Below, piece by piece: positions 1 through 49,807 of a stretch of DNA of 49,807 nucleotides (positions within the stretch are counted from its first letter, which is position 1; each line of letters starts with the position of its first letter). The translations under genes and the position numbers were made by a program. Source of the DNA: Methanomicrobiales archaeon HGW-Methanomicrobiales-2 (lineage in GTDB: Archaea; Halobacteriota; Methanomicrobia; Methanomicrobiales; Methanoculleaceae); assembly GCA_002839645.1 (NCBI GenBank), contig PGYL01000030.1:1-49807 (forward strand). Reading direction: 5' to 3'. The notes under the pieces are model-generated. The model was given only the letters and a program-made list of their open reading frames with translations. It had not been told where the DNA came from and made no database searches.

Positions 1-334
1 CCTCGCGCCCCGATATGCCCCGGGTGAAGGTCTGCTGGAGGTCGCCGGAGACAAGCCCGAGGTGTGACCGAAGGTCGAAGGCGTCCCACCGGTCCCGCCC
101 CCGGAACCTGAAGGTGACGTCCGGGCCCCGGCAGGATGGGTAGTACTCGCGGGTGATCGTCCGGATGAGCGACGATTTCCCGGCACCGTTCGGTCCGAGG
201 ATGGCGATATGCTCCCCCTCCGGGATGGTGAGCGAGATCCGGTCGAGGAGTCTGTGGCCGTCCCGGACGACGCTGACGTTCTGGAACTCGACGAGCGGCG
301 GTGACTGTTGAACGCCGGCGGTGTTGTCGGTCAT
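1..334 (-). CDS. ABC transporter ATP-binding protein, 3' end outside window
   Basis: Reading the minus strand from the ATG at 334 gives 111 codons that run off the left edge. After about 15 polar residues comes a typical ABC ATPase start: a beta-strand region (LVEFQNVSVVRDG), then Walker A GPNGAGKSS at residues 47-55, then TREYYPSCRGPDVTFRFRG and a Q-loop-like segment (GLVSGDLQQTF). The short post-Walker segment with REYYP resembles ModF/PhrA-like ATPases of metal or molybdate uptake; the substrate cannot be read from this fragment. The Walker B and signature motifs lie outside the window. It follows the membrane-protein operon after 93 bases in the same direction, so it may be co-transcribed. 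An upstream ATG near 354 is in another frame and was not used. Confidence 0.85.
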   Translation of the reverse strand, partial: MTDNTAGVQQSPPLVEFQNVSVVRDGHRLLDRISLTIPEGEHIAILGPNGAGKSSLIRTITREYYPSCRGPDVTFRFRGRDRWDAFDLRSHLGLVSGDLQQTFTRGISGRE

Positions 335-427
335 TCCGGCTGCTCCGCCGGGTGGGGTCTGCGATGCAGGGATTTCATCGGATGTCGCTCTGTATGTTGG
401 ACGGTTCTCTTCAAAAGGTATGCTCTG

Positions 428-1171
428 TCATCGCGGGGAACCGAGCAGCGCGGCAACCCTCTCCGGGTCGTCTGTGTAGACGTGGAGGAACCCGGCGGGT
501 ACCAGCGTCACTCTGACGCGGCCGGGATACCGCAGGCTGACCAGGGCGCGGTAGAGCAACTCCAGCATGAACACAGCAAAACCGACCGCCAGGAGAACCT
601 GAAAGCCGAAATAAGAGTCGTCAGTCTGGCTGCCCGGGTAGCGCATCAACCAGTTTCCCACGGTGGCAAAGAACATCACTGCAGCCATGAGTATCAGGAG
701 CAGCGCGGACGCCCAGCGAGGTATAGCGAGGTAGGGGCGCTTAACCTCGACCGACCGGATCGTATCCTTTCCGAAGACGAGCGACCGGGTATGCGATCTC
801 CGGACGATGACGGAGTTCCCGGAGGACTCTATCGCGGTTCGATACGGATCGAAGTAGAGGCGCCATGCGGCCCACGACAGAAGGGAGACGGCCATGAAGG
901 TAAAGGTGAGCCCTGGCCACAGGGAGGGGATCAGGACGGATATCACGAAGAGAAAGAGGAAGATGAGGACAGCGAACGGCATCAGCACAAAAAAGCGAGG
1001 ACTGGTGTATTCCACGAATACGTCCTCCACCGCCTCCCGGCTGCCTTCCCTCGCGGTTTCAAGCCCAACCTCGCCGTCGGGGGCGACATACTGTCGCCTG
1101 CTGGTGCCGGCCGCCGCCGCGTTCGGACACCAGCCGAGTTTTTTCCGGATATACTCCATGAAGACCGTCAT
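428..1171 (-). CDS. LGWCP-motif membrane protein, paralog 1 (DUF1673-like)
   Basis: 247 residues. The N-terminus carries IRKKLGWCPNAA (residues 8-19), followed by a short soluble stretch with APDGEVG and an EAVEDVFVEY segment, then hydrophobic segments at roughly residues 58-95 (two), 135-155 and 180-205, and a short soluble tail with VYTDDPERVAALLG. The same plan recurs in the next genes upstream, so these are paralogs. The architecture matches the methanogen family I know as DUF1673 (unknown function); this is recognition from memory. The ATG overlaps the stop of the preceding gene by four bases (ATGA), implying translational coupling. Function unknown: a membrane protein with a conserved cytoplasmic Cys-Pro motif and a C-terminal DDP tail is all that can be said. 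Confidence 0.85.
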   Translation of the reverse strand: MTVFMEYIRKKLGWCPNAAAAGTSRRQYVAPDGEVGLETAREGSREAVEDVFVEYTSPRFFVLMPFAVLIFLFLFVISVLIPSLWPGLTFTFMAVSLLSWAAWRLYFDPYRTAIESSGNSVIVRRSHTRSLVFGKDTIRSVEVKRPYLAIPRWASALLLILMAAVMFFATVGNWLMRYPGSQTDDSYFGFQVLLAVGFAVFMLELLYRALVSLRYPGRVRVTLVPAGFLHVYTDDPERVAALLGSPR

Positions 1172-1860
1172 TCGGCCACCCCCAGCATTCGGGCTATCCG
1201 TCCGGGGTCATCGGTGTAGATCACAGCGACCCTCTTCTTAGCAGTCGTTATCACCAGGGCCTGCGGGTAGCGGGTCCGCACGCAGGTGCGGTAGATGATC
1301 ACGGGGAAGAAGATCGCGGCGGCAACGCCGAAGATAAACCGCATGGAGGTTGGATTCTCAAATCCGGCGTACACGCTGCCGGCAGCCGATACGAGAAGCG
1401 CCGCCAGCGCTACCGCAAGGAGCCAGGGGGAGATAGGGGGTTTGTTCTCCTTCACTTCCGCCTTCACGACGGCATCCTTCGGGATGACGATCGACGGGAA
1501 GAGCGGCCGCCTGATGGTGACGGCGTCACGGGTGATCTCGATGCAGGCTCTTCGTACAGCCCCGTAAAACTCCAGAGCGGAGTAACCCAGCATGATAGCC
1601 AGCAGAAGGAGGCCCCCTGCCGGAGCCATGGCGAAGAGGCATCCGATGAAACAGGCGCCGGCAACCAGCAGCAGGAAGAGCCTTCCCGGAGTGCCGATCG
1701 GGCCGTAGTCCACCAGTGCACCCTCCACCACCTCCCGGCCGCCCTCTGCCACCGTCCCGACCTTGCCATCCGGCGCGGCATATCGCCTGCCGGCCCCGGC
1801 CATTGCCGCATTCGGGCACCAACCGAGCTTCTTTCGTATCGCCTCGGAGAACTTCATCAT
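1168..1860 (-). CDS. LGWCP-motif membrane protein, paralog 2 (DUF1673-like)
   Basis: 230 residues, closest to paralog 1: IRKKLGWCPNAAMAG at the N-terminus, then RRYAAPDGKVG, a GGREVVEGALVDY segment, paired hydrophobic helices around residues 58-95, a PH-like strand-rich middle (TRDAVTIRRPLFPSIVIP), two more hydrophobic segments, and the tail VIYTDDPGRIARMLG. The shared start and end motifs with a divergent middle suggest duplication followed by diversification. Its ATG overlaps the stop of paralog 3 by four bases (ATGA) and its own stop overlaps the start of paralog 1 in the same way. A second ATG follows the first immediately; the first was kept because it makes the overlap. No enzymatic motif is visible. 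Confidence 0.85.
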   Translation of the reverse strand: MMKFSEAIRKKLGWCPNAAMAGAGRRYAAPDGKVGTVAEGGREVVEGALVDYGPIGTPGRLFLLLVAGACFIGCLFAMAPAGGLLLLAIMLGYSALEFYGAVRRACIEITRDAVTIRRPLFPSIVIPKDAVVKAEVKENKPPISPWLLAVALAALLVSAAGSVYAGFENPTSMRFIFGVAAAIFFPVIIYRTCVRTRYPQALVITTAKKRVAVIYTDDPGRIARMLGVAE

Positions 1861-2459
1861 ACGCGTTCACCCTCCGTTGCCTTATCCAGGGCATACATCG
1901 ATCCCTTCTCTGCGATCAGGGTAGTGCGGTGCCGCCGCTCCCAGAGGATCGTGACACCGTACTGGGCCCAGCCGAAGAGGCTCAAGGCCAGCGTGAACCT
2001 GACTATCCAGCCGGGCATATCGCTCAGGACAAAATAACCAATAACGGCGACGAGAATAACAGCGGCCGCCGGCGTACTCAGGCGTCGGACGATGCGCAGT
2101 CCGGGGGTCATGTTGGCCCTGACGAACTCCCCGGCGGCAACCCGTGCATACTGTTTCCGATAACTGAGCAGGAAGCCGAGGGCCGCTCCCACCCCGATGG
2201 CGAGGCCCGTCCAAACAGCGAGGTGCCCGAAAGCGTCCTCGACCAGGATAAAGAGCGCCGCTGCCGCCGCCGATGCGGCCAGCGCCGCGACGAGCAACTG
2301 GTTATGGTAGCGGTGCCACCATCCGGGTTCGACCCGGAGGGGGCCGTCCTGTCCGCCCGCCGCTGCGGCCGTCACCGGCCGTACCTTGAGATCCGGCCGC
2401 ATCGACGCCTGCATGGGACACCATCCGAGGTACGCCCGTATCGTCTCCATGAGAGTCAT
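1857..2459 (-). CDS. LGWCP-motif membrane protein, paralog 3 (DUF1673-like)
   Basis: 200 residues. It begins MTLMETIRAYLGWCPMQASM, then a short linker rich in Gly/Ala, hydrophobic segments around residues 52-72, 78-95, 127-147 and 150-165, and a tail LWERRHRTTLIAEKG. It lacks the TDDP tail of paralogs 1 and 2. The IRAYLGWCP start is shared with paralog 4, so 3 and 4 form one subgroup and 1 and 2 another. Start ATG overlaps the stop of the 43-codon ORF by four bases. Family identity (DUF1673-like) is from overall plan and the LGWCP motif; no function is known to me. Confidence 0.82.
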   Translation of the reverse strand: MTLMETIRAYLGWCPMQASMRPDLKVRPVTAAAAGGQDGPLRVEPGWWHRYHNQLLVAALAASAAAAALFILVEDAFGHLAVWTGLAIGVGAALGFLLSYRKQYARVAAGEFVRANMTPGLRIVRRLSTPAAAVILVAVIGYFVLSDMPGWIVRFTLALSLFGWAQYGVTILWERRHRTTLIAEKGSMYALDKATEGERV

Positions 2460-2587
2460 AACATCATCTCCAGGATTCTTTGTCTGCTCGCTACCATTTC
2501 CCTCAAAGTGGGTTCACTGCTGATCACCACCCCGAATATCTCCCGGACAGGTGTGCAGACCAGATCCATCGCTCCAAGAGTTATCAT
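2456..2587 (-). CDS. 43-residue coupled ORF, or frameshifted tail of paralog 4
   Basis: A small ORF (begins MITLGAMDLVCTPVREIFG, ends ILEMML) fills exactly the gap between paralogs 4 and 3. Its ATG shares one base with the stop of paralog 4 (TGATG) and its stop overlaps the next ATG (ATGA), so it keeps the unbroken chain of coupling. The segment VVISSEPTLREMV loosely resembles the VYTDDPERVAALLG tail of paralogs 1 and 2, and paralog 4 ends early after WERRRTPEGTD. It may therefore be the C-terminal tail of paralog 4 separated by a frameshift, natural or from sequencing, rather than an independent peptide. The sequence alone does not decide. Confidence 0.5.
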   Translation of the reverse strand: MITLGAMDLVCTPVREIFGVVISSEPTLREMVASRQRILEMML

Positions 2588-3348
2588 CAATCTGTTCCCT
2601 CCGGTGTGCGTCGTCGTTCCCAGATGTAGAGGATGGGAAAAGAAACGATACCAATAAGCACGATTGCCTGGAGGAGGGGAACAATGGGATACCCCAATGC
2701 CAGGTAGCGCAGAAGAAAGATCATGGCTACTATGAGGTAGAAGACAACTGATCGCGCAACGGTGACGCGTTGAACACCACCGTCGGTGAAGACAATGCGG
2801 GCCAGGAGCAGGCCTATGACGATAAGGGCGGGAAGCCAGTAGATCTGGCTGATAGAGTACGCAAGGGATGCGTAAAGGTAGATTAGGAAGATTATAGCGA
2901 GAAGGATGGCATCGAACGCTTTCTCGATGGCAGTTTCTCTTCGCTTCGTTTTCTTCTCTCTGCTTCTTAACCCGAGAGCGTGATGGAGGATGCTCACAGG
3001 ATTGGGATCGGTCAGATGCTCTTTTCGCCTGTACCACACCACGATGCAGAAGACTACTGCAGTGATCGCCAGTGGCAGGGGAAACAACAGAAATGCCGGT
3101 ATTGGGAGATAACCAGCCGTAATGACGAAAGCAGTGATGATGACCAAGATCCAGAAGACTGCAGTTGAGCGCCAGAATTCTTCTTTGACGATGGAATCGA
3201 GCTTCATACTTATACTGCCTATGCGCCGTCGGCCGTCATGCGGAGTGTCCCCGCGCATACTAGGCCCCGGTTGCATCTGCCGGTGCGCCTGCCCCTCCGC
3301 GGGACACCACCCCAGGTACGCCCGTATCGTCTCCAGGAGCGGCATCAT
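2587..3348 (-). CDS. LGWCP-motif membrane protein, paralog 4 (DUF1673-like)
   Basis: 253 residues, the longest of the four. N-terminus MMPLLETIRAYLGWCPAEG, then a His/Gln/Arg-rich linker, a pair of hydrophobic helices (about residues 62-105), a basic stretch REKKTKRRETAIEKAF, and two further hydrophobic pairs (about 148-185 and 200-240), ending WERRRTPEGTD. The base composition of the middle is visibly more AT-rich than paralogs 1-3. Its ATG overlaps the end of the HTH gene by four bases. The tail is shorter than in paralogs 1 and 2, and the downstream 43-codon ORF may encode the missing part. Unknown function; probably a membrane partner of the other paralogs. Confidence 0.82.
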   Translation of the reverse strand: MMPLLETIRAYLGWCPAEGQAHRQMQPGPSMRGDTPHDGRRRIGSISMKLDSIVKEEFWRSTAVFWILVIITAFVITAGYLPIPAFLLFPLPLAITAVVFCIVVWYRRKEHLTDPNPVSILHHALGLRSREKKTKRRETAIEKAFDAILLAIIFLIYLYASLAYSISQIYWLPALIVIGLLLARIVFTDGGVQRVTVARSVVFYLIVAMIFLLRYLALGYPIVPLLQAIVLIGIVSFPILYIWERRRTPEGTD

Positions 3349-3791
3349 ACCATCTCCCGGAGTTTCGTAAAGAGTTCGTCGGCCATACGGGTCGGGTCGT
3401 CGGTCTTTTCAAGCGCGATCCCCAATTCGTCCGCGTAGCCCCAGAGGAGCTCGATGCACCGGGTGTACCGCTGACATGCGCCGCAGTCGCCCTCGTGCTC
3501 GTACCAGACCTGCACCCCGCGGTCTGCCGAGACGAAGACGATGGCCGCGGCATCGAAGGGGACGGAGCGGCCGAAGAGAACGCCTTTTTCCGCGTTCATG
3601 CGCTCGACCTCGATCTGGTTCGCCTGCGCCATTTCGACGAGCGTCTCCTCGACCTTCCGGTCCATGGCAAGCAGCGCCTTCGAGACCGCCTGGCGGGATA
3701 TGCGGAAGCGGTCTGCGATCTGGATGTTCGGAAGACCGCCGCGGCGGAGGTTCCAGAACGCGAACTGTCTCTCATCCAGGGATAGGGACAT
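3345..3791 (-). CDS. HTH regulator leading the LGWCP operon, with Cys cluster
   Basis: 148 residues. The first 50 form a sigma-region-4-like helix-turn-helix: LDERQFAFWNLRRGGLPNIQ then IADRFRISRQAVSKAL as turn and recognition helix. A short coiled segment (residues 44-66) could dimerise. The C-terminal half contains a strand segment and a Cys cluster C103-x2-C106-x5-C112, which could bind a metal or sense redox state, then an acidic tail with TDDPTRMADEL like the tails of the membrane paralogs. It is first in the operon and overlaps paralog 4 by four bases. A palindrome between its TATA box and start codon suggests autoregulation (inference). The ATG at 3791 sits 25-30 bases from the TATA box, consistent with a leaderless message. 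Confidence 0.85.
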   Translation of the reverse strand: MSLSLDERQFAFWNLRRGGLPNIQIADRFRISRQAVSKALLAMDRKVEETLVEMAQANQIEVERMNAEKGVLFGRSVPFDAAAIVFVSADRGVQVWYEHEGDCGACQRYTRCIELLWGYADELGIALEKTDDPTRMADELFTKLREMV

Positions 3792-3793
3792 AC

Positions 3794-3821
3794 GTCAACA
3801 TATTCAGGTTGACGATATAAA
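3794..3821 (-). promoter_or_regulatory. Promoter and candidate operator of the LGWCP operon
   Basis: On the minus strand a TATA box (TTTATATC, 3814-3821) lies about 27 bases before the ATG at 3791. Directly downstream is an inverted repeat with perfect six-base arms, GTCAAC-N8-GTTGAC (3794-3813), which fills the space between TATA box and expected start site. A protein bound there would block initiation. The obvious candidate is the HTH protein encoded by the first gene. Confidence 0.65.
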
Positions 3822-3975
3822 TAATTCGGTTTGTCCCTCATCGAACTCACTCCTGAGCCCCTCCGCGTGCTGGAGGAGACCGATACTTCACCCACACCAA
3901 TTTCTGCTTGAGGATATCCTTCGAATCGCGCATACCACCGCACAGAACGCAAGCCTTAACTGCCCGGAGATCGTT

Positions 3976-4011
3976 AGAGTGATTGGTCACTCTAGAGTGA
4001 CCGGTCGCTCT
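3976..4011 (+). promoter_or_regulatory. Tandem palindromic operator of the TetR gene
   Basis: Two abutting 18-base palindromes: AGAGTGATTGGTCACTCT (3976-3993) and AGAGTGACCGGTCGCTCT (3994-4011, one mismatch). Together they create a perfect central palindrome GGTCACTCTAGAGTGACC (3985-4002). The arrangement, four equivalent half-sites just upstream of a TetR-family gene, is what is expected for two regulator dimers bound side by side. Start codon of the regulator is 15 bases downstream. Confidence 0.75.
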
Positions 4012-4026
4012 GAGGAATGGATCCGT

Positions 4027-4605
4027 ATGACCGGGGAGAGGAACGAAAAGAAAGCAGCCATCGCCGGAGCAGCCGTCAGGCTCTTCACGGAGAGGGGATT
4101 TCACGGCACCCCCACGTCGCTCATCGCGCGCGAGGCAGGCGTCTCGAACGGGACGCTCTTCCATTACTTCCCGACGAAGGAGGAACTCATCAACTTCGCC
4201 TACTTTGATATCAAGAGCCGGATGGCGGAGGAGATCGGCAGGGGAGTCGACAGGGAACAGGCGAACAGGGAGAGGATGCAGAGATTGTGGCGGAGCGCAG
4301 TTCTCTGGGGGGTCGATCACCCCGACGAATATATGTTCGTCCAGCAGTTCTGCTCGTCCCCGTTCGTCAGGAAACTGCCCCCGGAGGAGTTCCTGAAGGA
4401 CGCCCCGGCCGTCTTCGAGATCCTTACCGAAACCCTCGGGAAGAGCTGCTTCGAGGGCATGGATATCGAGGTCGCCTTCTCCGTCATATCCTCTCCGATC
4501 GACGCCGTTGTCAGGGCGATCATCAGCCCGGGCGGTAACCTTGACGCAGACCGGTTGATCGACGCTTCATTCGAGATCGTATGGAGGGGGTTGACGGGAG
4601 AATGA
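4027..4605 (+). CDS. TetR family transcriptional regulator
   Basis: 192 residues from the ATG at 4027. Residues 8-50 are a clear TetR HTH: AAIAGAAVRLFTERGFHGT, then LIAREAGVSNGTLFHYFPTKEELI with the NGTLFHYF recognition helix. The rest is the helical ligand domain. A longer frame upstream is open, but ATG 4027 gives the normal TetR start a few residues before the HTH and places the operator outside the gene. The stop overlaps a possible ATG of the reductase gene (ATGA) and the two genes are probably one operon. It most likely represses itself and the aldo/keto reductase; the inducer is unknown. A weak TATA-like CTTAAC lies near 3955. Confidence 0.9.
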   Translation: MTGERNEKKAAIAGAAVRLFTERGFHGTPTSLIAREAGVSNGTLFHYFPTKEELINFAYFDIKSRMAEEIGRGVDREQANRERMQRLWRSAVLWGVDHPDEYMFVQQFCSSPFVRKLPPEEFLKDAPAVFEILTETLGKSCFEGMDIEVAFSVISSPIDAVVRAIISPGGNLDADRLIDASFEIVWRGLTGE

Positions 4606-4640
4606 CGGGTAACGATTCTTCGAGACAGGAGATACTGACC

Positions 4641-5849
4641 ATGCTGTATCGGACGATGGAGAAGACCGGGGACGAACTCTCGGTGCTGGGCTTCGGCTGC
4701 ATGAGGCTGCCGACAAAGGGTATGAGCATCGATGAAGAGCGGGCGATACGGCAGATCCGGTACGCCGTCGACCACGGGGTGAACTACGTCGACACCGCGT
4801 TGATCTACCCGGGGAGCGAGCAGGTGCTCGGCCGTGCGCTTGCCGACGGCTACCGGGAAAAGGTAAAACTGGCGACGAAACTGCCGCACATGCTCGTCAC
4901 ATCCCGCGAGGATATGGATCGGATGCTCAATCTCCAGCTTAAGACCTTAAAGACAGACCATATCGATTACTACCTGATCCACAGCCTGACGAGCACCGAG
5001 GGCTGGAGAAAGATGAAGGACCTCGGGGTCGCGGACTTTCTCGACAGCGCGAAGGCAGACGGACGCATCGTGAACGCGGGATTCTCATCGCACAGCACCG
5101 TCGACGATTTCAAGGAGATCGTCGACGACTACGACTGGGATTTCTGCCAGATTCAATATAACTACTTAGACGAGATGAACCAGGCCGGAACCGAGGGGCT
5201 CAGGTATGCGGCTTCAAAAGGGCTCGGCGTTGTCATCATGGAGCCGCTCCGGGGCGGTTACCTCGCAAAGAACCCGCCGGCACCGGTGCAGGCCGTCTGG
5301 GACGAGGCCGACGTGAAGAGGACTCCGGCCGAATGGGGGCTCAGGTGGGTCTGGAACCATCCCGAGGTAAGCGTGGTTCTCTCGGGGATGAACGACGAGC
5401 AGCACATCGAGGAGAATATCAGGATCGCCAACGAAGCCTTCCCAAACTCCCTCACCGAAAAGGAGCTCGAGATCGTCGGCCGGGCGGCGGAAGCCTACCG
5501 TGAGACGAACCGGGTGGGCTGCACCGGGTGCCGGTACTGCATGCCCTGCCCCGCGGGCGTCAACATCCCCGGGTGCTTCGAGGCCTATAACACCGACGGA
5601 GGAACGCTCCAGTCGAAGGTGATGTACCACCTCCGGGTCGGAGGGAAGATGGACGGAGCGGAACCGGCGTATGCGTCGTTATGCAGGAACTGCGGCAGAT
5701 GCGTGAAGGTATGCCCCCAGCATCTCCCCATCCCGGAGCACCTCGCACAGGTCGCGAGGGAGTACGAGACCGTCGGCGCCCGGATCATAGGGGGCGTAAC
5801 GGTGTACGCTATGAGACTCATGCGCTGGAACACGATGAGGAAAGCCTGA
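4641..5849 (+). CDS. Aldo/keto reductase with C-terminal [4Fe-4S] clusters
   Basis: 402 residues. Residues 1-290 are an AKR barrel: LGFGCMRLPTKG, the Asp-Tyr pair in YVDTALIYPGSE, Lys in VKLATKLP and His in YYLIHSLTS make the catalytic tetrad; LSGMNDEQHIEENI is the cofactor-end segment. Residues 300-370 carry two cysteine motifs, CTGCRYCMPCPAGVNIP and CRNCGRCVKVCPQHLPIP, as in the COG1453 iron-sulfur AKR family. The start at 4641 follows a good ribosome binding site (GGAG); an in-frame ATG at 4602 overlapping the TetR stop is the alternative and would add 13 residues. Substrate unknown; the clusters suggest electron input from ferredoxin rather than a purely nicotinamide-driven reaction. Confidence 0.9.
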   Translation: MLYRTMEKTGDELSVLGFGCMRLPTKGMSIDEERAIRQIRYAVDHGVNYVDTALIYPGSEQVLGRALADGYREKVKLATKLPHMLVTSREDMDRMLNLQLKTLKTDHIDYYLIHSLTSTEGWRKMKDLGVADFLDSAKADGRIVNAGFSSHSTVDDFKEIVDDYDWDFCQIQYNYLDEMNQAGTEGLRYAASKGLGVVIMEPLRGGYLAKNPPAPVQAVWDEADVKRTPAEWGLRWVWNHPEVSVVLSGMNDEQHIEENIRIANEAFPNSLTEKELEIVGRAAEAYRETNRVGCTGCRYCMPCPAGVNIPGCFEAYNTDGGTLQSKVMYHLRVGGKMDGAEPAYASLCRNCGRCVKVCPQHLPIPEHLAQVAREYETVGARIIGGVTVYAMRLMRWNTMRKA

Positions 5850-5966
5850 AACTGCCTCTATAACCCGTTTTAACTCATGCGGGCCCCACCTCCACGGACT
5901 GCGCAATCGGGCTCTGGCACCGCCTCCGACCGGGATGGCGCCGGACCCGCGCACGGAAGCGGATCA

Positions 5967-5976
5967 GAATATTAAT
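5967..5976 (+). promoter_or_regulatory. TATA box of the DUF169 gene
   Basis: GAATATTAAT lies about 30 bases upstream of the ATG at 6002, giving an almost leaderless transcript. No Shine-Dalgarno sequence precedes the ATG, which fits. Confidence 0.55.
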
Positions 5977-6001
5977 CCCCGCCGCGTCAAAACAAAGCCG
6001 T

Positions 6002-6772
6002 ATGGATACAGCACTGCGTGACGCTTACATCGAACTCCACGAGAAGTACTTCCCGGGCACAGAACTCCCGATCGCCTTCGAGGTCGGGGGCGCGATCGAT
6101 GGAGTGGAGAAGGCCCCCGCCCCGAAAGGCTGGAGGTGCTTCGTCTGCGACCTTACGAAGGTGAGGAACGGCAAAAGCCTCGCCTTTTCCGAAGAGTCGA
6201 TAGGATGCCGCGGGGGAAGGTTCTACCTCGGCTACGACGCCGAACGGTTCCCCGACTTCCGCTACTTCCTCTCCTATGGGAAGCCCGGCGTTATGGAGGG
6301 GGAGCGCTACAAGCAAACGCCGGAGATCGTGGACAAGCTCGACTGGAGAATCGTCCAGATTCCGACGAAAGGAAAGGAGATCGTCTTCAAGCGCTGGGAT
6401 CACCTCACGGAGGCCGACAACCCGGACGCCGTGGTCTTCTTCACCCGGCCCGAAGTGCTCTCCGGCCTCTTCACGCTTGCAAACTTCGACCAGGCCGACC
6501 CGAACGGGGTCATCTCTCCCTTCGGTGCCGGATGCAGCTCGGTCTTTTATTTCCCGTGGGTTGAGCAGCAGAGCGAGAATCCAAGAGCGGTCCTCGGGAT
6601 GTTCGACCCCTCGGCACGGCCCTGCGTCCCGCTGGATACCCTGACGATGGCCTTCCCCATGAAGAAGTTTACGAAGGTGGTCGGCTTCATGGAGGAGAGT
6701 TTCCTCACGACGGGCTCCTGGGGGAAGGTGATGAAGAAGATCGCCCGAAGCAACGTGCTCAATTCACCCTGA
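6002..6772 (+). CDS. DUF169 family protein
   Basis: 256 residues. The pattern of a charged N-terminal helix (YIELHEKYFPGTELPIAFEV), a Cys-containing segment CFVCDLTKVRNGKSLAF, CRGGRFYLGY, then VVFFTRPEVLSGLFTLANFD and FGAGCSSVFYFPWVE is that of the DUF169 (COG2043) proteins common in methanogens and other anaerobes. The family has several conserved cysteines and no established reaction that I can name. No signal peptide or membrane segment, so cytoplasmic. The gene stands alone: it has its own TATA box and converges with the hydrolase gene that ends 20 bases beyond its stop. Confidence 0.85.
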   Translation: MDTALRDAYIELHEKYFPGTELPIAFEVGGAIDGVEKAPAPKGWRCFVCDLTKVRNGKSLAFSEESIGCRGGRFYLGYDAERFPDFRYFLSYGKPGVMEGERYKQTPEIVDKLDWRIVQIPTKGKEIVFKRWDHLTEADNPDAVVFFTRPEVLSGLFTLANFDQADPNGVISPFGAGCSSVFYFPWVEQQSENPRAVLGMFDPSARPCVPLDTLTMAFPMKKFTKVVGFMEESFLTTGSWGKVMKKIARSNVLNSP

Positions 6773-6792
6773 AAAAGTGGTCGGGTGGGGGG

Positions 6793-7551
6793 TCAGCCGA
6801 GCGTCCGGTTGAAGAACCCTACCATCTCCTCATAGGCGCTCTCTGCGACAGGACTCTCCGAGAGTTCTCCGTCCTCGATCATGAACCCGTGGGGCTCGCC
6901 CTGGTAGACTTTGAGCTCGAAGTACTTGCCGGCCTCGTCCAGGGCGGTCGCATACCGGTAGATATCGACTACCGGGCTTGCTTCATCCGCCGTGCCGTGG
7001 ATGATCAGCATCGGGTCGGTGATATTGTCGATCAGGACTGCCGGCACCGTCCCGTTCGCCTGCCCGCCGGAGTAGGGGAAGCCATACCAGACGACTCCCG
7101 AGTTGAACTCCTCGATCTGCGGCAGGAAGAGCATCGTATAGCGCCCGCCCGCGCAGAACCCCGTCAGGCCGATGCTGCTCTCATTAACCTCGGGCCGGGT
7201 CTCAAGATACGTAACCGTGTCCCGGACCAGCGCCTCCGTCACGTTGTCTTCCGGCGACTCTTCGAAGGTCTGCCACTCCGGGGCGATGACGACGAACCCC
7301 TCTGTGGCCAGGCGGTCGACCATGACCTGGTAGCCGGGCTCGAGCCCGTTGAAGGAGTGAATCAGCACCACGGCCGGATACGGCCCGCCGTCCCCGGGCG
7401 TTGTGATGTAGGCAGGGTAACTCTGGCCGCCGCTCTGGATGTTCACCGTCGTTCCGTTCCGCATCCCGGCAGTCCCGACGTCGGTGGCGCTGACGCAACC
7501 GACGAGGAGAAGCAGGGATACAACCGCCACAAGCAGGATAACGTCTCTCAT
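6793..7551 (-). CDS. Secreted lipoprotein of the dienelactone hydrolase family
   Basis: 252 residues. The N-terminus is a signal sequence ending in a lipobox (LLVGC, Cys19), so the mature enzyme should be lipid-anchored outside the cell. The fold is an alpha/beta hydrolase: nucleophile Cys133 in GFCAGGR, Asp189 in HGTADEASP and His221 in GEPHGF form the Cys-Asp-His triad of dienelactone hydrolases. Several N-x-S/T sites are present in the mature part. The substrate is unknown; related proteins act on esters and small lactones. A TATA box, a perfect palindrome and a strong ribosome binding site (GGGAGGG) precede the ATG. It lies downstream of the C69 peptidase on the same strand but has its own promoter. 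Confidence 0.88.
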   Translation of the reverse strand: MRDVILLVAVVSLLLLVGCVSATDVGTAGMRNGTTVNIQSGGQSYPAYITTPGDGGPYPAVVLIHSFNGLEPGYQVMVDRLATEGFVVIAPEWQTFEESPEDNVTEALVRDTVTYLETRPEVNESSIGLTGFCAGGRYTMLFLPQIEEFNSGVVWYGFPYSGGQANGTVPAVLIDNITDPMLIIHGTADEASPVVDIYRYATALDEAGKYFELKVYQGEPHGFMIEDGELSESPVAESAYEEMVGFFNRTLG

Positions 7552-7567
7552 GGGTTTCCCTCCCTCA

Positions 7568-7603
7568 GGGGGTGCACCCCCATCCGGCTCACGTCATATA
7601 ACA
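7568..7603 (-). promoter_or_regulatory. Promoter with palindrome at the start site of the hydrolase gene
   Basis: Minus-strand TATA box TGTTATATGACG at about 7592-7603. Expected initiation near 7573 falls inside the perfect 14-base palindrome GGGGGTGCACCCCC (7568-7581). This could be an operator or a short 5'-leader hairpin; the ribosome binding site follows immediately. Confidence 0.45.
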
Positions 7604-7604
7604 G

Positions 7605-7653
7605 TGTCGCCCGGCGAGGGCGGAGGGGCAGGTCAGGGGGAATCCGGGCGACA
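7605..7653. repeat. Inverted repeat with 10-base perfect arms
   Basis: TGTCGCCCGG (7605-7614) and CCGGGCGACA (7644-7653) are exact reverse complements with a 29-base purine-rich loop. It lies just upstream of the hydrolase TATA box and downstream of the C69 gene, so it may be an activator site, or part of the C69 terminator together with the minus-strand T-run (7736-7740). Confidence 0.5.
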
Positions 7654-7747
7654 GATGAGGCGATGCGGGACGGCGAGAATAGATTCCGGCGTTTGGACCC
7701 GTGCACAGCCGATCAAGCCCGGTCGGAAACCCAGTAAAAAGAGGAGG

Positions 7748-9565
7748 TCAGAGAAGATCCCGGATATCCGGAAACGTCACATTCTTCGGAACCCACACAC
7801 TGTTGCCGGTGTAGTTCAGCCCGCCGGTCGCGCGGAGTTCATCCAGTTCGTAGACCCGCGGCCCGTACTGGTACCCGGTCTCGTTCAGCCACCATGCCGG
7901 ATACCCGGGCTCCTCGACCGCCCCCGACTCCGGGTCGGTGATGAGGCCGTTCGAGTACGTAACGACCAGCGTGCCCGATAGATCGTGCCACTCCTCGATG
8001 ATCGCATCGCCCCGGGTAACGGTGAAGTTCGTAAGGAGACGTGCCGCCCCTTCATCGTCGCCGGCAGCGATGAGCTCAGCCGCCTTTCTGTCGGTCTCCT
8101 GCACGAGCGCTATCGACCCGGCCTCGAGTTCGCCCTGCTTTTCGGTGATCTCTTCGATCATCGCGTCGTAGCGGAGCATGGCCCAGTTCGTTACGAGGTC
8201 GAACGTCCAGTAGGCGGTACTGCTATCGTATCTCGACCGGTCGCCGGTCGCGTACGCGGCGGATACGTTCGTCGAGCCCGCGTAGATCGGTGCATAGACC
8301 GTCTCATACGCGACCGCCGGACCGAACCAGAGCACGCCTCCTACCGGGTCGGGGAGAGACGATCGGGCCTGGGCGACGTAACTGTAACTGCAGAAGACCG
8401 CCGAGACCGGCCGCGGGTTCGCCCCGGGACGGACCTCCATGTATGACTCGTTCTGGAAGTCCGTGTGGGCGTCGGCAGGCCCTAAGTACCGGTAGGGGTT
8501 CCCGAACGGCCCTGCGGCCCCACCGGTAGAGAGGTCGAACCCGGTTCCCTCGTAGTGATCCCGGAAGAGCGAGAACGCCCCGGTGAGGTTGACCTTCTCG
8601 TCGGGCGTGATGGTGAACGGGTATGCCTTCGTGTACGAGCTCTCGACGTACGGGCTCAGGTTGAGCGACGGGGCGAGCCGGTCCTGGATGCGCCAGACCC
8701 GCATCAGCGAGTAGTAGGGATGCGCATACTCGCCGTAGCTGACGGCTTCGAGCCAGTCGAGGGGGCCGTCCGCAGGCGACCACACGCTGGCCTCGTCGAG
8801 TTTGCTGAAGAGATCCTCCGGGTAGATCTGGTCGGGGTTCCCGGGAATGACCTCACGGATCCTGAACTCGTTTGCCGCGACGAAGACCTCTTCGTCGGGG
8901 ATCTTCTCTGCAACCCAGAGACCTCCGCCGTCCGCCTCATCGAGGCTCGAGCAGATCTCGATGACCCATGCCTCCTCGGGGTCGGCGAAGACGAGCGTCT
9001 CGCCGGTTCCGTAATAGCCGTAGGCGTCGATCAGGCCGCCGACCAGCTCGACCGCCTCCCGTGCCTTCGTGCACCGTTCCAGCGCCACGTTCGAGAGCTC
9101 CGAGGAGTAGAAGATCCGCTTTCCTTCGGCTGCATTGAGCTCGATCTTCGCGTAATCGGTGCACTCGGCGGAGAGGAGCTGGCGCTCGTTTATCATGCCG
9201 TACGACCCGGTGTAATAGGCGTAGGTGTGCGACACCTGATCGATGTACCCGAGAACCAGGCGCGAATCACCGGCGCTCGCGCCTCCCGCCGCATCCGAAC
9301 CGCTGTCGGGATCGAAGACGATTGCTCTCTTCTCTCCGGGCGCATGGTCGGCCGCAGGGACGTAAAGAAGGCTTATGTCGTCGACGTTCCTCCAGTCTTT
9401 CCCGACGCCGTCGTTCGTATGCCCGACATACATCGAACCGTCCTCGGATGCGCCGGGCGTTATCGCAAAGACGGTGCATGCCGCTGCATTCGAGACCAGC
9501 AGAAGCACGGCGAACAGGCAGAGGAAATTTTGAAGAAGATGAGTCGTACCGATACGCTCTCGCAT
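7748..9565 (-). CDS. Secreted peptidase family C69 (Ntn dipeptidase-like)
   Basis: 605 residues from the ATG at 9565. A signal peptide (LLQNFLCLFAVLLLVSNAAA) ends just before Cys30; cleavage there would expose CTVFAITPGASEDGS, the N-terminal nucleophile arrangement of C69 dipeptidases. The family pattern continues with VGHTNDG and NERQLLSAE. The C-terminal third is an amphipathic, partly coiled region (EITEKQGELEAGSIALVQ). The protein should act outside the cell on peptides. A longer reading from a TTG at 9580 exists, but a TATA box at 9591-9599 puts the transcript start next to ATG 9565. The gene is last of the same-strand pair after the antiporter gene, with its own promoter. Confidence 0.88.
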   Translation of the reverse strand: MRERIGTTHLLQNFLCLFAVLLLVSNAAACTVFAITPGASEDGSMYVGHTNDGVGKDWRNVDDISLLYVPAADHAPGEKRAIVFDPDSGSDAAGGASAGDSRLVLGYIDQVSHTYAYYTGSYGMINERQLLSAECTDYAKIELNAAEGKRIFYSSELSNVALERCTKAREAVELVGGLIDAYGYYGTGETLVFADPEEAWVIEICSSLDEADGGGLWVAEKIPDEEVFVAANEFRIREVIPGNPDQIYPEDLFSKLDEASVWSPADGPLDWLEAVSYGEYAHPYYSLMRVWRIQDRLAPSLNLSPYVESSYTKAYPFTITPDEKVNLTGAFSLFRDHYEGTGFDLSTGGAAGPFGNPYRYLGPADAHTDFQNESYMEVRPGANPRPVSAVFCSYSYVAQARSSLPDPVGGVLWFGPAVAYETVYAPIYAGSTNVSAAYATGDRSRYDSSTAYWTFDLVTNWAMLRYDAMIEEITEKQGELEAGSIALVQETDRKAAELIAAGDDEGAARLLTNFTVTRGDAIIEEWHDLSGTLVVTYSNGLITDPESGAVEEPGYPAWWLNETGYQYGPRVYELDELRATGGLNYTGNSVWVPKNVTFPDIRDLL

Positions 9566-9590
9566 AAAGGAAAAAGGCAACCCGGGTTGA

Positions 9591-9599
9591 AAAATATAG
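9591..9599 (-). promoter_or_regulatory. TATA box of the C69 peptidase gene
   Basis: Minus-strand CTATATTTT lies about 30 bases before the ATG at 9565, consistent with a leaderless or nearly leaderless message. Confidence 0.55.
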
Positions 9600-9817
9600 C
9601 GGATTTATCGCCGCATCCGGTGCCGTCGCCGGGAAAAAACACTCATCTCAATTCAATGGTATTCATGCACCGCCCTCACGGCGCCTGCTCCCGGCCTGAA
9701 GGTTCCTGCCGGCAGTTTACGAGGACACGGGAACAGATGAAGAACGTCAAGAGACCAAAAGGAGTGTGGTCCGCCCTTCTCCTCATCACCGAAGTCCCGG
9801 GTCCGGCCGATCACGCA

Positions 9818-11677
9818 TCAGTCGTCCTGAATATCGGCGCCGCCGGGGAACAAGTTCCCGCTCGTCGTGATGCCTGCCGGAGAAGAGCCGGGCTCCCGGG
9901 GATCGACCACCGTAACATCCGTCGTTGCCCGGCAGACGATGCCGTCGCTGAGCGTCACGGCCAGCGTAACCGTGTAGGTTCCGGCCGCGGCGTAGGCGTG
10001 GCTGACGGTCTCGCCCTCACCGTTTGCCCCGTCACCGAAGTTCCAGGCCATGCCCGATACGGTCGCAGCGCAGTCCCCGGAGACCGTAGCCGATCCCCTG
10101 AAGGCAACCGGTTGATCCGGTTCGGCCCGTTCGGGATCTATCTCGATTATCGCCATACAGGAGAAGCTCTCCGGGAGATGCGGCGAAACGGTGACGTTCC
10201 GCGGCTCTTCGCAGTTGAGGAGACAGGCGCGGACGGTGCCCGTCATCTCGTCCGTCGTCAGGAGGAGGAGCGTATCCGCGGCCCCGATGACAGTGCTGCC
10301 GACCGGGACAAAGCGTTCGTCTCCCTTCTGCATCAGGATGATGAGTGTGCCCTTCGGCAGCCCGAGGTCGACGACCTGTTTCCCAACCGCCGAAGCGCCG
10401 GCGGGGATGACCAGTTCGAGCAGCTCGCTCGGGGTGTCGGGGTCCACCTCGAACTCCCGGGAGAGTTTGCCCGTCTCCTCGAGCGGGGCGGCAAGGCCGA
10501 GCCACCGGGCGACGGAGGGGATCGATGTCCCGTGAACCAGCGCCGAGACGAGGACGATGAAGAAGACGACATTAAAGATTACGTCCGCGTCCGGCACTCC
10601 CGCAACGAGGGGGTAGGTCGCGAGGATGATCGGGACGGCTCCCCGCAGCCCCACCCAGGAGACCAGGGCCTTCTCGTTCATCGGCATCTTCCAGGGGAGC
10701 AGCGTGATCAGGACAGCAACCGGTCGTGCAATCAGGATCAGGAAGAGAGCGGCGAGAAGGCCGGGGACGAACGCCGATGCAAGCTGCGAGGGGAAGACGA
10801 GCAGGCCGAGCGCAAGGAACATCAGGATCTGCATCAGCCACGCGATCCCGCCGTAGAACAGGATCAGGCTCTTTTTGTGGACGACGACGCTGTTGCCGAT
10901 GACAAGCCCGGCGATATAGACCGCAATGAAACCGTTCCCCCCGACGATGGTGGTCAGCCCGTAGACCAGCAGCACCATCGCAAGGGTGAGCACCGGGTAG
11001 AGTCCTTCGGACTCCAGTTTGATACGGTTGATGAGCCAGACGGTGAATCTGCCGAGTCCATACCCAAGCAGGCCTCCGACCGCCATCTGCTGCACGAACA
11101 TCGGGACGAGGTCGAAGAGCGACGAACCCGGGGTAAGGATCAGGGCGATGATGCCGGTGGTGAGAAGGACCGCCATGGGGTCGTTGCTCCCCGACTCAAA
11201 CTCGAGGAACGGCCGCAGATTACCCTTCAGACGCGCTCTAGCCATTCTCAGGACGGAGAAGACCGCTGCCGCATCTGTGGACGAGACAACCGCGCCGAGA
11301 AGAAAACCCGTGAGCGGAGAGAACCCGAGGACCAGGACAGCAAATGCTCCGAGCAGGGCTGCGGTCAGGACAACGCCGAGCGTCGAGAGGGCGATCCCCG
11401 GCCAGAGAACGGGCTGGATCTGGTCCCACCGGGTGTCAAGACCACCGGAGAAGAGGATATATGCAAGTGCGATAATCCCGATAAGTTGGGCAATCGCAGG
11501 GTCATCGAACGGAATACCGCCTGGGCCCTCTGAGCCCGCCAGCATCCCGACGACGAGGAAGATGAGGAGCGCAGGGACGCCGAGCCGCTCTGAAAACTTG
11601 TTTGCAACGATACTTATCAGGAAGAGCAGTGCTATGCCGACAAGTACGAGTTCGAGAGTGAGGGCCGTGAATACCAT
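9818..11677 (-). CDS. Cation/proton antiporter with TrkA_C and C-terminal PKD domain
   Basis: 619 residues from ATG 11677, which sits about 28 bases from a TATA box (11703-11712); a longer open frame to 11845 lacks membrane-protein character at its start. Residues 5-390 hold about a dozen hydrophobic segments with CPA1 motifs SSTDAAAV (132-139) and ESGSNDP (161-167), as in NhaP2-type K+ or Na+/H+ antiporters. Residues about 410-490 are a TrkA_C-like regulatory domain (ELVIPAGASAVGKQVVDLGL). Residues about 505-590 are a PKD domain with WNFGDG at 545-550 and the closing HAYAAAGTYTVTLAVT, and a short tail follows. PKD domains are normally extracellular; no membrane segment separates it from TrkA_C, so the topology is odd. 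Confidence 0.88.
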   Translation of the reverse strand: MVFTALTLELVLVGIALLFLISIVANKFSERLGVPALLIFLVVGMLAGSEGPGGIPFDDPAIAQLIGIIALAYILFSGGLDTRWDQIQPVLWPGIALSTLGVVLTAALLGAFAVLVLGFSPLTGFLLGAVVSSTDAAAVFSVLRMARARLKGNLRPFLEFESGSNDPMAVLLTTGIIALILTPGSSLFDLVPMFVQQMAVGGLLGYGLGRFTVWLINRIKLESEGLYPVLTLAMVLLVYGLTTIVGGNGFIAVYIAGLVIGNSVVVHKKSLILFYGGIAWLMQILMFLALGLLVFPSQLASAFVPGLLAALFLILIARPVAVLITLLPWKMPMNEKALVSWVGLRGAVPIILATYPLVAGVPDADVIFNVVFFIVLVSALVHGTSIPSVARWLGLAAPLEETGKLSREFEVDPDTPSELLELVIPAGASAVGKQVVDLGLPKGTLIILMQKGDERFVPVGSTVIGAADTLLLLTTDEMTGTVRACLLNCEEPRNVTVSPHLPESFSCMAIIEIDPERAEPDQPVAFRGSATVSGDCAATVSGMAWNFGDGANGEGETVSHAYAAAGTYTVTLAVTLSDGIVCRATTDVTVVDPREPGSSPAGITTSGNLFPGGADIQDD

Positions 11678-11702
11678 TCCTGGGTACGAATCAGCCTCAG
11701 GG

Positions 11703-11712
11703 AATTTAATAT
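11703..11712 (-). promoter_or_regulatory. TATA box of the antiporter gene
   Basis: Minus strand AATATTAAAT, about 28 bases upstream of the chosen ATG at 11677. It argues for the shorter start, because the longer open frame begins upstream of the promoter. Confidence 0.55.
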
Positions 11713-11857
11713 TGACCCTGCAGCCATTCCGGAAGATATCGCCTTTCCGCGGATATTCCCTCGTTGCCGGTCTTCCGGATCCCATCGGCAGCAGCACCGC
11801 ATGCCGCCCGTCTGCCGGAGCCGGTGAGGAGAGGCAGGTCACCAAAAACCGTCCCGC

Positions 11858-11872
11858 TGCCCGGTACGGGCA
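11858..11872. repeat. Short inverted repeat between divergent transporter genes
   Basis: TGCCCG-GTA-CGGGCA is a perfect six-base-arm repeat in the region between the antiporter and AI-2E promoters. Regulatory meaning is only a guess. Confidence 0.3.
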
Positions 11873-11938
11873 AACGGCAGAGGATGCGCGCGCCGACTAC
11901 CGGAAGTCGATCTCGCCGCCTCAGGCACATTTCGCCGT

Positions 11939-11948
11939 ATTAATATAG
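11939..11948 (+). promoter_or_regulatory. TATA box of the AI-2E permease gene
   Basis: TATTAATATA centred about 30 bases before the ATG at 11974; no ribosome binding site is evident, so the message is probably leaderless. Confidence 0.55.
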
Positions 11949-11973
11949 TTGCCGTCAGAACACGTCCTTCAAG

Positions 11974-13062
11974 ATGGCAGACACTCCTGTTCTTCCCCGA
12001 TCCGCGATCACCCTGCTCGTGCTGACGGCAGTGGTATTCCTTATCACCGGAATCCCGGAGATCGCGTATATTATCACCATCGTCGCCGTATCGATGATCC
12101 TCGCCATGATCGCGTACCCCGCCATGAAAGCGCTCCGGTCGAGGGGTCTGCCGGAGATCGCCGCTGTCGGTGTGGTCACCGTCATTGCCTGTCTTGCAGT
12201 CCTGCTGCTCTGCTATCTCGTCTTATTCTCGTTCGAAAACCTGATCTCGGCACTCCCCCTCTACCAGCGGGAGTTGACTGCCAGATTATCAGAGATCCTC
12301 GCTGTCCTGGATCGGTTCGGGATCGAAACGGGTTCGTTCTCCCCATCCTCGGTTAACCTGCAAGCGTTTGCCGGATTTCTCTCTTCATCCGCCATAGGCA
12401 TCGCAGATCTTCTCCTCTATCTCTTCTTCATAGCAGTAACGACAATCTTCATGCTCCTTGAGGCACCGCGGATGCCTGAGCGCATACGGAGGGTGACGGG
12501 GAACAGACACGAGAGTGTCGAGGCGTTCTCCCGCATGAGCAGGTTCCTGATCGACTTCGTCATCGTCAGGACCGAGGCGAACCTCGTCCACGGCTTCCTC
12601 TTCGGTACGTTCCTCTGGGTCATGGGGGTGCATGCAGCCGTACTCTGGGGATTGCTGACGTTTCTCCTCTCGTACATCCCCTACATCGGTCTGCTCGTCG
12701 CGGCACTCCCGGCAATCTTCTTTGCCTGGCTGCAGTTCGGGGTCTGGGGGGGCGTCGCGGTGATTGCGGCCGTGATTGTCTTGAACGCACTGGTGGAGAA
12801 CCCGATCTTTGCGCACTTCGCATCCAGGCGCTTCGATATCCCCGCCCTCGTGGTCATTCTCTCGGTCATCTTCTGGGGATGGGCTCTCGGCGTTGCCGGG
12901 ATGATCTTTGCTGTTCCGCTCACGCTCATCGTTCTGATGATCATCCAGTTCAGCGAAGACTGGGCATGGGTGAACACGATCCTGGGCGTCGATCACCTCT
13001 TTACAGGAGACCAGACGCGCCCGGCGGAGAAAAAGGGGGTCGAGGCGCCGCCGGTGAAGTAA
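11974..13062 (+). CDS. AI-2E family transporter (TqsA/PerM-like permease)
   Basis: 362 residues with the family's layout: two pairs of hydrophobic helices at the N-terminus (about residues 12-50 and 60-85), an amphipathic central region (ENLISALPLYQRELTARLSEIL), then helices from about 145 onward with the LLTFLLSYIPYIGLLVAALPA motif and a last helix AVPLTLIVLMIIQF, followed by a soluble tail. The family includes quorum-signal exporters and Na+/H+ antiporters, so the substrate here cannot be assigned. It is divergent from the CPA1 antiporter gene; the 296 bases between them carry one TATA box for each, which may mean joint control of ion homeostasis genes. Confidence 0.88.
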   Translation: MADTPVLPRSAITLLVLTAVVFLITGIPEIAYIITIVAVSMILAMIAYPAMKALRSRGLPEIAAVGVVTVIACLAVLLLCYLVLFSFENLISALPLYQRELTARLSEILAVLDRFGIETGSFSPSSVNLQAFAGFLSSSAIGIADLLLYLFFIAVTTIFMLLEAPRMPERIRRVTGNRHESVEAFSRMSRFLIDFVIVRTEANLVHGFLFGTFLWVMGVHAAVLWGLLTFLLSYIPYIGLLVAALPAIFFAWLQFGVWGGVAVIAAVIVLNALVENPIFAHFASRRFDIPALVVILSVIFWGWALGVAGMIFAVPLTLIVLMIIQFSEDWAWVNTILGVDHLFTGDQTRPAEKKGVEAPPVK

Positions 13063-13201
13063 CTCTATCGTATCAGGCCCGCCATGCCGGAAGACCCGGT
13101 GCTACTCCCGCTGATGCCTGACCCGGCACCTCCTATTTTTGTAGTTCCCATGCCGGAAGGTTGATATCCTCTTTGGGCGTCTCCTCTTCCGGGAAGAGAG
13201 A

Positions 13202-13465
13202 ATGCTGTACACGCGTGAGATCATCCAAAAAATCTGGGACGCACAGGGCTACGGGAACCTCGCCGTCTGGGCAGATGGAACAACCGCCACCATCGCCCCG
13301 GGCGAGACCCCGGAGAAAGGTGGAAAAGCGCCGCTTGCTATCTTCAAGCCCATCCCCCTCGTGGCGGGTTTCTCGATGCTGGACTTTGCCACCCACAACA
13401 CCGCTCTGCTTGACCATATCGAGACGACGATCCGGGAGGCGGGCGGCGAGATCGAACGGGACTGA
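13202..13465 (+). CDS. Conserved-looking small protein, unknown function
   Basis: 87 residues, soluble, no family recognised. It starts MLYTREIIQKIWDAQGYG, has a strand-rich middle (NLAVWADGTTATIAPGE) and ends with a helix (LLDHIETTIREAGGEIE). Codon use matches the neighbours and a purine-rich stretch (GGGAAGAGAG) precedes the ATG, which supports a real gene. It lies alone after the AI-2E gene and converges with the cupin gene; 78 bases separate the two stops. No Cys cluster or other catalytic signature is visible. Confidence 0.6.
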   Translation: MLYTREIIQKIWDAQGYGNLAVWADGTTATIAPGETPEKGGKAPLAIFKPIPLVAGFSMLDFATHNTALLDHIETTIREAGGEIERD

Positions 13466-13543
13466 GGGGTCTTGCAGTTAAAACGCCTTTGAAGATAACC
13501 GCCAAAAAAGGAGATAGAATTTTGAGCGTCTCCGGAGGGAGCG

Positions 13544-13945
13544 TTACTCGGTCGGCTTTCCGTCGTAGTGCTCTTCTTGGGCCATGGCCTCCTCGCGGGT
13601 CTTCCGGACGACCTTGTCCTGGTGCTCCGGCGGGGAGTAGATTGTGTAGAGTTTAAGGTTGGCGGTCTTTGACGTGTTCAACACGTTGTGCTTCGCGCTG
13701 CTCGGCACGACCACAGCGCTGCCGTCCTTGACGGCGTGCTTTACGCCGTCGATCACGACGGCTCCTTCTCCTTCCTCGAACCGGAAGAACTGGTCGACGT
13801 CGTCATGTACTTCCTCGCCGATCTCCTCGCCGGGCTTAAGGCACATCAGCACGAGCTGGCTGAACTTCCCCGTGTAGAGGACTCTGCGGAAATCGGTGTT
13901 CTTTACAGTCTCAGTCTCGATATTTGCTACAAATCCCTTCTTCAT
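13544..13945 (-). CDS. Cupin domain protein
   Basis: 133 residues from ATG 13945 (the frame continues two codons to a TTG, which was not used). Cupin motif 1 is GEEVHDDVDQFFRFEEGEG with a metal-binding His and Glu, followed by AVVIDGVKHAVKDGSAVVVPSSAKHNVLNTS as motif 2. Cytoplasmic single-domain cupin; substrate unknown. A TATA box (about 14011-14024, minus strand) and an AGGTAGG stretch upstream of the ATG give a leader of about 40 bases. It lies 163 bases downstream of the ferritin-like gene on the same strand, with its own promoter, and both may be stress-related. Confidence 0.85.
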   Translation of the reverse strand: MKKGFVANIETETVKNTDFRRVLYTGKFSQLVLMCLKPGEEIGEEVHDDVDQFFRFEEGEGAVVIDGVKHAVKDGSAVVVPSSAKHNVLNTSKTANLKLYTIYSPPEHQDKVVRKTREEAMAQEEHYDGKPTE

Positions 13946-14108
13946 ATCCAAAACCTACCTGTGATTGGGGCTGATTACCGGATAGTGTTGCGGTTCAATG
14001 TGAAGCACCGCAAGTATTTATCTTTTAGGTCGCTGCAGGGAAGCCCGGGATGAATTGCCCTGAGAGTGATTCCCGGCGGGCACGCAGGTTCCTCCCTACG
14101 CCGGGTAT

Positions 14109-14420
14109 CTACGCCTTTGCCTTGAGTTTCTCGATCTCCTCTTCGACCTCTCCCGCACCCTTCTGGTAGAATTCCTTCTCCCGGGGGTCCAGTTCGATGA
14201 GGAGGCGATAGAACTCACCGACGTGTACCTTCTCCTCGTCTGCGATATCCCGCAGACCCTCGCGGGCCAGTTCATTGTCGGTTGCGTCGGCCATCTGGTT
14301 GTAGAGCTGGATAGCTTCGAACTCGGCGGCGATCGTGTAGCGTACGGCGCGGATGAGTTCGTTGTGGCTCATCATCCGGTCGATGTTGTTCCCGGCAAAC
14401 GGTTGTGCAAATTCAGGCAT
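14109..14420 (-). CDS. Ferritin-like protein of the encapsulated-ferritin/rubrerythrin type
   Basis: 103 residues, a single two-helix ferritin half-domain: helix 1 ELIRAVRYTIAAEFEAIQLYNQM and helix 2 LAREGLRDIADEEKVHVGEFYRLL, then an acidic-basic coiled tail. Glu33, Glu63 and His66 fall at the same spacing as the Glu32/Glu62/His65 iron ligands of Rhodospirillum EncFtn, so it should dimerise to make a di-iron ferroxidase site. Known relatives are cargo of encapsulin shells, or the fused domain of the Pyrococcus encapsulin; no encapsulin gene lies in this window. A GAGG ribosome binding site precedes the ATG, and an AT-rich TATA region lies at about 14486-14500. Confidence 0.85.
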   Translation of the reverse strand: MPEFAQPFAGNNIDRMMSHNELIRAVRYTIAAEFEAIQLYNQMADATDNELAREGLRDIADEEKVHVGEFYRLLIELDPREKEFYQKGAGEVEEEIEKLKAKA

Positions 14421-14546
14421 GTAGTTACCTCACGAGAGTCTTTCCGGCCGGCTGTGGGCGGGATCGATCTGTTTCCTGAATACTCCCGTTAAAATAAATA
14501 ATATCCACCTATCAGCACTTTCGGGGCCCGGATATTTTCCATATGT

Positions 14547-14556
14547 CTAAATACTA
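14547..14556 (+). promoter_or_regulatory. TATA box of the beta-helix surface protein gene
   Basis: CTAAATACTA lies about 50 bases before the ATG at 14599, giving a leader of about 20 bases that contains the GGTGA ribosome binding site. Confidence 0.5.
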
Positions 14557-14598
14557 TCCTATAAGAATTACTCCTGAATCCAGATATCGGTGATTAAA

Positions 14599-17500
14599 AT
14601 GGCTAACGACCGGGTGGAGGGAATTCGCCCGATAAGACTTTTTTTTGCGCTCTCGGTGTTTATTTGCATGATGTTGATAGCACCGGCAGCTGCAGATGCC
14701 CTGCCCGACAGGGTGTATGTGAACGCATCGTACAACGTTGAAACGCCCGATTACGGGGAACTGAACTTCTCGACCATCCAGGAAGCCGTCAACGGCGTCG
14801 CGGATGGCGGCGAGGTCTGGGTCTACAACGGGACGTACAATGAGTCGATCGTGATCGACAGAAGCATGACCGTCACGACCGTCTCCTACCAGGTATGCCC
14901 GGGCCTCAACGGCACGATTATCGACGCCATGGGTGAGCCGGTAGGCATCGAGATCAACGCAGACGATGTCTCCATTTCCGGGTTTGAGATCGTGAACGCC
15001 TCCGCCGTCGGGATCTATGCCCATGGTGTCGAAGCGGTCGAGATCATCCACAACAACGTCTCGGTCCTCGATGAGATCTATGCGTTCACCTATGGCATCC
15101 TGGTTCAGGTCGGCACGGATGTCTGCATAGAGGGCAACGAGGTGCGTGCCATCGGGAGCAGCGCTCAGGCGGGCATCACGGTCGATGAGGTGACCGGAGC
15201 CTGCATCCATGACAACTACATCGTGGCGGTCTCGCAGCACCAGGAATCGACAGCCGTAGGGGTGAGCCCCATTACGATTCGTGTCGCACCTGGCCTTGAA
15301 GAAGAAGATGACCCGGCCTTCGCTGCTGAGGACACCGATCATCTGATAGAGTCCCTCGGGGTTTTGATCATCAGGAGCGCTGATGTCGTCGTCGAGAACA
15401 ACCGGGTCGTTTCCGTGGGTGTCTGTACTCCGGAAGAGCCGGATCTGCACCACTCGGCCGTTGAGGCCTGGGGTATCCGGTCCGGCAACTCGGAGAGCCT
15501 GAAGATCCTGGAGAATAACGTCACGGTCGTCGGAAAGGCTCTCGACGCAGCCTGGACGGTCGGTATCCTCGGGGTCGGAGACCTCGCGCTCGTCCAGAAC
15601 AACACGGTCGAGGTTATCGCCGAGTCCCGGGTCGTCCTGCCGGTAGGCATCGTGATCGCAACGGCCGAGAAGGGGCAGGTTCTCGATAACGAGATCGAGG
15701 TAGAGGCCACCTGCATCGGCACGCCCGACGGAGAAGGCGGCAGCCCGGAGTCCACCGGCATCATAGCCGTCGAGTCCCCGAAAGCCCAGGTTCTCAGGAA
15801 CAACGTTCGATACACGCTCATCGTCACCGATGCAGGCCAGCTGGCCATGACGTCGACAGCGGGTATCTACATTGGCGGATGCGACGAGTCCCGGGTGAGC
15901 GAGAACATCGTCATCATCCAGACCGGGATCTTCAACCTGCCGGTCGACGGTGACGAATCCACTCAAGACGAAGAGTCCCTGACTCTGGGGGTCGGGAGGG
16001 TTAAAGGCATCGACGTCGAAGTGAGCAACAAACCCGAGATCTGCGATAACGTCGTGCATGCCTTCGGCACTGTCATGGCCTACGATGAGACTACCGGGGA
16101 ACTCAATGTGGGCGCCCTCTCCGCTCTCGTCCTGACAGGCATCCACGTCTGGAGCGCCTCCGACGACCTCCTCGTGAACCCCGTGGTCCACGAGAACGTG
16201 GTCGTGGTCAGGGCGCAGACGCAGACCTATCTCCTTCCCGGACTGTTACTCGATGAAGAAGAGGTAAAAGCCGCCCTTGCAGACAACAGCGCCCTGTGCG
16301 CCCGTTATGTCGGCATGATGCAGGAGAGTGAGGAGTTCTCCGTCGCAGCGTGCCTCGCGGACACCGAAGGCCTGTCGACCCTCACGGGGAGCGACCTTGA
16401 GTTCGAACCGGACATCGATGAGACGACCTTCGCTGCCGCACTCACGGTAACAGCCGGCATCGTCCTCGAAGATGTCCTGAACCCGGAGGTCTGCTGCAAT
16501 TACGTGCCGGTATACCAGGACGTCGCCGTCATTGCGGCTGACCTGCCGGTCAATGACGTTGGCGTGACGCTCCAGACTCCTCTCTCGTTAGGGCTTATCG
16601 ACCAGGTCTTCTCGGATGAGCAGGTGCAGCAGGCGGTTCTGCTCGGCCTCATCGACGAAAACGGCAACGAGTGGCAGAACCTCTCCGAAGAGGAGAGAGC
16701 GGCGATCACGGATGCCGTCCTCGCCGGAGATACCGGTGTTCTTGCAGCCTACACCGAAGGCAAGACGCTCACCGGGTATCAGGCACTCATGGAAGACGGG
16801 GAAGCGTTCGAGTTCCTGAACGGAACCCGGCTTGCGGCCGCGATCCCGATCTCGGTAAGCTGCGGCGTCTACGTCAACGACGCCGAGGGAGACGTGGTGG
16901 TCCACGACAACGAGATCATGGTAGAGACCAGCGCCGCCGGCATGGCACTCGTGGCGGGCGGCGAACTCGAGGCGCCCGACGCGGCGGCCGGATCCGCCGG
17001 CATTGTAGCGGCGTTCGGTCTTGTCGGAGAGGGTGACTCCATCGACGTCGAAGAGAACTGCATCCACGTAACCACCAACGGAGCATTCCTGAGCGAAGCC
17101 CGTGGAGGCGCAAACGAGACCGCCGACGCAGCGGCAGGCACCGCGAACCTCCTCCTCGCGGTTGGCGTCAGTGCAGCCGCAGACGAGTGCGCCGTGAACA
17201 ACAACAACATCACTGTCGCGCAGGGCAGCCAGGCCCAAGCCCGGGCGTTGAACATGGTGAAGGACAGGACGGCCCTCAGCGTTGCCGCTGCGGCGGGCGT
17301 GGGCGTCGGCATCATCCTCGATGTGGATGAGGTCTTTGACCTGGATACCTACGAGCCCGCTCTCCCCACACCGGACGAAGAGTTCGTGGACATCGTCCAG
17401 GGCAACACCGTCTCGATCACGACGGAGATCGGTGCTCGCTCGTTCGCCGAGATGCTGCTCCCTGCACCCCTCGACGGGTCGTCGAACGCGCTCTCCGGCG

Positions 17501-18837
17501 CGGCAGGAGCCGCGGCGAGCTTCGGCATCGTCGCACCCGAGGCTGACGTGCTCGATAACGTCGTCAGCACGACCGCGAACCAGAGCAGCGTTGCGGAAGC
17601 GCATGTCGAAGAGGCACCCTTCCCCGCCTTACAGGCAGCGGAGTTTGACCTCCCCGGCGCCGGGGCCGCGAACCTGGGAGTCGCCGTCTCCAGCGGTATC
17701 CTGACCGTGCGCTCCTACATCGAGAACAACACCGTCTACACCGCGGCGGGCTCCGAGATAATCGTTGAAGCCGAGACGGAGGAACTCCTCGAGGACGCCG
17801 GCATCCTTGCCGGCACCGTGGCGGCCGACGTCGGCATCGTGAGCCTGAGCCCCTCCTACATCGACGGGAACAGCGTGGACGGAGAGGTCTTCGCCTCCGT
17901 AATAAGCATGCTCCAGGGCGACCGGGTGGACGCAGGCGTCATCGTCCTGGGCCTGAACCTCGGCATCCTCTCGGTGGGCAGCGACGCGACGTTCAACAAC
18001 ATCCACAACGGCTACGTCGGGCTCCCCTACTACTACGAAGAGGAAGAGTACGAGCCCTACGCCTTCTACAACTGGTGGGGCGACGCGAGCGGCCCGTCTG
18101 GCTTCGGCCCCGGTACGGGAAGCACGGTCACCGGCACCATGAACTATGAGCCCTGGCTGACGAAGCCGGCAGACGTCGTCCTTGAGACCGGCAAATCCTA
18201 TTTCGGTCTTGAGATCGCCTCGCCCAACATCGGCGGCGACGGCTACCGCGACGGCCTCGAGCCGGGCTGGAACACCCTCTCGTTCCCGCTGGCGCTCGAG
18301 AACAACACCTGGCAGGCAGTCACCGGGGCCGGCGACGGCCTCAACTACAGCGTCGCCTGCACCTGGGACGCTGGCAGCCAGCGGTGGATCCAGATGACGG
18401 CAACGAGCAAGATCAACCCGCTCGACGCGGTCTACATCAAGATGAACGACTACGACCGCCTCCCGGTCGCGATCAGCCCGGAGATCACGAGCCCGCCGAA
18501 GAAGATGCTCCGGGCGGGGTGGAACCTGGTCGGCCCGGCGTATGACCTGGAGAACGGGCCGATTGGCGCTCCCTACCTCTGGTGGGGAGAGCCTTACGGG
18601 ACCCCGGTCACCAGAACGCTCGCCTCCGTCGAGAAGACACCGGCCGGCCTCATGGGTTACAACGTTGTCGTCTCCCCGTCCATCAACCCCGAATCCTGGG
18701 TCTATATTCCGGGTGACGGGGCGGAGCCCGACATGGACGCCACCTGCGGCTACTGGGTCTACATGAAGAACCCCGTCGAACTTGCCGGGTTCTCCTCCAC
18801 CCCCCTCCCCATGCCCGATTGGGCATGGGACCTATGA
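14599..18837 (+). CDS. Large secreted parallel beta-helix surface protein
   Basis: 1412 residues. A signal peptide (RLFFALSVFICMMLIAPAAA) is followed by a NosD/pectate-lyase-like start: FSTIQEAVNGVADGGEVWVYNGTYNESIVID. The body is a long series of irregular rungs of about 22-60 residues, each with V-x-x-N-x-V type turns (ENNRVVSV, QNNTVEVI, ENNVTVVG), typical of right-handed beta-helices. It is strongly acidic and rich in N-x-S/T sites. From about residue 1195 a different C-terminal module appears, with two repeats containing GWNTLSFPL and GWNLVGPA, ending in PDWAWDL with no membrane anchor. ATG 14599 was chosen over the GTG at 14590 because GGTGA sits five bases upstream. The partner gene follows after 36 bases. 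Probably a cell-surface or S-layer-associated protein. Confidence 0.85.
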   Translation: MANDRVEGIRPIRLFFALSVFICMMLIAPAAADALPDRVYVNASYNVETPDYGELNFSTIQEAVNGVADGGEVWVYNGTYNESIVIDRSMTVTTVSYQVCPGLNGTIIDAMGEPVGIEINADDVSISGFEIVNASAVGIYAHGVEAVEIIHNNVSVLDEIYAFTYGILVQVGTDVCIEGNEVRAIGSSAQAGITVDEVTGACIHDNYIVAVSQHQESTAVGVSPITIRVAPGLEEEDDPAFAAEDTDHLIESLGVLIIRSADVVVENNRVVSVGVCTPEEPDLHHSAVEAWGIRSGNSESLKILENNVTVVGKALDAAWTVGILGVGDLALVQNNTVEVIAESRVVLPVGIVIATAEKGQVLDNEIEVEATCIGTPDGEGGSPESTGIIAVESPKAQVLRNNVRYTLIVTDAGQLAMTSTAGIYIGGCDESRVSENIVIIQTGIFNLPVDGDESTQDEESLTLGVGRVKGIDVEVSNKPEICDNVVHAFGTVMAYDETTGELNVGALSALVLTGIHVWSASDDLLVNPVVHENVVVVRAQTQTYLLPGLLLDEEEVKAALADNSALCARYVGMMQESEEFSVAACLADTEGLSTLTGSDLEFEPDIDETTFAAALTVTAGIVLEDVLNPEVCCNYVPVYQDVAVIAADLPVNDVGVTLQTPLSLGLIDQVFSDEQVQQAVLLGLIDENGNEWQNLSEEERAAITDAVLAGDTGVLAAYTEGKTLTGYQALMEDGEAFEFLNGTRLAAAIPISVSCGVYVNDAEGDVVVHDNEIMVETSAAGMALVAGGELEAPDAAAGSAGIVAAFGLVGEGDSIDVEENCIHVTTNGAFLSEARGGANETADAAAGTANLLLAVGVSAAADECAVNNNNITVAQGSQAQARALNMVKDRTALSVAAAAGVGVGIILDVDEVFDLDTYEPALPTPDEEFVDIVQGNTVSITTEIGARSFAEMLLPAPLDGSSNALSGAAGAAASFGIVAPEADVLDNVVSTTANQSSVAEAHVEEAPFPALQAAEFDLPGAGAANLGVAVSSGILTVRSYIENNTVYTAAGSEIIVEAETEELLEDAGILAGTVAADVGIVSLSPSYIDGNSVDGEVFASVISMLQGDRVDAGVIVLGLNLGILSVGSDATFNNIHNGYVGLPYYYEEEEYEPYAFYNWWGDASGPSGFGPGTGSTVTGTMNYEPWLTKPADVVLETGKSYFGLEIASPNIGGDGYRDGLEPGWNTLSFPLALENNTWQAVTGAGDGLNYSVACTWDAGSQRWIQMTATSKINPLDAVYIKMNDYDRLPVAISPEITSPPKKMLRAGWNLVGPAYDLENGPIGAPYLWWGEPYGTPVTRTLASVEKTPAGLMGYNVVVSPSINPESWVYIPGDGAEPDMDATCGYWVYMKNPVELAGFSSTPLPMPDWAWDL

Positions 18838-18873
18838 GGGCGGTGGCCCACCAACCCATTTTGAGGAACAACC

Positions 18874-19980
18874 ATGAAGCGAAGACCAGCAGCACAAATT
18901 CCAGCCATCCTCACGCTCCTCATCACCGTCAGCCTCCTCGCTGTCCCCGCATTCGCGGACGACAGTAACCCGTCGACGATCCCCCACTTCTTCTACGGGC
19001 AGGTCTACAATGCGGACGGCTCGGACGCTCCGGCAGGGTCGATCATCGTCGCATCGGTCGCGGGGAATCCCGCGGGAACGATCACCGTGGCCCCGGCAGG
19101 CCGATATGGGATCGACTACGGAGACGGCGATAAACTCCTCGTCTGGACTCCGGCCATGCAGCCGGGCGACACTATCGTCTTCCACATCGCCGGGGTCCTG
19201 GCAGTCGAGTCAGCGGTCTACGAGAGCGGCGGCCTCACGAACCTGACGCTCACCGCGAGCGTCACGCCGACGCCGTCACCGACAGGAGGGGGCGGGGGCG
19301 GCGGAGGAGGAGGATCGCACGGGTTCTTCCCGACCTCTACCTCCACCCCACCCGTACCGACGATGCCCGTCGGGCAGGCGTCTCTCTCTCTCTCGGAGAC
19401 TGGTGAGGTCAGCGAATCGGTGACGGTCAGGACCGGCGACGGCGTCGGTTCCCTGACCGTCGGCGCGGGGACGCGTGCCCGCGATGCAAACGGAAATGCG
19501 CTCGGTGAAGTGACCATAGAACGCGTCGACGCCGCCGGACTGCCCCCGATCCCCCCCGGGGCGACGATCGGGTTTGCCCTCGACTGCGGGCCGGCCGGCG
19601 CCACCTTCGACCCGCCGGTCACCCTCACCTATACACTCTCCGAAGAGGAGTGGGAGGAGATTGGCGACCTTGCCACGCTCTCGGTGATGTGGTACAACCC
19701 CGGGACCGGTGAATGGCAGGAGGTCCCCGCAACCGTGGACCCGGCAACCCGGACCGTGACGGCACAGATCTCGCACTTCAGCCTCTTCGCCCTGACGTGG
19801 GCCGCCGCACCCCCGGGGGAAGCGACCGCTGGCCCGACCGGCACCACGCCGGGCGCAGGGGTCACGGAGGGTGAACCGGGTGCAAGAGCCGCCGGGGATC
19901 TTCCCATGGCCATGATCGCCATGGTCGCAGGAACCATTGTGATCATTGCGGCAGGGTTCCTGCTGTTCCGGCGGCGCTAA
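18874..19980 (+). CDS. Membrane-anchored surface protein with ten-glycine hinge
   Basis: 368 residues. Signal peptide (AILTLLITVSLLAVPAFA), a beta-rich domain (about residues 40-130), then a hinge of the type PTPSPTG with ten consecutive Gly, SHGFFPTSTSTPPVPTMP. A second domain (about 170-310; LTYTLSEEEWEEIGDLATL, VMWYNPGTGEWQEV, ISHFSLFAL) resembles stalk modules of methanogen surface proteins. A Gly/Thr linker, one C-terminal membrane helix (MIAMVAGTIVIIAAGFLLF) and RRR follow, so the chain is anchored with its bulk outside. GAGG lies seven bases before the ATG. It is 36 bases after the beta-helix gene and is most likely its membrane-bound partner. The DNA has GGC/GGA runs and a CT repeat that could slip. 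Confidence 0.8.
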   Translation: MKRRPAAQIPAILTLLITVSLLAVPAFADDSNPSTIPHFFYGQVYNADGSDAPAGSIIVASVAGNPAGTITVAPAGRYGIDYGDGDKLLVWTPAMQPGDTIVFHIAGVLAVESAVYESGGLTNLTLTASVTPTPSPTGGGGGGGGGGSHGFFPTSTSTPPVPTMPVGQASLSLSETGEVSESVTVRTGDGVGSLTVGAGTRARDANGNALGEVTIERVDAAGLPPIPPGATIGFALDCGPAGATFDPPVTLTYTLSEEEWEEIGDLATLSVMWYNPGTGEWQEVPATVDPATRTVTAQISHFSLFALTWAAAPPGEATAGPTGTTPGAGVTEGEPGARAAGDLPMAMIAMVAGTIVIIAAGFLLFRRR

Positions 19981-20136
19981 CCCCCATCCTATTTTTCCCG
20001 CGTCCGGGCCTGATAACCGGAGTCACGGTCCCGGCGCCCACAACCGGGCCATATGCCTCCGGGAGGCCGAAGAATACCGTTCACGGAACCTTGATGAACC
20101 GGCAGAAGAGACCCTGAAGAGGAAACCAGGACCGCC

Positions 20137-20730
20137 ATGATCCTTCCACCTGCATTTTACGAGCGAGATACCGTGATCGTCGCAAAGGACCTGCCGGGGT
20201 GCCTGCTCGTCCACCGGGAGGAGGCGGGGACGACGATGGGGTGGATCGTCGAGGTCGAGGCCTACCTCCAGGACGACCCGGCGGCCCACTCATACCGGGG
20301 AGAGACGAAGAGGAATAGCGTTATGTTCGGTCCGGCGGGCCATGCCTACATATACCGGATCTACGGCCTGCACACCTGCGTCAACGTCGTGACCGGACAG
20401 GAGGGTGCAGGGGAGGCGGTCCTGATCCGGGCTCTTGAGCCGGTGGCCGGGATCGACCTTATGCAGGCGAGGCGGGGGACCGAGGATCCGCTCGCGCTCG
20501 CGAGCGGCCCGGGCAAACTGACGCAGGCGCTCGGCATCACCATGGACCTGAACGGGACCTCCCTCTGCGACGGCCCCCTCCAGGTCCGATCGCCCGAGAG
20601 CCTGCCCGACCGCCGGCCGGAGGGCCTGCCGGGGGAGATTGTGCAGACGACGCGGATCGGGATCACGAAGGCGGCGGACCTCCCCCTCCGGTTCTACATC
20701 AAGGGGAGCCGCTACATATCGCGGCGGTGA
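20137..20730 (+). CDS. 3-methyladenine (alkyladenine) DNA glycosylase, AAG/MPG family
   Basis: 197 residues, the usual length. Family motifs are all present: GWIVEVEAYLQDDPAAHSYRG with the catalytic Glu, FGPAGHAYIYRIYGLHTCVNVV, AVLIRALEPVAG, GPGKLTQALGI, and the C-terminal ITKAADLPLRFYIKGSRYIS. It removes alkylated purines from DNA in base-excision repair. The 3' end overlaps the end of the convergent ferredoxin-type gene by 19 bases. A second alkylation-repair gene (AlkD) lies about 7 kb away. Confidence 0.93.
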   Translation: MILPPAFYERDTVIVAKDLPGCLLVHREEAGTTMGWIVEVEAYLQDDPAAHSYRGETKRNSVMFGPAGHAYIYRIYGLHTCVNVVTGQEGAGEAVLIRALEPVAGIDLMQARRGTEDPLALASGPGKLTQALGITMDLNGTSLCDGPLQVRSPESLPDRRPEGLPGEIVQTTRIGITKAADLPLRFYIKGSRYISRR

Positions 20731-21584
20731 CCCCCGCCGGGGCCCCGGCGCCGGACCCTGCCCCCTTCCACCGCCTCACCCTGGAGCGTTATCGTCTTCT
20801 CGGCAACCGGGATCTCATTTCCTGCACGTTTCAGGGCCTCGTCGACGACGTAGCGCACCCCGCTGCAGCAGGGCACCTCCATGTGCAGGACCGTGATCGA
20901 CCGGACCGTGTGCCGCGAGAAGATATCCGCGAGTTTCGTGATGTATCCGGCAACGTCCGCATCAAGTTTCGGGCAGAAGATGAGCGGGATCCTGCCCTGC
21001 AGGAAGTCCCGGTGAAAGTCCCCGTAGGCGAAGGGGACACAGTCCCCGGAGACGAGGAGGTCCGCATCGTCGAAGTAAGCGGCCGCGGGGTTTGCGAGCG
21101 TCAGCTGGATCGGCCACTGCCGCAGTTCCGACTCCACCCGTGCGGCCTGCTCCGCCTCCGCGGCCTCTCTTCCGGGAAGGGTCCGCGCCATGGAGCCCGG
21201 GCATGCCGCCGGGGCGGCGGAAGCAGCCCCGTGCGGGGGGACCGGGATCTCGTGAGCGTTCAGGTAATCTATTGCCCGGCTGTAGAGAGCCTCCTCCCCG
21301 TGACCGAGGAGGTGCTCGAGATGCGCCCTGACGACGCTCTCCCCCTGCGGCACGATCTTCTCCATCACCGCCTCCTCGCTGTATGGCCCGGCCTCCCGCT
21401 CGATGACGCAGATCGCCCCCTCCGGGCACGTCCCGATACAGGCACCGAGTCCGTCGCAGAAGAGGTCGCTCACGAGCCTTGCCTTCCCGTCGATGACCTG
21501 GAGCGCTCCCTCCGGGCAGTCCGGTATGCAGACTCCGCACCCGGTACATTTTTCCTCGTCGATTTCGATGATCTTTCTCTTCAT
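20712..21584 (-). CDS. 2[4Fe-4S] ferredoxin-type protein, methanogen family
   Basis: 290 residues from the ATG at 21584 (MKRKIIEIDEEKC). Two cluster motifs lie at the N-terminus: CTGCGVCIPDCPEG and the variant CDGLGACIGTCPEG. The remainder is a soluble domain with HGAASAAPAACPGS and conserved cysteines at DCVPFAYGDFH, IFCPKLDADV and VPCCSGVRYV. The combination with FLQGRIPLIFCPKLD and VEVPCC-type segments is familiar from anaerobe proteins annotated as ferredoxin or iron-sulfur protein of unknown role; probably a cytoplasmic redox protein. An upstream GTG in frame would add ten residues and was not used. It ends inside the glycosylase gene on the opposite strand. Confidence 0.85.
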   Translation of the reverse strand: MKRKIIEIDEEKCTGCGVCIPDCPEGALQVIDGKARLVSDLFCDGLGACIGTCPEGAICVIEREAGPYSEEAVMEKIVPQGESVVRAHLEHLLGHGEEALYSRAIDYLNAHEIPVPPHGAASAAPAACPGSMARTLPGREAAEAEQAARVESELRQWPIQLTLANPAAAYFDDADLLVSGDCVPFAYGDFHRDFLQGRIPLIFCPKLDADVAGYITKLADIFSRHTVRSITVLHMEVPCCSGVRYVVDEALKRAGNEIPVAEKTITLQGEAVEGGRVRRRGPGGGHRRDM

Positions 21585-21777
21585 CAGATAGATCTCTACC
21601 CGGTCCCCGCCCAAAAACGTTTGCAGCCCCGGGACTTATGTCCCGGCCGGGGTCTCGCTCCCGTGCCCGGAGGCAAACCGGACCTGGGAAGCTGCCATCG
21701 GGAGGATACTGGAATAGAACGGTCTCTCCTGCACGAAGGCATGCCGAACAGGAAAGCAGTTATCCCGCAACCAGGAG

Positions 21778-22959
21778 ATGATTGAGACAATGTCTCCCTC
21801 GCCAACCCACTACCCTGCGCCCACCCTTGACGTCTTCAACATCTACTTCGAGCAGATCTACGACCCGACGATGCACGCCGTCTTCGTCCTCGACGGCGAG
21901 CTCGACGCCGGGGCTATGAGGGAGGCGACGAAGAGGCTGGTCGCCTCCGACCCCTACCTCCGGTCCAGATACGCAGAAGTGGACGGCCGGCCCGTCTGGG
22001 AGGAGATCCCCGAGAGACTGTGGGAAGGAGCGTTCGCCCTCGTTCCGGCCGGTGAAGACGGGGGCCGGCCCCTCACGACGCCCCCGCCACCGCTCGACGT
22101 CCGCTCCGGGCCGCAGGTGCGGGTCGGCCTCTACCGGAGAGGGGAAGGAGATCTCCTGGCCGTCACCTGCCACCACGGTTTCTGCGACGCCTCCGGTGCC
22201 ATGATCCTTGCCCGGGACCTCTTTGCGATCTACCGGGGAATCATGGAGGACCCGGACTTCCGGCCGGCCCCCCGCGATTCCTATGACCGGAGCACGGCCC
22301 ATATTCTTGCGCTCTACTCCGGGGAGGAGCGGGAGCGGGCGCTTGCTGAGGAGGAGCCCTTCGTCGACCGGTGGCGCTTCCCGGTCGAGCGGACCGGGAG
22401 GGGGACGCCTCGCATCGCCTGCCGGACGCTCCCGCCCGAACGCCTTGAACTCACAAAAGCGTTTGGCAAACAGCACGGGGCCACGGTGAACGATGTCCTG
22501 CTCGGCGCGTACTTCCTCGCCCTTCTGAGGGTCCGGGGCAACCCATCGGACCGGGGAGCACCTCTATCGCTCCTGACCTCGGCAGACCTGCGCAGGAAGC
22601 ACCCCGGGTGCCACGGCGAGGGCCTGCCCATGAACCTCTCCATCGCCTACGAGATCACCCTCTCAGCGGATGAAGAGACGCAACTATCGGATGTCATCGA
22701 CCAGGTGGCGGCGATAACGGCCCGTCGCAAGGCGGGAAATCTTGGCCTTGCGACCATTCTCTTCTACGAAGAGATCGGTGCGGCGCTCGATATCCAGGAC
22801 ATCCAATACCTCCCCTGCACCTGCTGGCCGTATGGGTTTCTGCTGTTAGCCTCCACGTTCCGCGGCCGCCTGACGATCATGACGGCGTACGAGGAGGGGC
22901 CCTACTCGACAGCCGTTGTGGAGCGGTTCCTTAAATACGTGGACGAGTACCTTCCGTGA
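21778..22959 (+). CDS. Stand-alone condensation-domain-like acyltransferase
   Basis: 393 residues. The HHxxxD motif occurs as HHGFCDASGAMILARDLFAIY, and the later GATVNDVLLGAYFLALLRV and NLSIAYEI segments match the condensation (CoA-dependent acyltransferase) superfamily: NRPS condensation domains, PapA-like and alcohol acetyltransferases. The protein is a single domain without a carrier protein nearby, so it probably transfers an acyl group onto a small alcohol or amine. The position after the catalytic Asp is Ala rather than the usual Gly. The start is ambiguous: GGAG touches the ATG at 21778, while ATG 21790 is 12 bases from it. Confidence 0.75.
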   Translation: MIETMSPSPTHYPAPTLDVFNIYFEQIYDPTMHAVFVLDGELDAGAMREATKRLVASDPYLRSRYAEVDGRPVWEEIPERLWEGAFALVPAGEDGGRPLTTPPPPLDVRSGPQVRVGLYRRGEGDLLAVTCHHGFCDASGAMILARDLFAIYRGIMEDPDFRPAPRDSYDRSTAHILALYSGEERERALAEEEPFVDRWRFPVERTGRGTPRIACRTLPPERLELTKAFGKQHGATVNDVLLGAYFLALLRVRGNPSDRGAPLSLLTSADLRRKHPGCHGEGLPMNLSIAYEITLSADEETQLSDVIDQVAAITARRKAGNLGLATILFYEEIGAALDIQDIQYLPCTCWPYGFLLLASTFRGRLTIMTAYEEGPYSTAVVERFLKYVDEYLP

Positions 22960-23076
22960 GATCTGCTGCACACGGCAGGCCAAAATAGAGGCAGCACCAG
23001 CCAGATGCCGAATCCCTGTCCCGGGGCAGACTCATACCCTTTTTCTCCTGCTGCGCCGATCTTTGAGTTGATCAGG

Positions 23077-23124
23077 ACGATGCCGGACCAGGCACGGGTA
23101 TCTCTCTGCCCGGTCCGGCATCGT
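23077..23124. repeat. Strong hairpin ahead of the TrmO gene
   Basis: ACGATGCCGGACC (23077-23089) and GGTCCGGCATCGT (23112-23124) are exact reverse complements (13 bp); after one mismatch the stem continues with GGCA/TGCC, leaving a 12-base loop. It sits 20 bases before the trmO ATG. It could end the upstream transcript or act in the trmO leader; no T-run follows. Confidence 0.6.
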
Positions 23125-23143
23125 GCGTACGGGGATTACTGGT

Positions 23144-23629
23144 ATGGATACCACATTCTGTGTAAAACCAATCGGCATCGTGCATGCCGACGAAGGATCG
23201 TTCTCGATTGAGATCGCCGAACCGTTCCGGCCCGCCCTTCTGGGCCTTGACGGATTCAGCCATATGCTCGTGCTCTGGTGGTGCAACCGGGTTGATACGG
23301 AAGAGTGCCGGAATGAGACGGTTTGTAAAAAACCATACACGAAAGGCCCGGCGAGGATCGGGATCTTCGCCACCCGATCACCGGTGCGGCCAAACCCGAT
23401 CGCGCTCTCGGCGGTTCCGGTGCTCGGCATCGACATTGCCGCGGGCGTGATCAGGGTCGCCTACATCGACGCCGACGACTGCACGCCGGTGCTGGATATC
23501 AAACCCTACCTCCCGTCCACCGAGCGGATCCGGGACGCGGAGGTCCCGGGGTGGTCCTCCCACTGGCCGCAATGGTACGAGGAGAACGAGAGGTTCGACT
23601 GGGCGGCGGAGTTCACGAGCGAGGAGTGA
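23144..23629 (+). CDS. trmO: tRNA m6t6A37 methyltransferase TrmO-like (UPF0066)
   Basis: 161 residues from ATG 23144. The signature IGIFATRSPVRPNPIALSAV (SAM-binding, residues about 75-95) and DADDCTPVLDIKPYLP are diagnostic of the TrmO/YaeB fold. In bacteria TrmO methylates t6A at position 37 of threonine tRNAs; archaeal members are assumed to act similarly. This is a single-domain version, shorter than E. coli TrmO (about 235 residues). A GTG 21 bases upstream lies inside the right arm of the hairpin and is a less likely start. The metallophosphoesterase gene follows after 67 bases. Confidence 0.88.
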   Translation: MDTTFCVKPIGIVHADEGSFSIEIAEPFRPALLGLDGFSHMLVLWWCNRVDTEECRNETVCKKPYTKGPARIGIFATRSPVRPNPIALSAVPVLGIDIAAGVIRVAYIDADDCTPVLDIKPYLPSTERIRDAEVPGWSSHWPQWYEENERFDWAAEFTSEE

Positions 23630-23696
23630 GCGAGCGTAATGCCGGCCGGCGGCAACGACCACGAAACCTATCACCCCCAACGCCCAATTCCCGGTC

Positions 23697-24593
23697 ATGC
23701 CCGCGACGAGGATACTGGCGTTCAGCGATCTCTCCTGGGGGACGAGGGACCGGGGTGCACCCGCCGGCCGGAAGGTTGATGAGACCTCGTTCCTCCGCCG
23801 TGTCGAGGAGACCGACCCCGATATCGTCGTCTTCGCCGGCGACGCCGCCTACGACCGGTGCTCGCGCTCAACGCTCGACGAAACGGAGTTCTTCCTCGGC
23901 CTCCTCCGGGAGATCGCGGCGGGAGGTCGGCAATGCGTCGTCGTCGAGGGGAACAACGACGACACGGCGGGCACCTACGCCCGGGTCAGAAAGGCGGCGG
24001 AGGAGAGCCCCTGCATCCACGAGATATCGGGGAAGACGGAGACCGTCCAGGGCATACGCTTCCTCGGCGTCCCGACCGGGAAGGAGAAGAGGATGGCCCT
24101 CTCGACCGAAGGGCCGGTCGACATCGTCGTGGCCCATGCACCTCTCGCGAACCGGGTCTGGCTCTTCGACATCCCGGCGGCGTGCGTCGTCACCGGTCAC
24201 TACGGGATGATGGCGTGCGTAGTCGCCGGGAAGGCCTACGTCGCCCTCGACTGCTCGCCGGCCTCCTACGCGGTGATCGACCGGGAGGACGGGTGGCGGC
24301 GGATCGAGTACGTCGCCAGGGCATGCCGGCTCACCATGCGCCGCGGGGAGGGGATCGCCGCCGACGGCTGTGGCCCGGCCGAACTCCGGCGCCTGACGGA
24401 AGGGACAGGACCGCTCCCGTTCCGGGAGGAGGTCGAGGCGTTGCGGAGGGCGAAGAACGAGATCCCGACCCTCGGCCGGGAGGAGGCCTTCCGGCGCCTG
24501 CTCGCGCTCGGGATCAAAAAGACGCACATCGAACGGTATCTCGGCAGTCGGCGAGATCGTAGGGGGGGACGGGTTCCGGTGCGCCCCCGCTGA
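23697..24593 (+). CDS. Calcineurin-like metallophosphoesterase with altered first motif
   Basis: 298 residues. Residues 1-200 follow the metallophosphoesterase pattern: D11 in LAFSDLSWG, D49 in FAGDAAYDR, GNNDD (85-89) in place of GNHD/E, H147 in VVAHAPL and H168 in TGHYG. The first motif lacks the second metal-binding His (normally D-x-H), and the active-site His of GNH is replaced by Asn. Residues 215-290 are a helical extra domain that looks nucleic-acid or protein binding (REEAFRRLLALGIKKTHIER). Substrate unknown; with two altered residues it may have low or changed activity. Confidence 0.85.
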   Translation: MPATRILAFSDLSWGTRDRGAPAGRKVDETSFLRRVEETDPDIVVFAGDAAYDRCSRSTLDETEFFLGLLREIAAGGRQCVVVEGNNDDTAGTYARVRKAAEESPCIHEISGKTETVQGIRFLGVPTGKEKRMALSTEGPVDIVVAHAPLANRVWLFDIPAACVVTGHYGMMACVVAGKAYVALDCSPASYAVIDREDGWRRIEYVARACRLTMRRGEGIAADGCGPAELRRLTEGTGPLPFREEVEALRRAKNEIPTLGREEAFRRLLALGIKKTHIERYLGSRRDRRGGRVPVRPR

Positions 24594-24629
24594 GCGCGCA
24601 CCCGGGCAGCGTCACCCTACCCCCGCACC

Positions 24630-25448
24630 TTACCGCCACGCCACCTGCACCGGGTTGCGGCGGGGGATGCCCCGGGGCACGTATTCCGGGTTGCCAAAGA
24701 GCATCGCGTAGGCGAACTTCCGACCTGTGGGGATGCCGATCTCCTTCCGGAGCGGCTCGTAGGATGTGGCGGCCATCGAGACGAACCCGGCCCAGCAGGT
24801 GCCGATGCCGAACGCCGGGGCGGCGACATCGAAGTGCGTCATCGCGATGATCGCGTCCACGGACACGACCGGGTTTCCCTCCGGGATGTGGGCGACGAGC
24901 AGGTGCGGGGCGCCGCGGCAGATGACATCGTTGCCTGCCTCCCACGCTCCGATGAGCCCCGGCACGTAGCCGCTCATCGGGTGGCTGCTCTCCACCAGGG
25001 TCTTCATCCACTGAACCGTCAGCCCGGCAACCTTCCGGACCTTCTCCGGGTCGTGGACGACGATCCACCGGACCGGCTGCCCGTTCCCTCCCGACGGCGC
25101 ATACCGGACGACGTCGAGGACCGCGAGGATCGTCTCCCGCGGGACGGGCTTATCGGTGTAGCGGCGCACCGACCGGCGCTTCTGCAGGTAGACGCCGAGG
25201 TCGCCGGGCGGGAGCGTTCCCGCACCGGCCGGGACGTCCGCCTTCTCCTCCGGCCTGACGTTCAGGGTGAGCGCCTGCGCCGGGCAGAAGGCCTCGCAGT
25301 GGCCGCAGGCGATGCACATGCCGGCCTTCTCCTCCGGGACCCCGGGGAGGGTGCCTTCGTCCGCGGCACCGACAATAGCCGAAGGGCAGACGGCCGAGCA
25401 GGTCCCGCAGCGGGTGCAGAGGGCCTCGTCGACGATTGTGATCTCCAT
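24630..25448 (-). CDS. Ferredoxin-fused nitroreductase family protein
   Basis: 272 residues. The N-terminal 65 residues are a 2[4Fe-4S] ferredoxin (C11-x2-C14-x2-C17-x3-C21P, then CIACGHCEAFCP). The rest is an FMN nitroreductase: RRSVRRYTDKPVPRETILAVLD at the start and the GIGTCWAGFVS and FAYAMLFGNPEY segments near the end. The fusion allows electrons to pass from a partner to FMN and on to quinones or nitro compounds. Its ATG directly follows the stop of the flavin reductase gene with no gap, so the two are translationally coupled. Divergent from the HxlR gene. Confidence 0.9.
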   Translation of the reverse strand: MEITIVDEALCTRCGTCSAVCPSAIVGAADEGTLPGVPEEKAGMCIACGHCEAFCPAQALTLNVRPEEKADVPAGAGTLPPGDLGVYLQKRRSVRRYTDKPVPRETILAVLDVVRYAPSGGNGQPVRWIVVHDPEKVRKVAGLTVQWMKTLVESSHPMSGYVPGLIGAWEAGNDVICRGAPHLLVAHIPEGNPVVSVDAIIAMTHFDVAAPAFGIGTCWAGFVSMAATSYEPLRKEIGIPTGRKFAYAMLFGNPEYVPRGIPRRNPVQVAWR

Positions 25449-26024
25449 TCAGGCCCCCGGAGCCTGCTGCACCAGGTTTCTGCCGGCACTCCAGGCATCG
25501 CCGGCGTGCTCGCCGAGCCGGTGGTAGCGGTTATCGGGCATGGTCAGGAGGAGCGGGTCGATCGCCGCGTAGTCCGGTTTCCCGTCCCGGATCACTCCCT
25601 CATCTGCATACGCCCCGACGATCTCGCCGATGAAGATCATATGGGTCGGGAGCGGGATAGTCTGGACGAGGCGGCACTCGAGGTTGACCGGGCACTCCCG
25701 GATCATCGGTGCGGTTTGAAGTGTCCCGTAGAAGACATCGAAGACGCCCGACTTGTCGACCGTATTCCCCGACACCAGCCCGCAATAGTCGGTCTTCTCC
25801 ACCAGGGCAGCGGAGGGGACGTTCACCGAGAAGGTCTCTGTCGTTGCGATCCCCTTCGGCGTATGGTGGGCGTTCGCGATCCCGCAGAGGATCATCGGCG
25901 GGGTGGGGTTCGCCCGCGAGCACCAGCCCACGGCCATGAAGTTCGCCTTTCCGTTCACCTGCGTCCCGACGAGCACGACCGGCATCGGGATGAAGAAGTT
26001 CCTTCCAATCTCGCTCTTTTCCAT
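25449..26024 (-). CDS. Flavin reductase family protein (flavoredoxin-like)
   Basis: 191 residues. PMPVVLVGTQVNGKANFMAVGWCSRANPTPPMI is the classic N-terminal motif of FMN-binding flavin reductase/flavoredoxin proteins, followed by TTETFSVNVP and EYGVIGEI-like strands (HMIFIGEIVGAYAD). It binds FMN and moves electrons to or from low-potential partners. It is the first gene of a two-gene unit with the nitroreductase. A GAGTGAGGTG ribosome binding site precedes the ATG and a TATA-like GATATTTTATCC lies at about 26100-26112. The 150 bases shared with the divergent HxlR gene form the likely control region. Confidence 0.88.
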   Translation of the reverse strand: MEKSEIGRNFFIPMPVVLVGTQVNGKANFMAVGWCSRANPTPPMILCGIANAHHTPKGIATTETFSVNVPSAALVEKTDYCGLVSGNTVDKSGVFDVFYGTLQTAPMIRECPVNLECRLVQTIPLPTHMIFIGEIVGAYADEGVIRDGKPDYAAIDPLLLTMPDNRYHRLGEHAGDAWSAGRNLVQQAPGA

Positions 26025-26174
26025 GGCAACACCTCACTCCCGGCAGGGTGCCGGGCGCGTCAGCATAGATAATCCTTTCGCCCGCGGCGTTCCGGACCAT
26101 CAGGATAAAATATCCCATAAGAGGAGATATAGGGAATACAGGCATTCCGGTAACTTACTTTCATTGGTGTAACC

Positions 26175-26552
26175 ATGGCCTACACAAAGAATGGCAGGAC
26201 CTTCCACTGCCCGGTCGAAGCAGCTCTCGACGTCATCGGCGGCAAATGGAAAGCGCTCATCCTCTGGCACCTCTGTGACGGGGTCAAGCGGTTCTCCGAA
26301 CTGCAGAGAGAACTTCCCGGTGTCAACGCGAAGATGCTCACCCGGCAGCTCCGGGAACTGGAGGGGGACGGGGTCGTGCGGCGGACGGTCTACCCCGAGG
26401 TGCCGCCCCGGGTGGAGTACGCCGTCACCGAGTTCGGCAGGACCCTCCTCCCGATCATGGAGGCGCTCTGCGCCTGGGGAACGCAGTATCTCGGCATCGA
26501 CGACGGTGCCGCAGCCCGGTGTCCGGCGAAGGCAACGAGAGAGGAGGCATGA
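26175..26552 (+). CDS. HxlR family redox-type regulator
   Basis: 125 residues. The HxlR winged helix is complete: CPVEAALDVIGGKWKALILWHL, RFSELQRELPGVNAKMLTRQLRELEGDGVVRRTVYPEVPPRVEY, LTEFG-type segment (VTEFGRTLLPIMEAL). Cys12 is at the position used for thiol-based sensing in family members such as HypR and YodB, which in Bacillus control nitroreductase or azoreductase genes. Here the divergent neighbours are a nitroreductase and a flavin reductase, so the same logic is likely. Its stop overlaps the ATG of the acetyltransferase fusion (ATGA). Confidence 0.92.
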   Translation: MAYTKNGRTFHCPVEAALDVIGGKWKALILWHLCDGVKRFSELQRELPGVNAKMLTRQLRELEGDGVVRRTVYPEVPPRVEYAVTEFGRTLLPIMEALCAWGTQYLGIDDGAAARCPAKATREEA

Positions 26553-27565
26553 CCGCGCCGGCGCCTCACGTCGAGTACCGCACCATGGATATCGCCGGGA
26601 TAGAGGTTATCCGCCCGCTCTGGAACCGGATCTGCGAGCACCATCGCATCCGTGCCCGGACGTTCCGGGCCTTCTTCGAAAGTACGACCTTCGACGACCG
26701 GAAGGCGTACTTCGCCCGATGTGCAGAGGCAGGAGACCTGCGGGTCGACCTGGCCTGTGATCCGGCGGCTCAGCGGTGCGTCGCCTACTGCGTAACCTCG
26801 CTCTCGGCAGAGCGCATCGGGGAGATCGAGTCTCTCTACGTCGACGAGGCCTACCGATCGCAGGGTGTCGGCACGGCACTCGTCCGTCGGGCGCTTGCGT
26901 GGCTCGACGCGAACGGTTCGGTCGAAAACCGGGTGTCAGTCGCGGATGGAAATGAGGAATCCTTCCCGTTCTACCGGAAGTTCGGGTTCTACCCCCGCCG
27001 AACGGTGCTCGAGCAGGTGCGGGAGAGTGCACCCCCGCGGCCGGCCGGAGACATGAGATCCCCCGGCGTGGTGTGCAGTATACGGGAGATGACCGCCGCT
27101 GACTGGGACGATATCCACCGGATCTATATCGAGGGGATCGCCACCGGCAACGCGACGTTTGAAGCGGAGGTACCTTCATGGGAGCGCTGGGATGCGGGCC
27201 ATCTTCGGTCCTGCCGCCTCGTTGCGGCCAATGGCCGGAGGGTAGTTGGCTGGGCGGCGGCGAGCCCCACCTCCGGGCGTCCGGCCTACGCCGGCGTCGC
27301 CGAGGTCAGCATCTACGTCGAGAGAGATACCCGGGGGTTGGGGGTCGGGAACGCGCTCCTTGGCGAACTCATCGCCGCATCGGAGCGGGAAGGGTTCTGG
27401 ACGCTCCAGGCAGGCATATTCCCGGAGAACGAAGCGAGCCTCGCCCTTCATGCGAAACACGGTTTTTGCGTCATCGGCCGCCGCGAACGCCCGGGCCGGA
27501 TGAAGGACGGCAGATGGCGGGACGTGCTGCTTCTCGAGCGGAGGAGCAGGAAGATAGGCCGCTGA
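26549..27565 (+). CDS. Tandem GNAT acetyltransferase fusion
   Basis: 338 residues from ATG 26549, which overlaps the HxlR stop and is preceded by GAGAGGAGG. The N-terminal GNAT domain (residues about 10-165) has the acetyl-CoA loop LYVDEAYRSQGVGTALVRRAL and FYRKFGFYPR. The C-terminal GNAT domain (about 170-330) resembles phosphinothricin/methionine sulfone acetyltransferases: IREMTAADWDDIHRIYIEGI, VERDTRGLGVGNALLGELI, HAKHGFCVIGRRERPGR. Both CoA loops look intact. The two domains are of different subfamilies, so this is a fusion rather than a recent duplication. Co-expression with a redox regulator suggests a role in detoxifying reactive compounds (inference). Confidence 0.87.
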   Translation: MTAPAPHVEYRTMDIAGIEVIRPLWNRICEHHRIRARTFRAFFESTTFDDRKAYFARCAEAGDLRVDLACDPAAQRCVAYCVTSLSAERIGEIESLYVDEAYRSQGVGTALVRRALAWLDANGSVENRVSVADGNEESFPFYRKFGFYPRRTVLEQVRESAPPRPAGDMRSPGVVCSIREMTAADWDDIHRIYIEGIATGNATFEAEVPSWERWDAGHLRSCRLVAANGRRVVGWAAASPTSGRPAYAGVAEVSIYVERDTRGLGVGNALLGELIAASEREGFWTLQAGIFPENEASLALHAKHGFCVIGRRERPGRMKDGRWRDVLLLERRSRKIGR

Positions 27566-27596
27566 CCCGCGCCTGGACGCCCCCGATCCCCCGAAT

Positions 27597-27608
27597 CGTT
27601 TATCAATC
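27597..27608 (+). promoter_or_regulatory. TATA box of the alkD gene
   Basis: CGTTTATCAATC is centred about 26 bases before the ATG at 27629, so the transcript should begin at the start codon (leaderless). Confidence 0.5.
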
Positions 27609-27628
27609 GCCCCTTCGTAGATCTTCAC

Positions 27629-28342
27629 ATGGACGCGGTCATCGAAGCGATACGACAGGAGTTCGCGGCACACGCAGACCCGGCGATCCGGGAGAGCGGC
27701 CAGCGGTTCTTCAAGGAAGCGGTCCGGTGCTACGGGATGAAGACGGCAACCGGAATCGCGATTGCAAAGAAGTACTGGAAAGAGGTCAAATCCCGCGAGA
27801 AGAAGGATATCTTCGCCCTCTGCGAGGAACTCTATTCGTCGGGGATGATGGAGGAGGCGTTCGTCGTCTCCGAATGGGCTCCGCGGCTTGCCGACCGCTA
27901 CGAGCCCGGCGACATCGCCGTCTTCCGGCACTGGATCGAGACCTATATCACCAACTGGGCCACCTGCGACGGCCTCTGCAACCACGCCGTCGGGGACTTC
28001 ATCGTGCGGTTCCCGGAGAAGATCGAGGAACTGAAGCGCTGGACGCAGTCGGAGAACCGCTGGATGCGGCGGGCGGCGGCGGTCTCGCTGATCGTGCCGG
28101 CGAAGCGCGGGATGTTCCTCGACGAGGCCATCGGGATTGCCGATCTTCTCCTGACCGATACGGACGACATGGTCCAGAAAGGCTACGGATGGCTCTTAAA
28201 AGAGGCGAGCCGGAAGCACACGGACGAGGTCTTCTCCTATGTTATGAGGAACAAGAGAGTCATGCCCCGGACGGCGCTCCGGTACGCCATCGAGCTGATG
28301 CCGAAGGACCTGAAGGCCGAGGCGATGAAGAAGGACTGGTAG
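27629..28342 (+). CDS. AlkD-type DNA alkylation repair HEAT-repeat protein
   Basis: 237 residues, the usual AlkD length. The helical HEAT-like repeats include YGMKTATGIAIAKKYWKEVK, LYSSGMMEEAFVVSEWAPRL, WIETYITNWATCDGLCNHAVGDFI and ENRWMRRAAAVSLIVPAKRG. The family excises cationic alkylated bases (7-methylguanine, 3-methyladenine) without base flipping. The conserved NWATCD segment carries the Trp and Asp that line the DNA contact. It is followed after 10 bases by the broken DUF3795 gene, a likely former operon partner. Confidence 0.9.
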   Translation: MDAVIEAIRQEFAAHADPAIRESGQRFFKEAVRCYGMKTATGIAIAKKYWKEVKSREKKDIFALCEELYSSGMMEEAFVVSEWAPRLADRYEPGDIAVFRHWIETYITNWATCDGLCNHAVGDFIVRFPEKIEELKRWTQSENRWMRRAAAVSLIVPAKRGMFLDEAIGIADLLLTDTDDMVQKGYGWLLKEASRKHTDEVFSYVMRNKRVMPRTALRYAIELMPKDLKAEAMKKDW

Positions 28343-28352
28343 GCCATCCCGG

Positions 28353-28758
28353 ATGATGAAGGTGACGATCTACCCGGACCCGGTCGGGATGTGCTGCGTG
28401 AACTGCGCTCTCGCCCCCTGATTCCGGAACGGAGCGTGCCACGGCTGCCGTTCCGAAGATCCTCTCCAGAAGCGCACCTCAAAGTGGAAGTGCCGGACCC
28501 GGAGATGCGTCCGGGAGCGGCAGCGGAACCGCTGCGGCGAATGCCCGGAGTTCCCCTGCCCGACCCACAGGTCTCTCGATAAACGTTATCGTGACCGGTA
28601 CCGGATCGATCTCCCGGTGAATATCAGGAGACTCACTGTTCTCGGGCCCGAAGAGTGGGGCCGGCAGCTGCAGGCCGATTACACGTGTCCTTCGTGCGGG
28701 GGGTGCATCGAACCCCTACCGGCGGACGTGCTACGCCTGCGGGAGATCGATGGACTGA
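28353..28758 (+). pseudogene. Broken DUF3795-like zinc-cysteine protein gene
   Basis: The frame beginning at ATG 28353 (MMKVTIYPDPVGMCCVNCALAP) hits an in-frame TGA at 28419-28421. Beyond it the same frame continues with all the marks of a DUF3795 protein: RNGACHGCRSEDPL, CGECPEFPCPTHRSLDKRYR, ADYTCPSCGGCIEP. At the four-C run 28713-28716 the frame is lost; dropping one C restores YRRTCYACGRSMD and a stop at 28756-28758. So there are two lesions, one nonsense and one insertion. DUF3795 proteins are small Cys-rich proteins of unknown role, common in anaerobes. The gene starts 10 bases after alkD, and an intact version would be translated with it. Sequencing error in homopolymers could explain the second lesion only. 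Confidence 0.75.
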
Positions 28759-28766
28759 TCATCTGG

Positions 28767-28797
28767 CGCTCCCGGCATCCCATAAAGGATGGGAGCG
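28767..28797. terminator. Hairpin between convergent genes
   Basis: CGCTCCC (28767-28773) pairs with GGGAGCG (28791-28797) and the inner ATCC pairs with GGAT across a three-base bulge. It sits between the convergent DUF3795 remnant and the PNPOx-fold gene; no T-run follows on either strand, so terminator function is only likely. Confidence 0.45.
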
Positions 28798-28817
28798 TCC
28801 CTCCCGCTCCAGAGCGT

Positions 28818-29246
28818 CTAGAACCTGAACCGGGGCGCCTCGTCTTCCCGCATGTTGTATTCCATCGTCCAGAAGTACGCCTCGCCGTGGGCCACGCGGA
28901 ATACGGCGAGATTCGGGTCGGCGGGGCCGGTGACCCCTATCTGGAGGAGCCACGGCCGCTCCTTGACGAGCCGCTCTTTTAAGGCCGCATCCTCGACGAA
29001 CTCGATCTCTCCCGCGACCCGCATCATCGCCCCTACGTCGCCGGGGGCGTAGAAACAGAGCTCGACTTTCGGGTTCCCCATGAGCTGCCGCCAGATGGCC
29101 TTCGGGGTCCCGGTGTGATAGTAGAACCCGGTCTCGTCGGCAAACCACATGGCAAACGCCCGGACCCGGGGCTGATCGCCGTCCATTGTCGCGATGTGGG
29201 TCACGGGGTTTTCGTTTGCGAATTTCACGCAGTCGGAAAAGTCCAT
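28818..29246 (-). CDS. Pyridoxamine 5'-phosphate oxidase-fold flavin-binding protein
   Basis: 142 residues. The split-barrel pattern is MDFSDCVKFANENPVTHIATMDGDQPRVRAFAMWFADETGFYYHTGTPKAIWRQLMGNPKVELCFY, with the typical strand-turn-strand FMN site (ATMDGDQPRVR, YYHTGTPKAIWRQL). These small proteins bind FMN or F420 and are often annotated as pyridoxamine 5'-phosphate oxidase family; in methanogens they usually have a reductase or unknown role. Cytoplasmic. A minus-strand stretch rich in A/T (about 29256-29285) holds the promoter. Confidence 0.87.
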   Translation of the reverse strand: MDFSDCVKFANENPVTHIATMDGDQPRVRAFAMWFADETGFYYHTGTPKAIWRQLMGNPKVELCFYAPGDVGAMMRVAGEIEFVEDAALKERLVKERPWLLQIGVTGPADPNLAVFRVAHGEAYFWTMEYNMREDEAPRFRF

Positions 29247-29458
29247 TTTCCTTCCTCAAGTATTTTTACGGAGAGTTGGTTAAAAAGAGTTTCGGGAATC
29301 TCCCGCGAGCCAGCCTATCGTCGGGACAGACTCGACAGCGAAGATGACGGGCGCCCTCCGGGTTTCGCGGCGGGGCCTCACCGGTTCGGACAGGCACACC
29401 TTTCCTGCGTTGGGGAATATGAATAGATTTTAACATCTTTAAGGAGAATCTCGATACA

Positions 29459-30616
29459 ATGAAGAGCCCTTTCCACGTCATGATCATACCCACGCTCGGT
29501 TGCCCATCCAGATGCCATTACTGCTGGAGTTCTGATGAAGGGTCTCCGAAGATGAGTATCGAGACCGTCCGGGAGGTGGCAGAATGGCTCAAAGACTACC
29601 GGTCCGACCAGGTCACCATCACCTTCCACGGGGGAGAGCCGCTCCTTGCCGGCGCAGATTTTTACCGGCAGGCGCTCCCCATCCTCTCCGAGGGCCTCGC
29701 CCATCTTAAACCGACGTTTGCCCTGCAGAGCAACCTCTGGCTGCTCACCCCGGAACTGGCGAAGATCCTTGCAGAATACCATATTCCCATCGGCTCCAGC
29801 ATCGACGGCCCCGAGGAGATCAACGACGCACAGAGAGGGAAGGGCTACTTTGAAAAGACCATGCGGGGCTACGAGATAGCACGGGCAAACGGACTTGAGG
29901 TCAGGTTCATCTGCACGTTCACCTGCCGGTCGGTGGAGCATAAGGAAGAGATCTTCAACTTCTTCCTGCAGAACGGGTTCCCCCTCAAACTGCACCCGGC
30001 GCTGCCGTCTCTCCGGAGCGAAGACCCAAAAGAGTGGGCGCTGGAGCCGGAGGCGTACGGAGAACTGCTGGTCTATCTCCTCGACAAGTACCTGGAGAAC
30101 CTGGGGAAGGTCGAGATCATGAACATCAACGACCTCTGCAAGTGCATCTTCACCCGGCACGGCACTGTCTGCACGTTCGTGGACTGCATGGGAAACACCC
30201 TCGCCGTCGGGCCGGACGGGAGCATATATCCCTGCTATCGCTTTATCGGGATGCCGGAGTACGTGATGGGCAACGTCTACGACCGTCCCACAGCTGAAGA
30301 CCTCGCCCGGTCGGACGCCTGGAAACTCATGCACGCGTTCAAGGAGTACGTCGACCATGAATGCGCCGGATGTGCCCACATCAAGTACTGCCGGGGCGGG
30401 TGCCCCTATAACGCGATAGCGCCCACGGATGGCGAGGTCCGGGGCGTCGATCCCCACTGTATCGCGTACAAGCGGATATTTGACGAGATCACCGACCGGC
30501 TGAATAACGAGATGTATGGTTCTCCGGATATGGAGATGGGCGGGTTTGGTTCGCGGTCCCGGAGGAAGGCAAAACCCGGGATTATGTCGATTTTGCAGGC
30601 GATGGCGACGAAATAA
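29459..30616 (+). CDS. Radical SAM/SPASM peptide-modifying-type enzyme
   Basis: 385 residues. The radical SAM cluster is C15-x3-C19-x2-C22 (GCPSRCHYCW), followed by TFHGGEPLL and SSIDGPEEINDAQRG, as in anaerobic sulfatase-maturating and peptide-modifying enzymes. The C-terminal SPASM region has FVDCMGNTLAVGPDGSIYPCYRF, then CAGCAHIKYCRGGCPYN and a last Cys in VDPHC, enough for two auxiliary clusters. It looks like the methanogen SPASM family thought to modify ribosomal peptides (family assignment from memory). No sulfatase gene and no Cys-rich precursor ORF was found within 200 bases on either side. AAGGAGAA lies 14-16 bases upstream of the ATG. Confidence 0.87.
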   Translation: MKSPFHVMIIPTLGCPSRCHYCWSSDEGSPKMSIETVREVAEWLKDYRSDQVTITFHGGEPLLAGADFYRQALPILSEGLAHLKPTFALQSNLWLLTPELAKILAEYHIPIGSSIDGPEEINDAQRGKGYFEKTMRGYEIARANGLEVRFICTFTCRSVEHKEEIFNFFLQNGFPLKLHPALPSLRSEDPKEWALEPEAYGELLVYLLDKYLENLGKVEIMNINDLCKCIFTRHGTVCTFVDCMGNTLAVGPDGSIYPCYRFIGMPEYVMGNVYDRPTAEDLARSDAWKLMHAFKEYVDHECAGCAHIKYCRGGCPYNAIAPTDGEVRGVDPHCIAYKRIFDEITDRLNNEMYGSPDMEMGGFGSRSRRKAKPGIMSILQAMATK

Positions 30617-30620
30617 CCTC

Positions 30621-30645
30621 CCGGACCACTCTTTCTTTTGTCCGG
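30621..30645 (+). terminator. Terminator-like hairpin after the radical SAM gene
   Basis: CCGGAC (30621-30626) pairs with GTCCGG (30640-30645) around a pyrimidine-rich loop containing CTTTCTTTT, five bases after the stop codon. The T-rich stretch itself would serve as an archaeal termination signal. Confidence 0.5.
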
Positions 30646-30661
30646 ATCAGCCCCGTGGCGC

Positions 30662-30676
30662 GTTAACGCCGTTAAC
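30662..30676. promoter_or_regulatory. Palindrome upstream of the DUF998 gene
   Basis: GTTAACG-C-CGTTAAC, 15 bases with perfect seven-base arms, 82 bases before the DUF998 start. It looks like a dimeric regulator site; no matching regulator is evident nearby. Confidence 0.4.
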
Positions 30677-30757
30677 AGCGACTCCGGACACTTCACGAAG
30701 CCCGGCACGACTGGACCTGTACATGAACTATCAGGAAGGAGATGCTATCCCCTTACC

Positions 30758-31363
30758 ATGCGTGGAACCGATCTCACGGACAACAGCCGGACGACTGCAG
30801 GGATACTGCTCTTTCTGCTCCCGGCCCAGTTCATAATCGCTCTTGTGGCCGGCGCGGCCATCGCGCCCGGGTACAGCATCAGTGCAAACGCGATCAGCGA
30901 CCTCGGCGTGATCGACACGACGGCATGGCTCTTCAACGCCTCCCTCTTCATGGCAGGCCTCCTGAACATCTTCGGCGGCTACTTCCTCTACCGTTCCTCC
31001 GGCAGAGGCTGGATACTGCCTGTCTTCGTCCTCGCGGGTTTGGGGGCGATCGGCGCCGCGGTCTTTACGCTGGACATCCCCGGGATTCACGGTCTCTTTG
31101 CACTCGCGGCCTTCGTATTCTTCAACGTCGAGGCGATCGCCTGTGCCTCGCTGGTCCGGGGACCCTTAAAGGCGATCTCAATCGTTGCCGGCGTCATCGG
31201 TCTCATCTTCCTGGTGACGCATGCCGTAAGCGACTTCGGCATCATGACCCTCTACGGCCCTATCGGCCACGGTGGGTCGGAGAGAATGATCGTCTACCCC
31301 GCGCTCTTCTGGCTCATGGCATTCGGGGGATACCTCATGGCGCCGTTTGTGGCGGAGCGGTGA
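30758..31363 (+). CDS. DUF998 family membrane protein
   Basis: 201 residues with six hydrophobic segments. The N-terminal helix AGILLFLLPAQFIIALVAGAAI followed by PGYSISANAISDLGVIDTTAWLFNASLF is the DUF998 signature (YS..NAISDLG). The conserved loop SVFGIHG-like segment (DIPGIHGLFALAAF) and C-terminal GGSERMIVYPALFWLMAFGGYLM are also family-typical. An integral membrane protein of unknown function. ATG 30758 puts the first helix near the N-terminus; the open frame extends 40 codons upstream without family resemblance. It converges with the methyltransferase gene 20 bases on. Confidence 0.85.
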   Translation: MRGTDLTDNSRTTAGILLFLLPAQFIIALVAGAAIAPGYSISANAISDLGVIDTTAWLFNASLFMAGLLNIFGGYFLYRSSGRGWILPVFVLAGLGAIGAAVFTLDIPGIHGLFALAAFVFFNVEAIACASLVRGPLKAISIVAGVIGLIFLVTHAVSDFGIMTLYGPIGHGGSERMIVYPALFWLMAFGGYLMAPFVAER

Positions 31364-31382
31364 GCGGGGCTTCTCCGCCCGG

Positions 31383-32189
31383 TCACTTCCTTCCCACGGC
31401 CTTAAAGAACGTGTAGCAGAAGACCCCGTCAGGCCGGGAGGTGCGGTAGAGGTCGCGTATTCCCTGCTCCCAGTCCTCCCGGCTCATCATGCCCCGGCCC
31501 ACCGCGTCGTCCCCGACGCCCTCGACCATGGCGGTGAAGGTCAACTTCGTGAACCCGCGGGCGAGGTCCGGCCGGGACCCATCCACGTAGACCATCCGCG
31601 GAGAGACGCGGACGTCGCGGTACCCGGCACCGGCGACGAGCGGGTAGAGTTCCCTCCCGATAAGGGCGTTGCCGCCCATCTCGCGCTGGAGGTCGACAAG
31701 GCACCTGATTGCCCGGCGGGCATGGATGCTGTCCGGGTGGAAGTATGCCGAGCCGTGATCCCCTTCGATCACCGTGATCGTACCGCCCTCCCGGAGCAGC
31801 GGGCGAAGGCTTTCGAGCGCTCTCTGAGGTTCCGCCAGGTGTTCGAGGACGAAACAGAGGAAGATGTGGTCGAAGCTCCCCGGCTCGTAGCGGAGGTCGA
31901 AGATGTCCCCCGCCTCGAACGTGACGTTCGTGATGCCCTCGCTCTGCACGCGCTTTCTGGCTTCGCCAAGCGAGGCCTCGGAGATATCGACCGACGTGAT
32001 CCGGGCATCGGGGCTGTTTCTCGCCAGGATGACCGTTTGGGCGCCGGTGCCGCACCCGGCCTCGAGCACCCTTGATTCCGCCGGATATCGGGTATCGTCG
32101 TGGAGAAGCCCGGTCAGGGTCTCTGCCTGGTCGCTCAGCCGGTCCGACTCACGCTCCGTATACCCGTGGACATAGTTTCTGCCGTTCAT
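31383..32189 (-). CDS. Class I SAM-dependent methyltransferase
   Basis: 268 residues from the ATG at 32189, which follows GGGAGG by four bases. SAM motif I is VLEAGCGTGAQTVILA, motif II DISEASL, and LEHLAEPQRALESLRPLLREGGTITVIEGD is motif III/IV. The C-terminal part contains a substrate lid (HARRAIRCLVDLQREMGGNALIG). This is a UbiE/COQ5-like small-molecule methyltransferase; substrate unknown. A good TATA box (TGCTATAAAT, 32211-32220) lies upstream. It is the last of a same-strand pair with no shared promoter with the quinone oxidoreductase-like gene. Confidence 0.9.
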   Translation of the reverse strand: MNGRNYVHGYTERESDRLSDQAETLTGLLHDDTRYPAESRVLEAGCGTGAQTVILARNSPDARITSVDISEASLGEARKRVQSEGITNVTFEAGDIFDLRYEPGSFDHIFLCFVLEHLAEPQRALESLRPLLREGGTITVIEGDHGSAYFHPDSIHARRAIRCLVDLQREMGGNALIGRELYPLVAGAGYRDVRVSPRMVYVDGSRPDLARGFTKLTFTAMVEGVGDDAVGRGMMSREDWEQGIRDLYRTSRPDGVFCYTFFKAVGRK

Positions 32190-32210
32190 CACGCCTCCCG
32201 GCCTGCAGGA

Positions 32211-32220
32211 ATTTATAGCA
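32211..32220 (-). promoter_or_regulatory. TATA box of the methyltransferase gene
   Basis: Minus strand TGCTATAAAT, about 26 bases from the start codon. A ribosome binding site is also present, so leader use is uncertain. Confidence 0.55.
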
Positions 32221-32352
32221 CAAATTCTGTATTAAGGCATCTACGCCGGCCGGGTGAGCCGGAGTGCGCATTCCTTCCGGCCAGCCGTGAACGGGACCGG
32301 GCGGCCCCGGGCAAAACCGGAAGGTACAGGGATGGCCGGATTCGTATCTCCG

Positions 32353-33324
32353 TTAAATCACCCGGAGCGCGACCTTCCCGGAATGATGCCCCTCGATATA
32401 CCGGTGAGCGTCGGCCGCACGCTCCAGGGGAAACATCCGGTCAATATGAGGCTTTATCGCACCGGAATCGACCAAAAAACCGAGTCTCCGTATGATCTCC
32501 GGCTCGGGCTCTCCGTTATACCCATCTATCCTGACGTCCGGCCGGGGCGCCGGTTCCGGGTATATGCCGTTTGGAAAGGCGACCCTTCCGCCACCCCGGA
32601 TAGAGGAGACGACTCGCTCGGCAGCCTCACCGCCCGCAGTAAGCAGCGCGGCGTCGAGATCGTTGAGGCCGTACGAGCGCACCGCGGATGGGACATCATC
32701 CCTTCGACCGTCTATAACGCAGTCGATACCGAGCCCCTTCACCATGGCCACGCCGTCTCTGCCGGATGCGATCGCAAAGACCCGTGCCCCCATCTGCTTT
32801 GCGAGCTGCACTGCCACGTGCCCGACGCCCCCGCTTGCTCCGAAGACTGCCACCGACTCGCCGGGCTTGAGTTCTAATACATCGACGAGCCCGCGCAGCG
32901 CCGTGATTCCGGCACCAGGGAGGACGCTCGCCTCTTCCGTCGTCAGGCTTGCCGGGACAAACGAGACGTAATCGGCATCAACCGCAACGAACTCCGCGTA
33001 AAAACCGCCCTTCGGGTTCAGGAATCCCGGGGCGTAGACACGGTCCCCGACCCTGAAGCGGGACACCTTCTCGCCGACACCTGCTATGCTACCGGCGCCT
33101 TCCGACCCCAGCACGTACGGGAACCGGGCCTCGATCCCGAGCATCCGGGCATATCCTCCCTCACGCTCAAACACGTCCCATACACCGACACCGGCATACT
33201 CCACCCGGATCAAGACCTCTCCGGGGGCGATTTCAGGTACGGGGATCTCCTGCACGACGAGTTCGTCGGCGCCTCCAAACCTGTCTATCACGGCGGCGCG
33301 CATTTTCTGTCCGGTCTGCTTCAT
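32353..33324 (-). CDS. Quinone oxidoreductase-like MDR protein (zinc-free)
   Basis: 323 residues from ATG 33324, which is preceded by GGGAG at a good distance. MDR fold: N-terminal catalytic domain with APGEVLIRVEYAGVGVWDVFERE and GSEGAGSIAGVGEKVSRFRVGDRVYA, then the nucleotide domain VAVFGASGGVGHVAVQLAKQMGARVFAIAS. The catalytic and structural zinc cysteines of alcohol dehydrogenases are missing and AGVGVWD is typical of QOR/zeta-crystallin proteins. It should reduce quinones or enals with NADPH. The tail HRYIEGHHSGKVALRV is the common ending of the family. Confidence 0.9.
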   Translation of the reverse strand: MKQTGQKMRAAVIDRFGGADELVVQEIPVPEIAPGEVLIRVEYAGVGVWDVFEREGGYARMLGIEARFPYVLGSEGAGSIAGVGEKVSRFRVGDRVYAPGFLNPKGGFYAEFVAVDADYVSFVPASLTTEEASVLPGAGITALRGLVDVLELKPGESVAVFGASGGVGHVAVQLAKQMGARVFAIASGRDGVAMVKGLGIDCVIDGRRDDVPSAVRSYGLNDLDAALLTAGGEAAERVVSSIRGGGRVAFPNGIYPEPAPRPDVRIDGYNGEPEPEIIRRLGFLVDSGAIKPHIDRMFPLERAADAHRYIEGHHSGKVALRVI

Positions 33325-33444
33325 CGTCGTTCTCCCTGTGAGTATGGAGTAATCGCCGCATAAAGGTGACGGCGGCCGGCAATCGCGACCACAAAGCACT
33401 TGGGGCTTCGCACGCTACCCCTTTTACGGAGTTCAGGTCATTCT

Positions 33445-34539
33445 ATGAACCAATCCACCCCCCGGTGCGGAGAAGACCCGCCCTATACACTTGAAGACTT
33501 CGGCTGGACGGAAGAGCACGAGAGAGCATTCTCAAAATACACCGGCCGGTATCTCGCCGGCCGCGTGGCCTGCCGGCAGAAGACCGTATGGGAGGTGCTT
33601 ATCGACGGCGGGTCCGTCACGGCCGGGATCTCCGGAGCCCTGCGAAAGCTCGGCCGGTTCCCCGCGGTGGGAGATTTCGTCGTATTACTCGACCAGCCTG
33701 AGGCCGGTGCCTCGACGATCGTCGATATCCTCCCGCAGAAGACCTGCTTTGCGCGGGGAAGCACGGGACGCGAAGGCGGCGATCAGGTCATCGCGGCGAA
33801 CATCGACACGGTCTTCATCGTCACCGCCGCCGGTCACGACCTCAACGCCCGCCGGATCGAACGCTACCTGGCGATCGCCCATGCATCCGGCGCCCGGCCG
33901 GTTATCGTCATCAATAAATCCGACCTCGCAGACGACCCCGCAACGCTCGCCGACGAACTCGCCTCCATCTCTTCCGGCATACCGGTCATCCCGATCAGTG
34001 CCGTGAGCGGGGAAGGCATCGACCGGCTCGACCCGTACCTGGCGCCGCGAACGACGATCGCGCTCATTGGCTCGTCGGGCGTCGGCAAGTCTACCCTGAT
34101 CAACCGGCTCATGGGCCGCCCGGTGCAGGACACCTCGCATACCCGCGACTATGACGATAAAGGGCGGCACACCACGACCGTCCGCCAGCTCTTCATCCTC
34201 GCCGGCGGGGCGCTCATGATAGACAACCCCGGCCTGCGGGAGGTCGGCATCGGTACGGCATCCGCCGGTATCGCCGATACGTTCCCCGAGATTCTCGAAC
34301 TGGCGGAGAACTGCAGGTTCTCGGACTGCCGGCACGAAGAGGAGCCGGGCTGTGCGGTGCAGGCAGCCGTCGCGGCCGGAACCCTCTCTGCAGCACGGCT
34401 GGAGAGTTTCCAGAGGCTCGTGCAGGAACTCGCATTCGAACGGGATAAAGCGGAGATCGGGCTTGTCCGGCTCGAGAAGAAGCGCTGGAAAGCGATCGGC
34501 AAAATGCAGAGGGATATCGGGAAGACAAAGGGGAGGTAA
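33445..34539 (+). CDS. rsgA: Ribosome small-subunit assembly GTPase RsgA
   Basis: 364 residues from ATG 33445. N-terminal OB-fold (AGRVACRQKTVWEVLIDGGSVTAGISGALRKL), then a circularly permuted GTPase with motif order G4 NKSD (157-160), G1 GSSGVGKST (209-217), switch region TSHTRDYDDKGRHTTT and G3 DNPG (260-263; usually DTPG). The C-terminal zinc finger ligands are C290, C295, H297 and C303. RsgA releases RbfA and checks maturation of the bacterial 30S subunit; it is rare in archaea, so lateral acquisition is likely (inference). It converges with the methyltransferase gene at a strong hairpin. Confidence 0.92.
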   Translation: MNQSTPRCGEDPPYTLEDFGWTEEHERAFSKYTGRYLAGRVACRQKTVWEVLIDGGSVTAGISGALRKLGRFPAVGDFVVLLDQPEAGASTIVDILPQKTCFARGSTGREGGDQVIAANIDTVFIVTAAGHDLNARRIERYLAIAHASGARPVIVINKSDLADDPATLADELASISSGIPVIPISAVSGEGIDRLDPYLAPRTTIALIGSSGVGKSTLINRLMGRPVQDTSHTRDYDDKGRHTTTVRQLFILAGGALMIDNPGLREVGIGTASAGIADTFPEILELAENCRFSDCRHEEEPGCAVQAAVAAGTLSAARLESFQRLVQELAFERDKAEIGLVRLEKKRWKAIGKMQRDIGKTKGR

Positions 34540-34567
34540 CGGCCGCTGGAGGGTAACCTCCCGGCCG
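34540..34567. terminator. Strong hairpin between convergent rsgA and methyltransferase genes
   Basis: CGGCCG (34540-34545) pairs with CGGCCG (34562-34567); after a CT bulge, GGAGG pairs with CCTCC around a GTAA tetraloop (GNRA type). It begins at the base after the rsgA stop and ends two bases before the opposing stop, so it can serve both transcripts. Confidence 0.6.
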
Positions 34568-34569
34568 GA

Positions 34570-35319
34570 TTACTCCTTCTTCCGGAGGATGAAGAATTCG
34601 TAGCCGTACTCGCTGCCGTGCTCCCGGTAGACGGCGATCTCCCGTTCCTCGAACTCGATGAGGGCCTCCGCTTCTGGATTGCCGGCGACTTTCGACCGCA
34701 GGTCGGCAAGCCGCTTGGTGATCGGCGTATAGTAGTCGTCCCACCACGCGGACGCAGGGAGCGGGAAGGTCGCGACGACCTCGTAGCCGGCATCTTTTGC
34801 GGTCGCGCGGTTCGCCGCGACCGTCGTTATCGCCGGGTAGCAGTCGTTCCAGAACGCCGCCGCCTCCGGCGAGGGGTGTTCGGTGAACCAGGCTGCCTCG
34901 GTGAGGCAGAGGTAGCCGCCGGGCCGGAGGAGCCGCCTCCACGAGGCGAGCCCTTCCTGGAATCCCACAATAAATATCGAGCCCTCCGCCCAGAGGACGT
35001 CGAACGATGCATCGGGGAACGGCAGGTCGTCCATCGAGGCCCGGACCGTGGTGATCCGGTTGTCCACCCCGGCCGATGCCGCGCTCCGGGCGAGGTCGTC
35101 CAGGTACGGCTGGTGGACGTCGGTGGCGGTGATACGGCAGCCGGGGCAGGTTCGGGCCAGTTCGATCGCCTGCATTCCGGTCCCGCAGCCGATATCCAGG
35201 AGTTCCGGCCGGGCCGGGAGATCAGCGAGCATCGAGAAGGCCTTCCTTGTACAGGCGTTGCTCCCCGGTCCCTGGCGGGGCAGGCCCTCGTGCATGGTAA
35301 AAATAAAGGGGGTTTCCAT
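34570..35319 (-). CDS. Class I SAM-dependent methyltransferase
   Basis: 249 residues from ATG 35319. SAM motif I is LLDIGCGTGMQAIELARTCPG, then ITATDVHQPYLDDLA and FDVLWAEGSIFIVGF, and LLRPGGYLCLTEAAWFTE. The aromatic tail (FPLPASAWWDDYYTPITKRL) probably covers the substrate pocket. Class I small-molecule methyltransferase; substrate unknown. The shorter start is supported by a TATA box (GTTATAGA, about 35339-35348) about 25 bases upstream, which would make a leaderless message; the longer frame to 35379 begins upstream of it. Confidence 0.88.
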   Translation of the reverse strand: METPFIFTMHEGLPRQGPGSNACTRKAFSMLADLPARPELLDIGCGTGMQAIELARTCPGCRITATDVHQPYLDDLARSAASAGVDNRITTVRASMDDLPFPDASFDVLWAEGSIFIVGFQEGLASWRRLLRPGGYLCLTEAAWFTEHPSPEAAAFWNDCYPAITTVAANRATAKDAGYEVVATFPLPASAWWDDYYTPITKRLADLRSKVAGNPEAEALIEFEEREIAVYREHGSEYGYEFFILRKKE

Positions 35320-35494
35320 GCAAGTAATGCGCCGTGCGGCTCTATAACCCATACGGTCGGAATTGCTTCCGATCGTCACGAGACTGCGTCCGTGCCGAAC
35401 CCGGAGCTATACGGAGGGGTTACAGGGCCACCATCCCCATGACCGGGAGGGAATCGGAGGCCCCCCAACTGCCCAAACTCGCATCCCGCCAGAG

Positions 35495-35502
35495 CTAAAT
35501 AC
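35495..35502 (+). promoter_or_regulatory. TATA box of the M24 peptidase gene
   Basis: CTAAATAC lies 22-29 bases ahead of two in-frame ATGs (35518 and 35524). The expected start of transcription is close to 35524, so the second ATG may be the true leaderless start. Confidence 0.5.
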
Positions 35503-35517
35503 CACCGGCGCCCAATC

Positions 35518-36717
35518 ATGCGTATGGAGCATAAGACCCCCGCCACCGAACTTCGGGACCGTATGGAGCGGTTCCAGCTCCGCATGGACGCGGAGAACCC
35601 GTCATGGGAGTTTGCAGCGATCTTCGGGCGGACAAACCAGTTCTATTTTACCGGGACGATGCAGGACGGGGTCCTCCTGATCCCCCGCGACGATGAGGGC
35701 GTGCTCTGGGTGCGCCGGAGCCTTGAGAGGGCCGAGGACGAGTCGTTATTCGCCGACATCCGGCCGATGAAGGGCTACCGGGATGCGGCGGACGCAATGG
35801 GGGCATGTCCGGCGACAGTCCACGTGGAGAAAGAGGTGGTACCCCTCGCGCTGCTTGAGCGCTTCCGGAAGTACTTCCCCTTTACGGAAACGGCGTCGCT
35901 CGATGCACAGGCGGCGAAGGTCAGGTCGGTCAAAAGCGCTTACGAGCTCGCGATCCTGGAGCAGGCCGGGAAGATTCACCACCACGTGCTCGAGGACTGC
36001 GTTCCTGCGATGCTCCGGGAGGGGATGAGCGAGGCGGAACTCGGGGGCGAGGTCTTCTCACGCCTGGTCCGGGAAGGACACCACGGGATTGCACGGTTCG
36101 GGATGTTCGGGACGGAGATGATCCTCGGACAGCTCGGGTTCGGGGAGAGTTCCATCTACCCGACCGGTTTCGACGGGCCGGGCGGGTGCCTTGGAGCGGC
36201 TCCCGGCGCACCGGTGCTAGGCAGCCATGACCGGAAACTCAGAGCCGGGGATCTGGTCTTCGTCGACTGCGCGTGCGGGGTGCGGGGTTACCACACCGAC
36301 AAAACAGTGACGTATATGTTCAAAAGACCGCTCCCAAAAGAAGCGATCGAGGCGCATCGCCGGTGCGTGGAGGTCCAGGACGAGACGGCCTCGCTGCTGC
36401 GGCCGGGGAACGTGCCCTCAGAGATCTACGCGACGATTCTTGACGGCTTAACCCCCGGATTCCTGGAGAACTTCATGGGCTTCGGGAACCGGCAGGCGCA
36501 GTTCCTGGGCCACGGCATCGGCCTCACCGTGGACGAGGTGCCGGTGATTGCCCGGGGCTTCGACGAGCCGCTGGAGGAGGGGATGGTGATCGCCCTCGAG
36601 CCCAAGAAGGGGATCCGGGGTGTCGGGATGGTCGGGATCGAGAACACCTTCGTGGTCAGCCGCGAGGGCGGCCGGTGCATCACCGGGACGAACCCCGGGC
36701 TGGTCCCGGTATACTGA
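35518..36717 (+). CDS. Xaa-Pro dipeptidase-like M24 metallopeptidase
   Basis: 399 residues (397 if ATG 35524 is used). Residues 1-130 are the N-terminal creatinase/prolidase domain; residues 140-395 are the pita-bread fold with the five metal ligands D250 (VFVDCACG), D261 (YHTDKT), H332 (GHGIGL), E361 (ALEPKKG) and E375 (IENTF). It should cleave Xaa-Pro dipeptides in the cytoplasm using two Mn or Co ions. All ligands are intact. It has its own TATA box and is followed by a hairpin directly at the stop codon. Confidence 0.92.
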   Translation: MRMEHKTPATELRDRMERFQLRMDAENPSWEFAAIFGRTNQFYFTGTMQDGVLLIPRDDEGVLWVRRSLERAEDESLFADIRPMKGYRDAADAMGACPATVHVEKEVVPLALLERFRKYFPFTETASLDAQAAKVRSVKSAYELAILEQAGKIHHHVLEDCVPAMLREGMSEAELGGEVFSRLVREGHHGIARFGMFGTEMILGQLGFGESSIYPTGFDGPGGCLGAAPGAPVLGSHDRKLRAGDLVFVDCACGVRGYHTDKTVTYMFKRPLPKEAIEAHRRCVEVQDETASLLRPGNVPSEIYATILDGLTPGFLENFMGFGNRQAQFLGHGIGLTVDEVPVIARGFDEPLEEGMVIALEPKKGIRGVGMVGIENTFVVSREGGRCITGTNPGLVPVY

Positions 36718-36754
36718 AGGGCAGAGCAGACCTTTCCGCGGACGGCGCTGCCCT
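36718..36754 (+). terminator. Terminator-like hairpin after the M24 gene
   Basis: AGGGCAGAGC (36718-36727) and GCGCTGCCCT (36745-36754) pair with one mismatch around a 17-base loop, starting at the base after the stop codon. Confidence 0.5.
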
Positions 36755-37047
36755 GCCCTGCGCCTTACCACTTCGACCGGCTCTTGCACCCTCACCCTTG
36801 CGCCAGTTCAGCGTTTGTTGTGCACCAGGGAATCGAGGTTCCCGTGAGTGCCGGGCACACCGCAGGAGAACCTGCAGGAACCGGAGAGGAAAGGCAGCAC
36901 CGGGAGAAACTGCCGCCATGGGCGGATGCACTATATCGGGGAGCGGATACGGGATCTGGTATTCAGACAGAGGGTTGCAACGTAAAAGGCAAAAGAGCAG
37001 ATGAATACCGAACAGCGATCTTCCTGTAAACGGTGTCGTATAATCTC
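36755..37047. other. Gene-free stretch between convergent genes
   Basis: About 290 bases with no gene I can support. Possible 28-codon ORF MGGCTISGSGYGIWYSDRGL at 36918-37004 has a weak GGAGAA ahead of it but no recognisable family. Composition becomes more AT-rich toward the CPBP gene. Confidence 0.4.
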
Positions 37048-37054
37048 AAAAAAA
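37048..37054 (-). terminator. Oligo-T terminator of the CPBP gene
   Basis: Seven consecutive T on the minus strand, 18 bases after the CPBP stop, flanked by a small ATCTC/GAGAT repeat. This is the usual archaeal termination signal. Confidence 0.6.
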
Positions 37055-37072
37055 GGAGATCTCTTATCTTAG

Positions 37073-38107
37073 CTATACTCTCTCCAGTCCCTGCCCATCG
37101 GGGATAGTCACTGTTGGCAACTCCCCGGCTCTCCGCCAGAAACCAGTCATCACAACAACGATGACCGTGAACACTATCATTACCGCCCAGTCCATATTCT
37201 GGTTTTGTCCGGTGAAGAGAGTCACGAAGAGGTTGTTGCTGGTGTGCAGCAGCAGTGCAGCCAGCAGGTTCCCATCGGATTTGATGTAAACCCAGGTGAA
37301 CAGCACGCCCAATGGTACGTTCCAGGCGAAGCGCAGGATTGCCGCTTCCACTCCGCCGGCGTAGTCGCCTGTGAAATAGAGCGGAAGATGCCACGCTGTC
37401 CACAGAATGCCGATGATCAGTCCCACAACCAGCGGGTTGTAATACTTTTGCATATGGGGGGTGGCGAATCCTCTCCAGCCCGGCTCCTCCCCGGAGGGAC
37501 CACCGAAGATGAACATGTAGGGAAGACCTGCGGCTAAAAACATGGCAGACTGCACCGTTACGTTCCCAAACAGGTTAAGTCCCATGGCATAGTTGAGTAC
37601 AGCCCCGCCGATCTGGAACCCCAGCGGCAATGCAAACGCAATCAAGAGCCACACCGTGCGTTTTCCCTTCTGATTCAAGCCGCTAAAAATGTCTGCTACT
37701 CCCTTAACGGGGTGGTAGTAGCTGGAGAACACATACGCATTGATGGCTGCGATCAGGGTGAACCATGCAAAGAAGGTTATGTCAAACACGGGGTTCTGAA
37801 GAGCCACCTGAGCGGTGACGGCCATGGTGATTGCGAAGACTACGATGAAGGCCGCTATGCGTTTTTTTACCGGGGCATGCGACGGATCGGGGTTAACGCA
37901 CGCGCCCACGATTATGGCTGAGATTGCAGGTGCAAACGGCGCGGCCAGCCCGATTAAACTACCCTTTAAAGCCATGGCGCCTATCAGCCACATGACCCAT
38001 GATATGGCGAAGGCTAAAACGAAGAACCACGTGACCGGGTGTTTTTTGAACGTCTTTGCAACTGCGTTTTGTCCCTTAGCTCCGTTAAGATCAACGTTTT
38101 GAGTAAT
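37073..38107 (-). CDS. CPBP family intramembrane protease, apparent AUU start
   Basis: Integral membrane protein with the CPBP (CAAX/Abi) motifs GEEPGWRGFATP, WTAWHLPLYF and LLHTSNNLF, the Glu-Glu and His residues of the Rce1-type active site. From the first ATG (37993) it has 306 residues, but that start cuts through the first helix (WFFVLAFAISWVMWLIG). The frame stays open upstream with no ATG, GTG or TTG until ATT at 38105-38107, ten bases after a perfect GGAGG (38118-38122) and about 50 from a TATA box. Starting there gives 344 residues and a complete first helix. The gene is clearly more AT-rich than its neighbours, hinting at recent transfer. CPBP proteins process prenylated proteins or give peptide immunity; the substrate here is unknown. 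Confidence 0.8.
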   Translation of the reverse strand: MTQNVDLNGAKGQNAVAKTFKKHPVTWFFVLAFAISWVMWLIGAMALKGSLIGLAAPFAPAISAIIVGACVNPDPSHAPVKKRIAAFIVVFAITMAVTAQVALQNPVFDITFFAWFTLIAAINAYVFSSYYHPVKGVADIFSGLNQKGKRTVWLLIAFALPLGFQIGGAVLNYAMGLNLFGNVTVQSAMFLAAGLPYMFIFGGPSGEEPGWRGFATPHMQKYYNPLVVGLIIGILWTAWHLPLYFTGDYAGGVEAAILRFAWNVPLGVLFTWVYIKSDGNLLAALLLHTSNNLFVTLFTGQNQNMDWAVMIVFTVIVVVMTGFWRRAGELPTVTIPDGQGLERV

Positions 38108-38117
38108 GGTTGCTTTT

Positions 38118-38158
38118 CCTCCCTGTTTCAGGGCTGTGCTTGTTCGGTTTATTAATTT
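38118..38158 (-). promoter_or_regulatory. CPBP promoter, leader hairpin and ribosome binding site
   Basis: Minus strand TATA-like AATTAATAAA (38149-38158) predicts initiation near 38127. CCCTG-AAA-CAGGG (38121-38133) forms a small hairpin whose 3' arm overlaps the ribosome binding site GGAGG (38118-38122). If the transcript includes both arms, translation could be restrained. Confidence 0.45.
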
Positions 38159-38704
38159 TGTGAAACACCTCCCGTAGGCGCTTCGGGCTGTATCGAAACA
38201 CTCTTGCGGCGTAAATTGAGATGTGCCCTAACTATAAGGGCCGCCGCATAATGATTGACCTTCATGTGCTCAATAGCAATCCCGGCCGTGGGACTGACAT
38301 TCATGCTTTGAGACCATGCGTCGTGCGTTCAAAGGCACGTGCAACGGCACCTCCCCGGCAAAGGGCATTTCCGTTAACAGGCGGCGTGTCCTAACCCTAC
38401 ACGGCCCATTGACTCCTTCTTCGTCCCCGGGGGGAACCGCTCAACCGGACTTCGAGGATTATGTCCGAAATGGGGTACCTGCGGTCTCTCGAACCGCAAC
38501 AACAGGCAGGACTACCCGGAGCCGCCGTGAGTCGGCACGGTCAAATCCCTCGTGCAGCCCGCCAAACGGGTCGATAACCTCGCACGGGATCGTCTGGGGT
38601 GTCACGGGTACGGTCAATCCCGTGCTCCCTGCAGGGGACCCGGACGAACCCTGGACTGATCCCGGTGTACCGGGGGCAGGAAGGCCCCCGCCCGCCTGTT
38701 CCCC
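38159..38704. other. Gene-poor stretch with one gene fragment
   Basis: About 545 bases without an intact gene. Six frames show no recognisable domain apart from a short piece at 38322-38387 resembling the end of the membrane-anchored protein gene at 39822-40664. It looks like decayed sequence. Confidence 0.5.
38322..38387 (+). pseudogene. Possible remnant of a paralog of the 39822-40664 gene
   Basis: Plus-strand translation AFKGTCNGTSPAKGISVNRR aligns with the C-terminus EFTGPCNGTYPVRGTLVTGE of the intact gene 2 kb downstream, and the DNA shares GTGCAACGGCACCT. Only about 20 codons match and no upstream part of the gene is recognisable, so it is a fragment at best. Confidence 0.4.
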
Positions 38705-39577
38705 CTACACGGGAGTCCCGGCAAGCGTCTGCGCCGCCTGAACCCTCTGCCCGAGAAAGTCCAGCAACTCGCGGTTGACTCTCTCGGCGTGGGTCCAGGT
38801 AATCCCGTGCGGCCCGCCTTCCACCACCATAAGACGGCTCTCCTTGAGCATCTCGTGGGTGCGTTTCCCCGAGGCGGGGAAGGGGACGATCCGGTCTGCA
38901 TCGCCGTGAATCACCTGGACCGGCACGTCGATGCTGGCAAGATCGTTGCGGAAGTCGGTCAGCCAGGCAGAGACGCAGTCCAGAGTGCCCCGGGGAGAGG
39001 CAGCGGCTGCGACGTTCCAGCTGAAGCGGACCACCTCGTCGCTGACGAGGTCGCCCCCGAAGACGTCGACGTTGTAGAAGTCCAAGAAAAACCCGGAGAG
39101 GAACGCCAGGCGGTCGGCAATGATGCTCTCCATGACCCCGTCAAAGACGCTCCCGTCGACGCCTTCTGGGTTATCAGACGTTTTGAGCAGGAACGGCGGG
39201 ACCGCGGATATGAAGACGGCCCGCTCCACGCGATCGCTGCCGTGGGTGCCGAGGTAGCGGGCCACCTCGCCGCCGCCCATCGAGAACCCCACCAGTGTGG
39301 CGTCACGCAGATCGAGCTCGGTCATGAGCCTGTGCAGGTCTTCGGCCAGGGTATCGTAGTCGTAGCCGAAGGTCGGTTTGCCGGAGTTGCCAAACCCCCT
39401 GCGGTCGTAGGTGACGACGCGGTAACCCGCGTCGACCAGCGCCGGCACCTGCTTCTCCCAGGATTTGCTCGAGAGCGGCCAGCCGTGGATCAGGACGACC
39501 GGCCTGCCCTTGCCGTGATCCTCGTAATAGAGGTCGATGGTGCCAGAGTTTTCTTTACCGACGGTGATGTAGGACAT
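38705..39577 (-). CDS. Alpha/beta hydrolase (non-heme haloperoxidase/arylesterase type)
   Basis: 290 residues from ATG 39577, preceded by GGAGG at six bases. Alpha/beta hydrolase with LIHGWPLSSKSWEKQVPALVDAGYRVVTYDRRGFGNSGKP, nucleophile elbow GFSMGGG (Ser99), Asp226/228 in VIHGDADRIVP and His257 in GGPHGIT. This is the pattern of cofactor-free haloperoxidases and related esterases. No signal peptide, so cytoplasmic. A TATA-like TCTTATAGTG lies near 39612-39622. The upstream inverted repeat CCCAT-N8-ATGGG (39662-39679) may be a control site. Confidence 0.9.
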   Translation of the reverse strand: MSYITVGKENSGTIDLYYEDHGKGRPVVLIHGWPLSSKSWEKQVPALVDAGYRVVTYDRRGFGNSGKPTFGYDYDTLAEDLHRLMTELDLRDATLVGFSMGGGEVARYLGTHGSDRVERAVFISAVPPFLLKTSDNPEGVDGSVFDGVMESIIADRLAFLSGFFLDFYNVDVFGGDLVSDEVVRFSWNVAAAASPRGTLDCVSAWLTDFRNDLASIDVPVQVIHGDADRIVPFPASGKRTHEMLKESRLMVVEGGPHGITWTHAERVNRELLDFLGQRVQAAQTLAGTPV

Positions 39578-39821
39578 GGAATACCTCCTCTTCTGCGGGC
39601 TCCCGGGACGTATCACTATAAGAAGTTGTGGTCCGGAAGGGGTTGCCCGGTAACAGAGATACCCATAGACATCCATGGGCAACGGTGTTTCGAGGTGACC
39701 ATTCCGGGCGACCTGCAGGTGTGACCCCGGGATCTGGCGTCCGGTTCCCGGGACGAATGGCGGAAGCGCTCACCGAGAAGAGGAAACTTGATATCTACAG
39801 CCGCCTGAACCCAGATCGGCA

Positions 39822-40664
39822 ATGGGGAATCGGTCGGGTCATTCCAGGACGGCACTCATCGTGGCAGGCATCCTTGCAGTGATCGTCTTCGTATTCATAG
39901 CGCTGACCGCAGTAATTCTGGACCAATCCTCGGCGGAGAGTTTCAGGTCGACGTATCATTACGGCCTGAAGATCTCGACGTCCGGCCCCATCGAAGACGC
40001 GGTCCTTCTGATCCCCCTTCCTTCCTATTACAACCCGGATACCGGTACAAACGTTACTCCCTTCGATCTCTCCCGTGCAAGTCTCAGCAACTTCGATGGC
40101 GATGTATCGGTGAGGATCGAGAACGTCAGCGGGATTCCCATGCTGAATATCTCGGCCGGGCAGCTCGATCCCACCTATAAAAACCGTATCCGGCCGATTC
40201 CAATCATGCCGGGGCAGAACGAGTCGGAACTTCCAAAACCAACCCACGTCTACTCCGACAGGTACTCGGAAGAGACGCCGGTGCTCGTCGAGATGGAGCT
40301 TTCTATGCCTGCTACCGAGTCAGGTCACGAGATCGAGACCCGAACACCGGTAGGGGTCGAACCCCTGCTTGCGCCCTACCGGATCGTCGGCAACCTCAGC
40401 GGTTCCGGCGGACCCGCCGACGACTACTACGTGAGCCCCGGATCCTCCGGCTACGTCGTCGAGATCCCGTTCATCCTCTCGTTTGATGCCGAGGACGAGA
40501 ACGCCCTCATCATCTCGGCAGATCTCCTGGGGACAAACCAGTGGTGGATTCTCGGCTGGCAATCGAACTCGTATCACGAGAGTGTGCACCACGAGTTCAC
40601 GGGCCCGTGCAACGGCACCTACCCGGTGAGGGGCACCCTTGTGACAGGCGAGGGCGTGTACTGA
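39822..40664 (+). CDS. Membrane-anchored exported protein, unknown function
   Basis: 280 residues. One N-terminal hydrophobic helix (ALIVAGILAVIVFVFIALTAVIL, no clear cleavage site) anchors a long extracellular beta-rich domain: STYHYGLKISTSGPIEDAVLLIPLPSYYNP, with N-x-S/T sites, VEIPFILSFDAEDENALIISADLLG, and a C-terminus HHEFTGPCNGTYPVRGTLV. No family recognised with confidence. The early strand pattern (secretory N-terminus, LLIPLPSYYNPDTG) occurs in secreted methanogen proteins of unknown role. A decayed copy of its end may lie at about 38.3 kb. TATA-like TTGATATCTA lies at about 39788-39797. Confidence 0.7.
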   Translation: MGNRSGHSRTALIVAGILAVIVFVFIALTAVILDQSSAESFRSTYHYGLKISTSGPIEDAVLLIPLPSYYNPDTGTNVTPFDLSRASLSNFDGDVSVRIENVSGIPMLNISAGQLDPTYKNRIRPIPIMPGQNESELPKPTHVYSDRYSEETPVLVEMELSMPATESGHEIETRTPVGVEPLLAPYRIVGNLSGSGGPADDYYVSPGSSGYVVEIPFILSFDAEDENALIISADLLGTNQWWILGWQSNSYHESVHHEFTGPCNGTYPVRGTLVTGEGVY

Positions 40665-40764
40665 GCCTTCCAGGGCCCCACCCCCATAGAGCCGCACCCG
40701 GCAAAAGGAACTGCAGCGGTAGAATACCGGTGCGGCAACCCGGTACACCGTGCGAACGAAAACA

Positions 40765-40772
40765 CTAAATAC
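40765..40772 (+). promoter_or_regulatory. TATA box of the 40812 methyltransferase gene
   Basis: CTAAATAC lies about 43 bases before the ATG; a GAGGTG ribosome binding site at 40801-40806 fits an 18-base leader. Confidence 0.5.
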
Positions 40773-40811
40773 TCCCCTGAGATTGAGGAGTGAGACAAAC
40801 GAGGTGAGCCC

Positions 40812-41645
40812 ATGCAGGATCAAAACGATCAACGCGACGCGTGGGACAAGGTGAACACGCGACATCTTCGGCATCCGCTCAGGGCAGTGATCAGCGTCGA
40901 CGACCGGGACAACGCCTATATCGACGGCAGCCAGAAGCGCCTCGTCTCAAAGGCGGTCAGGCTGGAGCCGCACTTCTCGGTGCTCGACTACGGGTGCGGC
41001 GGCGGCCGGTGGACGCTCTGGTTCGCCCGGCAGGTGGACCATGTCGTCGGGGTGGACCTCTCGCCGAAGATGGTGGAAGCGGCACGGCAGGCGGCGGACG
41101 AGGCGGGCATCCGCAACGCTGAGCACCGCACGATCGATGGCATGCCGCTTCCCTTCGAAGACGGTGTGTTCGACCTCGTCAATGCCGTCTGGGTCCTGCG
41201 GTATATCACGAACGACGACCAACTCGCATGCACGATCAAAGAACTCTGCCGTGTGATCCGGCCGGGCGGGCACGTCACGTTCATCGAGATGATCGCGAAA
41301 GATGGACCGGAGCTCAAGGAGCACGAGGGCGAATTCACCGGAGCAGCAGTATACCGGCGATGGGAGCAGTATCGATCTCTCTTTGAAGGGTGCGGCATGG
41401 AGATGAAGGAGAGCGCGATCTCAAGCGCATCGCCCCTCTACTGGCCGTACGTTGTCGCCCGCAACGCCGCAAGACACCGGAACCTGCCGGACCTGTTGTC
41501 GCCCATGTCTCCTCTAATCGTCTCTGCAAGCCTCGCGGGCGAGAGCCTGACGGCCGGGCTGATGCAGTTCCTGGCCGACCGCAACCTTGTCTGGTGCAGA
41601 CATCGCTTCCTCTGCTTTGAAAAGCCGACGGAAAACTGTATCTGA
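40812..41645 (+). CDS. Class I SAM-dependent methyltransferase
   Basis: 277 residues. SAM motif I VLDYGCGGGRWTLWFARQ, then VVGVDLSPKMVEAARQAADEAG, IDGMPLPFEDGVFDLVNAVWVLRYI and LCRVIRPGGHVTFIEM: a UbiE/menaquinone-type methyltransferase fold. The C-terminal 90 residues are helical with two cysteines. Substrate unknown. It is the third class I methyltransferase in a 10-kb stretch; the three are not close paralogs by sequence. Converges with the isopropanol dehydrogenase gene 36 bases on. Confidence 0.9.
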   Translation: MQDQNDQRDAWDKVNTRHLRHPLRAVISVDDRDNAYIDGSQKRLVSKAVRLEPHFSVLDYGCGGGRWTLWFARQVDHVVGVDLSPKMVEAARQAADEAGIRNAEHRTIDGMPLPFEDGVFDLVNAVWVLRYITNDDQLACTIKELCRVIRPGGHVTFIEMIAKDGPELKEHEGEFTGAAVYRRWEQYRSLFEGCGMEMKESAISSASPLYWPYVVARNAARHRNLPDLLSPMSPLIVSASLAGESLTAGLMQFLADRNLVWCRHRFLCFEKPTENCI

Positions 41646-41681
41646 ACATAAGGGCCCTCAAGGCGAAGATTTTCCGGATCT

Positions 41682-42755
41682 TTACTGCTCCACAATGACG
41701 ACCGGCTTGATCAGGTCCCGGGGTTTCTCTTTCATAAGGAGAAGGGCCTCCTCCAGTTTATCGAAGCCCTTGAAGACGTGTGTCGCCATGAGCGACGGGT
41801 CCATGCGCCCGTGAGTCACGACTTCGGCCAGCCTCTCCATTCTCACCCTTCCACCGGGGCAGAGTCCGGTCATGATGTTTTTGTCCGCCATGCCAAATCC
41901 CCACCCGACCCGGGGGATGGGCAGGGTATCGTCCTCACCCATTCCCTGACCGAAGTAGTTGATGTTGGAGATCACCGATCCGGCTCTGGCCATCCTGATT
42001 GCATCCATGAGAATATCTGGGCCGCCACCGGCAATGATTACAGCATCGACCCCTGTTCCGCCGGTTGCATTGACAATCTGTTCTGCGGTGTCTCCGTCCT
42101 TGTAACTGATGATATCCGTAGCGCCGTACTCTTTCGCCACTTTAATCGCGGTGGGCCTCGTGCCGACGGCAAATATTCTTCCAGCACCCCGGAGTTTTGC
42201 GCCGGCGATACCGCAGAGTCCGACCGGCCCGATCCCCAGGACCGCGACGGTTGCCCCGATCTGAATATTGGCATTTTCTGCGCCCATGAAGCCGGTACTG
42301 AGCATATCGGGGAGCATAACCCCTGCTTCCAGGGACATGCCCTCCGGGAGATGCGCGAGGTTGTTGTCCGCCAGGTTCACGTGGAAGAATTCGCCGAAGA
42401 CACCGTCTTTGAAGTTCGAGAACTTCCAGCCCCCGAGAGGTCCGCCGGTCTGCGAGGGGAACCCGCGCTGTGCGGCTTCCGAGTCCCAGTCGGGGGTGAT
42501 GGCCGGTACGATGACCCGATCACCGGGTTTGAAGTCCCTGACTTCGCTCCCCACTTCGTCCACCACCCCGAGCGCCTCGTGCCCCAGGATGAGATTATGC
42601 CTCTCGCCGATCGCTCCCTCCCAGACAGTGTGGATGTCGGAAGTGCACGGTGCCAGCGCCAGCGGTTTGACGATAGCGTCTCTTGGACCGCAGGCGGGCC
42701 GTTCCTTCTCTATCCATCCGATCTCCCCGATCTTTAGCATTGCCAGGCCTTTCAT
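41682..42755 (-). CDS. NADP-dependent isopropanol (secondary alcohol) dehydrogenase
   Basis: 357 residues from ATG 42755 (GAGGTG six bases upstream). The alignment with Thermoanaerobacter brockii ADH is nearly full length from memory: C37, H59 and D150 are the catalytic zinc ligands at identical positions, and HTVWEGAIGERHNLILGHEA, WKFSNFKDGVFGEFFHVN and GLCPGGRVRMERL are shared. The NADP pocket keeps R200 and Y218 with S199 changed to Thr. It oxidises 2-propanol to acetone, giving NADPH that can feed CO2 reduction in methanogens able to grow on secondary alcohols. No operon partner is visible. Confidence 0.93.
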   Translation of the reverse strand: MKGLAMLKIGEIGWIEKERPACGPRDAIVKPLALAPCTSDIHTVWEGAIGERHNLILGHEALGVVDEVGSEVRDFKPGDRVIVPAITPDWDSEAAQRGFPSQTGGPLGGWKFSNFKDGVFGEFFHVNLADNNLAHLPEGMSLEAGVMLPDMLSTGFMGAENANIQIGATVAVLGIGPVGLCGIAGAKLRGAGRIFAVGTRPTAIKVAKEYGATDIISYKDGDTAEQIVNATGGTGVDAVIIAGGGPDILMDAIRMARAGSVISNINYFGQGMGEDDTLPIPRVGWGFGMADKNIMTGLCPGGRVRMERLAEVVTHGRMDPSLMATHVFKGFDKLEEALLLMKEKPRDLIKPVVIVEQ

Positions 42756-43181
42756 CTTCTTCACCTCGTTTTACCCGCGGTGTTAGGACAGTGTACTATG
42801 AAAAACTTAGGGTCATCAGGACCGCTGACGGTCATCTGTTTAACGGCACAGGGTTCTAAGCGGCCACCAGCTCCGTGCGACGGTTTCCGGCTCCCTGATG
42901 CCGCCTGCAGGGGCGGTGCACACCGGGCGGAGGCATCGCGATCCGGATCGCAGGGGTCAGTCGCGAAGCAGAGAATGTGAGGGATACTGTCCGGGACCGT
43001 CGTACTCCCGGCCGGGCTCCGGGATGAGAGGGCTCTGAAAATAACCGCAATAGGGGAGATAACCCCCAGACCCGCTATTCTGCCAGGATTTGCGATACAT
43101 TGATATAGCGTCATCCGGGTATACCCCTGGTCTCCCTCTGCTCAGGGGAGAACGTATCGATATTTCCGGGTGGTCTGATCT
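42756..43181. other. Divergent promoter region of isopropanol dehydrogenase and ahbD
   Basis: 426 bases between start codons with no gene. A plus-strand TATA box (TTGATATAG, about 43100-43108) predicts an ahbD leader of about 55 bases. In it CCCCTG (43124-43129) can pair with CAGGGG (43143-43148), and alternatively CTCCC with GGGAG, so two structures exclude each other. A GACCG-CTGA-CGGTC hairpin is near 42820. Nothing else is recognisable. Confidence 0.45.
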
Positions 43182-44267
43182 ATGTCACAGAGTGTGGGGG
43201 ATGGCAGGAACGGATCCGGACCTGCCCTTATCTCCTGGAACGTCACCTCCCACTGCAACCTGCGGTGCGCCCACTGTTACCTGGATGCGGGGGACAGTGG
43301 AAGGAATCCGGAACTCACTACCAGCGAAGCGAAGATGCTCATAGACCAGGTTACGCGGGTCGGCTCCCCGGTCATGATCCTCAGCGGGGGAGAACCCCTG
43401 TTGCGGGGCGATCTCTTCGAGATAGCCGAATACGGGACTTCCCGTGGGCTCCGGATGGTTCTCGGAACGAACGGCACCCTGATCGACGACCGTACTGCCG
43501 TGCGGCTCGGCGAGGCCGGCATCCGGAAAGCGGCGATAAGCCTGGACTCTGCAGACCCGGGAGTTCACGACCGATTCAGGGGAGTCAGGGGCGCGTGGAG
43601 TCGTGCGGTCACGGGCATCGAGGCCTGCAGGGAGGCCGGTATCGGTCTTCAGATACACACGACGGTGACCCTGCAGAACTATCAAGAACTGGACGCCATC
43701 ACGGCGCTGGGGGAAAACCTCGGGGTGCACGACTTCCAGTTCTTCTTCCTCGTTCCCACAGGAAGGGGGAAAGATGTCACCGACATCTCACCTGAGCGGT
43801 ACGAGACCCTGATACGGGGGATTCTCCAGCTGAGGGCAGACAGGGGTCTTGCCATCCGCCCGACATGCGCCCCGCAGTACGTGCGGATTGCCTCGGAGAT
43901 GGGACTACCCGTAGCGAAGGGGGAGCGGGGATGCATTGCCGGCATACGCTACTGCAGGATAGACCCAACAGGCGAGGTTACCCCCTGCCCCTACCTCCCC
44001 CTGAGTCTTGGGAATATCCGCACAACCTCGTTTGCAGAGATCTGGAACGGGTCGGAGGTCTTTACAAACCTCCGTTCCGGCGAGGCTTTGACCGGGAAAT
44101 GCGGCAGGTGCGAGTATCGCTCCACCTGCGGCGGCTGCCGTGCGCGGGCATACGGGCTTACGGAAGTGGTATCGCACGCCTGCGGGGGCGCCGTGCAAAG
44201 AAGCGGCGGGGACTACCTGGCACAAGACCCCTGGTGCCTGTATGAGCCGGGAAAGAAGGTGAGGTGA
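43182..44267 (+). CDS. ahbD: Heme b synthase AhbD (radical SAM)
   Basis: 361 residues. Radical SAM Cys C25-x3-C29-x2-C32 (SHCNLRCAHC), MILSGGEPLLRGDLFEIAEY, QIHTTVTLQNYQELDAI, FLVPTGRGKD and PTCAPQYVRIA, then SPASM-like RGCIAGIRYCRIDPTGEVTPCPYL and GKCGRCEYRSTCGGCRARAYG. These match AhbD (for example the Desulfovibrio enzyme) throughout. It decarboxylates the two propionates of iron-coproporphyrin III to vinyl groups, the last step to heme b. Auxiliary cluster cysteines are intact. First gene of ahbD-A-B-C, which runs without gaps; GGTGGT precedes the ATG at a weak spacing. Confidence 0.93.
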   Translation: MSQSVGDGRNGSGPALISWNVTSHCNLRCAHCYLDAGDSGRNPELTTSEAKMLIDQVTRVGSPVMILSGGEPLLRGDLFEIAEYGTSRGLRMVLGTNGTLIDDRTAVRLGEAGIRKAAISLDSADPGVHDRFRGVRGAWSRAVTGIEACREAGIGLQIHTTVTLQNYQELDAITALGENLGVHDFQFFFLVPTGRGKDVTDISPERYETLIRGILQLRADRGLAIRPTCAPQYVRIASEMGLPVAKGERGCIAGIRYCRIDPTGEVTPCPYLPLSLGNIRTTSFAEIWNGSEVFTNLRSGEALTGKCGRCEYRSTCGGCRARAYGLTEVVSHACGGAVQRSGGDYLAQDPWCLYEPGKKVR

Positions 44268-44762
44268 ATGCACCTCGATCCGCGTGACCGGGTGCTTCTC
44301 CAGCAGGTGCAGGACGCCTTCCCCCTTGACCCCAGACCATACCGGGTTCTCGGGGGGATGCTCGGGATGCCGGAGCGAGAGGTGATGGAGCGGCTGGCCG
44401 AGCTCTCCCGCCGGGGGGTGATCAAGCATATCGCACCGATCCTCGAACCCAGAAGCGTCGGCATCCGCTCTTCCACGCTCGTTGCGATGCGGGTGCCGGA
44501 AGAGAGAATGCACGAGGTCGCGGCGATCGTAAACGAGTATGACAGCGTATCCCACAACTACCGGCGCGACGACGACTACAATCTCTGGTTCACCGTTGCC
44601 GAGGCAAGCGACGAGGCGCTCTTTGAGACGGTCGACGAGATCCGGCGGCGGTCACTGGTCCCTCCCGGGGAGATCCTGAACCTTCCGGTGGTGCAGAGGT
44701 TCAAACTCGACGTGCGGTTCCGGTTTCTCGCGGAGGAAGACGATGATGGACGCAATCGATAG
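44268..44762 (+). CDS. ahbA: Siroheme decarboxylase subunit AhbA (AsnC/Lrp-like)
   Basis: 164 residues. Lrp/AsnC-like architecture: winged helix (LQQVQDAFPLDPRPYRVLGGMLGMPEREVMERL, GVIKHIAPI) and a RAM-like domain with VSHNYRRDDDYNLWFTV and PVVQRFKLDVRFRF, which match siroheme decarboxylase subunits rather than DNA-binding Lrp proteins. With AhbB it removes two acetate carboxylates of siroheme to give 12,18-didecarboxysiroheme. Assignment to A rather than B is from sequence features and gene order. Its ATG directly follows the ahbD stop, and its end overlaps ahbB by 20 bases. Confidence 0.85.
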   Translation: MHLDPRDRVLLQQVQDAFPLDPRPYRVLGGMLGMPEREVMERLAELSRRGVIKHIAPILEPRSVGIRSSTLVAMRVPEERMHEVAAIVNEYDSVSHNYRRDDDYNLWFTVAEASDEALFETVDEIRRRSLVPPGEILNLPVVQRFKLDVRFRFLAEEDDDGRNR

Positions 44763-45234
44763 GGAGATTCTGCGGTTGACACAGGACGGCATCGGGATCG
44801 AGAATCGGCCGTTTCTCCGTGTGGCAAGGAGGCTTAAGATCAGCGAAGAGGAGGTCGTCGGCCGGCTGCGAAGGCTTGAACGAGCCGGTGTCGTCCGCCG
44901 GTTCGGGACGAGGATCAACCCCCGGAAGGCCGGCCTTGCGGCCAACGCCATGGTGGCCTGGAGCGTCTCTCCCGATCGCATCGCGGATATCGGAACCGTC
45001 ATGGCAGAGAGCCCTGATGTAACCCACTGCTACGAGCGCCGCACCATTCCCGGCCGCTGGGAGTACAACCTCTACACCGTGCTTCACTGCCATGACCGGG
45101 AGGACGTGCTTCGCAAGGTGGGGGCGCTCTCCCGGGCGACCGGTGCCACCGACTACCGGATCCTGATCAGTACTGAGGAGTTCAAGCGGCGGCCGAGCGG
45201 GCGGATCGAGGCCGCTCCGGGGTACCGGCAATGA
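44743..45234 (+). CDS. ahbB: Siroheme decarboxylase subunit AhbB (AsnC/Lrp-like)
   Basis: 163 residues. Same fold as AhbA (DAIDREILRLTQDGI, LEEAGVVRRFGTRINPRKAGL-like) but with VTHCYERRTIPGRWEYNLYTVLHCHD and the ending LISTEEFKRR, typical of the AhbB/NirH-like partner. Forms the siroheme decarboxylase heterodimer. Translation starts inside ahbA (GGAGG lies six bases before ATG 44743) and its stop overlaps the ahbC ATG (ATGA), so the subunits should be made in balanced amounts. Confidence 0.85.
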   Translation: MMDAIDREILRLTQDGIGIENRPFLRVARRLKISEEEVVGRLRRLERAGVVRRFGTRINPRKAGLAANAMVAWSVSPDRIADIGTVMAESPDVTHCYERRTIPGRWEYNLYTVLHCHDREDVLRKVGALSRATGATDYRILISTEEFKRRPSGRIEAAPGYRQ

Positions 45235-46433
45235 ACCGGATCACCAGCTACGTCCACGCAACCGGCACGGTCAGCGAGGTGCTCCGGCACCGTGCCGGTG
45301 ACCGGCCACCGAGCAGGATGCTCGCCTTCTCCGATATCCGCCGGCCGGTCGTCTTCTGGAACATCACGAACCGGTGCAACCTTCGCTGCTCCCACTGCTA
45401 CATCCGGGCAGGGCCGGGGCGGCAGCGTGAGGATGAGCTGACGACGGAAGAGGGGCTGGCCCTGATCGACGATCTCGCCGGGATGCACGTCCCTCTCCTG
45501 CTCTTTTCCGGGGGCGAGCCGCTTCTCCGCGACGACTTCTGGGATCTCGCCGGACATGCGAAAGGGCGGGGGCTGACCACCGCCCTGAGCACCAACGGCA
45601 CGTTGATTACGCCTGCCGTTGCACGGCGGCTCTGCGATGCGGGGGTGGAGTACGTGGGAGTATCGCTCGACGGCGCGACAGCAGAGACCCACGACCGTAT
45701 GCGAAACGTCCCCGGAAGTTTTGATCTGGCACTCTCGGCTCTTCGAAACTGCAGGTCCGCCGGGCTGAAATGCGGGGTCCGGGTGACCGCAACGCAAGAG
45801 AACTACACCGAGATCCCCGACCTCATCGATCTCTCCCTGGACGCTGGGGCGGAGCGGTTCTGCGTCTACTGGCTGGTGCCGAGCGGCCGGGGAAGGGAGG
45901 GCTACGATGCCCTGCAACTTCGATCCCGCGAGATCGCCGGTCTGCTCGACCTGCTCTTTGAAAAAGCGCATGACGTGGACCCGGCAGCCATGGAGTTCCT
46001 CACGGTCGACGCACCCCAGGACACCATATACCTGCTCACGAAGCTGCAGGAGGAGGATCTCCCTCGATACGAGAGCATGTGCACGCTCCTTGCACGCTCC
46101 GGGGTCGGGTGCAGCGCGGGGGACCGTGTCGCAAACATCGATCCGTCCGGCACCGTCTACCCCTGCCAGTTCGCCCAGATAGATGAACTGAGGGTTGGGA
46201 GTATCAGGGAGAGGCCGTTTGGCGCCATCTGGAACGATCCGGAGAACCCCGTCCTCTCGAACTTCCGGAGGAAGAAGGATCTGGTCGGGGGAGCCTGCGG
46301 CCGGTGCTCATACCGGGATACCTGCGGTGGGGGGTGCAGAGTCCGGGCGCTCTTCGAATCAGGCGATCTCCGGGGGGAGGATCCACTCTGCCCTCTCTGC
46401 CGCGAGGAGCCCCCGGGCGACGGCGACGTCTGA
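45231..46433 (+). CDS. ahbC: 12,18-didecarboxysiroheme deacetylase AhbC (radical SAM)
   Basis: 400 residues. A 35-residue N-terminal extension precedes the radical SAM motif C49-x3-C53-x2-C56 (NRCNLRCSHC); LLLFSGGEPLLRDDFWDLA, VSLDGATAETHDRMRNVPGSF, WLVPSGRGREGYDAL and the SPASM-like GACGRCSYRDTCGGGCRVRALF follow. This is the AhbC pattern: it removes the two acetate side chains of didecarboxysiroheme to give iron-coproporphyrin III. It completes a full siroheme-to-heme set in this operon. An oligo-T signal lies 11 bases after the stop, and the catalase gene starts 182 bases on. Confidence 0.92.
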   Translation: MNRITSYVHATGTVSEVLRHRAGDRPPSRMLAFSDIRRPVVFWNITNRCNLRCSHCYIRAGPGRQREDELTTEEGLALIDDLAGMHVPLLLFSGGEPLLRDDFWDLAGHAKGRGLTTALSTNGTLITPAVARRLCDAGVEYVGVSLDGATAETHDRMRNVPGSFDLALSALRNCRSAGLKCGVRVTATQENYTEIPDLIDLSLDAGAERFCVYWLVPSGRGREGYDALQLRSREIAGLLDLLFEKAHDVDPAAMEFLTVDAPQDTIYLLTKLQEEDLPRYESMCTLLARSGVGCSAGDRVANIDPSGTVYPCQFAQIDELRVGSIRERPFGAIWNDPENPVLSNFRRKKDLVGGACGRCSYRDTCGGGCRVRALFESGDLRGEDPLCPLCREEPPGDGDV

Positions 46434-46443
46434 GAGGCGCCCC

Positions 46444-46451
46444 TTTTTCTT
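46444..46451 (+). terminator. Oligo-T terminator after ahbC
   Basis: TTTTTCTT begins 11 bases after the ahbC stop on the coding strand. It would separate ahb transcripts from the catalase gene, which appears to have its own promoter. Confidence 0.5.
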
Positions 46452-46502
46452 ACGGGTCTATTCACGTAAAAAATCGTTCGCCACATGCGCCTCCGGCGTG
46501 CA

Positions 46503-46515
46503 GTTACTTTTATGA
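46503..46515 (+). promoter_or_regulatory. Candidate promoter of the catalase gene
   Basis: AT-rich GTTACTTTTATGA is the only TATA-like element between ahbC and the catalase. It implies a leader of about 80 bases with GGTGAGG ahead of the ATG at 46616. Confidence 0.4.
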
Positions 46516-46615
46516 TGCCGGACCGGGATGTGGGGGTCATTCCCGCCGGGGGATCAGCATGGTAGAGCGCAATGCAGGGCGCCGGTAGGGGCGAGAATGT
46601 TGCAGGTGAGGGCGT

Positions 46616-48739
46616 ATGGATGAGAGGAGAAAGATAGACGAGAAGAGCAAGCAGGAGCAGCTCGATGAGTTCCGGGCAGACCCGGAGCAGGAGTACCTGA
46701 CGACGAACCAGGGGCTTCGGGTCAGCCATACCGATGACTCGCTGAAGGCGGGGGAGCGGGGGCCGACACTCCTTGAGGACTTTCACTTCCGCGAGAAACT
46801 GACGCATTTCGACCACGAGCGGATCCCGGAGCGGATCGTTCACGCCCGGGGTTCAGGTGCACACGGGTATTTCCAGGTCTACGAGTCGATGGCCGAGTTT
46901 ACGCGAGCGGCGTTCCTCCAGGATTCGGGGAAGAAGACGCCGGTCTTCGTCCGGTTCTCGACCGTCGTGGGGTTCCGGGGCTCTGCCGACACGGTCAGGG
47001 ATGTCCGCGGGTTCGCGACGAAGTTCTACACGGAAGAGGGGAACTACGACATCGTCGGCAACAACATGCCGATCTTCTTCATCGTGGATGCCATCAAGTT
47101 CCCGGACCTCGTCCACGCCATCAAGCCGGAGCAGCATCACCAGATGCCGCAGGCCGCCGCCGCCCACGACACCTTCTGGGACTTTGTCGGGAACCTGCCG
47201 GAGATCACGCACATGATCATGTGGGTCATGTCGGACCGTGCGCTCCCGCGGAGCTACCGGATGATGCAGGGGTTCGGGGTCAACACCTTCCGGTTCATCA
47301 ACGCCGAGGGGAAGGCGCGGTTCGTCAAGTTCCACTGGCGGCCGCTCCTCGGCATCCACTCACTCGTCTGGGACGAGACGCAGAAGATCGCCGGAAAAGA
47401 CCCGGACTTCAACCGCCGCGACCTCTGGGAGGCGATCGAGATGGAGGACTTCCCCGAGTACGAGTTCGGGGTGCAGATGATCGAGGAGGCGGACGAGCAC
47501 AACTTCGAGTTCGATATCCTGGACGCGACGAAGATCTGGCCCGAGGAGGATGTGCCGCTCCGGTGGATCGGGAAGATGGTCCTGAACAGAAACCCGGACA
47601 ACTTCTTCGCGGAGACCGAGCAGGTCGCGTTCTGCCCGACAAACATCGTGCCGGGGATAGACTTCTCAAACGACCCGCTCCTGCAGGGCCGGCTCTTCTC
47701 GTACCTGGATACGCAGCTGATCCGCCTCGGGGGCCCGAACTTCCAGGAGATCCCGATCAACCGGGCGGTCGCGCCGGTCGCGAACAACCAGCGGGAGGGC
47801 TACCACCGGATGACGATCGATAAGGGTGTCGCGAGTTACTTCCCGAACTCGCTCGGCGAGAACAAGCCCCGGCCGGCCCGGGTAGAGGAGGGCGGCTACG
47901 CCCACTACCAGGAGAAGATCGACGCGAGAAAGATCCGCGCCCGGAGCGAGAAGTTCAACGACCACTTCAGCCAGGCGAAGCTCTTCTGGAACAGCATGTC
48001 GGATCCGGAGAAGGAGCATATCGTCAAGGCCTTCCATTTCGAGCTCGGGAATGTCTCCGATGCGGGGGTCCGCAAAAGGGTGGTTGACCTCATCAACAAC
48101 GTCGACGGCGATCTTGCGATACGGATCGCGGAAGGGATCGGGGTGCCGGCCCCGGCGGAGAAGGGTGTGTCCTCCGGCACGAAGAAGTCCCCGAACCTCA
48201 GCCAGGAGAGGACCGTCAAAGACACCATCAAGAGCAGGAAGGTCGCGATCCTCGCGATGGAGGGCTACAACCACGACGAGGTAATGCAGGTCAAGAAAGC
48301 GCTCAAAGATGCCGGAGCCCATCCGCAGATCGTCTCGCAGTTCCACGGCAAGATCAAGTCTGCCGACGGTAAAGAGATGGAGGTCGATAAGAGCTACGTC
48401 ACCACCACCTCCGTAGTGTACGACGCCGTGTATGTCCCGGGCGGGAGGCATGCAGAGACCCTGAAGAACCAGGGCTACGCGATCCACTTCGTCAACGAGG
48501 CCTTCAAGCACTGCAAACCGATCGGGGCGATGGGAGAAGGCATCGAACTCCTGAAGGCTTCAGACATCAAGGGTGTGACCTTTGCCGATGCCGGCTCCGG
48601 GGGAGAGGCCGTGGCCAAGATGGGGGTCGTGACCTGCGGGAGCCAGGGGAACGTGAACTCGTTTGCCGAACAGTTCAAGACGGCCATTGCCCGGCACCGC
48701 CACTGGGACCGGGAGGAAAAGGAGCAGGTGCCTGCCTGA
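46616..48739 (+). CDS. katE: Large-subunit catalase with C-terminal DJ-1/PfpI-like domain
   Basis: 707 residues, the length of clade II (HPII) catalases. Distal His76 (IVHARGSGAHGYF), Asn149 (YDIVGNNMPIFF) and proximal heme ligand Tyr363 (GRLFSYLDTQ) are at HPII-like spacing. The position of the His that is cross-linked to Tyr in E. coli HPII is Cys340 here, so that bond cannot form. Residues about 560-707 are a class I GAT/DJ-1-like domain (KVAILAMEGYNHDEVMQVKKAL, YVPGGRHAETL). It decomposes hydrogen peroxide with heme b (or d). It lies right after ahbDABC, the pathway making its cofactor. GGTGAGG precedes the ATG. Confidence 0.95.
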   Translation: MDERRKIDEKSKQEQLDEFRADPEQEYLTTNQGLRVSHTDDSLKAGERGPTLLEDFHFREKLTHFDHERIPERIVHARGSGAHGYFQVYESMAEFTRAAFLQDSGKKTPVFVRFSTVVGFRGSADTVRDVRGFATKFYTEEGNYDIVGNNMPIFFIVDAIKFPDLVHAIKPEQHHQMPQAAAAHDTFWDFVGNLPEITHMIMWVMSDRALPRSYRMMQGFGVNTFRFINAEGKARFVKFHWRPLLGIHSLVWDETQKIAGKDPDFNRRDLWEAIEMEDFPEYEFGVQMIEEADEHNFEFDILDATKIWPEEDVPLRWIGKMVLNRNPDNFFAETEQVAFCPTNIVPGIDFSNDPLLQGRLFSYLDTQLIRLGGPNFQEIPINRAVAPVANNQREGYHRMTIDKGVASYFPNSLGENKPRPARVEEGGYAHYQEKIDARKIRARSEKFNDHFSQAKLFWNSMSDPEKEHIVKAFHFELGNVSDAGVRKRVVDLINNVDGDLAIRIAEGIGVPAPAEKGVSSGTKKSPNLSQERTVKDTIKSRKVAILAMEGYNHDEVMQVKKALKDAGAHPQIVSQFHGKIKSADGKEMEVDKSYVTTTSVVYDAVYVPGGRHAETLKNQGYAIHFVNEAFKHCKPIGAMGEGIELLKASDIKGVTFADAGSGGEAVAKMGVVTCGSQGNVNSFAEQFKTAIARHRHWDREEKEQVPA

Positions 48740-48931
48740 CGCGGATCGCTGCGGGGCACTCTCCCGAACTACTTCTTTTGCGATCGCATTCTATCGGGTC
48801 AGCGTGGGGAGGTGAAAACCACACCTGATACACTCCCGGCCGCTGAAATGGCCCGGGATCACGAGGCCCAGCCGGGCCCTCGGGTGGAGACTGCTAAAGA
48901 CTGCCGGGAAGCCTTCCGGGCCGGGATGAAG

Positions 48932-49342
48932 TCATCCAAGGAGTATCGCAATCTTCTGCACCAGAACCTCAGCTGCGCTCACCGCAAATTCCGCTTCGGC
49001 GACAGATATTATACCCACGGCATCGTAGACCGAACTGTGCCGCTTGCGGCGCATACGGTCGAAGATAAGAAGATCGTCCTCACCAAGGAAGAGCCCGGCG
49101 AACCGCACCACCGAGATGTGCTGGTTTGCACCGTCCGGGCGGTATCCCCTGGAAAACATCAGAGCCCGGCCGGCCTGGAGGGTTGCGTTGTAGGCGATGT
49201 TGTATGCCCAGTCGCAATCGGTCGAAAGAAGCATACGAGCGGTTCCAATATCCCGATGAGCGAGAGCCATCGCATCAGCCACTTTTTTCGGATCGGGAGG
49301 GAGCCTCTTGATCAGCCCCTGCCTCTCAAGGTCTTCAATCAT
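48932..49342 (-). CDS. HEPN domain protein, toxin half of a HEPN/MNT pair
   Basis: 136 residues, all helical. After IEDLERQGLIKRLPPDPKKVADAMALAHRDI comes WAYNIAYNATLQAGRALMFSRGYRPDGANQH, typical of HEPN proteins, and RMRRKRHSSVYD carries the Arg-x(n)-His-x3-Tyr pattern of the family's RNase or AMPylation-target site. The ATG overlaps the end of the nucleotidyltransferase gene by eight bases, so the pair is co-translated. In type VII systems the nucleotidyltransferase AMPylates the HEPN toxin at the Tyr to silence it. Cytoplasmic. Confidence 0.85.
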   Translation of the reverse strand: MIEDLERQGLIKRLPPDPKKVADAMALAHRDIGTARMLLSTDCDWAYNIAYNATLQAGRALMFSRGYRPDGANQHISVVRFAGLFLGEDDLLIFDRMRRKRHSSVYDAVGIISVAEAEFAVSAAEVLVQKIAILLG

Positions 49343-49807
49343 CGCAGGTTCCGATGATCATAATCTTTCTCTCACTCATTACATTCTTTACGAAAGGATC
49401 TCCGGCCTCCCTTCGTCGCTCAAACTCGCTGCCGTGCATGAGCGTGTAGTTGATCTCACGATTGATCGCACGCTCGCTCGCATGCACGAGCGGGATCAGC
49501 ACCTCTTCGTCCAGATCGCCCACGATGAAAAGGTCGATATCACTCCTTCCTCCTGCGGTACCCCTTGCAAACGATCCGTAGATGAAGATGCACTCGATAC
49601 CCTGCAGGTGTGAGAGGTTCTCCCGGATAACTCGTGCAACCCCCTCCGTCTTGAGCACGAGTTGCTGAAGGTCGTTGTAGAGGAAAAAATCAAGGTTGAC
49701 CGTGAAGTATTGCTGGTTCCCCCGCCGTCTCCCGATGAGAAGCCCGAACGATTCCAGGTTTGCAAGCTCGCGGCGCACCCCGTTGATGTTCTCGCCGGTC
49801 AGGCGGA
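49335..49807 (-). CDS. Winged-helix/MNT nucleotidyltransferase fusion, 5' end outside window
   Basis: The frame is open to the right edge, so the start is not visible (157 codons seen). The first part, LTGENINGVRRELANLESFGLLIGRRRGNQQYFTVN, is the second half of a winged helix. The minimal nucleotidyltransferase follows with GSFARGTAGGRSDIDL, a perfect G-S-x10-D-x-D active-site motif, then the tail FVKNVMSERKIMIIGTCDD. It is the antitoxin side of a HEPN/MNT pair with a built-in DNA-binding domain, which suggests that it regulates its own promoter. Overlaps the HEPN gene by eight bases. Confidence 0.85.
   Translation of the reverse strand, partial: RLTGENINGVRRELANLESFGLLIGRRRGNQQYFTVNLDFFLYNDLQQLVLKTEGVARVIRENLSHLQGIECIFIYGSFARGTAGGRSDIDLFIVGDLDEEVLIPLVHASERAINREINYTLMHGSEFERRREAGDPFVKNVMSERKIMIIGTCDD

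Follow-up and report, generated by a model that had tools for sequence, protein, structure and literature searches.

Membrane proteins with a common GWCP head encoded behind a predicted autorepressor in methanogenic archaea

Why four membrane proteins beginning with the same short peptide are encoded in a row behind one helix-turn-helix (HTH) protein is the question raised by a contig of Methanomicrobiales archaeon HGW-Methanomicrobiales-2 (PGYL01000030.1, positions 1 to 49,807, here called the window). A sequence-only reading had described one HTH-headed, co-directional operon, and this was borne out by five minus-strand genes, from the HTH gene starting at 3791 to gene D ending at 428. The regulator (3345..3791) consists of an N-terminal HTH and a C-terminal domain, belongs to a group named class 1, and its homologs head the arrays described below. 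It is followed by A (2587..3348, about six transmembrane segments, TM), B (1857..2459, about four TM), C (1168..1860) and D (428..1171). Every junction had been read as an ATGA or TGATG overlap, which holds for HTH/A and C/D (ATGA) and for B/C (4 bases, TATGATG) but not for A and B, which are non-adjacent, with 127 bp between stop and start. A 43-codon ORF on the same strand (2456..2587), which opens with TGATG and closes with ATGA, fills this gap, hence the coupling is unbroken across A/B only if this ORF is translated. It was also found 3' of A in seven other loci, and its frame showed 29 synonymous versus 127 non-synonymous differences among five sequences. It is therefore without clear purifying selection as a protein, and a conserved small protein was ruled out on this substitution pattern. 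An ABC ATPase gene (2..334, minus strand, running past the window edge) does follow in the same direction, after a 93-bp gap. It is a conserved neighbour of the array in Methanoculleus; however, it also occurs in array-less Methanoculleus genomes and lies apart from the array in other genera. Found without the array, it was ruled out as an obligatory partner and is probably outside the system.

The peptide IRxxLGWCP was confirmed at the start of all four membrane proteins, and this N-terminal head (IRxxLGWCPN, its Cys being invariant; in A residues 2-17, encoded at 3298-3345) is what unites them. Their description as four paralogs applies to C and D, which share 35% identity from end to end and whose bodies form one family in the alignment, but not to A/B and B/D, which align over only about 17 N-terminal residues. 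A relation to DUF1673 (PF07895) had been suggested as well. When the profile search was run, D (38.2 bits, 1.9e-9) and B (33.6 bits, 4.9e-8) passed the Pfam gathering score of 30.4 bits, whereas C (26.8 bits, 5.8e-6, head only) and A (14.4 bits, 0.038; its body family, F7, is distantly DUF1673) stayed below. In D a PH-like domain is divided by two TM hairpins, and TM hairpins likewise interrupt the PH-like body of C. Nearly all the top VIA-align rows for the structure model of D (pLDDT 67) are chains of the PH/PTB/FERM type (Z 8-10, residues ~44-247 aligned). The tetrapeptide TDDP, read previously as a tail common to the HTH protein and C/D, precedes the last helix of the PH-like domain in the model of C/D and a different C-terminal helix in the HTH protein, many relatives of which have TADP or similar. 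Given these differing contexts and the variation among the HTH relatives, the likeness is probably coincidental, and a common functional tail was ruled out.

The regulator appears to be distantly related to Tfx/EnfR. Against the Tfx family TIGR00721, for which the NCBIfam cut-off is 60.25 bits over HTH and C-terminal domain, the window protein scored only 13.2 bits; 23 of 26 regulator homologs matched (best E 5.6e-6) with scores far below family cut-offs. With the model of the regulator (pLDDT 64), EnfR (8hno) took Foldseek ranks 1-4 at weak E values (0.12-0.26), and VIA aligned both over 93 residues (Z 7.3, rmsd 5.8). Searching solved structures by sequence with the regulator and an SdpI body gave nothing useful. 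The regulator contains the motif H99-x3-C103-x2-C106-x5-C112 (3456..3497, minus strand), in which the three Cys are invariant in 26/26 diverse homologs and the His nearly so. The same ligand spacing is found in the NuoG N5-type [4Fe-4S] site, and 13 of the 26 homologs matched PF10588 (NADH-G_4Fe-4S_3) below threshold (best 4.8e-4). From ligand spacing and these sub-threshold scores, the regulator likely holds a His/Cys3 [4Fe-4S] cluster. PADLOC defence models gave no match for A-D and only a weak one for the regulator (CARF-HTH model, 0.0084); with nothing matched beyond the HTH, a known anti-phage defence system was rejected as a reading.

The regulator probably acts on its own operon. A TATA box (TTATTTATAT, 3815..3824, minus strand) marks the operon promoter, and a 20-bp palindrome, GTCAAC-N8-GTTGAC (3794..3813), lies between it and the regulator start codon. 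In 98/102 homologous loci such a 6-8-6 palindrome ends exactly 2 bp before the regulator start codon, and a TATA-like element starts 27-30 bp before it in 87 of the 102. The genome of the window has exactly one perfect GTCAAC-N8-GTTGAC site. In other genomes extra sites, mostly adjoining TATA boxes, were found upstream of Yip1 and DUF4013 membrane proteins, an ABC exporter and a LolA-like lipoprotein. Loci with a second regulator class have a different predicted operator, GTAAAT-N8-ATTTAC: position 3 of the half-site is C in 144 of 160 class 1 half-sites and A in 44/44 of class 2, and the recognition helix reads ISRQAVS in class 1 and ITRQGVS in class 2. Collectively, the predicted binding of the regulator to the palindrome of its own promoter is strongly supported by the sequence comparisons, and from where this palindrome lies, just downstream of the TATA box, the regulator probably represses its own operon. 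An operator at a fixed position could be compatible with activation, too.

The head varies with the regulator class rather than with the body that carries it. Phylum-wide, head-bearing membrane proteins follow the regulator at 100/101 homologs, and the expected order of HTH gene, then membrane protein genes was seen in Methanomicrobiales as well as in further methanogen lineages of the phylum. The membrane protein genes are not single and unlinked in most relatives: the regulator is present in 54/55 genomes with DUF1673 in the phylum sample (Fisher p 5e-50, not corrected for kinship), and nearly all heads lie in arrays behind it. Among 15 genomes, 47 sites encode a hydrophobic residue followed by GWCPN (a control pattern gave 0), and 46 of them lie in arrays downstream of a regulator gene; the single orphan head gene, although unlinked, has its own operator adjoining a TATA box. 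At least ten body families carry the head, including SdpI/YfhL, PH-like, DUF6159/GPDPase_memb and DUF1673. All eight F4 bodies tested passed the cut-offs of SdpI (PF13630) and DUF1648 (PF07853), and an SdpI-family member was found behind the regulator in 17 arrays. No SdpI/YfhL-family protein was found among the four of the window. At locus L113 the gene after a distant regulator encodes a bPH_5 membrane protein (1.6e-18). The bodies of L114 and L123 resemble STT3/AglB by sub-threshold Pfam scores only.

Heads also differ between the regulator classes. GWC is present in 212 class 1 proteins and GLC or GFC in 41/41 class 2 proteins, where the head is GLCRK; the head thus tracks the regulator rather than the body (41/41 versus 2/214). 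The two classes have three body families in common, with four switches in the 6-TM tree, three of them forced by well-supported branches, and one switch each in the PH and 2-TM families. In Methanoculleus, heads of one array resemble each other at synonymous sites no more than heads of different arrays do (0.58 versus 0.57), therefore the constraint acts on the head protein.

These observations may be combined into an autoregulated membrane-response operon with interchangeable effectors, in which the tagged proteins dock the repressor; we give this reading about an even chance. The HTH protein would bind the palindrome of its own promoter, the only clear target in the genome of the window, and repress the operon, while the predicted His/Cys3 [4Fe-4S] cluster would give it a redox or iron input. 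The GWCP head might be a cytoplasmic docking tag that binds each membrane protein to its regulator class. A membrane protein engaged by a toxin or by envelope damage would then keep the repressor membrane-bound and so relieve the operon of repression, a logic modelled on SdpI/SdpR of Bacillus subtilis. The one observation that suggests docking is the match between head and regulator classes. The bodies could be fast-turnover envelope-protection or peptide-toxin-immunity proteins, since SdpI-type bodies occur in related arrays, although those of the window (DUF1673, PH-like) are not SdpI; some of the body families are known in bacteria for peptide-toxin immunity. The more general statement, that a tag of about 15 residues plugs many unrelated receptor or immunity bodies into one Fe-S repressor, with two paralogous circuits insulated by operator and tag, is held somewhat more tentatively.

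Alternatively, the regulator alone might sense redox, oxygen or iron via its Fe-S cluster, and the heads might assemble the membrane proteins into homo- or hetero-oligomers without ever contacting the regulator. The invariant Cys and near-invariant His would suit such sensing, and class-specific heads would be required if two sets of oligomers were to stay apart. Class-matched heads on their own represent a two-state trait with few switches, and head-head pairing would give the same covariation. However, the head is retained in single-member arrays, one head is found on bodies of very different TM number, and all heads in the 15 genomes belong to operons that have the regulator gene or its operator in front, making this explanation less likely than docking. 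Much less probable is a recombination by-product, with cassettes inserted behind a resident 5' end and heads homogenised by gene conversion. Fast body turnover and heads that track the locus would fit, but the synonymous-site test in Methanoculleus was negative, which speaks against gene conversion as what keeps the heads alike in this genus; moreover, among 205 aligned class 1 heads phylum-wide the Cys never varies and GWCP hardly does, and the unlinked head gene retains both head and operator. Least probable is the defined hetero-oligomer in fixed order proposed earlier, perhaps including the ABC ATPase, for which co-directional, tightly coupled genes and the adjacent ATPase in Methanoculleus would speak, but which is made unlikely as a fixed four-subunit complex by arrays whose membership and order vary (2-7 genes within Methanoculleus, 1-12 overall), of which many lack A and single-member ones are common, and by an ATPase found without the array.

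Since 2014 the DUF1673/MGWCP proteins have figured as archaeal dark matter with no function assigned. Their pairing with a regulator, its operator and the class-matched tag now make them part of a circuit open to experiment, for which an exact binding site is predicted along with a protein contact and an output. Should docking prove true, the circuit would correspond in archaea to immunity by repressor sequestration, with exchangeable receptors, and would exemplify how paralogous circuits can be insulated in nature at the DNA and protein levels at once. Such a modular one-to-many scheme of membrane-to-DNA signalling would be widespread in methanogenic archaea and might serve as entry point to the little-known subject of how methanogens sense envelope attack.

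In B. subtilis, SdpI holds the autorepressor SdpR at the membrane (PMC1626106). The likeness lies in a repressor and a polytopic membrane protein encoded in one operon, in the autorepression predicted here, in the SdpI-family proteins of the 17 arrays and in the proposed capture logic. SdpR is an ArsR-type repressor, whereas the present regulator is Tfx/EnfR-like with a Cys motif and serves up to about 12 bodies with a common N-terminal tag; SdpI of B. subtilis is not known to have such a head. In addition, no toxin gene or operon was identified near the array, and the operon of the window is without SdpI. The DUF1673 family itself is already known: as arCOG06827 or supercluster SC.00027 it comprises 'MGWCP motif' membrane proteins, which are expanded in Methanosarcina (PMC4158269, PMC4390880). 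By the Pfam cut-off it includes B and D, with the same motif and the same dark-matter-island behaviour, but the motif appears here as a separate head on different bodies. Our literature search found the MGWCP motif in one paper only, and, among the papers covered, none that mentions the regulator, the operator or class-matched heads. The Tfx relative EnfR acts as a repressor and binds a palindrome in a promoter (PMC10570040). Tfx/EnfR (TIGR00721, NF053597; PDB 8hno) and the modelled regulator are alike in the HTH, the long third helix and the alpha/beta C-terminal domain, and both have a palindrome near the translation start; the present regulator differs by H-x3-C-x2-C-x5-C, by an operator that is shorter and strictly positioned, and by the constant linkage to head-bearing membrane proteins. 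Finally, in the LytTR regulator/membrane-inhibitor pairs (for instance BrsRM and HdrRM) a cytoplasmic regulator is retained by a membrane protein of the neighbouring gene, and in RsgI-type anti-sigma factors one short cytoplasmic domain is common to varied sensor bodies. Those systems involve other protein families, whereas the shared part is here only about 15 residues long and the partners are encoded in tandem arrays.

The regulator gene (3345-3791, encoding an HTH protein) heads an operon on the minus strand, followed on the same strand by the membrane-protein genes A (2587-3348), B (1857-2459), C (1168-1860) and D (428-1171) and, after a gap of 93 bp beyond D, by an ABC ATPase gene cut by the window edge. 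The sequence-only reading had proposed four coupled, DUF1673-like paralogs. The overlapping junctions are present as claimed, but A is coupled to B only via a 43-codon ORF (2456-2587, minus strand). The paralogy holds for C and D (35% identity), whereas A, B and the C/D pair are alike in little past the first approximately 17 residues; B and D pass Pfam DUF1673, A and C do not. A search of the window's genome found no further DUF1673 locus. The 43-codon ORF overlaps the stop/start codons of both neighbours and follows every copy of A found in Methanoculleus. Its frame displays 127 non-synonymous versus 29 synonymous differences among five sequences, and it is perhaps a translated spacer. The region upstream of the operon (4027-5849) encodes a divergently placed regulator of the TetR type and an aldo/keto-reductase-like protein that has 4Fe-4S cysteines.

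Comparable arrays were found at 14/14 loci in a genus scan. The regulator gene is first in all 12 loci having it on the contig, its product being 82-91% identical to the window's regulator, and 2 to 7 cassette genes of several types lie between it and an ABC ATPase. In a survey of 101 distinct regulator loci, 100 have at least one same-direction gene after the regulator that bears the head, i.e. the short N-terminal segment (IRxxLGWCPN, invariant Cys) common to the membrane proteins. The sole exception, L113, has a regulator of 40% identity adjoining a bPH_5 membrane protein. The largest array comprises 12 genes (L124), and spacings of -4 and -1 are the most frequent (160/263 head genes). Post-head sequences, here called bodies, form 21 clusters, and ten of these contain at least 4 members. 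Frame-shifted or truncated head genes (L081, L097), an early stop codon inside one head gene (L147) and a partial second regulator copy (L118) were also seen; these broken copies fit a fast array turnover. Across the order, DUF1673 was present in 78/232 genomes and the regulator in 97/232; tallying these two tables gave 76 genomes with both. In a phylum sample the regulator was present in 54/55 DUF1673 genomes (Fisher p 5e-50, relatedness of genomes ignored).

Searching 15 genomes with a degenerate pattern of codons for [hydrophobic]-GWCPN retrieved 47 sites (reversed control 0), of which 46 fall by coordinates in regulator-led arrays; the only other site (G195, L183) belongs to a 6-TM head gene that is unlinked and has a TATA box and an operator of its own. 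Among 205 aligned heads of the class 1 type described below, Cys is conserved in 100%, Gly in 98%, Trp in 99% and Pro in 98%, preceded by a short I- and R/K-rich segment. For heads attached to different bodies, identity at synonymous codons in Methanoculleus was 0.58 within and 0.57 between arrays, so the heads show no DNA-level homogenisation.

The operator GTCAACCTGAATATGTTGAC (3813-3794, minus strand) ends 2 bp before the ATG, with a TATA box directly upstream. Such a 6-8-6 palindrome ends 2 bp ahead of the start codon in 98/102 loci, with a TATA-like element beginning at -27 to -30 in 87. This kind of TATA-to-start spacing suits a leaderless transcript, and a protein bound at the operator should block initiation. 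A single perfect site is present in the window's genome and, with one mismatch allowed, the count is 5 against 3 for the reversed control; hence, the predicted regulon here most likely consists of the operon alone. The G193 and G194 arrays have an additional internal operator about 90-110 bp ahead of a head. Other genomes carry extra sites, most of them adjoining TATA boxes. Copies lie about 52-67 bp upstream of Yip1 proteins (five genomes; L176-L180) and upstream of DUF4013 proteins (two genomes; L181-L182), suggesting that the membrane regulon is wider where genomes are larger. Two large genomes that are probably Methanosarcina have an unlinked operator and TATA box 168-224 bp upstream of an approximately 610-aa ABC exporter with fused ATPase (L188:2059-4132, L189:2044-4058). 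A site 344 bp upstream of a LolA-like lipoprotein is, at this larger distance, less certain.

The regulator itself gave weak but consistent matches, all below cut-off, to Tfx in 23/26 diverse homologs (best 5.6e-6), and weak EnfR matches in 10/26. EnfR structures also rank first in Foldseek with a model of moderate confidence; EnfR is a repressor whose dimer binds a pseudo-palindrome close to a translation start (PMC10570040). The C-terminal part carries H99-x3-C103-x2-C106-x5-C112, and PF10588, the NuoG iron-sulphur region, was scored by 13/26 homologs (best 4.8e-4). The ligands of the NuoG N5 cluster have this spacing.

Two regulator classes exist, each with its own operator and head type. 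Class 1 half-sites read GTCAAC in 128/160. Class 2 regulators (about 154-155 aa) go with GTAAAT operators (37/44 half-sites) and W[L/F]GLC[R/P]K heads, and few differences from class 1 are fixed: S32T and A35G within the recognition helix, R108E, L115F and L116I close to the Cys motif, plus F141L. Large secreted proteins after class 2 arrays (L092:11645-13487, L091:4417-5512; one scores DUF3821) have their own class 2 operator a few bases ahead of the start. Scored class 2 heads were GLC/GFC in 41 cases and GWC in 0, class 1 heads GWC in 212 and GLC in two, namely a questionable 59-aa ORF and a real exception (L121). Three body families were found with both classes. The 6-TM tree holds at least four class switches, three of them required by branches with good support, and the PH and 2-TM families each hold one; the head agrees with the regulator at every switch. 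Mainly for this reason we favour mutual recognition of head and regulator. Pairing of heads with heads, not with the regulator, would give the same pattern.

At the level of sequence, our data show an operon, an operator that is conserved and fixed in position, heads linked to the regulator, class matching and cassette turnover. Autoregulation through the palindrome is highly probable, its mode is most likely repression, and the regulator likely carries an Fe-S cluster. The head would dock the regulator, an engaged membrane protein would release repression, and the system may defend against peptide toxins or envelope damage; for autoregulation, cluster, docking, derepression and defence taken together, the chances seem evenly balanced. 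DUF1673 and the MGWCP motif are already known as dark matter (PMC4158269, PMC4390880); the limited literature collection searched held no other relevant paper on the motif and nothing on regulator pairing, operator or matched heads.

Regarding the bodies, GWCP heads were also seen on AglB/STT3 core-like bodies (L114:1880-3010, L123:1739-2488; also L115 and L117, downstream of the regulator), with sub-threshold Pfam scores and a visible WWDY-like motif. Body family F1 corresponds to DUF6159/GPDPase_memb, and F4 (17 loci) to SdpI/YfhL plus DUF1648, with 8/8 tested above cut-off. In the C/D model (pLDDT only 67), two TM hairpins appear to interrupt a PH-like domain: nearly all of the best-ranked VIA-align rows are chains of the PH/PTB/FERM type (Z 8-10, aligned over residues about 44-247), although Foldseek E-values are weak. 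YdbS and YdbT are bacterial PH proteins. The gene yfhL is listed for SdpC resistance in the sigma-W regulon, which also includes ydbST (PMC3498285), and B. subtilis SdpI, on meeting the toxin SdpC, keeps the autorepressor SdpR sequestered at the membrane (PMC1626106).
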